64,000 nucleotides of DNA, taken from positions 197,074,311 to 197,138,310 of the forward strand of contig NC_072791.1 of the NCBI RefSeq assembly GCF_028583425.1, given 5' to 3'. The notes under the pieces were generated by a model, which did no database searches, had not been told where the DNA came from, and saw nothing but the letters and a program-made list of their open reading frames with translations. Every line of letters starts with the position of its first letter. The first letter of the stretch is position 1. Shown here one piece after another: positions 1 to 64,000 of the stretch. The position numbers were made by a program, and so were the translations under genes. This DNA is from Eublepharis macularius (taxonomy: Eukaryota > Chordata > Lepidosauria > Squamata > Eublepharidae).

Positions 1-30
1 GACAGTAAAGGGACTTGGCAACCCTACTCA
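1..30. repeat. Edge of a repeat ending in GGCAACCCTAC
   Basis: The window opens inside a repeat whose right end reads CTTGGCAACCCTAC. The same terminus closes the repeat at 21583-22315, so this is probably the cut-off end of another copy. The rest lies outside the window. Confidence 0.35.
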
Positions 31-701
31 CAGCAAAGGCTGCTACTTCTCTATCTTGCCTGTCCAAACCAAATTGCACCTTCTGCACACAACCCCCCCA
101 TATCTCTTCCTCTGTTCAGCTAAGTGCCAAACTACACATTACATTTTACACGAGTTTGTCAAGGAGACTTTATCTATACTGCAGCTGTGAGTCCTTAGTG
201 GAAACTTTGGAAAACCAGCGAGTAGAAGTCCTTCTTCTCTCCACACCATGGTCCCTATCCAAATTAGACCCATGCAGAGTTTTTACATGGAGTTGCTACC
301 AGGGACTTAGAAATGCAATATGGATGCCAGTCCCTTTAAGAATTTGTGTCATGTGTAATATGTAGTTTGGCCCTTTAAGAGGGAAAGTCATCTTCTTCAG
401 TCCCAATCACTGCTTGGTCAGGGCCATTCCAGAGCCATAAAGGCATGCACATAATATCTGCAACAAATAAGAAGTACCACCAAGCATTATCATTCCTTTT
501 ATCATGTATGATAAACTGATTCCAAGTGAATAGAGGCAGAGAATACAAGACAGAACCATTTATAGATGCCTAATGAAAACATCTGTAACAAATGGCAAGA
601 GGTATCGGGCCCATTTTTTACTGGTTGCAGTAACAGGTAGGATCAAATCAAGTAATAAGGATCAAATTCTGGTCAAATCAAGCCTGAATTTTGCCTAGAA
701 G
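31..701. other. No gene seen; unassigned sequence
   Basis: AT-rich sequence with only short chance reading frames. I recognise no domain, RNA gene or repeat here. Confidence 0.4.
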
Positions 702-957
702 GTATAATGACTAAATTGAGGCTATCATACTTGGACCACATCGTAAGAAGACAAGACTCATTAGTAAAGACAATAACGCTAGGAAAAGAGAAAGATCCAA
801 AATGAGATGGCTTGTATCAATAAAGGAAGCCATGGCCTACAGTTTGGAAGATCTGGAGAAGGCTGTTAATGATAGTATGTCTGGGAGGTTGTTGTTTTAT
901 GGAGGTCCCTGGAAGTTGGAAGTGACTTGACAGCACATAACACACATAGTAATAAGG
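702..957 (+). mobile_element. BovB-type (RTE) LINE, 3' tail fragment
   Basis: This resembles the last part of a BovB reverse transcriptase and its short 3' UTR. Landmarks are AAATTGAGGCTATCATACTT near 713, a region matching GAAAAGAGAAAGATCCAAAATG, and the ending GTGACTTGACAGCACATAAC just before 950. The frame is broken, as expected of a 5'-truncated dead copy. BovB is abundant in squamates, which supports the organism call. Recognition is from memory of the consensus. Confidence 0.7.
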
Positions 958-2231
958 AAGCAGTTGTCATAAAATTGTTCCCTTAGTGTTTTGGTTTTTA
1001 AAACAGCTTGTCACACATTCCCCAGATAACTGTGAAGACCACCTCTTCAGGACAACTTCAGGATTTGGAAAGATACATTTGTTCAACCCAAACAGAATTG
1101 TGTTGAACAAATCTTTTTTTATTCTGTTAGAGTGCTGATAATTTGGCGTCTATGGGTTATGCCCAGCATTCATAATCAGTCCTTTTTAGCCAGCCATTAT
1201 TGATTTGAACTAGAGTATGATTAGTTTTCTCAGACTGCACCTAAATTCCCTTAGCAAAGCAACTGATTCAATTAGACAGTGTAGCTCAAACTGTTATCTA
1301 TTTTGTAACCGTGACTTAATGAAATCCCCCATCTGCGAGGAGAAATGGGGAGCATGTAAAGTGATAACTGCCTGAATATCTTCAGTCACTTGCAAATAAA
1401 TACAGTGACACATTTTAATGAGATATCAGCCTTGGGAATGAAGGTTTCCCAGCATTTCTTCATTATGTGGAACTTAACATTGTTTACGGCTTTTAATATC
1501 ATGCCCAGAGCAGGAACCCATTCATCAGTGGAATTCATGTACCAGATGATGTGTTTTGCAAGTCTTGTAATTGCTTATGAAAAGTATTGGAAATAATCAT
1601 AAGACATTTTGAAATGACGGCATAAAAACGTCTACGCGCTGAACTCCTTGGCTCACTTTCTCCCTCATGCTTCATGCAATAATGCTTTCTACTTGGAAAC
1701 TATTCAAAATATGCATGTATAGCATTATTTTAAGGATGTCTCCATATTTTAACTGCAGCTCTTTCCCTTCATATGAGCAGTGTCTGGAAAAATTTGAAAA
1801 ATATGTAAAATATACTTGAGAAAGCCTCCAGATTTTAAAATGCTACTAAATGCTTGAGGTATCGGTTTAAAATTTGTTTTTGTATATGTGGCATTCTCTA
1901 GTCTTTCTTCCCTTTACCTTATCAGATTTTTTTTCAGCCCATCGTGTATTTTAGACATTTTGCAGTCTCTTGCCCATTGTACCTGTCTTGTTTTAAATAT
2001 CGCTACTGCTGTTTTAAATAATGCTGTTTTAAATGTGTTTTTAAAAGTTCAGGGTAGTTTACATGTTACAGATAATGTGTGTGTGTATATATATACATAT
2101 AGTAGTAGTAGTAGTATTCTTTATTACAGCACTTAGCCAGTACATTTACCATAAAAATTTTATATACATATATACTTTATTTATATATTGTAATATATAT
2201 CTACATTACAACAGAGCAACCATTGTTAATG
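958..2231. other. No gene seen; AT-rich unassigned sequence
   Basis: No coding region or familiar repeat, apart from a short TG/TA microsatellite and (AGT)n run near 2075-2115. Stretches around 1200-1650 look non-repetitive and could hold conserved non-coding DNA, which I cannot test. Confidence 0.4.
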
Positions 2232-2239
2232 AGCGTACA

Positions 2240-2495
2240 CAGGGCTTTTTTTCAGTTGGAACGCGGTAGAACAGAGTTCCAGAACCCCTCGAAAATGGTC
2301 ACATGGCTGGTGGCCCCGCCCCCTGATCTCCAGACAGAGGGGAGTTTAGATTGCCCTCCGTGCCGCCGAGCGGCGCGGAGGGCAATCTAAACTCCCCTCT
2401 GGAGATCAGGAGGCGGGGCCACCAGCCATGTGACCATTTTCTCCGAGGACAACCCACTGAGTTCCACCACCTCTTTTCCCAGAAAAAAAGCCCTG
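2240..2495. mobile_element. hAT-type MITE (CAGGGCTTTTTTTC family), copy 1
   Basis: The element runs from CAGGGCTTTTTTTC to its inverted end AAAAAAAGCCCTG. It is flanked by a perfect 8-bp duplication, AGCGTACA, at 2232-2239 and 2496-2503, the hAT signature. The interior is a large palindrome: GTCACATGGCTGGTGGCC near 2298 is matched inversely by GGCCACCAGCCATGTGAC near 2417. No coding capacity. Two relatives lie at 32200-32601 and 58211-58528. Confidence 0.88.
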
Positions 2496-2756
2496 AGCGT
2501 ACACAATTACATCTTAAAGATTAGTAGCTTATCAAAAAATAATTAAAACTAACAAGTAACTTGGGGATTTGTACAACTGATGACTGAACACTTTAACAAC
2601 ATAAATTACATTCTGTAATTGGAAATGCATTCAAGTATATTATATATATGGTAAATATTCAGAGAATTGCGAAAAAATTATGTACAAGTGGGTCAACTAA
2701 AGTTGAATGGTTGTTAGTAGTCATATAGTTTATAAAAGGAAACCATTGTTCTAATA

Positions 2757-3240
2757 ATGATTACTGAAATTGATGACTATCAAGAGAAGATAGGTGGTCA
2801 AATATCTTTTCCATTAGGAAGATGTCCCACAATTTTCAGTGCCATGTTGTTATTAATGGTGGATCTGATTTTTTTCCATGCAGAGGTGAGAAGCATTTTA
2901 GCAGCAGCTAAAAAGAAAAAGATTAAGTCTTTCCTAATAGTAGGGATTGTGGGATCTTCTCATAGGTTTAATATAATTGTTTCTGGACTTAAAGGAACTG
3001 TATATCCTGTGATTTTCTTGACCTGTGTAATGATTTTTGGATTTTGGGCACTCTCACCAGCAGTGAAAGTAGATTCCTATGGAACTGCATCCCTTCCAGT
3101 ACTGGGGACGGGAGTTTGGATATATATGATAAAGATGGTTGGGTGTCGTATACCAATGTGTTAGAATCTTGAAAGAGAGAATCTTTATGTTGATGGGTTT
3201 GAATTGAAGGTTTTGGAATGCCAGATTCTTTCCCATTGTA
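2757..3240 (-). mobile_element. L1 LINE, ORF2 C-terminal fragment
   Basis: On the minus strand 3054-3236 reads a peptide containing HWYTTPNHLYH then YWKGCSSIGIYFHCWW. This matches the end of L1 ORF2, whose usual pattern is a TP.R.. segment followed by CWRGCG...LHCWW. Stops interrupt the frame farther along, so it is a dead, truncated copy. The same domain is clearer at 26113-27195. Confidence 0.75.
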
Positions 3241-3593
3241 TTTCTGAGAATTTCAAGTTGCAGTCCTTATCCCATTTGTGTTGATATGACAGTAATTTCT
3301 CAGTGTCTTTTGAGTTATATGCAGTATTTTCTACCCTGTAGAAAAAGATAGCAGCTTTCTGCTTACAAACACAATGTTTTATTTTTCTTCTTGCATCACT
3401 TAATATTTTGCGATAATGGGAAGTGTCATGTTGGGAGGACAGGAATCAGAGATCTTTTATATATTCTGCTTGTCTCTGACTTATACCCTGACTTTTTGCT
3501 CCATCAGGCCACCAAGATGGCTAACAGTTGAAACAAACATTATAAATATACATCATTAAAACAATTAAAACCAGAATTAACATATATATGTTT
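3241..3593. other. No gene seen
   Basis: AT-rich sequence without a recognisable gene or repeat. Confidence 0.35.
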
Positions 3594-3846
3594 CATCAGT
3601 TCATAGCCAACTTATGGCAACCCCTGCTGGGGTTTCAAGGCAAGAGATGTTGACAGATGGTTTACCATTGCCTGCCTCTGCATAGCACCACTTGTCTTCC
3701 TTAGTGATCTCCTATCCAAGTACCACCCAGCTTCTGAGATCTGATGAGACTGGGTCAGTTGTACATTATTAATGTGTGGTATATGATCGTAATAAAGATT
3801 GACTGACTGGGATGAGATTGGGTAAGCCTGTGCCATCCAGGCCAGG
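3594..3846 (-). mobile_element. 5S-rRNA-derived SINE, interrupted copy
   Basis: Read on the minus strand, the centre matches the 5S-derived core (TCTCATCAGATCTCAGAAGCT, then a segment matching TACTTGGATAGGAG) followed by the body common to copies at 5122, 8886 and 33398 (GCAGAGGCAGGCAATGG and the CCATAAG-like end). About 45 bases around 3765-3812, with an AATAAAG run, interrupt the head and look like a later insertion. The head resumes near 3812-3846. Confidence 0.7.
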
Positions 3847-4140
3847 GCAAAATGCATATATAAAAATACAGAAAGACAGTAGTTAAAACATCGGGCAGGA
3901 AGGAGAGATTGTTGAGGGAACTCCAGATGAAACACTGGTGGAAGACAGTGACTGAAGGTGGTGTCTATGAGTATGATATGCCTGCCTGGGACAAGCTCAG
4001 CTCTTTAGCCAGTCATGTCAAATACAGGCTGCAATGGGACATCCCATGCTAAAACTCAATGGTTAATCTCACAATTTTATTTTGGGCAACTCCCATATTT
4101 GTATTCAATGAACTCAAACTACAAAATGTCCATAATGTCT

Positions 4141-4400
4141 AACAACAACAACAACAACAACATTCAATTTATATACCACCCTTCAGGACAAGTTAATGCC
4201 CACTCAGAGTGGTTTACAAAGTATGCTATTATTATCCCCACAACAAAACTCCTTGTGAGGTGGTAGGGCTGAGAGAGCTCCAGAGAGCTGTGACTGGCCC
4301 AAGGTCACCCAGCTGGCTTCAAGCGGAGGAGTGGGGAATCAAACCCAGCTCTCCAGATTAGAGTCCCGCACTCTTAACCATTACACCAAACTGGCTCTCA
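4141..4400 (-). mobile_element. tRNA-derived SINE, copy 1
   Basis: Read on the minus strand it begins GAGAGCCAGTTTGGTGTAAT, has a B-box-like GGGTTTGATTCC, then GCTGGGTGACCTTGGGCCAG, and ends in TATATAAATTGAATG plus a (GTT)n tail, which appears as (AAC)n at 4141-4162. The tRNA-like head carries the internal pol III promoter; it is a SINE, not a functional tRNA. Relatives lie at 20526, 22424 and 36809. Confidence 0.88.
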
Positions 4401-5109
4401 TTTGGTTTTATATTTTTCTCTATTCTTATTTCTTATCTCATAAAGATTCATTTGGGTCTAGTTGAGATTGGATACCATAAATACAAATAAAAGATATTCA
4501 GTTCCAGTGGAAATACAATGTTGTTGTGTTCTGTTGCAGGAAAGGAAAACAATTAGAGGTTTTGGAGCCATTGTGGTGGTTAAACTGAGAGTTGGACTAG
4601 AAAGATTTAGAAGACCCAGGTTCAAATTCCTACTCTACCATGAAAATTCGCAGGCTGACCTTGTCCAGAAAGTCTCTTAGCCTAACCCACCTCACAGACT
4701 TGTGAGGAAAGGGAAAACCATACATGCCATGCTGAACTCCTTGGGGGCACGGTAAGGTAAAAATGAGATAGATAGATTTGGTTCAACTGACATCTTCTCT
4801 GTGACAGTAATTTATGCATTTAGATATGCATTACATTTACATCCTACCTTAGTTTCTCAACAGCAAAACTCAAGGGCACGTATGTAACTATGCAGTCCCT
4901 CCAATTGTATGGCAATTCTATTTTCAGAAGACCGGGCAGTGATTTCTTCTAGTTCTCCTCTCCCATTGCAGAACCCTCATTTTGTCCCTTATGCTGTTCC
5001 TGAGGGTCCATTAACCCCCACCACCACCCGAAAAAATGCCAGGGGGCTAGAAATAGGAAAATACTGCTCTACAAAGTCCATGTATGATTAGATATACACC
5101 AAAGTGATT
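4401..5109. other. No gene seen; AT-rich unassigned sequence
   Basis: No convincing gene. Parts near 4570-4780 look like a worn tRNA-SINE relative (words similar to GTTGGACTAGAAAGATTTAG and CCTAACCCACCTCACAGACT), too degraded to delimit. Confidence 0.35.
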
Positions 5110-5121
5110 AATAAATACAGG

Positions 5122-5336
5122 TGGTGATGGAGAGTGCCCTCAAGTCATAGCTGACTTATGGCAACCCCTGGTAGGGTTTTCAAGGCAAGAGACTAACAGA
5201 GATGGTTTGCCATTGCCTGCCTCTGCAACCCCGGTCTTCGTTGGAGGTCACCCATCCAATTACTAACCAAGGACAACCCTGCTTAGCTTCTGAGATCTGA
5301 CAAGATTAGGCTCATCTGAGCTAGCCATGTCAGGGC
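5122..5336 (-). mobile_element. 5S-rRNA-derived SINE with 12-bp target duplication
   Basis: Minus-strand copy with the 5S-like core (TCAGATCTCAGAAGCTAAGC, then a segment matching TTAGTAATTGGATGGG) and the body and tail seen in sister copies. It is flanked by AATAAATACAGG at 5110-5121 and again at 5337-5348, a perfect 12-bp duplication typical of LINE-driven insertion. Full length is about 215 bp. The A-box to C-box region of 5S rRNA would provide its pol III promoter. Confidence 0.9.
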
Positions 5337-5348
5337 AATAAATACAGG

Positions 5349-6574
5349 GATTATTGTACAAGCAGGTAAAAGAAGGCCAAAGAAAAATGCCTTGCTTTCT
5401 TTCCTACCCTCTCCTCCAGAGTGATAGGTCACTGATGCAGTCCAAGGGGGAGGGTCCACATGCTAGTTAGCAAGGCAGGCTGATGGAAGAAACCTTGTTC
5501 TCTCCTTTTTCGTGGCTGAACAGTGTACTCTCAATACTTTTTTGACCTATACATCAGTCACTGTTATCACAAAGAGCTCATGCTTCGCTACTGCACAGAC
5601 CACACCTCTCCAGCATGGGTGACCTGGTACTCTTGCCAGTTTGAGGAAGAGGATAATTTCCTACTGATTTCCTTCTATCCTGAGATATTGTCTCTGTAGG
5701 GTCAGAAAAATCCAGCAAGTTCCCCTCTGTCAAGAAGGCAGCCCATATCCCAGTGTTAGGTTCAGGGTAATATATTGGAAGTTAAGGGAAGGATGAGTAT
5801 AAGATTTCTCAGATAAGAACTCCTGTACCTCTTTCATTGCTGTCTTCAATGTACAGGGCCCGGTAAAGACAGAGTAACTGTTAGGAAATACATACATTAG
5901 GCATGATAATGTAATATATTACATTTACATACTTGGCATTCCAAATTTGCATATCAGTTGCTTGGATTTTGGAGCCTTGTATATGGCCTCTACATTTGCC
6001 ATATATTGGAGAGTAGAAAAATCTGCAGCATCATTGGAGAGTCCCTTTGTACTGGCATGAACTCCACCTATAAGAACATCCAGATTTTGTGATTCTCAGC
6101 AGCAAATGCCTGCTTCTGTCACAGGCTCAGTAATACAATCACTCCTGCCTGGCCCCAGCATGGCTCTGCTGCTGCTGTCGTCCTCATTTTTTTGTCTGGG
6201 TGGTCCTCTTGGATATTCCTGCCAGGACTGCAGAATTGAAGTCTGGCTTTAGAGAGGGCTGGACCTGGTTACCAAGTAGGTATTCTTAGCTCCCGAAGGC
6301 TGTATTGATTGTGATATAGACTTTGCCAGCAGGAAAGGTCAGCTCAGTCCAAGGGATGTTGGATAATTTCCATGCAAAAGACAAAGAGACTGCAGAAAAA
6401 ACGTTGCCCAGACAATGAGGCAAATATGAGTCAGGGGAAATGCAGTGATTCGATAATGTAGACAGATTTCTGTCAGTACCAAGCTCTGTCTTAGCACAGG
6501 AGGAGTTGCTATGGGATCTTGACACGTATACATGGGCCGGTATATCTTCATTAGTAAAGAAAATATGAAATGGA
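5349..6574. other. No gene seen; unassigned sequence
   Basis: No recognisable coding region, repeat or RNA gene. Confidence 0.35.
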
Positions 6575-6843
6575 ATTATAATAAACTCTGCTCAGGACCT
6601 GAGTTCGATCCCAGTAGAAGCCGGGTTCAGGTAGCCGGCTCAAGGTTGACTCAGCCTTCCATCCTTCCAAGATCGGTAAAATGAGTACCCAGTTTCCTGG
6701 GGGTAAAGTGTAGATGATTGGAGAAGGCAATGGCAAACCACCCCGTAACAAAAAGTCTGCCAAGAAAATGTCATGATGCGACATTCCCCCATGGGCCAGT
6801 AATGACTCAGTGCTTGCACAGGGGACTACCTATACCTTTACCT
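6575..6843 (+). mobile_element. Sauria-type tRNA SINE
   Basis: Characteristic body: GAGTTCGATCCCAGTAGAAG (B box), GGCTCAAGGTTGACTCAGCC, TTCCATCCTTCCAAG, GGTAAAATGAGTACCCAG, then GGCAATGGCAAACCACCCCG and the tail CTTGCACAGGGGACTACC ending in a pyrimidine/A run. The motif order matches Sauria SINEs known from lizards and snakes, which are mobilised by BovB-type LINEs. No coding. Confidence 0.85.
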
Positions 6844-6894
6844 TAAATGTTATTTATTTGTTAAGACATTTGGTTATGATATGTATTTGTACAT

Positions 6895-7215
6895 ATGAAC
6901 ATAAGAAGATCTCTGCTTGATAAGACCAGTGGTCCATTTAGTCCAGTATCCCATTTCCGTGTCCAACCTGTTGTTGTGGAAGGCCAATAAACAGGATGTG
7001 AAGGCCAAGGCCTTCTTCTTATAATGGGAGCAATCGTAAGGGGGTCTACTCATGTTTGTCAATGGAAGAAAGCGTCCTTAGGATCACAGCCTCCTAGCAC
7101 TGCTTCTTGGAGGTTTAATGCTTATGAATATGGATGTCCCTTTTAGTCATCAGGGATGGACCTCTCCTCGATTGAAGCTCTGCTTATAAATAGTCAACTT
7201 CCGTGCAACCTTCCC
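6895..7215 (-). mobile_element. CR1-like LINE 3' end, old copy
   Basis: The sequence TGAACATAAGAAGATCTCTG, then GACCAGTGGTCCATTTAGTC, resembles the 3' UTR of a reptile CR1-type repeat seen in reverse. A related but older stretch lies at 29290-29830. The family is recalled from memory and the boundaries are rough. Confidence 0.45.
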
Positions 7216-7341
7216 TCGCTGTTTTTAATTAAAAAGAACCATTAACTTAATAATTGATTTTCATTAATTTTAGTAATAAAATTACCCCCCAAAAAACCTT
7301 GCTGAAAACAAAGAGAAAGTAAGAAATTAAGAAAGGATTCT

Positions 7342-7849
7342 TTGTTTAAAAAAACTTTTAAATTGAAATTTACAAATACATAAACATTATAAATATTTAG
7401 GCTATTAGTCATTATACAATATTGAATTAACAAATTAGGGGGTTATTAAACGTAAGTGAAGTAATACAATAATACCAGAACAGTTAGCTTAAATAACAAT
7501 AAAACCTTAAGTTTTAAGATAAGCACTATTAATGTTAAACTATAAACTACTAACAAAAACTTGTAATATGCGTCATTACCTTGATTTCATTAAATTATAG
7601 TCATATAAAGTAAATGTTTGGGAGGGTGTAAATCAATAATTGTTAAATATTCAAAAAACGGATACCATTTAAGCATAAAATCAGTTTTTTTCGGATAATA
7701 TAATGTTTGTTATATATTATCATAAATTTTTTCTTGAATATAATGGTTCCAGATTTTAAATAACCAGCTCTCAATTGTAGGAGTTTTTGGTGATTTCCAA
7801 TTAATTGCTATTAGAGATTTAGCTGCCATTAAAAAGCTAGTGATTAAAA
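7342..7849 (-). mobile_element. L1 LINE 3' fragment with 16-bp target duplication
   Basis: On the minus strand the right end encodes a peptide like LLMAAKSLIAINWKSPKTPT then IESWLFKIWN, the penultimate segment of L1 ORF2; compare LLAAGKSVLVAAWKSENRPT in the copy at 26113-27195. The fragment is flanked by ATTAAGAAAGGATTCT at 7326-7341 and 7850-7865, a perfect 16-bp duplication. The remainder is AT-rich 3' UTR. It is 5'-truncated and dead. Confidence 0.8.
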
Positions 7850-7878
7850 ATTAAGAAAGGATTCTGAAGAATAATTTG

Positions 7879-8760
7879 GGCTGCTCGAATCCACATTCAC
7901 CCATTACCTGCATGTTTATCGGATATCTTCCGTTTGCCTCCAATCCGCCATTTTTTCCTCTTCGTTCACATTCCTGCTTCCAATCCGTCTTTCTCGCGCG
8001 TCTCTCCGGTCACATGGCCGCTCGAAAACCACTTTTTTGGGCGGGACCTTTTTTCCCGCCCATTTTTTGTTATTTTTTTGAGCGCACTTTTCCGTTATTT
8101 CGATCTTGCCTTATAAAGAAACATCATTGAAGATAATGATGCCTCTCTTTCCCTCACTGACAGCACTGATGGCTCTCTCCTGTTTCTTTTTTGGAAATTT
8201 GGAAGCATGTGGGAAGCTTTCGTGGGCATTTCCTATGCAGGACAGTTCAGTGCCTGAATTTTACTGAAGTTTCACTTCCTTGGAATGTCATTATTTCGAT
8301 ATTTCGTAATTTCGATATTACAGTAATATAAAATAAAAAAATAAAAAACAGTTAAAAAGGAAGTTTCGCGAGTCTGTTCTGAGGATGGATTCACCCCAAA
8401 ATGATTTTTCAAACTACCAGATTTGATTCAGAAACAGCATAATCAATAAATCCAATGCTATGAAGTCAAAAACAGTCTTTTGCAGACTACGGAGCACTTG
8501 CAAGTTGAATCAGCCAATAGGAACTCTCGGAACGGCCAGAGAGACAGGAAGGGGGGTGGTTTTTAAAAAAAACGCGTAAATTGCGCATTGGCCCGTTCAT
8601 GGCCACCGTGAAACTCCCGTTGAAAACCTGTGACCACATATTCGGGAGAAATGCGAATGAAATGCGTCTGTTTAATGAGGTAATGTGCCCGGCACTCGGG
8701 ATTGCGTGGGGAATGCGGGGAACATGCGACTTAGAATGAGTAATGTGGATTCGACCAGGC
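7879..8760. mobile_element. Non-autonomous DNA transposon, Harbinger-type candidate (882 bp)
   Basis: The left end, GGCTGCTCGAATCCACATT, is matched inversely at the right end by GCCTGGTCGAATCCACATT, with weaker similarity continuing inward to a shared GCATGTT. Immediate flanks are TTG at 7876-7878 and TTG at 8761-8763, which fits a 3-bp PIF-Harbinger duplication. The interior has several CpG-bearing words and no coding region. It was not in any family I could name, so the superfamily assignment rests on ends and duplication only. Confidence 0.55.
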
Positions 8761-8885
8761 TTGGAGAAAAATTCTCTATTCCTTTAATGTGTGGTAGTAG
8801 GAAGCTGAAGCCTTTTGTAGCATGGATATAAATTACATCACATAGAAAATAATATTCCATTAAGCCTCTCTTAAAGGTATAGGGC

Positions 8886-9102
8886 CTTGACCTGGATCGC
8901 CCAGATGAGCCTGATCTCATCAGATCTCAGAAGCTAAGCAGGGTCAGCCTTGGTTAGTAATTGGATAGAAGACCTCCAACAAAGACCAGGGTTGCAGAGG
9001 CAGGCAATGGCAAACCACTTCTTTTAATCTCTTGCCATGAAAACCCTGCCAAGGGGGCGCCATAAGGCAGCTATGACTCTTGAGGGCACTCTCCACCACC
9101 GG
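8886..9102 (+). mobile_element. 5S-rRNA-derived SINE with 13-bp target duplication
   Basis: The cleanest copy in the window. The 5S-like core, AGATCTCAGAAGCTAAGCAG then TTAGTAATTGGATAGAAGAC, corresponds to the internal control region and 3' half of 5S rRNA. It is followed by the family body (GCAGAGGCAGGCAATGGC) and tail (GCTATGACTCTTGAGGGCAC). Flanks are AAAGGTATAGGGC at 8873-8885 and 9103-9115, a perfect 13-bp duplication. Confidence 0.92.
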
Positions 9103-9115
9103 AAAGGTATAGGGC

Positions 9116-9471
9116 ATTTTTTATTCAAGCAGTTGGGAATCCTTCCTCCCACTGCTGATTTTTTTAAACTAGAAAAGACATCTGAGGGGAGAGAAGACAA
9201 ATTCTTATCTCTTTCCCAGAGAATGTTGTTGAAAGCTATCCTTAAAAAACAAAACGTAACCATTTTTTTAAACTATCAAGAAGAGAAATATAGCAATTTG
9301 TCCTGTTGTCCCCTGCTCCTTCAAAAAATATTTGAAGCAAGTATTAATGATGGGCAAGTCTGTGAAATGGCATGCTTGAATCTAGATCTCTCTTTACTAT
9401 TCTGAATCTCTCATCTGGAATTGGAGAAGAGGTTATATTTTTGTCATTGCCATATTTCAGTTTGTAAATCA
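9116..9471. other. No gene seen
   Basis: Unassigned sequence with no recognisable domain or repeat. Confidence 0.35.

Positions 9472-9542
<71 letters not shown>
9472..9542. repeat. (TTGC)n microsatellite
   Basis: About 70 bases of pure TTGC/GCTT tetranucleotide, roughly 17 units. It adjoins a SINE-tail-like stretch (TAGTCCACCTTTCTCACGGG). The chance open frames across it translate as simple CLLA or QASK repeats. Confidence 0.95.
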
Positions 9543-9543
<1 letters not shown>

Positions 9544-9816
9544 AGTCCACCTTTCTCACGGGGACTCAAGGCGGATTACAAAAAGTAAGTCTATACAATC
9601 AACAGCATGGGACAATCCAATTAACAATGCAATAAGAGTTTGGATTGTAGAAATCTGGAACCAACCAGAAACCTGAAACAGACCTAGAGCAAAACATAAG
9701 CATTAATATGACATCTTAAAATGATGCAAATATTACATAGTAGGATCCAATTTACAGCAATAGATTGTCAGATATGCCTTCAGCATATCTGCCATGTGTT
9801 ATAAATTTCTTGCAGT

Positions 9817-10215
9817 GTGTAGTGTACCTCTGAGAACATGCAGAGGGAACCTGTTTTGCTGTCTGGTTGCTAGCTGCTTATCTTGCAGGTGTTTTGGTTA
9901 CCATTTCCGGGCCAGCCTGTGACTGTGGCCTTGAAGTTCCAGCCAATATCACACCAACGAAGAGACTGAGCAGAGCTCATCCTTTCCCTTCTCTCCTCTC
10001 TCCTGATTCCTTGACTCAGCGCACCAAAATCCTAATGGACTTTCTTTCCCATTGGGGGCGGGGAGCTGCCCTATAATTAACCTTGCTTTGCTACGTTGCG
10101 TCACTTCAGCCAATGATCCTGTCTGATCATCTTGATACTGGTGTTCTTCTTTAATAAAGTAACTAACTCATACACCTGAGGGATGCAGTGAAGTGCTTGG
10201 GGAAAATACCTGGCA
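9817..10215 (+). mobile_element. Possible solitary LTR, fossil
   Basis: A stretch with LTR-like order: starts TGTGTAG, a CCTATAATTAA promoter-like word near 10070, an AATAAAG signal near 10153, and an end near CCTGTCA. No internal region is attached. Family and exact ends are uncertain. Confidence 0.3.
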
Positions 10216-10319
10216 AGACCTGTCATTGATGGTGCAAACTATACAGAGTAGTATAGTCCACAGTCCTTAACTCTTTACTCAAGTATCTTTCAAAATGGTT
10301 TAGTTACAGTAGAGCCCAA

Positions 10320-11460
10320 TTATCTGTTTAGAAAAGCCCTACTGGACAACTCAGTTTTGCATTGTTTGTGGAAAGCTTGGAGAGTGAGAACCTTCCTGAC
10401 CTCATCAGGTAGGCCACTCCATAAGGTGGAGACAGTTTGCATACAGTTACTGATTTCGCCCATTTTCACCTGCAGAAGGCCCTGCTCAGATGAGCAAAGG
10501 TGCTGTGGCACAGCATAGGAGGAGAGGTGGTCCTGGAGATATGAGGGACGGAGATCAAGGCCATGAAGAGCTTTGTATGTGATAGCCAAGACCTTCAACT
10601 GAGCCCAGTACCTGATAGGCAACCACTGGAGTGACTGCAGAATGGGCATAATTATAATGCTTTGTCTAGCTCCCAATAACAGTTGAGCTGTAGCATTCTG
10701 CCCCAACTGCAGTCTCTCAGTTGATTTTGAAGGGAGAACAATATAAAGTGCATTACAGTCATCCAGCCTCACTGTTACTTCAGCATGGATCCAGGTGGCC
10801 ACATCAGCCATATCAAAGTAGGAGACCATTTTCCAAGTTAGATAGAGTTGGAAGAAAGCAGTTTATTACACCTGCTTTCACTTGCCTCTCCAGCAGGTAA
10901 TGCTGAATCCAGTATAACCTTAAGGCTGTTGCCCGAGTCAGCAAGGGTCTGATGAACTCCATCAAAAGTGGGGAGTACAATAATGTCCTTTAAGATTTCT
11001 GCCTTCCCAACCACCATTACCAGGGTTTAGTTTCACTAGTTTCACTCTTAGCCAATTAACCACAGCTGCGTGGCAGAAATTCAGGGCCTTTACTGCATTA
11101 CTATATAAAATGATATATAGTGCTGGATATCATTGGCATATTGATGACAGCTAATCCCAAAACTACAAATGATTTACCCTAAGGGATTTACATAAAGATT
11201 GAAAAGCATGGAGGATATAATTACACCTTGTAGAACCCTACAAGGAAAGTCCCACACTGGTGGTGTTAACTCGTTTCCAATGGTGAGCCTTCCAGTCCGG
11301 TTCATGATTTGCACCATTCAGCTGCACATCTCCCGATACCTAAGTCTGCCTCCAAGTCCCATAACAAGATGGCATGATTCACTGTATTAAAGGCAGCAGG
11401 TAAGTCCAACAGAAACAACAAAGAAGCATGGTAGGTATTGAGTTAAGGTGATCACTGTTT
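10320..11460 (-). mobile_element. L2/CR1-like LINE, reverse transcriptase C-terminal fragment
   Basis: The minus-strand frame at 10320-10829 (169 aa) contains RLDDCNALYIVLPSKSTERL, LQLGQNATAQLLLGARQS, LQWLPIRYWAQLKVLAITYK and ALHGLDLRPSYLQDHL, a pattern typical of the end of L2/CR1-clade reverse transcriptase. Upstream on that strand, 10860-11460 continues the domain with broken frames (a segment like NAVKALNFCHAAVVNWLRVK). It is dead and truncated. Similar fragments occur at 51720-52300 and 56660-57195. Confidence 0.78.
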
Positions 11461-13720
11461 TTTTTCTTTTCTTTTTTCCATTTACAGGAAGGCACATGTG
11501 AAACATTAAAAGCAAATAACTTAATTCAGATTTAACAATTTCACATTTCCTACCTAGAGGAAGTCCTACAGTAGCTCCTACTCTACAGAGCGTGCTTCCT
11601 GAGCAGATAAAGGCAGGTGGGGTGGGGATGGGGATGATCTCAAGAAGTTTTTAAGAGGCATTGCAAGGGCATTTTATTTGCAAGGGCTTTTCATGGGATC
11701 AAGGCAGTAGGCATTTTTGGAGAGGGTTACGTGGAGTTTTATTGTACTTTATATATTTTAGATGTTGAATTGTAAGCTGCCTAGAGTCACAAGGGAAGGA
11801 AGGGAGAATGCATATTTTCACAAATGAATAACCTCTCTGAGTGCATCCATTCATAGACAATGCGGTCTTGGCTCATGGAATGAATGCTGTCAAAGTCGAC
11901 TTGTGCATTTTAAAACTGTACTCTTTTCATTTCTTCTTGCAGACCATCTTTTCCTACTTGGGATACATCCCATCTGCATAAATGGCAGGGCGGGGGAGGA
12001 TCCCTATTAAAAACAGCCTGAATCAAACAATCCTTGCTTAATTTTCCACAATGACGGAACCTCCTCAGTGATTAATCCTTATCTGTTCAGGACCTGGAAG
12101 AAAAAGGTTGCAAGTAGCTGAATATAGGTTTGTGGCACAGTCTGTATTATGCTAAATGGCTAGATAGAGGCACAGGAAAAAGTGGTTCCGTACAAATCCC
12201 TTACAGCATCTTCTGGGTTTTGCAATAGGATGGGATCAGCAGAGAGATCATGTTCTAAGCAGTTACAACCCATCTAAATCCATTGAAATCATAGAAGGCT
12301 ATAACACTATTTAAGATTTCCCTGTGCCTTCTTGTAGACTTAACTTCAGGTGCAAACTTCAGCATGCTTAACTTCAGGTGCAAACTGCAGATTATATTTC
12401 CGTCTTTCCCTAGAACAGGTATTTGCTTTTTGGGATCCCGACAAATGGAATTACTCACCATGAATCATTCAGTGCTGTTCTTTGTGAGCTGTGCACATAC
12501 TGAATGTCATAATGCAGCCTACTCCTACTCTTGTAGTAACTGCAAACATTAACTCCACTGAATGAAGGATGTGTAGGCTTCGGATCCATAAGACCTGCAA
12601 GAATGCGTGCCTCTCATAATTCTAATTAGTTTACTATGGTGACCTCCTGTGGCAGCATCATGAAATTGTTTGCCATCTACGCAGCACTGAAGCTAGGGAA
12701 ATGACTAAGTATTGCTTTACATGGCAAATATTGAAGATCTTGGTGATACTTGCATGTAAATAAATGTGTCCATCAGATACCGAGATTGTGCCAGGGATTC
12801 CAGACACAGATACACTGGTGTTTAAGGATACATGTATGTGCGTGCAGATCAGACATATGTTCTGTGTTTGCAGTCGGAAGCCCCAGTGCAACGTTAACAA
12901 ATACATACAACAAACATGAACTTGATCTCAATACACATGTATATAGTGAGGAAGCAGCCCTGGCCAAAAAAAGGAGAGGAAGACTAGTGAAGAACTTAGG
13001 GGCAGCCCGTTTTCCATTACTACCACCCACATTTAAAGTGCTCTCCACAAGGATGCTCAAAATGTTATTGCTACCTCTTCCATGAATTGGAGTTGGTAGA
13101 CAACGTGAGGTCCTCACTTTTGTGCATCTAATTGTATCAGAGCTCAGGATGTCTGATCCTGTTGCAAACACTGGAGGCTCTTTATTCCGGCTTTTTGGAA
13201 CTGTTTCCTAAACGTAGAAAAGAACACACCTTGTAGTTCAGCCAAGACAAAGATCAAAACCCACACTGCACTGCAATAAGAGTTTCGCCCCTCTCTTTTG
13301 TTCCCAGAGGGGAACTCTGTGCCTTTGTATCTGTTGCATGAAGGGCAGAAAATGAACCACTGCAGATTTTCCTGGCTGGGGGTACAGTGATAATAGGAAA
13401 GCTGAATCTGTTGGATTTCCAGCCATCACTCAGCAGAAGGATAAAGGTACAGGAACCCTTATCAGTTTTTTTTAAAAGTAGTAACCCTCACAGTACTATA
13501 GATTTCAGGGGAAGCATACATAACGACGAGGGGCAGTTGATTTCTTCTCACTTGTAGCAGCCCCCAAGGGAGAACCCCAAAAGGGTTTCTTCTGACTGTG
13601 AGTGATGGGAGAATGCAAGTGCAAATATAAGCAGAAGAATATCTTTCTCTGTGTGGAAAAAAAAGAATACAAGAGAAATTTTTTACATTCTGAGGGGTAG
13701 GCCCAAGCGGGTGTTTAAAG
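11461..13720. other. No gene seen; unassigned sequence
   Basis: More than 2 kb with no supportable coding region. A T-rich run lies at 11457-11480 and a worn SINE/LINE tail (TTGTAAGCTGCCTAGAGTCA) near 11770. The overlapping frames around 12750-13170 show no known domain. Confidence 0.35.
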
Positions 13721-16089
13721 AATGGTTTTTATTAAAGGGATATCAAAAGCAATCATACAAGTAAATACACCATACACATACAGTTTCCTAGAAAAAGCAG
13801 AGAGGAGGTTGGATAAAGTTTCAGGGTCTTGGGGTTATAGTTACCATTCCAGAAGGAGAGCCGCTTCAGCGTCCAGCACTTCATGGCAAGAAGGGGGAAA
13901 GAGGCTCAGGCATGCAGTCTGAGGGTGTGTATGTGGGTCCAGAGTGCACACACAGAGAACTATGGCAAAGGGTAGCTCAATTATACTGGAACATACCCTG
14001 GGGCAAGATTGCATCTTCTACCCCCAAAACAATATCTTAATGGCTGTCTCCAGGGTGAGAGACAGAAACTGGAAAGGTTTGATTAAAGCTTCCTGGGCAA
14101 AATTAAAGTTATCAATGATGATAGATGATCTGCGATGGCTGGATGGGTAAGGCTATCACAGCCCCCTGATTCACCTTGAATAGGGAAAGGGATGAGGGAA
14201 GATTGGAAGAGTGTGTTGAGGTGATTAATTCAGGAAATCCTGGAAGATCCTATTGTCTTAGGATCTTTGCACATCTCCAGGGCATGGGGGCAAAAACTAA
14301 TCTCACCTGTTGACTCACATGTCAGTAATTTTCCCGCTCCCAGACAGGATCTGGCATCCATTTCCTGCCTTGCTCGGGCAGCATTCTGTGTTTAAAACAC
14401 ACAAGGAGAGGGGCTTATGATATTGCCATATTCATAAGCCTTCTACTAATGTGAGGGCAGGTCTGACTACTAACAGAGGACAGTATTGCCATGTTTTGTA
14501 ATCTAGTGAGGCAGCCTGCTTTCAGTTTCTGCCATTATGTAATAATCTTCTGTAGTACTCAGGAAGGAGCATGCTGGGCTCCAAATCCCGAATCTAAATT
14601 AGCATTTGTTTTTCTTTACACAGACTAAGACGTCCCTGGATCTTGTAGATGTTAACAATTAATCACAAAATGATCATTGTTACACTGTCCTCACAATGCA
14701 GTGGGCTTGTTCCTACCATTCCACTGCAATAACCACAGAGAATTTCTCTCATACAAGGAGTATTCTGCCGGTGGAACACGCGGCCGCCTCTTCCACTTGA
14801 ACAAAACTCCATGTTCCAGCCGCCACAGTTAGTGCGACAGAATCATCCAACCCAATTGTTGGTATTTTTGTCTTGCTTGTAATAGGATCTGGCAGTTTTT
14901 AACACTGAATTTTGGTTCTGATCCTGGGACAATTTTTTATTTTAATTTTGTTTAACTTTTTAGTGATTCGCTTGTGTTTCTGTTTTGTACTTGGTTAATT
15001 AATTTATCAGTTCTGTTGACGAGATCGGAGACGGAGTTTTGAATACGTTTATTCAGGAATTATTAAATATTGGCCGGAAGAAGAATTGCTTCAAAACGAG
15101 CAGAGAAACAAAAGGCCGGCAAAGCTTGTAGCCAGCTAATCGGAACACTGCCTGCCCAAAATTCAAGCTGGAGCTCTGCCCGCACCCAGGGGAATGAGCG
15201 GCGTCTGTTTTACCCATTAGGGTTGTGACTGTAGATGCTCCAACTTTGGGCTACTTTGATAAATGTTCATTTTCTGTTGTTTACTTTCTGATGTACGTTA
15301 GTTCCATATGATGTGATTGTAGGGGACTCTTGGACTTTGTACTTGAAATAATTGTACTTGAAAATATTGATTATTGCCCTTTGAAGGCTTTATAAATATG
15401 GACCATATTGTCCTACACAGAAGGTGATTTCTTCTTCTGTGTATACTTCCTTGAGCAGGTGCTCTCCTATGGTTGGTGTCTTTACAGTAAGAACAAAATG
15501 TCTATCAGCAGCATAATTAAAATGCAAACCTGTAATTAAATAAATAATTAAGTTGAATTAAGTACATGAAATAATTAAAACCATTCAAAGGACCAAGAAA
15601 CTTAGACCAATCTTATTATGTGAATGTTCATAATTCATTATCAGTCTCAAATACAAGGGCTTGTGTCATGTCTGCACCTCATCCATGCCATTATTTTAAG
15701 CTGAGCCATTGCTGTTACCGTGAACCATTATTTGATGCTGTACCTTGATGTCATATTTCCAATGTCATAATTGCCTTGCTTTCACAGGCATACTAAAGCT
15801 GTAGGTGCCTTATCTAACTGCGTTGAAGCTCCCAGAGCTTCTAACCTTGTAAACTGTTCGTTCTCATGAATCACTGAGCAGTTGCTCCCATGGGGTTGGG
15901 GAAGAAGGGCTGATGGAATGATGGAATGCTGGGTTGCTGAGACCCTCAAGTATTGTCTTCACGGAGTATGGGAGAAACTGGGGGACCCTGGATTACCCCC
16001 CCCCCAGTAACGCTGCTGAGTATCGTGGTCTTACAATTGACCCAGGAAAGGATCCGCTCAACATGTGTGAAATGAGAGCCGCGACCAGG
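13721..16089. other. No gene seen; likely old repeats, unassigned
   Basis: Two stretches (13715-14330 and about 15000-15230) each open with a TTTATT word on the plus strand, an AATAAA signal in reverse, and could be old minus-strand retroelement ends. I could not identify either. The remainder shows nothing. Confidence 0.3.
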
Positions 16090-18690
16090 CCGAGTAACTA
16101 GGATTGGGGCCAGATGCCACAGTTACCCGTGCCACAGGAGACGACAACACAATCAGTGTTGGGGGATTTACAAATACAGGGGGACTCTGGATTACTCCCT
16201 GGCAACAGACAAAGCTTTCCGGATTTTACAATTGAGGATAAAACCGACTTCACAGATTCAAGTGAACCAGGGGCTGCGGCTGGGCCGATATACCCAGTTG
16301 GGGGCCAGATGCTGCAGCCAACAGGGTCAGAGGAGAGACCCGCATCAAGTTGCCTTACATGGCATCCTCCAGTGGGCAGTGCACAAATTTTGCAGGGGGT
16401 GTATGAATCAGAGAATTATCAATCCTTGCAGGAATAGGCCCAGGTAATGAGGATACAACAAGAATGGGAACGGGACATGCAGTTTGTCCGAGAGATGGTG
16501 AGTCTGACAGTGGGACCAGTGGTGAAACTACGTGAGGAGCGCAAGGAGTTAAAGCCGGGGATTTCCCTGCAGCAGCCACTGCCGAGGGAGCAAGGGAGAG
16601 CTCCACAGATTGGTCAAGGCCCAATAAATGCTGTGGGACTAACACCTTCGGGGAGGGGGAGGCCGCTTTTAGTAACTTCCGCACTGTTATTGGGAGCTCA
16701 AATAATTCCCCCGACTACACAGTTTCCAATAGTAACTGGAGCAGGGAGAGGGGGATCCATTCTGCTTCCCATCATAGTGATTGCCTCTAATATACCATCC
16801 CGAGTAGTAGGGGTTGGTCCATCTGGGGGAGCACAGCCTTTGATCATTCCCACGGCCGCAAATGGTGTAGGGGCACCAATTGCCACAACGGGGATGAGAG
16901 TATCAAGGAATGTACAGGTTCAAGCTTCGCCCCGCAGTAGTGACAGTTCTTATTTTACCACCCTAAGGAAGAGTGGGGGGCCAGCAAAGGGGAACACAGC
17001 CAGTGAGCATCCTGCCTGCTGTAATAAATGTAGGCCACCAACAAAACAAAACTTCTCAGAGTATCCAATTAAGGAAATAAGAGAATATTATACCTAATAA
17101 CCTTTTACGTAAAGTGCAACAAGTGCAAAAAGTGCTTAATTGCATAGAAATCCATACATAATGAATCTAATTAATACGAATCAACATCAAGAGAGCAAAC
17201 AATGTAATACAGTACAATTATTTCCAAAATGGTGGGAGCAGCATACAATAAGTATCAGCGCGAGATTCTTGTAGGTGCACTCCGGCACTCAAAGGTAAGT
17301 CCAACATATGCTGAAGCAATGAAGTAAAGCTGTGAAGCTGTAAAGCTGAAAATTTGCTTGAAGGATGACAAAGGTGCAAAGTGCCATTCCTATGGGTTTT
17401 GCCAGCATATATTAACCATCCCGTTTCATGATATCACTTCTTCACAGGCATATCATTCAAACTGCAAATGCTTAGGTCAATATCATACCACCATATTGGT
17501 CTTCCTCATCTGAGGAAATTGTCCGAGAGTGAGTTCCACAAAGAGGAACTGGATTTTTGGGGATACTGGGTTTCGCATCAGGGACTTAAAATGGATCTGG
17601 CAAAAGTTCAAGCAATGGTGGGAACCCCCCACAACCAGAAGACAGTTGCAATCGTTTCTGGGTTTCGCTAATTTTTACTGACCCGTCATAAAGAACTTTG
17701 CTCAAATCGCTCTCCCCTTAATGGCCTTGCTAAAAACCAAGGGGAGGGGACCACAAGGGAAAAAGCAGAGTGCTAAATTAAATTGGACTGGCCAATGCCA
17801 AAAGGCTTTTGAAACGTTAAAAAAGTCATTCAGTTCATAACCAGTTCTGCAGCACCCAGATGAGAACCAAAAAATCATGGTTCAGGTAGATGCGAGTGTC
17901 ACCGCAGTGGGAGGGGTCCTCTTACAATTGAATGAGGAGGGAAAATTGTACCCCTGTGCATATATTTCTAAGAAATTCTCTGAAACAGAACGCAATTGGA
18001 GCGTATGGGAGAAGGAAGCTTTTGTGGTGAAATTTGCACTCACCACCTGGTGGTGACATTGGTTAGAGGGGGCTAAATTTCCTTTTGAAGTGTGGACTGA
18101 TCACAAAAGAAACATTACGTAACCCCCCGTAGATTGAGCGCCAAACAGTTAAGGTGGGTGGAGTTCTTTTCCAAGTTTAACTTTGCGTTGAAATACCTCC
18201 CTGGCTGATCAAATTTCCTAGCAGACGCACTGCGGCGCATGCCCCAACATGAAAGCCAGAAGGAGGAAATCATTGACAGTTTTTTCACCAGCTCATTTGG
18301 GAGGAGCGGGGATGACACACAGCCACGCTGCGAAAACGCAAAACAACCAGAAATCTTTTTTTTTCAAATACAACCAGAAATCTGATCTCTCAGAGTGGAG
18401 AGAGAGGGTGAAAGCTGAAACTGAAAAGGGAGGGGAGGAAGTGCCCAAAGCTGAATTAAAACAAGAGAAAGGTGGCTACTGGTACAGAATGGGCAAATTA
18501 TACATTCCAGCCAGCCTAAGCCAGCCAGCTCTATATGAAGAATGGATTTCACACTTCTTCCTGTAACCTCTTTAACTGCTTGCTTTCCTTCTGAGCAATC
18601 ATATGGACATATCTGTGGATTTGAACTGATTCCTGAATAAAAGCCTTTCAACCAAGAACGTGGATTTCTTGCTGTGAGGGTACAGGGATC
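16090..18690 (+). mobile_element. Gypsy (Ty3)-type LTR retrotransposon, broken fossil
   Basis: A gag-like region lies at about 16114-17090. After an unrelated-looking stretch at about 17100-17470, pol resumes at about 17500-18560 with the end of reverse transcriptase (EELDFWGYWVSHQGLKMDLA) and RNase H (a VQVDAS...GGVL pattern near 17880-17930), then a segment leading toward integrase. An AATAAA-bearing, LTR-like end lies at about 18560-18690. The element is clearly dead, with several breaks and missing parts; it looks old. A related fossil lies at 54150-56108. Confidence 0.72.
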
Positions 18691-20525
18691 TATCAGCCAT
18701 GGCCTGTCATCCATAGACTGACAGCTTGCTTACCTTTTTTTATGATCGGCCTGTTTTTATTTTCCAGTTCAAACTTGACTTTTTGCAGATTGGACTGGGA
18801 AATCAAGACTGAGTGTGGCACTGAAGAAAGAAATGAAGGGATGAAATTATGTTTTGCTTGTGTATAAAGCACAATCAAATAACTAAAGGGGAAATTTCCT
18901 TCACAATATCTGCTCCACAAATATGATGCCTCTGGGTAATGTTTTTATAACAGCCTACAAGAAAAGTAGAAGATTTTTGATGTAATTTTGGGTTTTATAA
19001 TAAAAGGAAAACATGGCAGACAATAAACATTCAAAGGGCATTGTGAGCTCTAGGACAGAGTTAAAGATTTTCCTGGGCTGGTTAGAATTGGATAGCAAGC
19101 AACACAAATGTCTTTCCCCCCCTTCTATAGTTCGTATCATTCTTTGCTTCCTACCATTGATCTGATTCCTCTAATGTATTAATTAGAAAGAACAAATCAA
19201 TTTTCCTTAAAACTTGAAGGTTAAAAAAAGTACTTGTAGGTTATCTATTTTAATATGTATGTATTATACATATTATTTATATGTATATATTATACATTCT
19301 AATAGACAATCATTAAATGATATGTATTGTGCTATTTGACTAAAAATATGAATTAAAAATTTTCAGTAGATTACAGAATCATTTCAAGCAGCAGTCTGTA
19401 ATACTCTTGTTATTCCAGCAGTGGGCAGGCCTGTCAAGTACAAATGTTCTTCAAGTACAAATGTTCTTGCTGCTTCTAGGGAGTTTCTCAAAGTTTATGA
19501 TATGTAACATTTATCAATGAACTATCACCACCATAACCATTTCCCTCTTAACTCTGGCTACTCCGTCAGCTGGTACCCAGCTCCTTCCTTTCACAGCTGG
19601 CTGCTTAGGACCATAAATAATGTATTTGAAAAATATGTTGTTTACTTGAAAATATATATATCAAACATTCTCAAATATTATCTCAACATTTTCAAATGTT
19701 ATATTTGTACTCTAACAGCCCTTGTAACACATTGTTCTGTATTTTTAAAAATTTTTGGCCCCCTCTCCTTTTCTGTACCCCGTTTTCTATTTTAAAAATA
19801 AAAATAAATTATTAAAAAATGTATGGGAGAAAAGGATTTTTAAGACTGCAGTCCTGTGCCCGGAAGCAAGCTATTGAAAACAGTGGAGTTTTATTGGTAT
19901 TATAGGTTTTTTTAGTCCCTTTTTTGCTGTCTGAGTATTGTGAGGGGAGGATTAAACCATTAGAACAGAGCATGAGAGAGGGCTTTCTTTCGAGATAAGT
20001 AACAGAAACAAGAAAAGGTTAGAGAGAGAATTTATTGTTTAGTTTGCCCTCCTGTCATCCCTCAAGCCACCCAAACGTAACACTTAATCCCTTTTTGAGG
20101 CAACAGTACAGTTATTGGAGTCACAGCTGGAACAAATTGCTGTACGTTGCTGTGAACCCAAGGAATGGGGGCTGGGTGTGTGTGTGTCAATGCAAGTTAT
20201 GCTTGGGGACATGATTTCATATAATCTATGGCTGCATTCAACTGCTACAATACATGCACATGACAAACACAAACATACCCACACAATCCCTTTCCGCAAG
20301 AGTGGAGCACAAAGGAAAACTTCCTGGTTTGCGAAGCCTTCAGTCAAACTCCTTGTTTGCTGTGAGGAGATGGGCATTTATTTCTGTACCACAAACTGGG
20401 ATTTAAACTTTGGTTTAACTCCAGTTTAGAATCCATGTTTTCATGGAGAAAATAAACTCCAAATTTGTCTAATTCCTTGCATATGGGCAGAGCTCAAGCA
20501 TTATCCACCCCTCCTACACACACAC
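18691..20525. other. No gene seen; AT-rich
   Basis: AT-rich DNA without a recognisable gene. A 17-base word ending in ACAAATGTTCTT is tandemly doubled at about 19436-19468. Low-complexity AT fills 19230-19320. Confidence 0.35.
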
Positions 20526-20790
20526 AGTAGTTTGGTGTAGTGGTTAAGAGTGCAGGACTCTACTCTGGAGAACCAGGTTTGATTCTCCACTCCTCCACTT
20601 AAAGCCAGCTGGGTGACCTTGGGTCAGTCACAGCTTCTAGGAGCTCTCTCAGCCCCACTCACCTGACAGGGTGTTTTGTTGGTGGGATAATAACAACATA
20701 CTTTGTAACCTGCTCTGAGTGGGCATTGAGTTGTCCTGAAGGGTGGTATATAAATCGAATGTGCTGTTATTGTTGTTGTTGTTGTTACAG
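20526..20790 (+). mobile_element. tRNA-derived SINE, copy 2
   Basis: Head AGTTTGGTGTAGTGGTTAAG, B-box-like CAGGTTTGATTCTCC, GCTGGGTGACCTTGGGTCAG, then CTGAGTGGGCATTGAG and the 3' end TATATAAATCGAATG with a (TTG)n tail. Same family as the copies at 4141, 22424 and 36809. Confidence 0.9.
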
Positions 20791-21157
20791 CAATACCACA
20801 ATCCCTCATCCCATACATACCATCTCATGAACCATGAAAAAATACTTTAGCTATGAAATTACTGCTACATAGTCTACATTGCTGAAAAACGCCTGCCTTT
20901 GCAACTTTTGTTTAATAATAACACCCAGCCTGAGTGTCCTACAAGTTTGCTAAATATTTTGTAGCCTTTTGGTCACCTAAAGGGATTATTCTGTCAATGT
21001 CTTTTTTTAAAAAAAATCTAATGGACCACAGTGGCTGCAGAGATTAGGGCAATTAACTGAAAACGTGTGTTTGTGACTATGTTGGAATTAGACACTGACA
21101 TATATTTTAGGCGTGCAAATCCTACTGGAAGCAGCAACATCAAGTGTTCCCACAGAC
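20791..21157. other. No gene seen
   Basis: Unassigned AT-rich stretch. Confidence 0.35.
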
Positions 21158-21160
21158 TTA

Positions 21161-21310
21161 GGCCACTTCTGCACACGTTGAATAATGCACTTTCAATGCA
21201 CTTTAGCAATCCTTTGGAAGTGGATTTTTTGTTCCACACATGGAAAATCAGTTTCAAATGTTCACTAAAGAGTATTGAAAGTGGATTATCCAACGTGTGT
21301 GGAAGCAGCC
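21161..21310. mobile_element. Palindromic Harbinger-type MITE with TTA duplication (150 bp)
   Basis: The element is nearly one long hairpin: GGCCACTTCTGCACACGTTG at the left is matched by CAACGTGTGTGGAAGCAGCC at the right. TTA flanks it at 21158-21160 and 21311-21313. TTA/TAA duplications and GG...CC ends are typical of PIF-Harbinger MITEs. There is no coding capacity; the overlapping frames are translations of the hairpin. Confidence 0.75.
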
Positions 21311-21582
21311 TTATAGCGGTCTGCTCTGTCCTCCGACCAGGTGTTCCTCCCCTCCTGCCTATGCAAAAGGGACTCTCAGACTGGTAGTTCTTGATGTGAT
21401 AGACCTGGGGGGCCAGGAGCTCAGTGTGTTGCTCAAGATTGCTGCTGTAATACTGCTTCTGAATAGCTCCAGTAAAACTCCCAAGATCTGGACAATAGAT
21501 ATACAGATACAAGGAAATAAGTTTCTATAAATAACTTCAGACATGATCAATTTATCCTCAATTTTTTCCTCATGGTAATATG

Positions 21583-22315
21583 TAGGGTTGCCAGGGGCAG
21601 CGGGGGCTCACATGGAGGTGCAGAGGGCAGGTGAACAGCAGGCTACTTACCTCCTGGGAATATGCTTTGTATGTGTGCACTCCCATGCTCCCCTGTTGCT
21701 CGGTAAAATGATGCCATTTTCCAGCGTAATGGGGGAGCATGGGAAAGCCCATGTGCTTCTTCTCTCCAAGCTCTTCCCTTTCCACAGACCAGATGAGTGG
21801 GGCAGGAGGGGCTACAGATGGGGCTGGGGAAAGCAAGCCTAGTAATATGGATTACAGCCTGGGCCTGGTCTCTCGGGACCTCCAGGTTCCAGTAAATTGT
21901 ACCCTCACTCTAGGGATCCCAGGTGCCCGCTGGTGGCAGGAAACATTCCAATTGTTTACCTGCTTGCCCGCCAGTCACCAGTGACCAGTGGGAGGTTGTA
22001 AGCCCCCAAGAGATCACCCACTATTTGCAGGCACCCTGGGAACAAGGCAGTGTGTGCTCCCAGTGGGCGCGATGACATCACTTCCAGAAATGATGTGATC
22101 ATGTCAGCTGCGAGACTGCTCCTGAGCTTCGCTTGGGACTTGGGGCAAGCTCAGGAGCATTCCTGCAGATGACATGATGACATTACTTCCAGAAGTGACA
22201 TCATTACATGGAGGCTGGGAACGTACGTATACAAAGTGTGTGTAAGGGAGGAAGGTAAAGGGAGTGATGGCAACCCCCCCTCCTGCTGGTGAGTCCAGAA
22301 GACTTGGCAACCCTA
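21583..22315. mobile_element. Repeat bounded by inverted TAGGGTTGCCA, uncertain class
   Basis: TAGGGTTGCCA at 21583 is the inverse of TGGCAACCCTA at 22305-22315, suggesting a DNA element of about 730 bp. I see no clear target duplication, so it may be composite. The interior contains inverted words around GATGACATCACTTCCAGAA near 22071 and CTTCCAGAAGTGACATCATT near 22185. The same terminus occurs at the window start and near 60430. Confidence 0.4.
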
Positions 22316-22423
22316 CTCCCCCCCCCCATGTGAGGGCCCTGCATGAGTGGCATATTTATGACCATTATACACAAATCAGAGATTTATTGTAACATTTGCC
22401 TATGGCATATGCCACAAAAAGTA

Positions 22424-22676
22424 GAGAGCCAGTTTGGTGTAGTGGTTAAGAGCACGGGACTCTAATCGGGAGAACTGGGTTTGATACCTCACTCCTCCAC
22501 TTGAAGTCAGCTGGGTGACCTTGGGTCAGTCACAGCTTCTAGCTCTCTCAACCCCACCCATCTCACAGAGTGTTTTGTTGTGGGGATAATAATAACATGC
22601 TTTGTAAACTGCTTTGAGTGGGTGTTAAGTCATCCTGAAGGGCAGTATATAAATCGAATGTTATTATTATTATAAG
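22424..22676 (+). mobile_element. tRNA-derived SINE, copy 3
   Basis: Starts GAGAGCCAGTTTGGTGTAGT, has GGGTTTGATACCTC as a B-box relative, the GCTGGGTGACCTTGGGTCAG body and the 3' end TATATAAATCGAATG with a (TTA)n tail. Same family as the copies at 4141, 20526 and 36809. Confidence 0.9.
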
Positions 22677-22825
22677 TATTTTTTGAAAAAACCTGAGAGT
22701 AGAATACAGCGCAAGTAAAGTATTTAAACCTAACTGATTTCAGGACTAAGATTTATGAACGTGTTTCTCTTTTCCGTTGATATAGATCGTATCTAAATGT
22801 GCATATCCCCAAACATTGCTGAAAC

Positions 22826-23419
22826 CAGGAGTCATTTCATAGGAAAAGAGCTGCAGGAACGCATTAGCATAACTCATTAGCACATGGCACACCCTTTGCC
22901 ATCACTGGAAGTGTATCATTAGCATAATTGATTTTATCGGGCCCGAAATGGCCCATATTTGGCTGCTGCAGATGGGGAAGTGTTCCCCCGCCTGGCAGTG
23001 GCCCGATCAGGGCCGTTTTGGCCCCAATCCAGGCCGAAACGGGCCCAAAATGGCTCAAAATGGACATTTTGCGCACCTTTTGGCCTGGATCGGACCCCAA
23101 ATGGCCCAGATCAGGTTGGTGCCGGCAGGGGAGGGGTCCCTTGCCCAGCACCAACCCAATCCTGGCCATTTTGGCCCCAATCCTGGCAAAAATGGGCCCC
23201 AAACAGCCCAAAGTGCCCATTTTGGGCCCTTTTGGCCCCCTGGCTGGCACTGACCCGATCTGGGCCATTTGAGGCCCGATGCGGGCCGTTTTGGCCCCAA
23301 TCGAAGCCAAAACGGCCCAAAGTGGCCAAAAGTCAGGTGGGTGGGGCCACCTGACAGTGACCTTTTGGGGGAACTGCCAGAACGGCATTCCAGCGTGTCC
23401 CCCATCCAAATGAGCCCTG
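22826..23419. mobile_element. hAT-type non-autonomous element with GGCC-rich core
   Basis: Begins CAGGAGTCATTTCAT and ends with AAATGAGCCCTG; the inverted ends agree imperfectly. The flanks are GCTGAAAC at 22818-22825 and 23420-23427, a perfect 8-bp hAT duplication. The core at 22930-23330 is a degenerate tandem of words like GGCCGTTTTGGCCCCAATCC and GGCCCAAAATGG in both orientations. It yields long but meaningless open frames on both strands. No transposase. Confidence 0.85.
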
Positions 23420-23427
23420 GCTGAAAC

Positions 23428-25196
23428 CAATGGATAATCATCCCCGCTGAATGTTCTCTCTAAGCTCAGCTGGCTTTAGGTTTGCCTCCTAAAGACTTTT
23501 TCTTCTTTTCCTAGCAAAAAATTCCACATTTCAAACATTTCAAAAAAGAGCTTAGCCTTCATCTCAATGCAGAAATAAACGTTTTCTTTGAATTTCAACA
23601 AGAGCCAGAGAGTTCAAGGAAGCAGATGAAAGCGGCTGAGAGGGCAGGAAAAAAAGTTCCCTGAGTGACAGCAATTATCTGAATGCTGTTCAATATCTGC
23701 ATCCGATGTGTTTGTCATGTTAGGGAATGCTGACCTTAATGACAGTTGTCATGATCTCTGAAGCGAGCAAAAGAACAAAATTATTATTATTTTCTTTTCA
23801 CAAACTTGTATGTTTCTGACCGAATCGATTCATTGGCAGGATGAGTCACTTACATCTGCTGTGCTGCTCAAAACGGAATCACCTTTAAATATTCAAAAGA
23901 GCTTTTTCTGGATTTGTCAGAGGTTCAAAGATAGACGCTCTGTCAGAAGGCAACAACGCAATCAAGCTTAAGCAATCGCCTCTGATGTGTAAACACTTTG
24001 AACTTGAGATAAGTGAAACTTCACTATTTTATTCCAAAGAGATTGCCCCTTTACCTGATACAAAGCAAAATGGAAACCACTTGGTACAGAACATACTTGT
24101 CTGCTGTTGCACAAATAGACTTTTTAGGATCGATGCTATGTCCATCTTTGTTCACTGTGTTCTAGACAACAAGAAGTCAGCTTTGTAATTGAGCTTGTAT
24201 TTGTATCTGCAAAAGTTAACAAAACAAAACATGGGTACAAGGTGGAATTACTTAAAGAAGCTCTACCCTTATGTGCCAAAATCAATGAAAATGTATAGCT
24301 TGTGGTTCCAAATGGGGTGTACAGGGACATTATTACACGTGATGTGAAATAACCCTTGTTTCTGCCTTACCCACTGTAACTGTGCGGCTGCTCTTGGTGC
24401 TACATCTGGCCTCGTGTTTATAAGAACTTGAGTAATGAGCAATCAGATGTAACCATGTTTTGTCTGCAACTGAATGTTAGCCAGTTGATGGTGCCATCAT
24501 TTTAACTACTCTCTAATTACCAGTGGTTTATATGGTAATTAGAGATATTGAGGGGACTTGTTGCTATGGAGTTTAATCAGCCTGACCCTCTTTGTTTGCC
24601 AGAAGTTTTAATTTTGGGCTTCAAAGATCACCTTTCATAAAAAGAATGGCATATTTGTTTTAAAAGAATTAAAATATAGGTATGTGAACTCTATATATCT
24701 CTAGAGTTGCTGCTAAAAAACTTGCCTTGCTTAATGTATTACTCTTTTGTCTCCAGTTTGGCAAGCGATTTCCTCATCCCTAGGAGGAAACAATAGGGAG
24801 GATAGTATTCCTGCTCTTGTCTACTTCCTTATGCAAATATAATGTGATTTCTTTCTTCTCTCTACCTATCTAACAGGGCCAAAAAAAAAAAGAGAGAGAG
24901 AGAAACAAGTTGACAGAAAACACGTGGATTGTGTAATGTGTAATGAGGCCCTAGGCATCTCCACGACATAAGGACGCATTCAGCAACATGTATATTTCAG
25001 CTGAATCAGCCATATGTGGAAAGTTGCCTCCATTCATTTAATTCTTTGCTGGATTGGGGCTATGCAATGGCTCTAGTCATGTGGGAGGGGGTAGTAAAGT
25101 TGTGGAAATAATCCAATCCTACATGTCCAGATACACTTTCAATAAAGTTTACTGCCGCAACAGGATTTGCTAAAAGCGTTAACTACACAAGACATG
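23428..25196. other. No gene seen; apparently non-repetitive
   Basis: A long stretch with no repeat I recognise other than an (AG)n run near 24890. The part at 23580-24660 looks single-copy and could contain conserved non-coding elements; that is only an impression. Confidence 0.35.
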
Positions 25197-25539
25197 TATT
25201 GTCGAAGGCTTTCACGGCCGGAGAACGATGGTTGTTGTGGATTTTCCGGGCTGTATTGCCGTGGTCTTGGCATTGTAGTTCCTGACATTTCGCCAGCAGC
25301 TGTGGCTGGCATCTTCAGAGGTGTAGCACCAAAAGACAGAGATCTCTCAGTGTCACAGTGTGGAAAAGATGTAGGTCATTTGTATCTACTCAGGAGGGGT
25401 GGGGTTGAGCTGAGTCATTCTGTAAGAGTTTCCCAGGGTGTGGAATGCTAATGGAGGGAGGCTTCACTGTATCCTGAGGAGGTTCTTTTGCATATGGATT
25501 GGTGCTTGGTGTGCTAATCTTCTCTGCAGGGCTATTGAC
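25197..25539 (-). mobile_element. Penelope-like element, 3' fragment
   Basis: Read on the minus strand this equals the terminal part of the Penelope insertion at 33800-36125, including its hammerhead-like motif (about 25281-25330) and the terminal CGGCCGTGAAAGCCTTCGAC. It lacks the protein domains. A GACAT word on each side may be a short duplication, but it is weak. Confidence 0.8.
25281..25330 (-). ncRNA. Hammerhead-ribozyme-like motif in Penelope fragment
   Basis: The minus strand reads CTGAAGA, a GCCAGC/GCTGGC stem, then GAAA. The expected C-G pair of the very short stem III is changed to a T (AAATGTC in place of AAACGTC), so this copy is probably weak or inactive. Compare the copies at 33851 and 36001. 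Confidence 0.5.
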
Positions 25540-25609
25540 ATTAGTAAAGCTACTCACATGCAATCACCTTTCCAACATGAGAGAGGTTAGGTTTCAAACA
25601 TTAGTTTGA

Positions 25610-25805
25610 GGATAGGGTTGTCAACTTTGGCTTAGGAAATTCCTGGAGATTTGGGGGTAGTGTCTGGGTAGGGTGAGGTTTGGGGAGGGGAAGGACCTCA
25701 GCGGGGATGCAATGCCATAGAGTCCACCCTATGAAACTGCATTTCCTCCAGGAAAGCAGTCATAATTCTGCAAAAACACCAGACCCCATCTAGTGGTTGA
25801 TAACC
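25610..25805 (+). repeat. GTTGCCAAC-type foldback repeat, copy 1
   Basis: Contains AAATTCCTGGAGATTTGGGG, GGTTTGGGGAGGGGAAGGAC and CAATGCCATAGAGTCCACCC, shared with copies at 59876, 60208 and 60727. It is an abundant reptile interspersed repeat, probably a MITE; class not settled here. Confidence 0.6.
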
Positions 25806-26112
25806 TATTTAGAGAGGTATTTGTACCTCCTCATTGGAATTTCATGTGGGGCTCCTCTTCCATATATTTTATCTTCCATACATTTTAATATCTTTACATT
25901 TTAACTTGGGGAAGTCATCCAGAGCCAGGGTTTGTCGCTATCAGCATATGAACAACGTCTAGCTCTGGTTCTCCTTTTCGTCTTCACCTGGAGAGGCAGC
26001 TTTGATGCTAAACCTGCTCCTGAAGCCTAGAATAGGTTGGATTTTTTTAAAAGACATTCATTTCAGCAGGTCTTTGTAAGATGAAGTTTTCATTTTTATC
26101 ACTGATTCTATG

Positions 26113-27195
26113 GTTTTTTTTAATGTATTTATTGTAATTATAAGGAGATACAAGAACAATCAACGTCATGTATAAGGAAACAGAGAAACTAATTAACATT
26201 TGTTTAGGCAATCTAAATGGATGCAAATACAAAATTATGACTCCGTCGTCATAAAGATTTATACAGTTTGAATAAAGATGCTCTTACAAACTAAGTAGAA
26301 CATTAAAACAATCTTTAGGTTTAACAATTTGTTTAGTATAGTTATCTGTTGACAGAAATTCCAGAACTGGAAACCAAAATTCAATAAAATGTGATTTGTA
26401 ATCTGGGTTTTCATGTTGTTTGGTGTAGTCAGTCAATTTGGCTAAAATAAAGAGATCCCAGACTTTCAGCAACCAGTTGGAAATGGTTGGGCGGTTTTCA
26501 CTCTTCCAGGCTGCTACCAGAACGGATTTACCCGCTGCCAACAATTGAGCTATTAAAGCTTTTCTTTCTTTTGGGATGGGGATATCATGCCAATCATTTA
26601 GTAGTATCACCTCTGGCTGGAGAGGTAACTGATACGTTGTCATTTTCTCTATATATTTAAGTACATCACTCCAAAACTGCTTGATATAGACACAATCCCA
26701 CCAACAATGCATGTATGTCCCTCTACTCCCACATCCCTTCCAACACAAAGGGGAGATCGAATGGGACATGTGCTGCAACCTAGATGGTGTCAAGTACCAT
26801 CTCATCATCAGCTTTACAGTTTGTACCTTAATACTTATTATATTTGTGGTGAATATGTAATTGCCCCACAGTTGTTGCCACTTATCTTCTGTTACCACAA
26901 TATTGCAATCCTTATTCCACGCCTTTTGATATGGCAATATTTTATATCCAGAAATTGACGATTACATTTTATAAAGAGAGGATATAAGACCCTGTGCACC
27001 AGAGGTGCCCTTTTTTATTAGTAATTCAAAATCAGTTAGGGGTTCTGCCAAAGCTTTGCGGATAACCTCAGTATCAAGTAAGTGTTTTACTTGTAGATAC
27101 TCATACCAGGGTAGTTTGTCTTTTATCTTACCCTCTAAATCATATTTCCCCATTAAGAATTTATTTTTGGTTATATCAATAAACCTGTTTAACCT
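26113..27195 (-). mobile_element. 5'-truncated L1 LINE with 13-bp target duplication
   Basis: The minus-strand frames at 26962-27198 and 26284-26937 encode the C-terminal region of L1 ORF2. Markers in order are LPWYEYLQVKHLL, KLMMRWYLTPSRLQHMSHSI, PLCWKGCGSRGTYMHCWWDC and LLAAGKSVLVAAWKSENRPT. The cysteine-rich CWKGCG...HCWWDC segment is the diagnostic L1 knuckle-like motif. Flanks are CACTGATTCTATG at 26100-26112 and 27196-27208, a perfect 13-bp duplication, and an A-rich tail (T-run on the plus strand) follows immediately at 26113. One stop separates the two frames near 26960. The perfect duplication suggests a fairly recent insertion. Confidence 0.9.
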
Positions 27196-27208
27196 CACTG
27201 ATTCTATG

Positions 27209-28056
27209 TTTGGTCTTCAACTTTATCTGGTTGTTCATTGTTGTAAGTTATCTGCCATATCGGTTCTGATGTTGACGCGTTGCGTTTTTTATTTTAATGT
27301 TGCTGTTCAGACATTTTAAATAGTGTTTAGCAATTTCTATGATTACGTACCACACTGAATTTTTTTTAAATGAAAAGGATATATGTCTTGTAAAAAAATT
27401 TTTTAAATGTACTGTTTGACTTCTACTTTTTTTTGACTTATTTGAGAGTAAGTGGATACAGTGGCACTTTCCCTCCAGTTAAACATAATGCATACATGTA
27501 TCTGATAGCATAAGCTGGTTGTTGTTTACAGAAATGGCAGCCAGTTGCTTGCTCTGACTGATCCATTTTGCTCTCTTTCTCATTCTCACACACACATACA
27601 AAATTGCATTGTTTAAAGTATAAGAGAAGCTCAGAACTGAGCTGTGCAATTGAGTCTTCGCATTAGAGCCAGGCATTAAGAGCCACGCATGAAAATCCTT
27701 GAATTTGGACCCAGGACTGTTCCAAAGAAAATTATCTTATGTATTGCTGCAGTTGTAATTAAGCTGTAGTGAGATTTATCTCTCACATAAGTTAGGGTCC
27801 TATATAGGATCCTTGGAAAGTTTAGGCCATAAGTAGATATATTTCCTCCTGAAAAGAAGAATCTTCAAAGTGGAGAACTGTGAACATTTCTTGTTCCTCG
27901 GAATTAACAAAATTGATGATTACTTGTAGTTTCCATGGAGATAAGGCAGGATATAAATATTCTAAACAAATTTTAAGCGTGTGGGCTTCTCAGCAAGCTT
28001 GGATTTTGCATGCAACACTTAATGACAAACATTTGCCATTACAGTTTCAGAGAGCC
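27209..28056. other. No gene seen
   Basis: AT-rich unassigned sequence. Confidence 0.35.
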
Positions 28057-28059
28057 AAA

Positions 28060-28261
28060 GAGCCAAGCTAGAAGTGACGCCTGACACAGGCTGGACACAT
28101 GTCAGCTTACCTCAAGTTTTGATGGGAAATGTAGGCATCCTGGTTTTACAGCTTGGCTCTCTATTACAGCTGCAAGACCAGGACACCTACATTTCCCATC
28201 AAAACTTGAGGGAAGCTGACAAGTGTTCAACCTGTGTCAGGCGTCACTTCTAGCTTGGCTC
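28060..28261. mobile_element. Palindromic MITE, GAGCCAAGC family, copy A (202 bp)
   Basis: Ends GAGCCAAGCTAGAAGTGACG and its inverse CGTCACTTCTAGCTTGGCTC. Almost the whole length pairs with itself, including TCAAGTTTTGATGGGAAATG against CATTTCCCATCAAAACTTGA. Flanked by AAA at 28057-28059 and 28262-28264, consistent with a 3-bp duplication. Same length as copy C at 50551. Confidence 0.82.
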
Positions 28262-28264
28262 AAA

Positions 28265-28893
28265 GACACCTGCCAGGAATACAAATATGGATGCTGGAAA
28301 TTATAAAATTGATTTCTTAGAAGATTTATTTCAAAATCATTTCCCTCCAAAATTGGAAGCCATTTTTAGAACACTTTGACTATACTAGGAGGTTGGTAGG
28401 ATGTCTCAGGCATCATGATTCTTCTACTTTTCTATTTCCCCCTTCTCTCCAAATATGTTTGTACATCTCTTCCCTCCTGTTTTCATACTGTATGTCTATC
28501 CTTCCCCTCCATGAACATACGTTAATACGTGATACTAGGAGGCTGTTATTAAAAGATTATTGCTTATTTTGATGAGTTTTAGATGTTAGTTTTATATCAA
28601 AATTTTAATACAATAATTAATAGTAAAAGATATTAGTGTGTATATGCACAAAGGCTTATTAAGCAAAAGCTTCACTTTTTTCATTGTAAATTTCCTAACA
28701 AAAACATGTCTTTGTACTGTATGTCTGCAGGCATCTAAATCTCAGCCAAAAACTGCTCCCACGGGGAAGTTGCTTACATTCTAAACTCACCCCTTCTGCT
28801 TTCTTATATTTATTTTATTGAGAAAAGCATAGCTGTTCAATAAGCCTATAGTCTGGAATACATAACTTTTCAGAAGTTCATGGAAAAGTACTA
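28265..28893. other. No gene seen
   Basis: AT-rich unassigned sequence. Confidence 0.35.
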
Positions 28894-28901
28894 GTGGTGA
28901 G

Positions 28902-29255
28902 TAGAGATGGGTACAAACCAGTAAAATGCCATGCAGTTCGTGGTTTGTCGTGTTTCACAAACCATGAACTTCCACGAATTTGCCCTTGTTTGCAAACTGG
29001 TTCATTTGGTTCACGAAAACATCACTTCCAGGACAGCAGAAGGTCTGCAGAAAGCCCCTCCCTGTTGCCTAGGAAACTGATTGATCAGTGCCAGGCTGTC
29101 TGCAGTGACAAACTAAAATACGAACCAAATGAACCAGGCTAAAGTTTGTGATGGTTCATCAGAAATGGGCTCTGACGAACCACTGGTTCGTGAACCATGA
29201 ACCAGCCCAGTTCGTGATGAACTTTGGTTCGTATTTCAGTTCATACCCATCTCTA
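28902..29255. mobile_element. hAT-type MITE with TAGAGATGGGTA ends
   Basis: Starts TAGAGATGGGTAC and ends ATACCCATCTCTA, inverse copies. The flanks GTGGTGAG (28894-28901) and TTGGTGAG (29256-29263) agree at 7 of 8 positions, as for an aged 8-bp hAT duplication. The interior is rich in short inverted words of the GGTTCRTGAACC kind. No coding. Confidence 0.78.
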
Positions 29256-29289
29256 TTGGTGAGGTAAATATCTGAAACAAATTTCTCTG

Positions 29290-29830
29290 CTGTGTTTATG
29301 CCTATAAGAACATAAAAAGAGCATTTTGAAACAGACTGCCTGGACTAGCATCCTTTCAACAGCCATGCCTCCCAGAAGCCTTCACAAAGAGCAAAGAAGG
29401 CAATAGACTTCTGAGGTAAAATGTCACTGAAGAAGGAAGTTCCATTTAGATAAGAGCCACTGGTAGACCTATATGCTGCAAATTTGTCTAATAGTTTTTA
29501 AACCTCTAGTGCCAGTTACAAAATCACATGGAAATGAATTCTATGAGTTAAGTATCAGTCATGTGGAATAGTAGTTCTTTTTGTCTGTTTCACTGCTGAT
29601 CCATTTCAGTTAGTAGTACCATTCTTTCTATTCAAGTCATGACTTCATGCCTACCTTATCCCCTCTTTGTCTCCCTCCACCCCTTACTAACATGTTTCAG
29701 ATGCTTTAGCCTTTTTTCATCATGAAAGTGCTTCAAACCCTTGACCATTTAAAACACTCTTTTCTATACCTTTTGGGGGAGTCTATGGCATACTTTCTGA
29801 AGCAGGACAACCCAAATTGTACACAAGACT
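29290..29830 (-). mobile_element. Old CR1-like LINE 3' end
   Basis: Begins TATAAGAACATAAAAAGAGC, the same type as 6895-7215, and ends with a stretch resembling the reversed CR1 reverse-transcriptase terminus (CTTTAGCC..TTT..CAT near 29705). Strongly decayed; boundaries approximate. Confidence 0.5.
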
Positions 29831-29855
29831 CCCGAGGCAGCTAAATCATAGGGGT

Positions 29856-32191
29856 ATATTATGAACTGAATGCTTCATTTTCAGTTCCTTCCTTAATAAG
29901 GCCAAGTCTATATAAGCAGTGGAATTTGGTGGAAGAATTCTGAGGTAGCCTTGGATAGAAAGAGGCAGTTTTCAAGTGTTTGTAGTTCAGCTGATGGGTG
30001 TGTGAGAGAGAGATTTCAAACAACTGTTGCCTTTTAATTGCAAAAATGATTTCTCCCACTGAGTGATATGTTATTTGATTTTATTTATTAACTTTATTTA
30101 TTTCTCTCCTACTGCAGTAGTAACTACTCATTGTTGTTCGCCAAAGCAAACAGGTCAGTTTCTGACATGCCCCATTTGTGGAAAATGGGTTGCAGGCAAG
30201 ATGTGCAAAAAGACGATTCATGAGCAAATATTCTTTTTGTTAACCGAGGGTATCCATCTTTGCTTGAAATGTACCTAAAGGATTATCTGCCCCTATACAG
30301 TCCTTCTCAGACACTGCAATCTTCATCTCATTTGTGTCTTTCCAAATAGCTCAAAGAAATACCTTGGTAAATGACAGGAACTATACACTAGGCTATTGGA
30401 TACTGTCTGCTGATGTAAATACTTTCCTACTGGGTAGTTCAACATTGCTAAGGATGTCATGTTAATTACCCATGCTTTAATTCAGAATGATTTCAGCTAT
30501 ACGTTTGGCTTTATGCTAGTTTTCAAATTTGTGGCTACCATACCCCATTGTATCTGTTTTTATTGAATGTCCCAACGGTTGATTATATTGTATTTTTGCT
30601 CTGTGAATGTCCTGACTATTGATTATACTGTGTTTACTTGCAGTATGTAATCTGTTTTGGATCTCAGTGAAAAAGGCAAACTATAAATCAATAACAACAG
30701 TAATCATAAAAATAATTAAGGGCCAGGGTCTTTTGGGTGGCAGACCCCATCTTCAGAATGTTCTCCCTGTTACCCTGCACATGGCACAAACTCTGAGTAG
30801 TTTTCATCCACAGACCAAGACTTTTTAAAAAAACTCAACTGGCTTTTAATTGAATGACATTCTTCCCCTTTTGCCCGTGGTTGATTATATGTTTAATTGG
30901 TTGCTATTTGTTAGCCAATTCTTGTTGCAACTGCCATTTTAAAATTAATTTTTAAAAATTGTAATAGGTCTAGTAGGCTGTTGTTTTATTTATATATCTA
31001 TGAATTATTATTGACTGGTGCCTTGAGCACTATGGTGAAGAGATGGTATACAGATGTTCTAAACAAATACATCAATGCAAAGCTTTAATCATTAAACTGT
31101 CAACAGTACTGGTGTAGCAGGGGCCAGTTTAGCATGTTGTTTTGTCTACTTTATTTTGCTGAACACGCATAGAACAAAATGCTTCACTTCTGGCTACTAA
31201 TTGGATATTGGGTGGGTGGGGGAGTTTGCACGTGCATGGAAATTTACAGATCACCCATGGAGAGATTGCTAGAAAGACATAGCCTAAATGGACTGCATGG
31301 GATATTTTTCAAATGTCCCCAGAATGCAAATGTGACAGTCCCCAGGAAGATAAAGTCACTATAAATGCAGCTCTGTTGAACAAAATCTGCAATCTCAAGA
31401 ACAATTTCCTGGGAAGTAAGTCTTATTAAATAAAATGGGACGTTCCTCCTGAGCAGACCTACTTAGGATTGCTCCCAAAATGTCCTCTTCCTCTTCCTCT
31501 GTGGTCCCAACAATCTCAAATAAAGAGAAGGAATAAAAGAGTGGGATGTTTTGTTTCACAGTGCATCCTTTAAAGCACTCCAGCATTTTTGCTTCTCTCT
31601 CTTTTTTAAACTTTAGTCTGTAAACAGCATTTAGTGTTCTACATGACCAATGAAATTTGAAAAATCTCCAGTGGGCTATTGAGGCAGGGTTGGAAGAGAG
31701 AAACTTTTTGTCTTGCAGATCAGCCCTTTGGCTGTATGACATCCTGGGGGATTTCTACACACATTCTGGACTCTGGAGCTATTTTGGTAAGTGCCTAGGT
31801 TGTGACACAGCATGTCTTTTGGGCTGTTTGCAAATTTCCACATTCAAACAACTGCCGCTTACAATATGCAACTGGCAGTTGAAAGTGTAATATTCTTAGC
31901 TGTGCTTCTGCACTTCAAAGCATCCAAGAACTGTGAGCAAGAGAGAGAGGAGGAAATAAGGACGCCATTTAAGATTCATGAGAGGAAGCAAGGGGTTGTT
32001 TTGTTTTGCTAGGTGTATGTGCATGATTCAAGGAGAGTTCAAAGGCTTCCTATTGGGTACATTTAACAATTTAATTATGAAAAAGAAACCATATATATTT
32101 TTAAAGCCTTGACTGTGCTTCATCGTCATCACCAATATATCTAATTTTCAATATGACCAAATTAGTGTGTGGGCCAGGAACCAAATATTGA
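29856..32191. other. No gene seen; AT-rich with worn tails
   Basis: No supportable gene. A decayed SINE/LINE tail is visible near 30640-30720 (TTTTGGATCTCAGTGAAAAA). A 115-codon minus-strand frame at 31395-31742 shows no domain I know. Confidence 0.35.
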
Positions 32192-32199
32192 CATATTGG

Positions 32200-32601
32200 C
32201 AGGGCTTTTTTTCAGCTTGAACACGGTGGAATGGAGTTCTGGAACCTCTTGAAAATGGTCACATGGCTGTTGACCCCGCCCCCTGATCTCCAGACAGAGG
32301 AGAGTGTAGATCACTCCCCCGCGCACGGCGCAGAGAGCGATCTAAACTCTCTTCTGTCTGGAGACCAGGGGGCAGGGCCAACAGCCATGTGACCATTTTT
32401 GCTGAGGGCAATTTAAACTTTAAAAAACTCCTCCCCTTGTTCTAGCTGACCCCAAGGGACATCATTGCACGGTTCCAGAAGTGTGTGCGCACTTTGCGCG
32501 TGTGCACGTGGTACCAGGGGCACCACCTCCCACCAGGAGTTGCCCCCTGTGCTGGCAACCCACTAAGTCCCACCACCTCTTTTTCCAGAAAAAAAGCCCT
32601 G
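32200..32601. mobile_element. hAT-type MITE (CAGGGCTTTTTTTC family), copy 2
   Basis: The longest of the three copies (402 bp). Terminal CAGGGCTTTTTTTC and AAAAAAAGCCCTG are flanked by a perfect 8-bp duplication, CATATTGG, at 32192-32199 and 32602-32609. The interior includes the palindromic arms GACCCCGCCCCCTGATCTCC / GGAGACCAGGGGGCAGGGCC and an extra segment at 32400-32560 that copy 1 lacks. No coding. Confidence 0.92.
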
Positions 32602-32609
32602 CATATTGG

Positions 32610-33397
32610 TGTTAGGCAAGGTAGCAAAACTTGGAAGCAAAACATTTCATTCTGAGTCTTCACGGAACTGAGGATACCAATATAGCATTAAGTGCTCCAA
32701 GAAAATGTGCAAATCGTTTTGAGGTGGATCTCAATGAAAAGGGTAGGAGCAGAACAGGAGGGCTTTTACAATGCAGGCAGACCTAATCCTTCACAGCAGG
32801 TCCTTCTAGCCTCCACTTCTTAATTGGGCAAAGGATGTTGAAACAAATGCAGCTCGGGGTTTGGTTCCTGGCATATTATGAGCCAACATAACTTCTGATT
32901 AACTCAGAACTTAAGGACTGGTGCAGTTTTCCCACCTAGAACAACCTTTCCCCAAACAACAGTTATCATAAAACCAATTGTTTAACAGCAATTAGTTTGT
33001 GAAATCAGGATTTGGCTTGCGGGTAATCATTCCACAATCAGTAGTAGTAGGTTTAATTGTATATGGCCAAAGGCCGTCACAATACAAAGTCATTCCACAA
33101 TCATCTTTGTGCACATCCCTGTCTCCCCAACAAAGTTTTGCAGCATGGATCGCATGAGAGATGTCAGCATTCATACGTCATGCAAAATCACAATTCTCCT
33201 ACTGTGTTTTAATAAATCATACTCAAACCACAGGTTCTGATCCCTGGTTGATGTAACCTCAACCTTGTTGTTAATTTTAATTAGATCATAGTTTCACATG
33301 ACACCTGATCTGAATTAATGATTCTTCAGGCTCCAATGTGGTAGAAAAACCAGACACTTGCTATTTTTAGCTATTAGTGGCATTAACTGGTTAATCA
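32610..33397. other. No gene seen
   Basis: Unassigned. A short LINE-tail-like word (ATATGGCCAAAGGCCGTCAC) lies near 33060. Confidence 0.35.
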
Positions 33398-33532
33398 GGG
33401 CAATCTGATTAATCCAAGCAAACTAAGCAGGGTCAGCCTTGGTTCGCAATTGGATGGGAGACTTCCAAAGAAGACCAGGGTTGCAGAGGCAGGCAATGGC
33501 AAACCACCTCTCTTTGTCTCTTGTCATGAAAA
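33398..33532 (+). mobile_element. 5S-rRNA-derived SINE, partial copy
   Basis: Contains AACTAAGCAGGGTCAGCCTT, CAATTGGATGGGAGACTTCC and the body GCAGAGGCAGGCAATGGC. The head and the terminal segment are missing compared with 8886-9102. Confidence 0.82.
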
Positions 33533-33850
33533 CAATACAATTCAAATGCTCACCTGTTGTAAGTGCCTACTACAACGTAACATTTTATGCACCAAACATC
33601 AGAAAACCGCCATCTTTGCTTTTGAATGAAGTTTTGATAACAGGGGAGGGCTGCCTCTTTTTACACTTGCCATCAGATGATGGGAGTGGATCCTTAAAAT
33701 GACCAAGTGGTTCAAATCGCCACACAGAGAATCTCACCTGATTTATTGTACTAGGCTTCTTTCCCCCACTCCTTCTGTAAAATGAACAAAAATGATTTTG
33801 GTTGTTGGGGGTTTTCCGGGCTGTATTGCCGTGGTCTTGGCATTGTAGTT

Positions 33851-33900
33851 CCTGACGTTTCGCCAGCAGCTGTGGCTGGCATCTTCAGAGGTGTAGCACC
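33851..33900 (-). ncRNA. Hammerhead-ribozyme-like motif, left arm
   Basis: Same sequence as the motif at 36001 but on the minus strand: CTGAAGA, a GCCAGC/GCTGGC stem, then GAAACGTC. It is intact at core positions. Confidence 0.65.
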
Positions 33901-33959
33901 AAAAGACAGAGATCTCTCAGTGTCACAGTGTGGAAAAGATGTAGGTCATTTGTATCTAC

Positions 33960-34646
33960 TCAGGAGGGGTGGGGTTGAGCTGAGTCATTCTGTAAGAGTT
34001 TCCCAGGGTGTGGAATGCTAATGGCGGGAGGCTTCACTGAATCCTGAGGAGGTTCTTTTGCATATGGATTGGTGCTTGATGTGCTAATCTTCTCTGCAGG
34101 GCTATTGTCGGGTGTGGAGTGTTTTGTTGGCCTGGTGTTTTTCAGAACTGGAGCCCATGCTCTGTTCATTCTTAAGGTTTCTTCTTTCCTGTTGAAGTTT
34201 TGCTTATGCTTGTGAATTTCAATGGCTTCCCTGTGCAGTCTGACAAAGTAGTTGGAAGTGTTGTCCAGTATTTTGGTGTCCTGGAATAAGATACTGTGCC
34301 CTGTTTGAGTTAGGCTATGTTCAGCCACTGCTGATTTTTCAGGCTGTCCAAGTCTGCAGTGTCTTTCATGTTCTTTTATTCTTGTCTGGATGCTACGCTT
34401 TGTGGTCCCGATGTAAACTTGTCCACAGCTGCAGGGTATACGGTATACTCCTGCAGAGGTGAGGGGGTCTCTGCTGTCTTTTGCTGATCGTAGCATCTGT
34501 TGTATTTTTCGGGTGGGCCTGAATACTGCTTGAAGGTTATGCTTTTCCATAAGCTTTCCCATCTGATCAGTAATTCCTTTGATATATGGCAAAAACACTT
34601 TTCCTGTAGGTGACCCATGGCTCCAAATGATGAATGTATCATCCAC
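33960..34646 (-). pseudogene. Inverted partial copy of the Penelope frame
   Basis: 228 codons on the minus strand repeat the C-terminal part of the frame at 34725-35933, including GVYRIPCSCGQVYIGTTKRS. The catalytic DDTFIIWSHG segment is joined directly to SPTGKVFLPYIKGI, so about 390 bases present in the right arm are absent here. This looks like an arm of the element's inverted structure rather than an independent gene. Confidence 0.8.
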
Positions 34647-34724
34647 AAACCGGAACCATACACCTTGTGACCTAACTGAAAGTGGCTGGCATCTTCAGAG
34701 GTGTAGCACCAAAAGAACAGATGG

Positions 34725-35933
34725 ATGGGGTTCTATGAACAGATGGATGGGGTGGCCATGGGGAGCCCACTCAGCCCAGTTATAGCAAACTTCTACATGG
34801 AACATTTTGAAAAAACAGCTCTAGAATCAGCACCCCACAAACCCAGTGTATGGTTCCGGTTTGTGGATGATACATTCATCATTTGGAGCCATGGGGAGGA
34901 AGAATTGAGGGAGTTTTTGAATCATCTCAACAACATCCACCTGAACATACAATTCACAATGGAGAAAGAAAGTGAGGGAAAACTCTCATTCCTGGATACC
35001 TTGGTCATCCGCAAAGCAAACTTTCAGTTAGGTCACAAGGTCTACAGGAAACCAACTCACACTGATCGGTACTTACACAAAAACTCCAATCACCACCCCC
35101 GACAGAAAAGAGGCATAATGAAAACATTAGTGGATCGTGCAAGACGGATATGTGAGCCGCGCTTTCTCAATGAGGAAATTAATCATCTAAACCACGCACT
35201 TCAGGCAAATGGCTACTCCAGAAATGAAATCCGAAGAGCAATCAAACCCAGGATGAATCAAACAACCAAGGAAAAACAGTCACCTACAGGAAAAGTGTTT
35301 TTGCCATATATCAAAGGAATTACTGATCAGATGGGAAAGCTTATGGAAAAGCATAACCTTCAAGCAGTATTCAGACCCACCCGAAAAATACAACAGATGC
35401 TACGATCAGCAAAAGACAGCAGAGACCCCCTCACCTCTGCAGGAGTATACCGTATACCCTGCAGCTGTGGACAAGTTTACATCGGGACCACAAAGCGTAG
35501 CATCCAGACAAGAATAAAAGAACATGAAAGACACTGCAGACTTGGACAGCCTGAAAAATCAGCAGTGGCTGAACATAGCCTAACTCAAACAGGGCACAGT
35601 ATCTTATTCCAGGACACCAAAATACTGGACAACACTTCCAACTACTTTGTCAGACTGCACAGGGAAGCCATTGAAATTCACAAGCATAAGCAAAACTTCA
35701 ACAGGAAAGAAGAAACCTTAAGAATGAACAGAGCATGGGCTCCAGTTCTGAAAAACACCAGGCCAACAAAACACTCCACACCCGACAATAGCCCTGCAGA
35801 GAAGATTAGCACATCAAGCACCAATCCATATGCAAAAGAACCTCCTCAGGATTCAGTGAAGCCTCCCTCCATTAGCATTCCACACCCTGGGAAACTCTTA
35901 CAGAATGACTCAGCTCAACCCCACCCCTCCTGA
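34725..35933 (+). CDS. Penelope-like reverse transcriptase (C-terminal part) with GIY-YIG endonuclease
   Basis: 402 codons, open throughout. Near the start VAMGSPLSPVIANFYMEHFE is the conserved reverse-transcriptase block, and FRFVDDTFIIW at about residues 45-54 carries the catalytic aspartate pair (FVDD in place of YxDD). A basic linker follows. At about residues 240-275 the sequence GVYRIPCSCGQVYIGTTKRS then QTRIKEHERH is a GIY-YIG nuclease, which in this family nicks the target so the RNA can be copied in place. The normal N-terminal reverse-transcriptase blocks lie upstream in intact elements and are missing here, so the copy cannot move by itself. The ATG at 34725 is simply the first in frame. 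Confidence 0.85.
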   Translation: MGFYEQMDGVAMGSPLSPVIANFYMEHFEKTALESAPHKPSVWFRFVDDTFIIWSHGEEELREFLNHLNNIHLNIQFTMEKESEGKLSFLDTLVIRKANFQLGHKVYRKPTHTDRYLHKNSNHHPRQKRGIMKTLVDRARRICEPRFLNEEINHLNHALQANGYSRNEIRRAIKPRMNQTTKEKQSPTGKVFLPYIKGITDQMGKLMEKHNLQAVFRPTRKIQQMLRSAKDSRDPLTSAGVYRIPCSCGQVYIGTTKRSIQTRIKEHERHCRLGQPEKSAVAEHSLTQTGHSILFQDTKILDNTSNYFVRLHREAIEIHKHKQNFNRKEETLRMNRAWAPVLKNTRPTKHSTPDNSPAEKISTSSTNPYAKEPPQDSVKPPSISIPHPGKLLQNDSAQPHPS

Positions 35934-36000
35934 GTAGATACAAATGACCTACATCTTTTCCACACTGTGACACTGAGAGATCTCTGTCTTTTGGTGCTAC

Positions 36001-36045
36001 ACCTCTGAAGATGCCAGCCACAGCTGCTGGCGAAACGTCAGGAAC
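36001..36045 (+). ncRNA. Hammerhead-ribozyme-like motif, right arm
   Basis: Stem I is CCT (36002-36004) with AGG (36040-36042). The core is CTGAAGA (36005-36011). Stem II is GCCAGC (36013-36018) with GCTGGC (36026-36031), then GAAA (36032-36035). Stem III is a loopless two-pair AC/GT (36035-36038), and the predicted cut follows C36039. One extra base (T36012) sits between the core and stem II. Such minimal stem III forms are reported for Penelope elements and probably work as dimers. Confidence 0.7.
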
Positions 36046-36164
36046 TACAATGCCAAGACCACGGCAATACAGCCCGGAAAACCCCCAACAACCATCGTTC
36101 TCCGGCCGTGAAAGCCTTCGACAATACAAAAATGATTTTCTTTCTTCCCATTATATCTGCGGAA

Positions 36165-36260
36165 GTGAGCTTTGACTCATGAAAGCTCATAATATTGTTA
36201 ATTTTTAAGGTGCTACTGGCCTTCTGTTCTGCTACAACAGACTCACGTGGCTACCCTACT
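36165..36260 (+). repeat. Fragment of the GAAAGCTCAT hammerhead-like repeat
   Basis: Contains GGAAGTGAGCTTTGACTCAT followed by GAAAGCTCAT and AAGGTGCTACTGG, the same family as 63493-63800. The CTGANGA core is changed, so it is not expected to fold into an active ribozyme. Confidence 0.6.
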
Positions 36261-36805
36261 TGGAATGCTAGAGTATAATCTTTTTTAAAAGACCAAGCAT
36301 AATATTGCAAAATAGTTTCCTTAGGTCCCATACTAAGAGACAAAAAGTATTATTGTCATATTGTTGTTGGTTTTGTTAAAAAGTTTGTATTCAAGGTTGG
36401 ACTTTATCACACACTGAAACATCTTCTTATCCAGACGTTTTGAGGGTTTGGGAGCAAACACTGCCAGGCGAAGTGACTGCTGTCACAGCTAAAATGTACT
36501 CTGCACATGTTCAGAAGCATCATTACTTGGGTCCTGCCTGTTTTGTGTTTCTGATGGCAAATGCAGCAACAAGATAAAAACTTGCAGAAGATTCCACACG
36601 TAGGTGCAACTGGCAGGTGCACGTTTTTTCACAATGAGTGCAACAAAGACAACTCTTCAGCAGAAAATGCAGCAGCTTACAGAGATGGCAGAAGTTTGTT
36701 TCTGTTGAGGGGTGGCTCATGCAGAAATGATATTGACCTCATTCCCCAGTAAAAAGAAATCTTGTGCTCCAGAGGGAGAAGCACACCATATTTTAAGAAA
36801 TCTTA

Positions 36806-36808
<3 letters not shown>
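36261..36808. other. No gene seen
   Basis: Unassigned sequence. Confidence 0.35.
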
Positions 36809-36849
<41 letters not shown>

Positions 36850-37079
36850 GATTTATATACTGTCCTTCAGGATGACCTAACACCCACTCAGAGTGGTTTA
36901 CAAAGTATGCCATTATTATCCCCACAACAACAAACACCCTGAGGTGAGTGGGGCTGAGAGAGCTCCTAGAAGCTGTGACTGACCCAAGAAGCTGTGACTG
37001 ACTGGAGGAGTGGGGAATTAAATGCGGTTCTCCAGATTAGAGTCCTGCGCTCTTACCCACTACATCAAACTGGCTCTTC
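36809..37079 (-). mobile_element. tRNA-derived SINE, copy 4, with (ATT)n tail
   Basis: On the minus strand: AGAGCCAGTTTGATGTAGTG, then a B-box relative, CAGTCACAGCTTCTAGGAGC, GGCATACTTTGTAAACCACT, and a tail visible as (ATA)n at 36809-36850. The 3' junction is close to GATTTATATACTGTCCTTCA. Confidence 0.87.
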
Positions 37080-37080
37080 A

Positions 37081-37532
37081 GCCCACTTATTACCATTTTG
37101 TACATGCAACTAGAAATGTAACATGTTGAAAATATAAGCATAAATTTACATCTGAATAAACCCACCCCCCATTGTAGACCAAAACAGTGTCATGAAAACC
37201 ACAGTAAGAAATTTTAATCCAATGCAATCTAGATAGTTATTCCACCACTGCAAGGCATAAGCAACGGAGATCTTGCCTGGCTAGTTGGCTGGTCTCATAA
37301 GGTTGAGTTGCCCCTCTATAGGAGCCTCAACAAGCCAGAGGACACAATGGGCACAGGACAGGAGAACCCTCACAGAACTCACAAACTCAGCCTGAAGGGC
37401 TTTCCGTTCTTTTGGCCCCTCTCCCAACTCTGGTGACTAAATCAAGGCTCCCCGACCTTGTTGGGTGATGATCAGCAGACTCCCAGACAAGGCTAGGAGA
37501 ACGAAATGATGCTTGGTGGCATGAGCCGGAAC
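37081..37532. other. No gene seen; left flank of the Harbinger region
   Basis: Unassigned sequence leading to the hAT-like terminus CAGGGCCGGCACC at 37533-37545, into which the Harbinger element appears to have inserted. Confidence 0.35.
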
Positions 37533-37566
37533 CAGGGCCGGCACCAGGGCCGATTCCAGATGGGCA

Positions 37567-38196
37567 CTAATAAAGCGAGTGCTTTCGCTTTTTCGCCGTT
37601 CAAACCCGTTCACACCCGTCATATCCCGTCCCATCTTACCTGCGCTTCATGGCGCCTTGTTGCGTGATATAGGCTGCCGGTGTGAACATCCGAGTACGGG
37701 TTTGCACTGTTCTCGACGCCCCGTCACCGCTCAGAGGCCTGCCCCTTTCCCCCCCGCCGGCCGATGGCGAGGCCATTTTTTTTTTTAAAAACCGGGCGCA
37801 ATTTGCGCAAGAACGGGAATGCGTTGGTTGATGTGCGAAAATGCGCACTTCGACAAGGAACGGCAAGGAATTTCCATTCTTGCGTTTCTCCGTGGGGCTG
37901 GAAATTTTTTTTGTTTCCCAGAAAACATTTATCGATGTTGCGAAACATCTCAAAAGGCGCACTTGCGCTTCTTCGCCTCTGCCATTATGGCCCACACGCG
38001 TTTTTAGTGCTGCCGCCATTTTGTTCCTCTCAAAGAATCCCGCCACGCCACGTATTGTCGACCTTTGACCTGAACTCCCTTGCGCGCTGATTTGAGGAGC
38101 TTTGAGGGGCCCCATCCTAGGGACGAGAGAATTCCCAACTCGCAAGCACAGCAGCCAACGCCGGTGTTTGTTGCATACACGGGTATTTGGAGCAGC
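37567..38196 (+). promoter_or_regulatory. Left subterminal region and presumed promoter of SANT-like gene 1
   Basis: CpG-rich stretch between the left inverted repeat and the first ATG, with many GCGCA and TTTGCG words (for example GCGCAATTTGCGCAAGAAC at 37797) comparable to the right end. No open gene. Role inferred from position. Confidence 0.4.
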
Positions 38197-40909
38197 ATGG
38201 CCAGCGGGGGGGCAGTTGCTGGGAAGCGGGGAGTATCCTGGCGACACAGAGAGATTATGGATCTCCTACACTTCTGGGGTGAGGAGAAGATCCAGGAAGC
38301 TCTGAGAAACACCCACCGGAACTTGGACTACTTCGAGAAAATCTCGAGGCAGATGGCTGAGCAGGGCCACAAGCGGTCGGCTACAGAGTGCCGCTCGAAG
38401 ACCAAAAACATGCGCCTGGAGTACAAGAAGGTGATGGCACACAACGGTCGATCTGGGAACGCGCCTACAACCTGCCCCTACTTCAGGGAGCTCGACAGCA
38501 TTCTGAGGGGGGATGCGAGTGTTAACCCAAAGCGGCTTGCAAGAAGTATTGTGCTGGAGGTGGAGGGCAGGACGAGGCCAGACCCGCTGGACCTTCTGGA
38601 GGGCTCTGAGGAGCTTTTCAGCCATGACCTGGTCACCATCAATGCGGACCATCTTAGGACGTCGACCCCTTTCCCAAGCGGTAGGTGGGGGCGGGGTGGA
38701 GTCAGGGATTCCGGTGTTGGGGGGCCATTCGGGCTTGGGGACAGGAGATCCGTTCTGACGATGCTGGCCTCTTTTCATTAACAGGGCACATTGGCTTCGA
38801 GGAAGAAGACCTCCTGGAGCACGGGGATGATCCTGACGCGACCTTAAGTGGACTGGCAGGAACAGGTGAGGGGCCGGGTGGGGGCTACCCAAGCGGGCCT
38901 GGGCAGAGGGTGGTGTGGGCTCAGGGACACAGGCACTCTGTAGGGCGGGCCAGACTCTCCCCTCCCCAGGCCATGCCGTGATTCTCTGGTGCTGCATGGC
39001 TCTCTTCCTGGCAGCCATGACTGAACCCCCCCCCCGCCCTGGGCACAGGCCAGGTCCCCCCCCGGCCAAACCGTGATTCTCGGGCCCACTGCCCCTGAGA
39101 GAATCCCCTGCAAGCGCTGCCCAGGCTGGCCTGGGCAGAGGGTGGTGTGGGCTCAGGGACACAGGCACTCTGTAGGGCGGGCCAGACTCTCCCCTCCCCA
39201 GGCCATGCCATGATTCTCTGGTGCTGCATGGCTCTCTTCCTGGCAGCCATGACTGAACCCCCCCTTCCCTGGGCACAGGCCAGGCCCCCCCCGGCCAAAC
39301 CGTGATTCTCGGGCCCACTGCCCCTGAGAGAATCCCCTGCAAGCGCTGCCCAGGCTGGCCTGGGCAGAGGGTGGTGTGGGCTCAGGTACACAGGCACTCT
39401 GTAGGGCGGGCCAGACTCTCCCCTCCCCAGGCCATGCCGTGATTCTCTGGTGCTGCATGGCTCTCTTCCTGGCAGCCATGACTGAACCCCCCCCCCCCGC
39501 CCTGGGCACAGGCCAGGCCCCCCCCGGCCAAACCGTGATTCTCGGGCCCACTGCCCCTGAGAGAATCCCCTGCAAGCGCTGCCCAGGCTGGCCTGGGCAG
39601 AGGGTGGTGTGGGCTCAGGGACACAGGCACTCTGTGGGGCGGGCCAGACTCTCCCCTCCCCAGGCCATGCCATGATTCTCTGGTGCTGCATGGCTCTCTT
39701 CCTGGCAGCCATGACTGAACCCCCCCCCCGGGCACAGGCCAGGCCCCCCCCGGCCAAACCGTGATTCTCGGGCCCACTGCCCCTGAGAGAATCCCCTGCA
39801 AGCACTGCCCAGGCTGGCCTGGGCAGAGGGTGGTGTGGGCTCAGGGACACAGGCACTCTGTAGGGCGGGCCAGACTCTCCCCTCCCCAGGCCATGCCGTG
39901 ATTCTCTGGTGCTGCATGGCTCTCTTCCTGGCAGCCATGACTGAACCCCCCCCTTCCCTGGGCACAGGCCAGGCCCCCCCCGGCCAAACCGTGATTCTCG
40001 GGCCCACTGCCCCTGAGAGAATCCCCTGCAAGCGCTGCCCAGGCTGGCCTGGGCAGAGGGTGGTGTGGGCTCAGGGACACAGGCACTCTGTAGGGCGGGC
40101 ACTCTGTGGGGCAGCCATTGTAGTATTTCCCTAGTCCGCTGATAATGTTGCCTTCTGCGCAGATGAGACCGAGGCGGGCACTGCCAGCGGTGCGGAGGAC
40201 ACTTCTGGAAAGGAGAACAGCCCACCCTCCCCGAGCAGCGGCTCACCAGGTACCCCAGTGACCCCCATTGTGAGGCCGGGCCTTGGAGGCATCAGTCCCT
40301 ATGGCTGGCCGACCAAGGTCTGTGCCTCCCCCCCCAGACTGGGAAATGGGGAGGCCTCGACTTGATTGGTGCCTTGACCTTGCTGCTGTTCTCTCCCCTT
40401 CAGGAGGCCTTCCCGCTGCCGCTGCCCAGCTGTCCCCTGGCACACGTCTTTCAGCAATCAGGCACCGTAAGCGGAGGACCCAGGGAAGCACCGAGGTGGC
40501 CGAGAAAATGATGAGCCAGGCAGCCGATCTGCACCGCGAGGAGATTGCCGAGCGGAGGAGGGAGCAGTCCGAGGCTCAGATGTGGCGGGCTGAGTTCATG
40601 GAGGCCACTTGTCAGGAGCAGGCAATGTTCCAGAGCGCTTGGAACCAGAACCTGGAAGTGATGCGTGCAGCCGTCAGCACGCTGCAAACACTTGGAGAGG
40701 CCATGCTCCGGCGACAGGAACCGGTGGCGCCCGCTCCAGAAAGGCCACCCCTTGTACCGGTAGTGACCAACACCCAGCCTGCGACGCCAGCTCAGGGAGA
40801 ATTAGATGAGGGAACAATCAGCCAGCCTCCTGCCCCTCCTCCTCAGCCGAGGCAAGGTGTGCCAAGACGCTCCTGTGTTGGCAGGTCCAGGGATCGCCTC
40901 ACCTTGTAG
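38197..40909 (+). CDS. Harbinger accessory MYB/SANT-like DNA-binding protein 1 (spliced)
   Basis: I propose four exons: 38197-38680, 38785-38865, 40163-40249 and 40404-40909. Every junction has GT/AG ends and phase 1, giving 385 codons plus a TAG stop with no break. Residues about 13-100 form a trihelix-type MYB/SANT domain: VSWRHREIMDLLHFWGEEKI, then a CRSKTKNMRLEYKKV helix and PYFRELDSIL. Exons 2-3 are acidic and Ser/Pro-rich. Exon 4 encodes a basic RHRKRR patch, a long helical segment (about EVAEKMMSQAADLHREEIAE onward) likely to dimerise, and a Pro-rich tail. In characterised Harbingers the MYB-like partner binds the element ends and brings the transposase into the nucleus; I infer the same here. 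The start has a good context (AGCAGCATGG). Intron 2 is swollen by a 230-bp minisatellite. Host databases often mislabel such proteins as ZSCAN-like. Confidence 0.88.
38901..40110. repeat. 230-bp minisatellite in intron 2 of SANT-like gene 1
   Basis: Units begin GGGCAGAGGGTGGTGTGGGC at 38901, 39133, 39362, 39595, 39821 and 40051, i.e. spacings of 232, 229, 233, 226 and 230 bases, with a partial last unit. Most length change is in a C-run after ATGACTGAACC. The copies are nearly identical, so expansion is young. The array generates long spurious frames on both strands. Confidence 0.95.
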
Positions 40910-41064
40910 GCGCCCTTCTCAAAAGCATGAATTCCCACTCCCGGCTCCCACCAATGCACCAAAACAGGGACAATGAGGCGTTCAACAAACCCCAAAACTT
41001 TACTTTTCAACAAATAAGTGCTGCAACAGGCATCGAATGGAAACACCCCCCCCCCCCCGTCATC

Positions 41065-44000
41065 TCACTGCTCCCTTGCAGTCGACTGCTGTGCGGACAA
41101 CTGCTGCTCCAGTGCCCGAACACGCCTCTCAAGCGCCCTGTGCTTCCTTCCCTGGTAGAGGAGCAGGCGCTCCACGGTGTCAAGTCTGCTCTGCACATTG
41201 TTCACTGGAAAAAAACCAAGCAGATGATGAACACCTCGGCCTCACCACACTCCCGCCCGAACCCGAAGCCCGACTCACTCACAGGTGTTCATGATTCGGC
41301 CCTCCAGTGCCTCAATGGCGTTCAGGACGTTGTCCGTCCCCTGTAGGTTGCTCGCTGGTGGCCCTGACATACCGCTGGTAGAGGGGCCTTCATGGGGCGC
41401 GCTTGTTGGTGGAGCCTCGCCAACGCTAGACACTGTGAACAAATTGGGGCTGATCATAAGTGTGCAGTCAAAGCATGGGATGACCTGTCGGTTGAGAATT
41501 CATGCAATTTTGATCTGGTTAGAGTTATGCTGTTTGGTTTGAAGTCACGTTTGGTTAACAGTTATGAGGTTCAAGTTATGAGGTTTGGCGGTGCCCAAGT
41601 GGCCCCCGCCTGTGGCCTGTGACTCTGGAAGTTGTCCTTCAAATGTTGGGTGTTCAACCAATAAAGTTATATTGATCGGTGAGACACATACTGCCTGTTC
41701 ATTGAGTGGCGGATGCACGTCAGGCCTGCACCTACCTTGGGGCTGCTCGGCCGGTGGCTCTGGTGGTGCCTCCACCACAGGTCGGTGCAGCCGGCTCTGT
41801 TGTGGCCCACGCCTGCCACCAGGGTCTTCCCCCAGAGCTGCCTCCCGAATGGCCAGGTCTCTCCCCATCCCAGCATCTGCAATACAGTAGGATACAACAC
41901 ACCGCAGGAGTTAATCTTTCCAATGTTGGCAGTCCAGCCGACACCGCTCGCTGTGCAGGTGTGCCCACTCATGCCAGCACATGGAGTGGCGCATGTCCTG
42001 CGCTCCCCGGGGGTTTCCAGAAGCGGCCTCCAGTGGCTGCTGTTGTGCCCACGCCAGCACCTACCTTGGGGCTGCTCGGCCGGTGGCTCTGGTGGTGCCT
42101 CCACCACAGGTCGGCGCAGCCGGCTCTGTTGTGGTCCACGCCTGCCGCCAGGGTCTTCCCCCAGAGCTGCCTCCCGAATGGCCAGGTCTCTCCCCATCCC
42201 AGCATCTGCAATACAGTAGGACACAACACACCGCAGGAGTTAATCTTTCCAATGTTGGCAGTCCAGCCGACACCGCTCGCTGTGCAGGTGTGCCCACTCA
42301 TGCCAGCGCATGGAGTGGCGCATGTCCTGTGCTCCCCGGGGGTTTCCAGAAGCGGCCTCCAGTGGCTGCTGTTGTGCCCACGCCAGCACCTACCTTGGGG
42401 CTGCTCGGCCGGTGGCTCTGGTGGTGCCTCCACCACAGGTCGGCGCAGCCGGCTCTGTTGTGGCCCACGCCTGCCGCCAGGGTCTTCCCCCAGAGCTGCC
42501 TCCCGAATGGCCAGGTCTCTCCCCATCCCAGCATCTGCAATACAGTAGGACACAACACACCGCAGGAGTTAATCTTTCCAATGTTGACAGTCCAGCCGAC
42601 ACCGCTCGCTGTGCAGGTGTGCCCACTCATGCCAGCGCATGGAGTGGCGCATGTCCTGCGCTCCCCGGGGGTTTCCAGAAGCGGCCTCCGGTGGCTGCTG
42701 TTGTGCCCACGCCAGCACCTACCTTGGGGCTGCTCGGCCGGTGGCTCTGGTGGTGCCTCCAATCCCTCGGGCACACCCTCCTCTTGCTCCTCGACAGCAG
42801 GTGGGGGAAGTTCCTCCGGCACAGGCCTCGCTTCCTCTACCTCCTCCTCCTCCTCCTCCTCGCGCACCTGTGGCCTTGCACGCTCTATCCCCCTCTGGAC
42901 TGCTGCAAGTGCAATGGGCGGCGAGGTGGTTACTCTTGCCAGCCATCTCTGTGGGTGTGGGAGATCAGAGGGGTGCGTGTGTGCCCACCAATATATTGCC
43001 CACAGACTGTGCACAATTGCCCTTGGAACGAGAGGTCCATCACGTCTCACACGGTGGGATCAGCTTTGGCCGTGGTGGAGGGTCGGGGCCCAGGTTGGAG
43101 ATGGAGTTGTCAACCCTATGCAGGCCAGCATGTATGTTTTTCCTTGTAAGGCTAATGGATGGCTTCTGGGGCCTTTAACTTATGAGTGCTTTGGTGCAAC
43201 ATTCACACACTATGCACTGAATGGACAATGCAAGAATAGCAATCTCAAGCCACACTGACCCCGCCTATAATGGACCCTTACAAACTTTGGTCCTTGTCGT
43301 GGCGGACTAGTAGTGAGGTGTGGACACGGTGAGATATAAATGCGGAGATATGTTCCTGACCACATTTTTTGTTGCATGGGAGTGCTCTTCCACGTTATAG
43401 AGTGGATTCAAGCAGCTTCTCTGCTTGCAGAAAAAGGGAGACCGGGTCATTTTTGAACACAAAAATGGGTATCCAGGGGATTCTGCAGCCATGCGGCATG
43501 GCCACTGTTGGATGTAAGGGAGATGGGTGAGACGGGGGGAGGGGGCTGGAACTGGCTGGATTCAACCCAATATTCTTTTCATGGGGATGTGGCCTCGAAG
43601 GTCGGGGCAGTTCTCACGCAAGATGCCACCCCTGGCCAGAGAGCCCAGTCTCGCGTGACTTCCCGGGAACAGTGGTAACATGGTGGGCTAAAACCAGCAT
43701 TTTCAGCAGTCCATGAAATGGCCCCTCGAACAGGGAACAGTTTCGGCCTAGGGGTGGGGTGGGATGACAGGTGTGGCATCACACCTTGAAGTCTGGGTGC
43801 AGTGTGCATCCAACATGCCACTCCCAGCCACACCAGCCTGTCTGTTTTCACCCATGGGAAACACTGCCAAAAGGGGGTGGGTGGTGGCACCATCTTATGG
43901 AGGCCCGTTGTGAGATAGGCTCGTGCCTTGGTGGAGGTCGGGAGGGGTTGGTGACATCTCACGAGCGCGATGATACGCACAGCCACACAAGCCTCTCCTT

Positions 44001-44373
44001 TCCCCAGGCCTTGCACGCCTCCACATCTTGCTTACCGGCGTGTCTCCAGTCCTCCCAACTCGGCCGGCCCGCCTGCTCCCAAAGGTGCCGCATCTGCGCA
44101 AAGTAGGGCAGCCGCGCAGTCATCCGAGGGATCCCCTGCCAGTGTTCCAGGGCCCCGAAAAAGTCCGCCTTGATCCGCTTGAATTGAGCGGCATTGGTCT
44201 GCGGATCGAGGGTAACCCCTCGCGCCAAGCTGTCTGGCGACCCTGGAGAAGAGGCTTTCTGTGGGAAGGTGGCTGCTGCACATGATACGAGCTGCCTTGC
44301 CACTCTCCAGAAGCAGGTCAAGGAGCGCATCAACCTCCCGGTCTTTCCAGAAGCGCCCCTTGGTCGCCGCCAT
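41065..44373 (-). CDS. Harbinger accessory SANT-like protein 2 (spliced, tandem exons, one frameshift)
   Basis: I propose these minus-strand exons: 44373-44036, 42902-42723, 42534-42394, 42205-42065, 41876-41736, 41432-41283 and 41204-41065 (stop TGA). All internal junctions have GT/AG ends and phase 1. Exon 1 encodes a second, different trihelix/SANT domain: GRFWKDREVDALLDLLLESG, FSRVARQLGARGYPRSADQC, FKRIKADFFGALEHW and LPYFAQMRHLWEQAG. Exon 2 is strongly acidic (a run of Glu, then Pro/Glu-rich). Three 47-codon repeated exons follow, then a Ser/Pro linker and a final coiled-coil exon (SRLDTVERLLLYQ, HRALERRVRALEQQLSAQQ). One base seems to be missing near 44181-44187, between the CRS and FKRIK segments; otherwise the frame is open. 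This copy may therefore make only a truncated protein unless the break is a sequencing error. The ATG at 44373 has a good context. The exon 1-2 join spans 1.1 kb and is the least certain. Confidence 0.75.
41720..42765. repeat. 329-bp tandem array carrying a duplicated exon
   Basis: Splice-donor ends recur at exactly 329-base steps (42723, 42394, 42065, 41736). Each full unit holds a 141-nt exon (47 codons, phase 1 on both sides) with acceptor TACTGTATTGCAG and donor CAAG/GTAGGT, plus a 188-base intron. The first unit shares only the 3' end of exon 2. Because 141 is a multiple of three and phases are symmetric, any number of copies stays in frame. The units are nearly identical. Confidence 0.93.
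43051..44030. other. Intron of SANT-like gene 2
   Basis: Interior of the transposon between proposed exons 1 and 2. It is GC-rich with no further exon I can support. Confidence 0.45.
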
Positions 44374-44427
44374 TTTTGCTCTGGCTTTTGCGGGGCTGCG
44401 TAAATGCGCGGGAACGCTACTGAGCAT

Positions 44428-45283
44428 GCCCGAAATTCAAACTGCTTTTTGCTAGGAGGCCTGCGATTGGACAGTTGAGAGCGGCCATTTTAGGGTTTGC
44501 AGAAGGACCGGCTCTCATTTTGCACCTTTTCGCACCGGCGAACATATATTAGCACAGCCAACCCTGCACAATTCGACCACATTCTTTTATCCCAAAACTG
44601 CTTTTTGTCCGATAACGCCATACAGCAAACAAAGATATCGTGCAGGCACCGGATTGCCCTCTACGCCACAGGCGGGGGGGGGTTATTATGCGGAGATCGA
44701 ATGCCGCCATCTCACGGGGAGCGGAAATGATCCGGCGCCATTTTGTGGCTTATCGAAGTGGCGAAAATCAGGCGGCACACGGCCATCCCTGCATAACCCA
44801 TACACACTCTTTTAATGTTAACAGTTGGTTGTCTCACATTACCGTTCGACCAACCCACACATCATGCAATCGACACCCTCCATCCTGTGATCAGGGGGGT
44901 AGAACACCCTTCGCCAATGCTGAAACTTTATTCAGACATATAGCAGGGTCGAAATGTGCCACTGGCATTGACCACATTTTCGTATCTGCGCAAATGCGTC
45001 AGCACAACAGCCCCACAATATACGACCGCCCATCACTCCTCTGAACTCAAAAGTCGCAGGAGCCGCAAATATTCTCCCGCATGCTTAACGAGACCGCTTC
45101 CCCCCTAGTCTGTGCGAATAATACAATTGCGTGAGATGGATGAAATGCCCCCCCCCTTTTCCCGCTTCAGAAACGATCCCCGCAACGGGGGCCCCTTCCA
45201 ACCCCCAGAATGCCGCTGCCCAGACACGCTCAGTTGGTCACTGGTAATAACTGCGAGGCCACCATCATTTCATAAATCAAATC
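44428..45283. other. Harbinger interior between SANT-like gene 2 and transposase 3' end
   Basis: Holds the likely promoter of SANT-like gene 2 (44380-44700, CpG-rich) and downstream sequence of the transposase. No further gene is supportable. Confidence 0.45.
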
Positions 45284-45289
45284 TTTATT
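45284..45289 (-). promoter_or_regulatory. Polyadenylation signal for the transposase
   Basis: AATAAA on the minus strand, 78 bases after the transposase stop codon at 45367. Position and canonical hexamer fit the 3' end of a short UTR. Confidence 0.65.
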
Positions 45290-45366
45290 GTCACCAAAGA
45301 GTCTGCATTGCAAAAGATACCGTTGCTGGTCACGCATTCCCGGGGCCCACAAGGAAAACCAGAGCA

Positions 45367-46875
45367 TCACCGCCTGTCCCTTGCATACATGAATGCCGCC
45401 ATCGCATCACGGACCTCCTTCCCCTCCTCCAACACTCCCCGGTCGTTCTCCCCGAACTCCAGACCACCGCCGGGCATTGTCAAAGGCGTGGGATCCCGCA
45501 ATGAACCCAGCACGCCATGGCCTTTGGCCTCACACAAATTGTGCAGGATCACGCATGCAGTCACAATTGTCACCACGTTCTCCTCTCTGGCCCTCAGGCG
45601 ATGCAGGAGACATTGCCAGCGCCCCTTCAGACGTCCGAAACTGCATTCCACCTTATTCCTAGCCCGTGCCCGGCACCGGTCAAAGTACTTCTGCTGTTGC
45701 GTGGTGGCGAATTTCCCATAAGGCTTCATAAGCCATCGCCTCATTGGATACGCACCGTCAGTGATCATCAGTGGTGGCACAGATACACCGTTCACAGTCA
45801 GGGTCGGATTTCCCGGGACAAAAACGCCAGTGTCCATTGCCGCACAGATGGCCGAGTTGTGGAAGACAAAGGCATCGTGATTCTTGCCACTCCAGCCCAC
45901 CTCCGCGTCCACAAAACATCCGGTGTGGTCGACTGTCCCCTGGAGCAAGATGGAAGAGAAGTTCTTGAGATTTCCATATTGGTCCAGCCTCCCCCGGGGC
46001 TGACCGATGCAAATGTGAGTTCCATCTATCGCCCCGACACAGTGGGGGAACCCCAGCGCGGAATACCCGTCCATGATCTGAAACGCAAGGAAAAGAGGAT
46101 CAGTCTAGACCCCGAGTCGGCCACGCACGACATGACCAAACCACACACACCCAAAAAATAACTGCGGGCGTGGACTGGCCAATCATTGTTGCGATGGCTC
46201 GAAATTCTAAATATCGCTACTGCGCAAATGCAGATAAAAATAAAAAAGATTTCATTAGGGAACAGCCTACTTGGCAATGACACTCACCTTTCCGACCTCC
46301 TCCCCAAGGCAAACCAGCTTGGAGAGCAGCTCCTTCTCAATGGCGAAGCAGACCTCCAGCACAGCATCCGAAACAGTCGATAACCCCAAACCGAAGTTGT
46401 CCCCCGCGACGCGGTAACATGCTCCAGTGGCAAGGCACCATACTGCCACGGCCACCCTCTTCTCCACGGAGACGGGCTCACGCATGTTGGTGCTCTGCCG
46501 TTCCAAGGTTGGTCGAAGCACACCCACAAGCTCCATGAAGGTCCCCCTGCTCATTCTGAAGCACTGGATCCAATGTTGGTCGTCCCAAACACGCAACACT
46601 ATGCGCTCCCACCAGTCCCAGCTGCGGGGATAGACCCAACAGTCCCGCGGTTCTCTAATGTGCGCAAGTGCATACCACCGCTGGTGAAGCCGATATCTTC
46701 GCAAAGCGGCCCTTCGAGCGGTTCTGGCCGGGTTGCCACAATGGAAAAGTAGTGTGGCAGCCCTTTTTCTCCGCATAATGTGCCACAGATGCGCTTGGCA
46801 CAGCGCCGTCGAGCTCTGGAGCAGGAGAATCACCAGCTGAGCCATCATGAGAAAAATTTCTCTCTCGGGCGCCAT
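45367..46875 (-). CDS. HARBI1-like DDE transposase of the Harbinger element (two exons)
   Basis: Exon 1 is 46875-46288 (196 codons) and exon 2 is 46077-45367. The 210-base intron has donor GTGAGT and acceptor CTTGCGTTTCAG and joins EEVGK to IMDGYSALGFPHCVGA without a phase change, giving 432 residues. Exon 1 ends with the helix-turn-helix-like region (MSRGTFMELVGVLRPTLE, then SVEKRVAVAVWCLATGACYR) that precedes the catalytic core. Exon 2 is the DDE core of the DDE_Tnp_4 class: D at about 214 in GAIDGTHI, D at about 303 in ITDGAYP, and E at about 340 in KVECSFGRLKGRWQ, spacing about 37. The triad and the surrounding YN-like and NHDAFVF segments are all present, so the protein looks capable of catalysis. 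It would cut and paste the element with help from a MYB-like partner. Start ATG 46875 is the first in frame and sits close to the right terminal repeat. Confidence 0.93.
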
Positions 46876-47270
46876 GTCAGCTTCTACTGCTCACGACGCA
46901 CTAAGACAATGATAGAGAATCCAGAAGAGAATCGGCAACCAATACTCTTCCTAAGAACTTCGCGGGTCGAGTTGACCGGCCAATCGCCAGCCAGTTGACG
47001 TAGCGTGGTCGCAAAGCTGCGCAATTGCGCAGCTGCGCAAAATACGTAACAAAAAAAATAAAAAACAAACAAACACGGGCCAACGAGGGCCCCCGACGTC
47101 AACTCTGACGGGAAAAAAGCAACCAATGCCCGGCGACTGCAGTTGCCCGTGCGAGCAGCCGGGAGCGGGACTACATGGGACTACACGGAACACGATGGGA
47201 CCACACGCTGCAACGCGAAACGAAACAGATGGCCGGTAAGCGAATATAATTGCTAAAGAAACGCGATTTC
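46876..47270 (-). promoter_or_regulatory. Right subterminal region and presumed transposase promoter
   Basis: About 400 bases between the transposase start and the right inverted repeat. It contains repeated TGCGCAATTGCGCAGCTGCG words (47017-47036), an inverted-repeat-like cluster that could bind the SANT-like proteins. No TATA box is obvious. Function is inferred from position. Confidence 0.4.
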
Positions 47271-47289
47271 TGCCCATCTGGAATCGGCC

Positions 47290-47657
47290 CTGGGTGCCTG
47301 AGGATTTCTGGTGCCTGAGGCTGGGGGCAGCTGCAGGTCTGCTCCTGCGCCCTCGTGCGCACCTGGACTGTGGGGCGCCGGGCAGCTGGGCAGGAGGGCT
47401 GGGAGGCTGCCCGCTCAGGCTGTCCCGTGTTGCCGCTGCTGGTGCACGCTCCCAGCCAGATGCAGTGGGTGGCTGGGGAGACGCACGCGCATCCTCCCAG
47501 CCCTCCCGCTCCATTGCTCCACACGCCACCCCGGACACCTGCCGCGCCTGCCCCACGGCTGCTGCTCCCAGCCGGGGGCGTGTGCTGGCAGCGGCGGCAG
47601 CACAGGAGGGCTGGTAGACTGCAGTAGCTGCATGCCAGGCGCCCTTGGCAGGCTCTG
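47290..47657. mobile_element. GC-rich remainder of a hAT-like element split by the Harbinger
   Basis: The left piece CAGGGCCGGCACC at 37533 continues after the Harbinger as GGTGCCTGAGGATTTCTGGT. A weak inverse of that start (GGCTCTG preceded by CTTGGCA) lies at 47643-47657. GCCGGAAC before 37533 and GCCGGCAG after 47657 agree at 6 of 8 positions. This would make a small GC-rich hAT of roughly 380 bases into which the Harbinger jumped. The right end is uncertain. Confidence 0.4.
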
Positions 47658-48093
47658 GCCGGCAGCTTTGCCTCAACTTACCCCCATCCCATCCATACCT
47701 GCAGGAATTGGAGGGGGGTGTCCCCTGTTAAAGACAGGAAGCCCAACTTCACTTTGTATCTGTTAGCAGAACACTGCTAAATGTCCTCCACCTGCCATAA
47801 ATGGTACTTTGTCTCCAACCTTAGGAGGATAAAAAGATGTAGTTGGTGTGATAGAAAGTTCCACTCTGCAAATTTTAATAGTCTTAAGATGAAGCAAAGG
47901 AGGAGTTCTGCAGACTCTGTGAGGTTGGACTGTGCTCAGAGCAGGTTTCTTCTCTTCCAAAACTCCAGAACTTGGGGGCAACCCATAAAGCTGATCAGTG
48001 CTTTAAAAAGACTAATTCATGGAAGATAGGTCCAAAATGACCAATTAGTCTTGATTACCAGATTGAACCTTCATGCCTTGGAATACCAGTTGC
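47658..48093. other. No gene seen
   Basis: Unassigned sequence between two GC-rich elements. Confidence 0.35.
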
Positions 48094-48101
48094 TTTGTGG
48101 G

Positions 48102-48738
48102 GAGGGCCGGTGCGCCCATGTAGGCAGTGGCCCAGTGCGCGAGGGCACTCGAGGGGCGCCGGAGGGGGTGTCGGGGGCAGAGGTGCGCAGCGAAGCCGGG
48201 CGCAGCCTCTGTGCACCACCCCAGCAGCGGCTCGCGGCTTCTGCGCCCAGCAGCGGCTCGCGGCTTCTGCGCCCAGCTGGAGCGTGTGGCGGTGGCGGCA
48301 CGGAGCTGGCTGGCTGGCTGGCTGCAGCAGCAGCTGCAGCCAGCCACGGCAGCTCTGCTGCGGGCTCCTCCGCCCCCACACGCCCCGGCCGGTCGCAGAA
48401 GCCACGAGCCGCTGCTGGGGCAGCGCGCGGAGCAGCCTCCGTGCGCTGCCCCAGCAGCGGCTCAGGGCTTCTGCGCCCAGCTGGGGCACTTGGCAGCAGC
48501 GGTGACATGGGGTTGGCTGCCTGCAGCTACTGCTGCAGCCAGCCACGCCAGCTCTGCTGCGCGCTCCTCCGCCCCCACACTCCCCAGCCGGGTGCAGAAG
48601 CTGCGAGAAGCTTCCGTGCGCCACCCCATGCATCTTGCTCTGCGTGATAACGTGACATCATCACGCAGTCAGAGGTGTGCGCGCACGCAGTGCGCGCGCT
48701 CGTGGCTGCGGGCGCCATAAACTCTGGCGCCGGCCCTG
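48102..48738. mobile_element. GC-rich hAT-type non-autonomous element
   Basis: Begins GAGGGCCGGTGCGCC and ends GGCGCCGGCCCTG, inverse apart from small differences. It is flanked by a perfect 8-bp duplication TTTGTGGG at 48094-48101 and 48739-48746. The interior is made of repeated GC-rich words such as GCAGCGGCTCGCGGCTTCTG in both orientations, producing long meaningless frames. No transposase. Confidence 0.85.
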
Positions 48739-48813
48739 TTTGTGGGGAGGGGAACAAAACAGGGGAAGGCTTTGGCCTTTGCACCTCTGCTTGTGGGTCT
48801 GTTTGTTCACTGA

Positions 48814-49047
48814 GGGCCAAGCTACAAGTGACGAATGACACAGGTTGGACACGTGTCAGCTTCCCTCAAGTTTTGATGGGAAATGTAGGCATCCTGGTCT
48901 TGCAGCTTGGCTCTCCGACTGCTGTCCAATGGACTTTTCAACTGTCACTTGCCCAACATTCTGCCAAGCTGCCTACATTTCCCATCAAAACTTGAGGGAA
49001 GCTGACAAGTGTCCAACCTGTGTCATTCGTCACTTGTAGTTTGGCCC
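48814..49047. mobile_element. Palindromic MITE, GGGCCAAGC family, copy B (234 bp)
   Basis: Ends GGGCCAAGCTACAAGTGACG and the inverse CGTCACTTGTAGTTTGGCCC. The flanking triplets are TGA and TCA. Long inner arms contain TCAAGTTTTGATGGGAAATG and its inverse. Identical length to copy D, whose central part is inverted relative to this one. Confidence 0.83.
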
Positions 49048-49050
49048 TCA

Positions 49051-50547
49051 GCTGGCCTCTGTGGAAAACAGGATGCTGGAAGAGATGAACCATTGTTCTA
49101 ATGCAGCAGAGCTTGTCTTATGTGCTTTTGAAAATATAAACCTCAACAGTAATGCAAATCTGTTTCTGGCACTGATAATGCCTCTTGTTCATAAAGCTTG
49201 CCCCTATTTTGCATTCAAAATTCATTGTTATTTATTATTAATTTATTAACAAGCTTTTTACCCCACCTTTTGCCCACACAGGGCCACTGTGACTGCTCTT
49301 TTCTTCCAACTGAGGGAACCCACACAGCCTCCTATAATTTTGGGAGCTAGGTTTGTTCTGACATGTATTCCTCCCCTTCAGTTGCTTGATGTTCTTATGC
49401 TAGCGAGTGTAAAGGATTTAGGTTCCTTGCTATGAGGTAAGTTTTCTAGTGAGTAACCACAGAGAACACAGAGACAACTGATTTATCACTGATAAATAAT
49501 ATGTACATGATGTGCTTAAAGAACAGATCAGCACCCCAGGTTTCCCAACATTCGAAGGAGCCTTCTGGCTATCCACATACATTTAAGCTTTCTGATTATG
49601 ATTTTTAATTCCCTTTAATACTTTCAAGTTTAAGCAGGCTTTCATTGCCTAATTCCCAGGCTGAATCTTTTCACACACACAATTCCACCCACACCAGCCT
49701 GCATTTTCCCAAGAGTTAGACTAAATGGTACGAGGTTGTGCTTCACCAGAGGTAGAGTTAAACTATCCTGTCATAATCCCAAGCAGAGCTATAAACATCA
49801 CTGTCTGCTCTCTCACTGAGGGCCAAGCTAGAAGTGACAGCCTCCCTGTGTTTATACCCATGTGTTGATACCATTTTTAATTGATTTGTAGTTTTTTAAC
49901 ATAGAGACACTAAACTCCACCCCCCAAAAAACAAGTATTCAGGGGGGCAGCCCTAGATGTGTGGCCTTGTTGGCTGGCCAGTTCACTCGGAGGCATGGCC
50001 TTGCTGCCTCATCACAGCATGCCAGGTGGTGGGGGGAGAAGAGGGATTGCCCCTCAGCCACTGCAACGCCCCATTTTCCTCCTGCTTTTACCTCCCAATA
50101 TCTCAGAACATGAATATTTCAGGAGGATACTCTAATAATATGAGGTGTTGTAGCACCTTCTGGAAACAGGAGAATATCTTACCTGGGATCTTGAAAGAAC
50201 CAGCCTGGCCACTCCTTCCTTACACAGAATTCACACATCTGGAGATGTGGTTAACTTCACCCACCTCAAGGTTACACAGCCTTACAGGGGAGACAAGCCA
50301 CAAGGCTGAAGCCTGCCTCCTTCCTCCTTCTTCTCCTGGGCGGTTGGGTTTCCCCGTCACTTCAGCTAGCACTACTTGATTTCCCCTTCCTGCCTGTTTA
50401 TAGTCCCAGTGCCACATCTGGTCCTTGATCCATCCCCCTCCCCCATCTCTGGTCTCTGCTTATTGGCCAGCTCTTGCTCCCCAAAGCCACGCACTCCCCT
50501 ACACCATCTGGGCCCAGAGGGAGACAATTCCATAAACAGGAGCACAA
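49051..50547. other. No gene seen
   Basis: Unassigned, apart from a MITE-like end (GAGGGCCAAGCTAGAAGTGA) at about 49818-49840 that lacks its partner. Confidence 0.4.
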
Positions 50548-50550
50548 TTA

Positions 50551-50752
50551 GAGCCAAGCTATAAGTGACGCCTGACACAGGTTGGACACTTGTCAGCTTC
50601 CCTCAAGTTTTGATGGGAAATGTAGGCGTCCTGGTTTTACAGCTTGGCTCTCCATTACAACTGCAAGACCAGGATGCCTACATTTCCCATCAAAACTTGA
50701 GGGAAGCTGACAAGTGTCCAACCTGTGTCAGGCGTCACTTGTAGCTTAGCTC
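50551..50752. mobile_element. Palindromic MITE, GAGCCAAGC family, copy C (202 bp)
   Basis: Ends GAGCCAAGCTATAAGTGACG and inverse. It is flanked by TTA at 50548-50550 and 50753-50755, a clean 3-bp duplication. Length equals copy A at 28060. Confidence 0.86.
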
Positions 50753-50755
50753 TTA

Positions 50756-51700
50756 GAGAGAGTATAACCCCACTGTCCAGGAAAAGCAGAAAAGGAGTCG
50801 AAGAAATCAAAGGCAGTTCCATTGTGAGCAAGCCACCCCAAATAAGTCCAGTGGGGATTTTCCCATCCAGAGGTTTAGTTTGCTAAATAACATGGTTGGG
50901 CATTCACACTACAATAAGAAGGAAGAATGGTATTACAACCCTTAGATGAATTAACAGAAATGGCACACAATTTACAAGCAAAATCCCAAAACCAAGAGGT
51001 AGGATAATTAGAACAATTAACAGGGGACAGTGACTCGGTTATCAAATGGAGATGAAAAGAACAAGTGCTATTTCCTAAAAAGGTGTCATTTATTGGAGAG
51101 CAATCTAATAAAACACCATGAACCTACTGAAAGTTTAATTATTAAAAAACTCAAGGGTTCCTTTTCAGCTTTTATTGGGCTTACGGCAGGGGAAGGGAGC
51201 AGCGACTGCTAAATCACTTGCATTTAAAGGTGAACTACCATAGAGTATTCTGTGGCACTATCATGCAGTATGATAACTGACCCAACAATCAGTGAAACTT
51301 TCTGCTGAAGTAAAAATGACTCAATCGCCATGGCAGAGTCTTCAGCGATGGGGATCACGCCAGACAGGGAGTTTTCTGCGGGCAAAGGGCTATTTATATA
51401 ATTTCAAAGTTGGAAAAACAAAAGGGTCGTAATGTTTTGCTCTAATGGAATGTTTATATGCTGTTATTCCGTTATAGCGGAATTAAACGCCAGAATAATA
51501 AAAAAGGGGGGGGGAGGAGCTGCTTCTGCGCGGTTAGAGAGAACAGAACAGAGTGCTTCGGTGTGGACAGCTGGTGGCGCAAAGAGCCGTTAGGTGACCC
51601 AAAGAAACGTTACTGTGCCGATAACAGGTAGGACGCTATATGCTGTAAATTTAATGGAAGAGATGCCCGTGTGACAACGGCCCTTCTTGCTTACAGACAA
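50756..51700. other. No gene seen; possible worn DNA element
   Basis: No gene. Around 51380-51660 the sequence has a short exact palindrome (ATTCCGTTATAGCGGAAT near 51464) and GC-rich words typical of a decayed DNA transposon, but I could not find its ends. Confidence 0.3.
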
Positions 51701-51719
51701 TGGCTCCTGATCCAAAGAT

Positions 51720-52300
51720 TTCTAACTCACAAACATACAGATAGAGCTGAAATCATCATTAGCTGTCAAAAGTATGCCAGTCAAGACTGCCTTGTATAAC
51801 TTTCTAAAACTTGCTAGAGAAGGTGATTTTTGTACCTCACCCAGTACGACATTCCATAAGGTAGGTATAGCCATAGAGAAGGCCAAGAATTTTGTAACAG
51901 TCAAATGGGCCTAATCACTCTAAGGAAATATAAGATGGCAAGTGGTTCTATATAAGGAGAGATGATCCTTCAGCTATGTAGGTTCCAGGTTATGAAGATT
52001 AAAACTAGCATCCTGAATTGTGCCAGGAAACAAATTTCCCACCAACGTTGCAGCTGCAAAATAGATATTAAGTCTATTAAACTGGCCTACCCCAGTCAGA
52101 AGACTGGTGGCTGCATTCTGCTGAAGCTGAGTTCCAGACAAGGGCAGACCTGCACAAAGTGAGTGACAATAGTCAAACCAGGAGGTCTCAGAAACACAGG
52201 TCAATGTGGCACCATCAGCAAAGTCTAAAAGGAGAGAGAGCTTTTGGACCAGACATAAATGACAAAAAATGTTCCTGGCCACAGTCACAGCTGGTCCCAC
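51720..52300 (-). mobile_element. L2/CR1-like LINE, reverse transcriptase C-terminal fragment
   Basis: Minus-strand frames carry SETSWFDYCHSLCAGLPLSG, LQQNAATSLLTGVG and, farther on, FSMAIPTLWNVVLGEVQKSP with SLASFRKLYKAVLTGI. These match the end of L2/CR1-clade reverse transcriptase. Frames are broken; dead copy. Confidence 0.7.
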
Positions 52301-52498
52301 TCCTCAGCAAGCAAGGCCAGACTGTGTGCTGCTGTGAATTCAGGGTTTCACAGATGTGAGGCTGAATGCTGTAACTCTCTCATGCTGTGTCTTATATATG
52401 TTCAGGAAGGAGCAGAAGAAAAAGGAGAAGGAAGAGGAGATGGCCTGTATGCATTTAGCTGTTATCTAGAAAAGAATGCTTCAGTCACCGCAGGAAGA

Positions 52499-53110
52499 TA
52501 GAATCATAGAATCATAGAGTTGGAAGGGGCCATACAGACCATCTAGTCCAACCCCCTGCCCAGTGCAGGATCAGCCTAAAGCATCTCTGACAAGTATTCA
52601 TCCAGCCTCTTCTTGAAAACTGCCAGTGAGGGGGAGCTCACCACCTCCCTAGGCAGCTGATTCCACTTTTGAACTACTCTGACCGTGAAAAAGTTTTTCC
52701 TAATGTCCAGCCGGTACCTTTGTGCATGTAGTTTTAGCCCATTGCTTCGTGTCCTACCCTCTGCTGCCAACTGGAACAGCTCTTTGCCCTCCTCCAAATG
52801 ACAGCCTTTCAAATATTTAAAGAGAGCAATCATGTCCCCCCTCAACCTCCTCTTCTCCAAACTAAACATTCCCAGGGCCCTCAGCCTTTCCTCGTAGGGC
52901 TCAGTCTCCAGACCCCTGATCATTCTTGTCGCTCTCCTCTGCACCCTCTCGATTTTGTCCACATCCTTTTTGAAGTGAGGCCTCCAGAACTGCACACAAT
53001 ACTCCAGGTGTGGCCTGACCAAGGCAGTATAGAGAGGGGCTATGACCTCCTGCGATTTCGACGCTGTGGCCCCTTTGATACAACCCAGGATTGGGTTGTA
53101 TACACCACCT
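52499..53110 (-). mobile_element. CR1 LINE, 3' end with ATTCTATG-type tail
   Basis: The minus-strand frame (52576-53022, 148 codons, complete stop) encodes the reverse-transcriptase end: [52 protein letters not shown] and [20 protein letters not shown]. The 3' end carries the octamer repeat seen as AGAATCATAGAATCATAGAG at 52500-52519, the CR1 hallmark. It is 5'-truncated; its clean frame suggests moderate age. Confidence 0.9.
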
Positions 53111-53180
53111 GGTCATGGGACAAGCTGAGCCCTGGTTTCTCACCTCTTCCCACACTACTGGGAGTAAGACAAGATTAAGT

Positions 53181-54149
53181 GGCATCTCTGGTGCCTAAGG
53201 AGCTTGACTTAGGCATAGTGGTACAGATCTGGGAGGCAACCATGAGCATGAGTCACACCCATTGCTGCCTCCTTTATTACCAGCCAGGAGCAAGACAAAC
53301 CCGAGCGGTATAATGGGAACATCTGCGGAGTGCGGCTCAGGCAGGTGCAACTTTTCCTCCCCAGCACTAGTCTTGCCACCTCATTTTGAAAGGCTATCAT
53401 ATTCTGTACTATTCCTTTAGCAAAATAGCTGAACCAGATTTTGGATTCCCATTTATCTTTATAATCTTATACTTTTATACTTCATTTTGTCAAAAGCAGA
53501 TAGATTCCCCCCACTAGATCATTAGCCCCTATCAAGATAATAATCATTCAAACGCCGTTCTTCACATAACAATGTATATTTGTTCAGTAGAAAGCTAATT
53601 GTATTTCTCAGCTGCAGATATTGAGAAGGGGAAGTTTTCCCTTTTCGATTGTGCTAATCACCTCTTGATAAACGTTACATTATTCTCAAGCTCTTTAGAG
53701 ACTATGTGGAGGGTACTTTCATAGCAAGATGATATATATAGAAATAGTTTTGGAAAGGAACTCCCCGTTGCGATTACGAAACATTGAAAATATAGAGGGA
53801 AAAGCTTAGACAACTTTTACATAAATGTACTTAATATCAATAGTATACAATATGTGTACAAAAAAAGGGAACTTCTGTTACATAATTTCTGTTCTGAAAC
53901 CATGTAATTTCATAAGAAGCACATGAGGTTCCTCTTGTCCTGCTGGTAAGATTTTAAAACCATGCTCCCACACTTTACAATTCAATTCAAATACTTAAAT
54001 TTTCAGAATAGATCATATAGACAGTTTCTCTTTCAATTGCTTTCACTCATTTGATCTCAAACACTGTGACTTTGCAAAATTCATACTGCAGCCCAAAGTT
54101 AACAGCATAAAATGCCAATCTAAAAGTCTTCTGTAGTGAGGTTTTAGAC
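53181..54149. other. No gene seen; AT-rich
   Basis: Unassigned AT-rich stretch. Confidence 0.35.
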
Positions 54150-55710
54150 AACTGCACTACCTTTAACAAACTTGTTAAAAACGAAAGGAAAAGGACCAGA
54201 AGGAATAAAACCAAGTGCTAAGCTGGAGTGGACAAATGAATGCCAGCAGGCATTTATGAGGTTAAAAACCCTGTACACCTCTGAACCTGTGTTATGCCAC
54301 TCAGATGAAAACAAGAAGTTCATTGTGCAAGTAGATGCAAATGACATAGCCATGGGGGGGGGATTTTACAAGAGGGTTCTAATGGAGTGCTACACCCTTA
54401 CGCTTGTGTGTTCAAAAAGGTTTGGAGACAGAAAGACACTGGTCGGTTTGGGACAAGGAAGCAGCAGCCATCAAATTAACCCTATCCACTTGGCGACATT
54501 GACTGGAAGGGGGAAAATACCCTTCGAGATTTGGACTGATCATAAAAATCTCGAAGCACTTAGATCACACCACAGGTTGGGGCAAAGCAGCTCCGGTAGG
54601 TGGAGTTCTTCTCAAAGTTTCAATTCACACTCAAGCATCTCCCAGGGAAGTCAAATTTCTTAGCAGATGCTTTGTCCCGCTTCCCTCAACATGAAAGTTT
54701 GAGAGGGAATTGTTGACAGTATCTTCACACCCATACAGTTGGAAGGGGCAGTGCTGATGTGCAGGCAAGCACAAAAACTCCTTGCTTCCCCATTGAACTC
54801 CTGGCAGGAGACAGTCAAAACAGGACAGGAAAAGGAGGGGGAGGAGGGTTTGCAAGATTCTCTGGAGGGTTTGCAAGATTCTCTGGAGAAGGGGAAAGAT
54901 GGATGCAGGTACCAACAGTTATCATCCATAGATGGATGGACAAACAGAACGTACTAATAAGATACTGGAAGATGTTATATCAACTATCAACAAGATGACT
55001 GGGAGGAGTTCTTGCTTTATGCAGAATACTACTACAATAATAGCCTACACAGCTCCACGGGGAAAATACCCTTCCAAGTTACTCAAGGTTTTGAAGGAAA
55101 GCCTCTGCCAGTGTTAGGCATGGATCCAGACATAAAGGGTGTGCTTTGAAAGACTAGTGGGCTAAAATTGTGTCGCAGTAGGATGTAGTGAAACAAATGT
55201 TGGAAAGGGCTAAACATCTTATAAACTCCAGGCCAATAAGAAACATTCACCCTCTTGGGACCTGAAGGTGTTTATATATCTACAAAGAATTTGAAAGAAG
55301 CACAACCCAGCAAAAAACTAGGATGGAAGTACCTGGGTCCTTTCAAAGTAATCTGTATGGTTAACAGTGTTACTGTTGAACTAGAATTGCCAGAAAAATT
55401 GAGGCACGGACACCCAGTTTTCCATTTCAGCCTCTTTTAAAAAGACACTGGACCTGACAAGTGGCACCCTCACCCCGTGGCCCCACCTCCAATCTTCCTA
55501 GATGGACAGCCCCACCAGGAAGTCAAGCTCATTTTGGACTCCAAGTGGAAGCAGGGGGTGCTGTACTACCTAACTCAATGGAAACATTTTTCAAAAAGCC
55601 AGGCTGAATGGGTTAAATCTACTGATGTGAGAGCCAAGAAACTGATTTGAGCTTTCCATAATAAATACCCAGGGAAACGGGGGGGGGCATTAATCTTCCG
55701 GGGGGCATAA
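54150..55710 (+). mobile_element. Gypsy (Ty3)-type LTR retrotransposon, broken pol fossil
   Basis: Pieces of pol follow in order: RNase H (LEWTNECQQAFMRLKTLYTS, then a VQVDAN motif) from about 54210, integrase remnants at about 54930-55140, and the C-terminal part (LGWKYLGPFKVICMVNSVTV, PEKLRHGHPVFHFSLF) at about 55310-55440. The upstream half is missing and the rest has several breaks. A purine-rich run precedes the LTR. Old and inactive. Confidence 0.78.
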
Positions 55711-56108
55711 TGTTAGGTGCTCAAGATCATCTTTCATCTTTATCTTAATATCCCCCTGCAGCTGAAGCTGATGTTGTTGGGGTGAATCTGTTATTTGAAC
55801 CTGGGGTGGGAAACTGAGAACAGGAAGTGTTTGTTCCTGTTGTAATCTCTCTCAAATCTGGGATCCTGCATGACCTTGAGCAGCCCATGAATCACACAGC
55901 CTGTTTTCCTGTCTGCAGAGTTAGAGGACTGTTAGGAGAAAGGGAGGTGACATTAGGAGTAGCTTTGGGGAACCTATATCTACTTGATACCTGTCTGTAG
56001 CTGCTAGTCCTAGCAAGGATGGCGCAAGTATATTATACTGGCATCTTATCAATAAAGAACTTTTACTCATGAAATGAAGTCTCTTGAGAGCTGCCTGGCA
56101 TCCTTACA
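55711..56108 (+). mobile_element. LTR of the Gypsy fossil
   Basis: About 398 bases starting TGTTAGG and ending CTTACA, with AATAAAG near 56054 as the polyadenylation signal. It follows the pol fossil directly, so it is the 3' LTR. No upstream LTR is present in the window. Confidence 0.6.
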
Positions 56109-56233
56109 ACCTGGTGGGTTCAACAGTCTCAGAGTAGTCACATCGTGATGTGTCCCCTGCGTAATAAGTCCAGTACTGTTGGTAGTTGGAGGTACTGATT
56201 CTGGGACATAATCTGTAGAGTTAAACACCATTC

Positions 56234-56412
56234 TTGGCATTCCTGCCAGTCACCCGCGCTGCCTTTTACCTGCCCCGCAGGACAGGGGGCACGCAGCAAG
56301 TGCACCCCCTATCCTGCCGCCCGCACACTCCCAGGGCTGGCAGCTGCACCCGGTGCCCCCTCTTTGGCGGCGCCAGGGGCAGACAACCCCCCTGCCCCAC
56401 CATCAATCCAGC
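56234..56412. repeat. GC-rich fragment with hAT-like end
   Basis: A GC-rich block ending CAATCCAGCCCTG, which resembles a hAT terminus. I could not find a matching left end or duplication. Confidence 0.3.
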
Positions 56413-56659
56413 CCTGTGACCAGGTGACTAGGATGCAGGGAGTATGGAATTCGAATATGTTGAATTCCTCAAAGGATCCTGGTTATTAGAGGAGTAGGTG
56501 GGAGGTAAGGATGGGGAGCAACCACACTTACCTCATGTGGTGGATGCTGATCGTTTCCGGTGCTTAGTTTTATCTCTCACTTTCTTAGCAGGTGATTCTG
56601 AAGCAGCACATTCCAGATGAATCAGATCTGGAGAATGTTGTTTTCTGCGCTCAGGAATT

Positions 56660-57195
56660 CAACCACGAAAGGGATCACTGGCAGTTGAATGATATTCTGA
56701 TGGGAGAACCATCAGAACCAAAGCCCAGTGTTTGGTCGGACTTCTCCAGGTAGGCCATTCTATAAGGTGGTGGCCACCACAGAGAATGCACGTGTACAGG
56801 CAGCTGTTGATTTTGCTCATGTGCAAGGTGGTCCCTGCAGAAGGCAGATGAGTGAAGCTGCTGTGATGGGATGTAGGGAGAGAAGTGGTCCCGCAGATAG
56901 GACAGACCAAAGCTGTGAAGAGCTTTGCATCTGATAGTGGATACTTTGAACACAGCCTGGTAACTAATAGGTAGCCCACGGAGTGACTGAAGAAAGGGTG
57001 TAATATTCATACTTCTAGCTGCTGAGCTGCAACATTCTGCATCAACTGGAATCTCTGAGTGAATTTACAGGGGAGACCTACATACAGTGCATTACCATAG
57101 TCAAGTCTTGGTGTTACCATGGTATGGATCCAGGTGGTAAGATTGACCATGTTGAGGTAGAGGGTCATCTTCCAGGCTGCAACTTGATGGCACAT
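56660..57195 (-). mobile_element. L2/CR1-like LINE, reverse transcriptase C-terminal fragment
   Basis: Minus-strand pieces TWIHTMVTPRLDYGNALYVG, LPCKFTQRFQLMQNVAAQQL, then SLRGLPISYQAVFKVSTIRC and KALHSFGLSYLRDHFSPYIP, the same domain as 10320-11460. The frame shifts between pieces; dead. Confidence 0.75.
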
Positions 57196-57784
57196 ATGAA
57201 CGTATGTATACGCATTTCCTTTAAAGCAAACACCCCATTGGGTTCAGGACTTCCTAGTATGCACAGAAATACAGCCTTTACAAAGTTAGGATGTTTTAGA
57301 AAAATAATGCCATTCCAGTTCGGCTTTGCTTCCATACTACTTCCCCTAGGGCTGCCAATGGACTGTAACAAATGATCCAGCCCGACTCCTTTGCCTTTAG
57401 CAGTAGGGTGATCTACTGAAACGAGATAGCAGCAGTTGTTCATGTCTGAGGATTAACGTGCTATTAAAGGCACAGGAACAAAGAAGAGTCTGTACAAGAA
57501 AGAGTAATCCTTTTGGTCTTCTGCACCAATATATTGGTCTCTAGATGAGGACATGCATTCCCCATGGCATTAAAAGCCATCCCCAGTTAATTCAATAAGT
57601 CCTTGGCAGGCATATGTAATGAAAATATGGGTACGTATCTTGGTTCACATCAGCTATGCTTGCAGAAAGCCTGTTTCCATCTGCAGACCTCCCTTAATTG
57701 AATTCCAAGAGCTAGAAAGCATCCACTCATGGAGTACGTCTTTTCTACCTCCCCCATCCCACTGTGTCCCTCCCCCAACATGAC
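57196..57784. other. No gene seen
   Basis: Unassigned sequence. Confidence 0.35.
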
Positions 57785-58202
57785 AGAGTATCTATTTGGC
57801 ATGCAGAAGGTCCTAGGTTCAATCCCAGGCATCTCCAGTTGCAAGGACCAGGTAGCAGGTGGCATGAAATCCCTGAGATGCTGTAGAGCCACTGCCAATC
57901 TGAGTAGACGATACTGACCTTGATGGACCAATAGTCTGACTCAGGGCCAAGCTACAAGTGACGAATAACACAGGTTGGACACTTGATAGCTTCCCTCAAG
58001 TTTTGATGGGAAATGTAGGTAGCTTGGCAGAATGTTGGACAAGTGACAGTTGAAAAGTCCATTGGACAGCAGTCGGAGAGCCAAGCTGCAAGATCAGGAT
58101 GCCTACATTTCCCATCAAAACTTGAGGGAAGCTGACAAGTGTCCAACCTGTGTCATTCGTCACTTGTAGCTTGGCCCTCAGTATAAGGCAGCTTCATGCA
58201 TT
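57785..58202 (+). mobile_element. tRNA-derived SINE split by a MITE
   Basis: The SINE body reads GCATGCAGAAGGTCCTAGGT, TTCAATCCCAGGCATCTCC (B box region) and CTTGATGGACCAATAGTCTG up to 57943. It resumes after the insertion as GTATAAGGCAGCTTCATGCA at 58181. The 234-base MITE copy D sits in between with a TCA duplication, so the SINE is older than the MITE. Confidence 0.8.
57944..58177. mobile_element. Palindromic MITE, GGGCCAAGC family, copy D (234 bp)
   Basis: Ends GGGCCAAGCTACAAGTGACG and CGTCACTTGTAGCTTGGCCC. TCA flanks both sides (57941-57943 and 58178-58180), and the interrupted SINE proves the precise boundaries. GG...CC ends and a 3-bp duplication fit PIF-Harbinger. Confidence 0.9.
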
Positions 58203-58210
58203 CTTGTTGG

Positions 58211-58528
58211 CAGGGCTTTTTTTCTGGGAAAAGAGGTGGTGGAACTCAGGACCACAGAATGATGTCACTTTGGCTCAGCTGGAACAAGGGGGGAGTTTTT
58301 TAACATTTAAATCGTCCTTGGCAAAAATGGTCACATGGCTGGTGGCCCTGCCCCCTGATCTCCAGACAGAGAGAAGTTTAGATTGCCCTCCGCGCTGCTT
58401 AGCAGCACGGAGGGCAATCTAAACTCCACTCTGTCTGGAGATCAGGGGGCGGGGCCACCGGCCATGTGACCATTTTCAAGAGGTTCCGGAACTCCGTTCC
58501 ACCGCGTTCCAGCTGAAAAAAAGCCCTG
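58211..58528. mobile_element. hAT-type MITE (CAGGGCTTTTTTTC family), copy 3
   Basis: Ends CAGGGCTTTTTTTCTGGG and CAGCTGAAAAAAAGCCCTG. Flanks CTTGTTGG (58203-58210) and CCTGTTGG (58529-58536) agree at 7 of 8 positions. The interior holds the palindrome GATTGCCCTCCGCGCTGC / CAGCACGGAGGGCAATC. No coding. Confidence 0.9.
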
Positions 58529-58536
58529 CCTGTTGG

Positions 58537-59875
58537 GGATTGGGAAACTATCAGGATCAGCATGGGGGTGCACTGTGGGAGGAGAGAACTGAGCAAAAAA
58601 TCACTCCTTCGCTTGCACAAGTGGAAGTACCTTTCTGTTCGTAAAAGCAGCTTTTGGGTCCAACCCTCTGTTACGGTTTGTCAGGCCTATTCTTAAAAAC
58701 TGCAGGATCATTTGGACTTAGTATGAAATTTCCTTCTTGTGGCGCAGTACTGAGAGACTGCTGAGCCCCAGGGCAGGATGAGTAAATTGTTCACCTAAGC
58801 CCTGAAACTGCAGATTTGCTGTAGCGCAATTGCCGACAGTGTTGACTACTATGTAAAAAAATTGCCAATCTAGTCCCAGAACTGGATGGTACAACATAGG
58901 AGAGAAAATGTTTACTTCTTTCTCCCTTTATGGGAGACTTAGGGGAAGAAATGGGGTTGTGTGTAAATCCCCTGATCATAGATTCATTGCTCATTCTAAG
59001 ATAATATAAACTGTTTAGGGGCTCTGCCCCTATAACGGTTTAAAGAATCCTTGGAGGAGTAATGAGAGACAGAAGAGGGGCTTCTCCTCCAATCATTATT
59101 AAGCCCCCCCACCGCCTTTAGCTTCAAAATGCTCGGAGCCATTAAAAGCATATCACATTCCGGATCTGAGAGTGAATTAGAGGTACGGGATGCTCATTGT
59201 CTGCTCTCCAGGATACTAAAAGTTGAATTTCCTCTCTGTTTTGTTTGTTTATTGTTGTTTTTAACCAATGCTCAACTAAACTGCAGCATTTTGGGCCACC
59301 ATGGAAAGTAACGGCCTAGTTCTGACTGGGGCTTTATTGTTTGTATTGTTTACCCCTTTCTCCTTTGAGTTTCCAAAATTCTACATCCTTGGGAAAGCCC
59401 TAGGGATGCAGAAATCCCGCACCTTGTCTGCGAGCAGCCCAGTTCTGCTTGACTTAATAAGAAGCATTTGGCCCCTAAAGCTTGCTCTGAGGAATGTTAA
59501 TTCTTATTGTTCTTTTGGCCCAGCACAGGGGGTTTCCAAGTAACTGTTTAATTAGTAGAACAGCATACAACAAACACACTTGCAAGAAATACCTAGGCTT
59601 GTTTTAACAGCTTTTTTCCTAATAAGCTGCTCGTTTGCTTATTAAAGGTGACAAATTTCACCTGATTTCTGCAACAGGAAAAAAGAGGGGTTGCTTTATT
59701 TCCTTTAAAGAGGGGTTGCTTTATTTCCTTGCCATTTGGCTACCTGATAAATGCAAGGCTTATTCCTTGTCTTGCTCTCACTGTTCACTCAACTATAGGA
59801 TTGCCTATAACTGGCAGTCTTATTGGCAACGCACAGAATGAAAATCTTGCCACAGTAACCATATGAGCTCATGTC
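58537..59875. other. No gene seen
   Basis: Unassigned sequence. The 16-base word GAGGGGTTGCTTTATT is tandemly repeated near 59686-59725. Confidence 0.35.
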
Positions 59876-60072
59876 AAAGGGCTGCCAACTCCAGTTGGGG
59901 AAATTTCCGGAGATTTGGGAGTGAAACCTAGAGAGGGCAGAGTTTAGTTTGGAAAGGGTACTCAGCAGGGTATAATGCCATAGAGTCCACCCTCCAAAGC
60001 AGCCATTTTCTTCAGAGGAGAAATCAGTTGTAATTCCAGATCACCAGATCCCACCTGGAGACTGACAACGCT
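59876..60072 (+). repeat. GTTGCCAAC-type foldback repeat, copy 2
   Basis: CTGCCAACTCCAGTTGGGGA, GGAGATTTGGGAGTGAAACC and ATGCCATAGAGTCCACCCTC identify it. The end CACCTGGAGACTGACAAC is roughly inverse to the start. Confidence 0.65.
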
Positions 60073-60207
60073 AGCACATGACGTTGCCTTGTATGGAATC
60101 ACTTTGTTTATCAAGGTCAGCCTTGTCTATCCTGGCTTGCAGGATTCTCTGGGGTGTTGGTAGAAGTCTATCACGTATGACTCTATGTCACAGGGATTTG
60201 GCCCTTC

Positions 60208-60438
60208 TGCATGCAGTTAGTGTTGCCAACCTCCAGGTAGTGGCTGGAGATCTCCCGGAATTACAACTGATCTCCAGGCGACAGAGAGAAGTTCCTCTGG
60301 AGAAAATGGCTGCTTTGGAGGGTGGACTCTAAGGTATTATATCATTCTGAGTCCCGTCCCATCCCCCAAACTTGCCCTCTCCAGGCTTCACCCCCCAAAT
60401 CTTCAGGAATTTCCCAACCTGGACCTGGCAACCCTACA
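60208..60438 (-). repeat. GTTGCCAAC-type foldback repeat, copy 3
   Basis: Minus orientation: GTTGCCAACCTCCAGGTAGT at the left, AAAATGGCTGCTTTGGAGGG in the middle and ACCTGGCAACCCTACATG at the right. Confidence 0.65.
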
Positions 60439-60726
60439 TGCAGGACAGATGCCCTACCACTGAACTATGGCCTCCACCGACATACATGTTCCAGCTTTCC
60501 CTCCTGACCAGAGACAGACCCTGTTTTCTAGACTATTGTAAATAAATCCTTATTCCCCCACCCCTCTACACCTTTGGGAGTATGCTGTTTATTTTTAGTG
60601 TGAGTAGCTTTATTTTCAGGTTGCGCTCCTTTCCCAGGGTCTGTAGAAATCAGCTGCACAGTCCTCAACAGAACGGAGTATAAAACACTCAACTAGCCAG
60701 GCAATCCAAAATAGGTCTCCTCAGAT

Positions 60727-61075
60727 ATGGTTGCCAACTACAAGCCAGAAAATTCCTGGTTATAGGGGGGCAGAGTTGCCAGGGGTGGGGTGGAGATCTG
60801 GAATTACTGATCTCCTTCTAATGGAGACCAGTTTCCTTGGAGAAAATGGCTGCTTTGATATTATATGGCTGCTATGGTATTATACCCCACTGAGGTCCCT
60901 CCCTCCCCATACCTGGTTTATCCAGGCTCCACCCACAAATCTTCAGGTATTTCTCAAGTGTGAGTGGAGAACTCTAGGGGGCAGAGCTTGGGAGAGAGGA
61001 GGGAGCGCAGCAGAGATGTGATAGAGTCTACCATCCAAAGCTGCTATTTTCTCCAAGGGAACTGATTTCTCTAGT
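60727..61075. repeat. Compound of two GTTGCCAAC-type repeats
   Basis: One copy runs from GGTTGCCAACTACAAGCCAG through GAGAAAATGGCTGCTTTGAT to about 60950. A second, opposite piece (TCAAGTGTGAGTGGAGAACT, GATAGAGTCTACCATCCAAA) follows to about 61075. Boundaries are approximate. Confidence 0.5.
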
Positions 61076-61084
61076 TAGTTTCAT

Positions 61085-61175
61085 CTGGGTAAAGGTGTAA
61101 AGGAGCTCATACCTTGGAAATCTAGTTGGTCTTTAAAATGCTTTTGGACCCGGATTTTATTCAGTAAGTTGCAAC
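61085..61175 (+). repeat. Fragment of the GAAAGCTCAT hammerhead-like repeat
   Basis: Contains AAAGGAGCTCATACCTTGGAAATC and TTGGTCTTTAAAATGC-like words, the downstream half of the family at 63493-63800. The core is not preserved. Confidence 0.45.
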
Positions 61176-61539
61176 TCTGGGAGAACTCTAGGCCCCACAT
61201 GGCGGTTGGCAACCTTATACTCAGCTCTATTTAACGGGGCTTACTCCAGGAAAGCACCCTTAGGATTATGTTATTCGTAGTCCGCCTTTCTCACTGAGCC
61301 TCAAGGCGGATCACACAGCGCCCGCCAGGTATTCAAAGGTATTTCAATCCATATGTAACGGAGTATACACATGCACATTAGCAAAGACTGCACTGAGCAT
61401 GAGGTAAACGGGCACATCGCCCGAGGGCCACATTTGCAGCTTTCTCTGCGTGAGCCTCCCGCTGCTGCCTGCATTATTTCCACACACGCTCAAGAAGGCA
61501 CCAAAGGAGCGCCCCCAAAGGGACTTGCCGCAGGAAGGG

Positions 61540-62120
61540 CGGCAGTTAGGACCTTTCCTTTTGGGGAGGCTAGCCTGACACGTCCGGGAGCCAATGGGAG
61601 GGCGACGGCTGAAGAGCCTTGTGACAGGGGAGGCGGACCTTTCCCCCTCTCTCCCCGCGCGCTGTGCAGGAGGGGGAGAAGAGGGAGGGGCCGCCGCCGC
61701 CGCCGAGGGTGGGGCTTGAGGCGGCGGCGCTGGAGCGGGACTCGAGGCGCTGGAGGCGTGCGCGCACACCGGCTCGCTGGCTGGCTCTGGCTCTGGCTCC
61801 TGAGCATCTTCCTCGCCCAGCATCCCCCGAGCCCCGAAACGAGAGGCGGCGGCGGCGGGCGGCGAGACAAAGCAAAGATGGCAGGGATCCTCGCCTGGTT
61901 CTGGAACGAGCGCTTCTGGCTGCCGCACAATGTCACCTGGGCGGATCTGAAGAGCACCGAGGAAGCCACCTTCCCCCAGGCGGAGGACCTCTACCTCGCC
62001 TTCCCCCTGGCCTTCTGCATCTTCATGATCCGCCTGGTTTTCGAAAGGTGAGGCGAAGGCGGAGGGGCTTTTCTTTGCCTCCTGGAGAAGGAGCTGCTCC
62101 TGCCCGCTCTCTCTGTGTTA
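61540..62120 (+). promoter_or_regulatory. CERS6: CpG-island promoter of CERS6
   Basis: Dense CpG and G/C runs surround the first CERS6 exon (for example GGCCGCCGCCGCCGCCGAGG at 61689). No TATA box is seen upstream of the ATG, as usual for a housekeeping-type promoter. A (CTGGCT)n run lies at about 61775-61797. The antisense frames here are by-products of base composition. Confidence 0.75.
61878..62047 (+). CDS. CERS6: Ceramide synthase 6, first coding exon (gene continues off the right edge)
   Basis: CERS6 is an endoplasmic-reticulum membrane enzyme that joins a fatty acyl-CoA, chiefly C16, to a sphingoid base to make (dihydro)ceramide. The exon encodes 56 full codons plus two bases, [40 protein letters not shown], then [16 protein letters not shown]. 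This is nearly the same as my recollection of mammalian CERS6, with only conservative changes (K-S for K-N, I and V swaps). NVT at residues 18-20 is the known N-glycosylation sequon. Residues about 37-55 are the start of the first membrane segment. The ATG at 61878 is in context AAAGATGG, and the exon ends AAAG/GTGAGG at 62047, phase 2. The homeobox-like and TLC catalytic domains lie in later exons outside the window. CERS5 is the nearest alternative, but the N terminus fits CERS6 better. Confidence 0.95.
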
Positions 62121-62289
62121 TTTGATTCATCCTTCTAGTTCTTACCAGAGGGGGGCGAATAGTTGTGTAAGCTGTGTAGTTGGGGTTGTGTGTGTGTGTG
62201 GGGGGGCGCAGATCAAACTTCTCTGAAGAACGGGGCTCTGGAATGTGTGGGGGAGATAGTCTCCCACATCAGTCTGTCAACATGTGTGC

Positions 62290-62415
62290 CCACACAAAGA
62301 TTTTATTTAATTTTACTTCATTTATACCTCGCCTTTCTCCCCAAAGCAGCTTACCGCCTTGTCTGTTTTATCCTCACAACAACCCTGTGAGGTAGGTTAG
62401 GCAAGGGGCTGCGTT
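62290..62415 (-). repeat. Old MIR-like SINE piece
   Basis: TTTATACCTCGCCTTTCTCC, AAAGCAGCTTACCGCC and ATCCTCACAACAACCCTGTG then AGGTAGGTTAGG, a common reptile/amniote SINE segment in reverse. Truncated. Confidence 0.55.
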
Positions 62416-63492
62416 TCCCATTTAAAATAGGTTTTAAAGTGAGCCCCCCCACACACATACCTTTAGACCACCTTTCCTTTCCCTCCTTTCCTCAGCCGAT
62501 GCAGGCAGTTTTGTGGCTGGAAAGTGAAATTCCACAGAGGATAACCCCCAGCCTTGCTAATATCAGGTGGGCGGTAGGGAATTTTGTACTTTTGATGATC
62601 TGGAGAATTAAAAAAACAACAGGATTTGAGGCCGGTGGAGACCAACAAGATTTTTCAGGGGTAAGCTTTGGAGAGGGTGCCCTACTGCAGGAGAACTAAA
62701 GCTTTTTGAGACCGTGGCTTCTGCTTTTTTCTGGTCCTTCGCTGCCTTTTAACGTCTTTGTTGCTTTGTTTCTTAAATGAGAGAGAGCGGAGTTCAGTCA
62801 CACCTGCTAGGCCCTCAGACCTGCTCAGCTAATGGCAAAGATGTGTGGGAAAGCGGATGTCAGCACCCAGTGACACTCTGCACATGCCTGGGGGTACATG
62901 CAGCTCTGTTCTTATGTCTCAGGTCTGCTCCGAGACATTTGTTTCTGGGTTGTGGGGCTGGGTCTCTCTGATCACTGGCTCTAGTTGTGCTCTAAATATC
63001 CCTCCAATGCATAGTTTTGTGTGTGTTCTTGATAACTTTGTATGGAACACCTGAGTGAAAATAAATTTGTTTCCTTTTGGAGTTTTCTGTAGAACATTGG
63101 CTTAGTTTGCAGCCTTTTAGAAAAGTGGATCCCTTTTAAAAGGGGGCAAAAACCTGGCAAGATTCTCACATCCAGTAGATTTTATCAGTATTCTCATTTT
63201 TACAGGATTCTCTTTGACATTCAACAAACTCCTAATATTTGCTATATAAAAAAGGTCAAAGGATAGTTAGCAATTTCTCCTTCTAGCTTTCCCTGAGTTC
63301 TCTTGAATTCCTTTCAAACTGAACTATAAACGACACAAATGGGGAGAATGGAAGAAAACAGAAAAATACAGAATTAATACAACTTGCTGATTGCCGTGGT
63401 ACTTAACTAAGAGTGCTTCTTAAATTTCAGTGTTCATTTACATCCACATTGTACAGCTCATGTTTCCTGAGAGAGTCCAAAGAGAGTTTCAG

Positions 63493-63650
63493 GTGCGTAG
63501 CCATGTTGATCTGCAGTAGAATAACAGTCCAATAGCACCTTAGAGATTTTCAGGCTATGAGCTTTCGCGAGTCAAATCTCCCTTCTTTAGATACTGAAGG
63601 GTGCTCATACCCTGAAAATCTTGTTGGTCTCTTAGTTGTCAATGGACTCA
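63493..63650 (-). repeat. Hammerhead-like repeat, minus-strand copy
   Basis: The minus strand reads TATCTAAAGAAGGGAGATTT, GACTCGCGAAAGCTCATAGC and AAGGTGCTATTGGACTG, then a tail GATCAACATGGCTACGCACC. The CTGANGA core reads CTAAAGA, so the ribozyme fold is probably lost. Confidence 0.65.
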
Positions 63651-63659
63651 AATCTTGCT

Positions 63660-63800
63660 AGTCCAAAGAGAGAACACTTCGTTGAAGGATTATTCCTTCT
63701 GCCCTCCATGCATCTGATGAAGAGAACGTGATTCTCGAAAGCTTATGCTACAATAAAATTGGTTAGTCTTAAAGGTGCTACTGGACTCTTTTTTATTATG
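63660..63800 (+). repeat. Hammerhead-like repeat, plus-strand copy
   Basis: Carries the best-preserved core in the family (63710-63748), then AATAAAATTGGTTAGTCTTA and AAGGTGCTACTGGACTC. It is inverted relative to the neighbour at 63493-63650. Another copy begins near 63925 and is cut by the window end. Confidence 0.7.
63710..63748 (+). ncRNA. Hammerhead-ribozyme-like motif in CERS6 intron 1
   Basis: Stem I GCAT (63710-63713) pairs with ATGC (63745-63748). The core is CTGATGA (63714-63720). Stem II GAGAA (63722-63726) pairs with TTCTC (63732-63736), followed by GAAA (63737-63740). A loopless two-pair stem III AG/CT (63740-63743) leads to the predicted cut after T63744. One extra A lies between the core and stem II, the same place as the extra base in the Penelope motif. 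All conserved core bases are present; activity is untested. Confidence 0.55.
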
Positions 63801-64000
63801 CATAAAGAGTGTCCCTTTGTCAGCAACTAGTTTTATTCATCTGCATTAACAGGCAAAACTCTTCTAAGTTTTCTCTTTTTTTCACACTTCTGTTTCTTGT
63901 TTCAAAGGAACTGGTTTATTGTAGTTTTTAGAGTTTCCTGTGAAGATGACAGTGCATAGCTTTCGGGAGCAAATTAACTAATGATGCTTTATCTGATGTG

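Follow-up and report, generated by a model that had tools for sequence, protein, structure and literature searches.

Harbinger elements provide the standard example of a transposase reliant on a single, separately encoded DNA-binding protein. The transposase/partner pair is described as having repeatedly become host genes, as exemplified by HARBI1/NAIF1 and by insect and plant pairs (PMC9710019). In the Harbingers described, the transposase requires a Myb/SANT protein, which attaches to subterminal DNA and carries the transposase to the nucleus (PMC9710019, PMC9179366), and in zebrafish Harbinger3 the SANT partner is reported also to aid the formation of the end complex (PMC9710019). A survey covering 836 genomes and 380 PHIS families reports two ORFs for the majority of Harbinger, Nuwa and Pangu candidates (PMC4482050). 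These accounts agree with the statement, made when the locus was first read, that characterised vertebrate Harbingers have one transposase and one Myb-like partner (PMC9710019, PMC9179366, PMC4482050). While described two-ORF elements of the Harbinger type carry a transposase and one other gene, the element analysed here carries three genes, and does so in five families.

The window, i.e. the whole stretch of 64,000 nucleotides of Eublepharis macularius DNA that was analysed, contains at 37548-47289 an element of 9,742 bp bounded by a perfect 19-bp terminal inverted repeat at each end. The sequence GGCCGATTCCAGATGGGCA opens the element at 37548, and its exact complement closes it at 47289, precisely as originally stated. 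One SANT gene, called G1, runs rightward; the second SANT gene, G2, and the transposase gene run leftward. Exon borders of all three genes are predictions from splice signals and open frames, and the start of G2 exon 2 is the acceptor that leaves the frames open. The features are the following:

37548..37566, plus strand: left 19-bp terminal inverted repeat
38197..38680, plus strand: G1 exon 1, predicted, with start codon and SANT/trihelix domain (PF13837)
38785..38865, plus strand: G1 exon 2, predicted
38884..40100, plus strand: 233-bp tandem array in G1 intron 2, 5.3 units
40163..40249, plus strand: G1 exon 3, predicted
40404..40909, plus strand: G1 exon 4, predicted, with tail and stop codon
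41065..41204, minus strand: G2 last exon, predicted, with helical-looking tail and stop codon
41283..41432, minus strand: G2 penultimate exon, predicted
41736..41876, minus strand: G2 repeated 141-nt exon, third unit, predicted
42065..42205, minus strand: G2 repeated 141-nt exon, second unit, predicted
42394..42534, minus strand: G2 repeated 141-nt exon, first unit, predicted
42723..42902, minus strand: G2 exon 2, predicted
44036..44373, minus strand: G2 exon 1, with SANT domain and start codon; it lacks 2 bp relative to the other 14 full copies read
45370..46077, minus strand: transposase exon 2, with DDE domain; stop codon at 45367-45369
46288..46875, minus strand: transposase exon 1, predicted, with start codon
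47271..47289, minus strand: right 19-bp terminal inverted repeat

Elsewhere in the window (8884-9002, plus strand) a 5S rRNA match barely exceeds the threshold (40.3 vs 38 bits), and is perhaps a pseudogene or a SINE head.

Thirteen copies of the window family were compared at both ends. Identical 3-bp flanks, with A or T always central, were found in 10 of them (ATA, TTG, CTG twice, TAG twice, CTA, ATT twice and CAT); flanks are unlike in the window copy (CAG/CTG), and in those at C11:13.7M (ATG/CAT) and C13:41.2M (TAG/CAG). A DDE_Tnp_4-type transposase, the 19-bp terminal repeats accompanied by a 3-bp flank duplication (10/13 copies, not the window's) and an element-encoded Myb/SANT partner, a trait of most groups, place the element in the Harbinger/PHIS superfamily. 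NuwaI and NuwaII resemble it in having inverted repeats that start with GG, 3-bp target duplications which do not follow the TWA rule, and a DDE transposase plus a Myb/SANT gene (PMC4482050). The target reported for NuwaI, CWG (PMC4482050), is found around one copy of the related family L049 (CAG) and one of family C (CTG), but only in 2/10 flanks of the window family; TNA, the core of the NuwaII target C|TNA|G, occurs in 0/10 of the identical flanks. Moreover, NuwaI and NuwaII are described as mostly two-ORF elements averaging about 4.5-4.7 kb (PMC4482050), whereas the elements described here have three genes and span 9-12 kb. PIF/Harbinger elements in the narrow sense, such as zebrafish Harbinger3_DR, similarly combine a DDE_Tnp_4-type transposase with a SANT/trihelix partner (PMC9710019). 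Yet, Harbinger3_DR is described with two genes and TWA duplications (PMC9710019), while here TAA or TTA are found in 0/10 flanks, and a second SANT gene is present. Harbinger-Snek of sea kraits is likewise a recently amplified reptile Harbinger encoding a transposase and a Myb-like protein (PMC8437027), and differs by having two encoded proteins, a distinction based on its description (PMC8437027). Three proteins are encoded by fungal TET+ Harbinger families, but the extra ones are reported to be a TET/JBP dioxygenase and a third protein without a Myb/SANT domain (PMC12730594). No Harbinger with two SANT genes was recognised among the papers listed from the open-licence literature; Repbase, Dfam and closed papers fell outside this scope, and the novelty of a two-SANT Harbinger is therefore provisional.

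The transposase gene of the window copy consists of two exons, encodes 432 aa free of internal stops, and matches PF13359 across the domain (E=5e-26), so that the complete DDE transposase recognised at the start is confirmed; searching the sequences of solved structures with this protein gave no match. G1, described earlier as an open SANT gene of four exons on the plus strand, is indeed open in its four predicted exons, encodes 385 aa up to the stop and matches PF13837 with E=5.9e-19. In the solved-structure sequence search it clearly finds the plant trihelix protein GT-1 (3.4e-06), which is also found, weakly (0.021), by G2. The 233-bp array of G1 intron 2 varies widely in length from copy to copy. 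The earlier claim of a second, clearly different SANT gene on the minus strand holds as to distinctness: G2 matches PF13837 (E=6.9e-07 with the broken frame of the window, 6.3e-12 with the intact gene of a sister copy), and the SANT domains of G1 and G2 share 23-27% identity inside one family, hence they are not recent duplicates. The claim fails as to the integrity of the window copy. G2 exon 1 measures here 338 nt, while each of the 14 remaining full copies compared has 340 nt; the missing 2 bp shift the frame within the SANT domain, and the whole G2 is consequently not encoded by the window copy. The SANT domain of G2 is N-terminal, and the tail, as judged by eye, is heptad-rich. At 41724-42761 on the minus strand lies the G2 array, a 329-bp tandem repeat of 3.2 units with one 141-nt exon per unit. 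As 141 is divisible by three, and one, two or three of these exons stand in frame depending on the copy, the G2 protein varies in length among copies.

Copies were sought in the genome by searches in which 40 candidates each were scored, out of 697 for the left end, 114 for G2 exon 1, 92 for G1 exon 4 and 489 for the transposase; the copy numbers obtained are lower bounds. The transposase search returned 43 matches, three of which are second pieces of the same loci, leaving 40 loci, and matches in divergent families from the G1 and G2 protein searches were added to the count of co-occurrence. Two further left-end loci, copies that end within the G1 intron array (L003, C12:57541456, and L008, C12:19971127), were excluded from the full-copy counts; in the stretch examined, the array is followed by unlike sequence. 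An open frame is present for the transposase in 14 of 15 full copies, for G1 in 13, for G2 in 12, and for all three genes in 12. The possibility that G2 is not a gene is ruled out by the 12/15 full copies in which it is open and by its low dN/dS. Likeness among copies, measured on the compared coding parts and on 640 bp of the left end, reaches 99.7-100% in some cases, which denotes recent activity, and is 97.9-99.1% between the window copy and others.

The two SANT genes are found together with the transposase. G1 and G2 lie within 15 kb at 25/25 of the near-identical transposase loci listed (best of 489 candidates), and in all 25 G2 is on the transposase strand and G1 on the opposite one. 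Many copies with the same three-gene order had been named as a supporting outcome, and this uniform scheme of orientation is in keeping with it. The outcome named as refuting, a SANT gene absent from other full-length copies of the family, is not borne out, as both genes were found also at 11/15 divergent loci listed, in the same orientation scheme; one gene is missing at 3/15, and neither was found at 1/15. At C5:109934239-109936114 the left end and the transposase are close by and neither SANT gene is listed nearby; this is probably an internally deleted derivative. A nested or composite element is ruled out, since all three genes recur at the 25/25 near-identical loci listed and in other families.

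Wider protein searches were considered for the best 150 of 1,391 (G2) and of 1,473 (G1) candidates. Within the best 150 G2 matches, 65/74 loci with at least 71% identity have G1 at 15 kb or less, in 65/65 cases on the opposite strand; at 62-70% identity a listed G1 accompanies 10/76. Conversely, 75/150 of the G1 matches are without a listed G2, and the window copy is one of them, because its G2 is frameshifted. The two latter counts are limited by covering the best 150 matches of about 1,400 candidates, and the locus of family C counts as a miss despite having G1; judging from these matches, some of the unmatched loci may represent families in which just one SANT gene is present. Many G1-like loci at 73-79% identity are without a G2 among the best 150 G2 matches; their G2 may be more distant, or missing altogether. 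Searching the host genome with PF13837 (best 150 of 1,402 candidates) returned, among others, 40 matches that share a score of 81.1 bits; their open frames are mostly 242 aa long, and they look like several recently amplified Harbinger-like families.

The trio is an old one. Four further families carry all three genes, with identity to the window family down to 57% for the transposase and 47% for G2. One of them, L049 (C4:69.28M), measures 9.0 kb, ends almost as the window element does, is flanked by CAG/CAG and has three genes; identity is 90% and 78% in the SANT exons of G1 and G2, respectively, and 76% over the transposase. In families A (C3:47.8M) and C (C3:48.77M) the start exons of G1 and G2 are back to back, 0.6-0.7 kb apart, and the transposase lies beyond G1, a gene order unlike that of the window element. 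Family B (C3:128.5M) has the window gene order, and identities of 57% (transposase exon 2), 58% (G1) and 47% (G2). Candidate ends of family C, with CTG/CTG flanks, delimit 11,952 bp. The end search gave no pair with matching flanks in families A and B; under a looser pattern, candidate ends with unlike flanks were found in A, and no left end in B. FastTree trees of the transposase, G1 and G2 each group the window family with L049 and A with C, and keep B separate. Occurrence in five families, agreement of the trees and low dN/dS all sustain the initial idea of an element with two SANT genes of its own, as opposed to a one-off host capture. The window element is a member of a conserved three-gene branch of Harbinger/PHIS transposons. 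Since its relatives in the genome retain the full trio, both SANT proteins probably matter for transposition.

In the distant family L050, whose transposase exon 2 is 40% identical, one Myb gene was found within the 8 kb examined; the ends of this element were not found, and a second gene may lie outside these 8 kb. This Myb protein is 26-41% identical to G1 and 23-26% to G2, and being nearer to G1 suggests that G1 is the usual partner and G2 an addition. Of two joint SANT trees, one places the L050 Myb with G1 (support 0.906), while in the second it falls on the branch leading to G2 (0.795). Given this disagreement, G1 as the usual and G2 as the added partner is a tentative reading.

Selection was gauged by a simple Nei-Gojobori count, without significance test, using the copy at C2:148.4M as reference. 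dN/dS is 0.09-0.18 for the G2 SANT exon (8 divergent copies), 0.12 for G1 exon 1 (one copy, a second one having been dropped because the exon is partial in the stretch examined), 0.20-0.41 for G1 exon 4 (6 copies), 0.15-0.21 for transposase exon 1 and 0.10-0.17 for exon 2 (4 copies each). These values include decay after insertion, as several divergent copies carry stops or frameshifts. Six divergent G2 copies free of indels gave pairwise values of 0.09-0.50, the highest coming from two close, decayed copies. Between the window family and L049, dN/dS is 0.07 for G1, 0.09 for G2 and 0.08 for transposase exon 2; between families, G2 gave 0.07 for A vs C and 0.21 for L049 vs C, the remaining pairs being saturated at synonymous sites. 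Purifying selection on both SANT genes, which had been proposed as a test, is borne out by values well below 1 against divergent copies (0.09-0.18 for G2, 0.12-0.41 for G1), which implies that each of the two genes is of some use to the element.

How two SANT proteins may share the work can be modelled on known systems. By analogy with zebrafish Harbinger3, G1 would most likely bind subterminal DNA, import the transposase into the nucleus and assist in assembling the end complex. G2 would most likely bind further sites in the same element, and enter the complex to serve as its second recognition subunit. A single complex with two subunits for DNA recognition is the arrangement we favour. The main rival, a role also raised when the locus was first read, is a G2 acting as a regulator encoded by the element, which might for example repress the transposase genes or the end complex, maintained because restraint pays, and dispensable for movement. 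The SANT domain of G2 speaks for a regulator, of which purifying selection like that on the other genes would be expected as well; moreover, in families A and C, where 0.6-0.7 kb separates the start exon of G1 from that of G2, a SANT protein could act on a shared promoter. Known Harbinger partners, however, are described as working in transposition itself (PMC9710019), and a purely regulatory G2 is rather unlikely. In the window family and in L049, the motifs CTTACC and TGCGCAA each occur close to the left as well as the right end, and at some inner sites too; in family C neither is close to both. As subterminal motifs for the SANT proteins they are a weak lead, and establish no shared binding motif.

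The division of labour initially put forward, one SANT protein per element end, would suit two distinct SANT domains and the fact that left and right subterminal sequences differ past the inverted repeat. The presence of CTTACC and TGCGCAA close to either end of the elements of the window family and L049 speaks mildly against it, albeit as a weak test, given that the pattern fails in family C; we consider this arrangement improbable. Still slightly less credit is given to G2 as a passenger without a role, be it a gene captured from the host or from a foreign source, or a nested element. The frameshift in the window G2 and the 75/150 G1 matches without a listed G2 (best 150 matches per search) would fit with a passenger, but the dN/dS of 0.09-0.18 already disfavours it, and a gene without a role is hard to reconcile with the presence of both SANT genes at 25/25 near-identical loci listed, and of G2 in five families with agreeing trees and two gene orders.

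We thus favour, with a probability of roughly 0.6, the reading that the element is a Harbinger/PHIS DNA transposon that moves by cut and paste and is equipped with its own DDE transposase, with G1 as the usual SANT partner and with a long co-inherited second SANT protein, G2, the two acting as proposed above. The structure of the element, its copies, and the joint inheritance of, and purifying selection on, all three genes are observations. More tentatively, and at somewhat less than even odds, the whole Harbinger branch may rely on an obligate three-protein machine, in which recognition of the element and assembly of the transposase would be the joint work of two non-interchangeable SANT proteins, the trio having been kept through a change in gene order and several recent bursts. 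A branch with two conserved partners makes the share of each partner in end recognition, nuclear import and control testable, and is a possible additional source of SANT-domain host genes.
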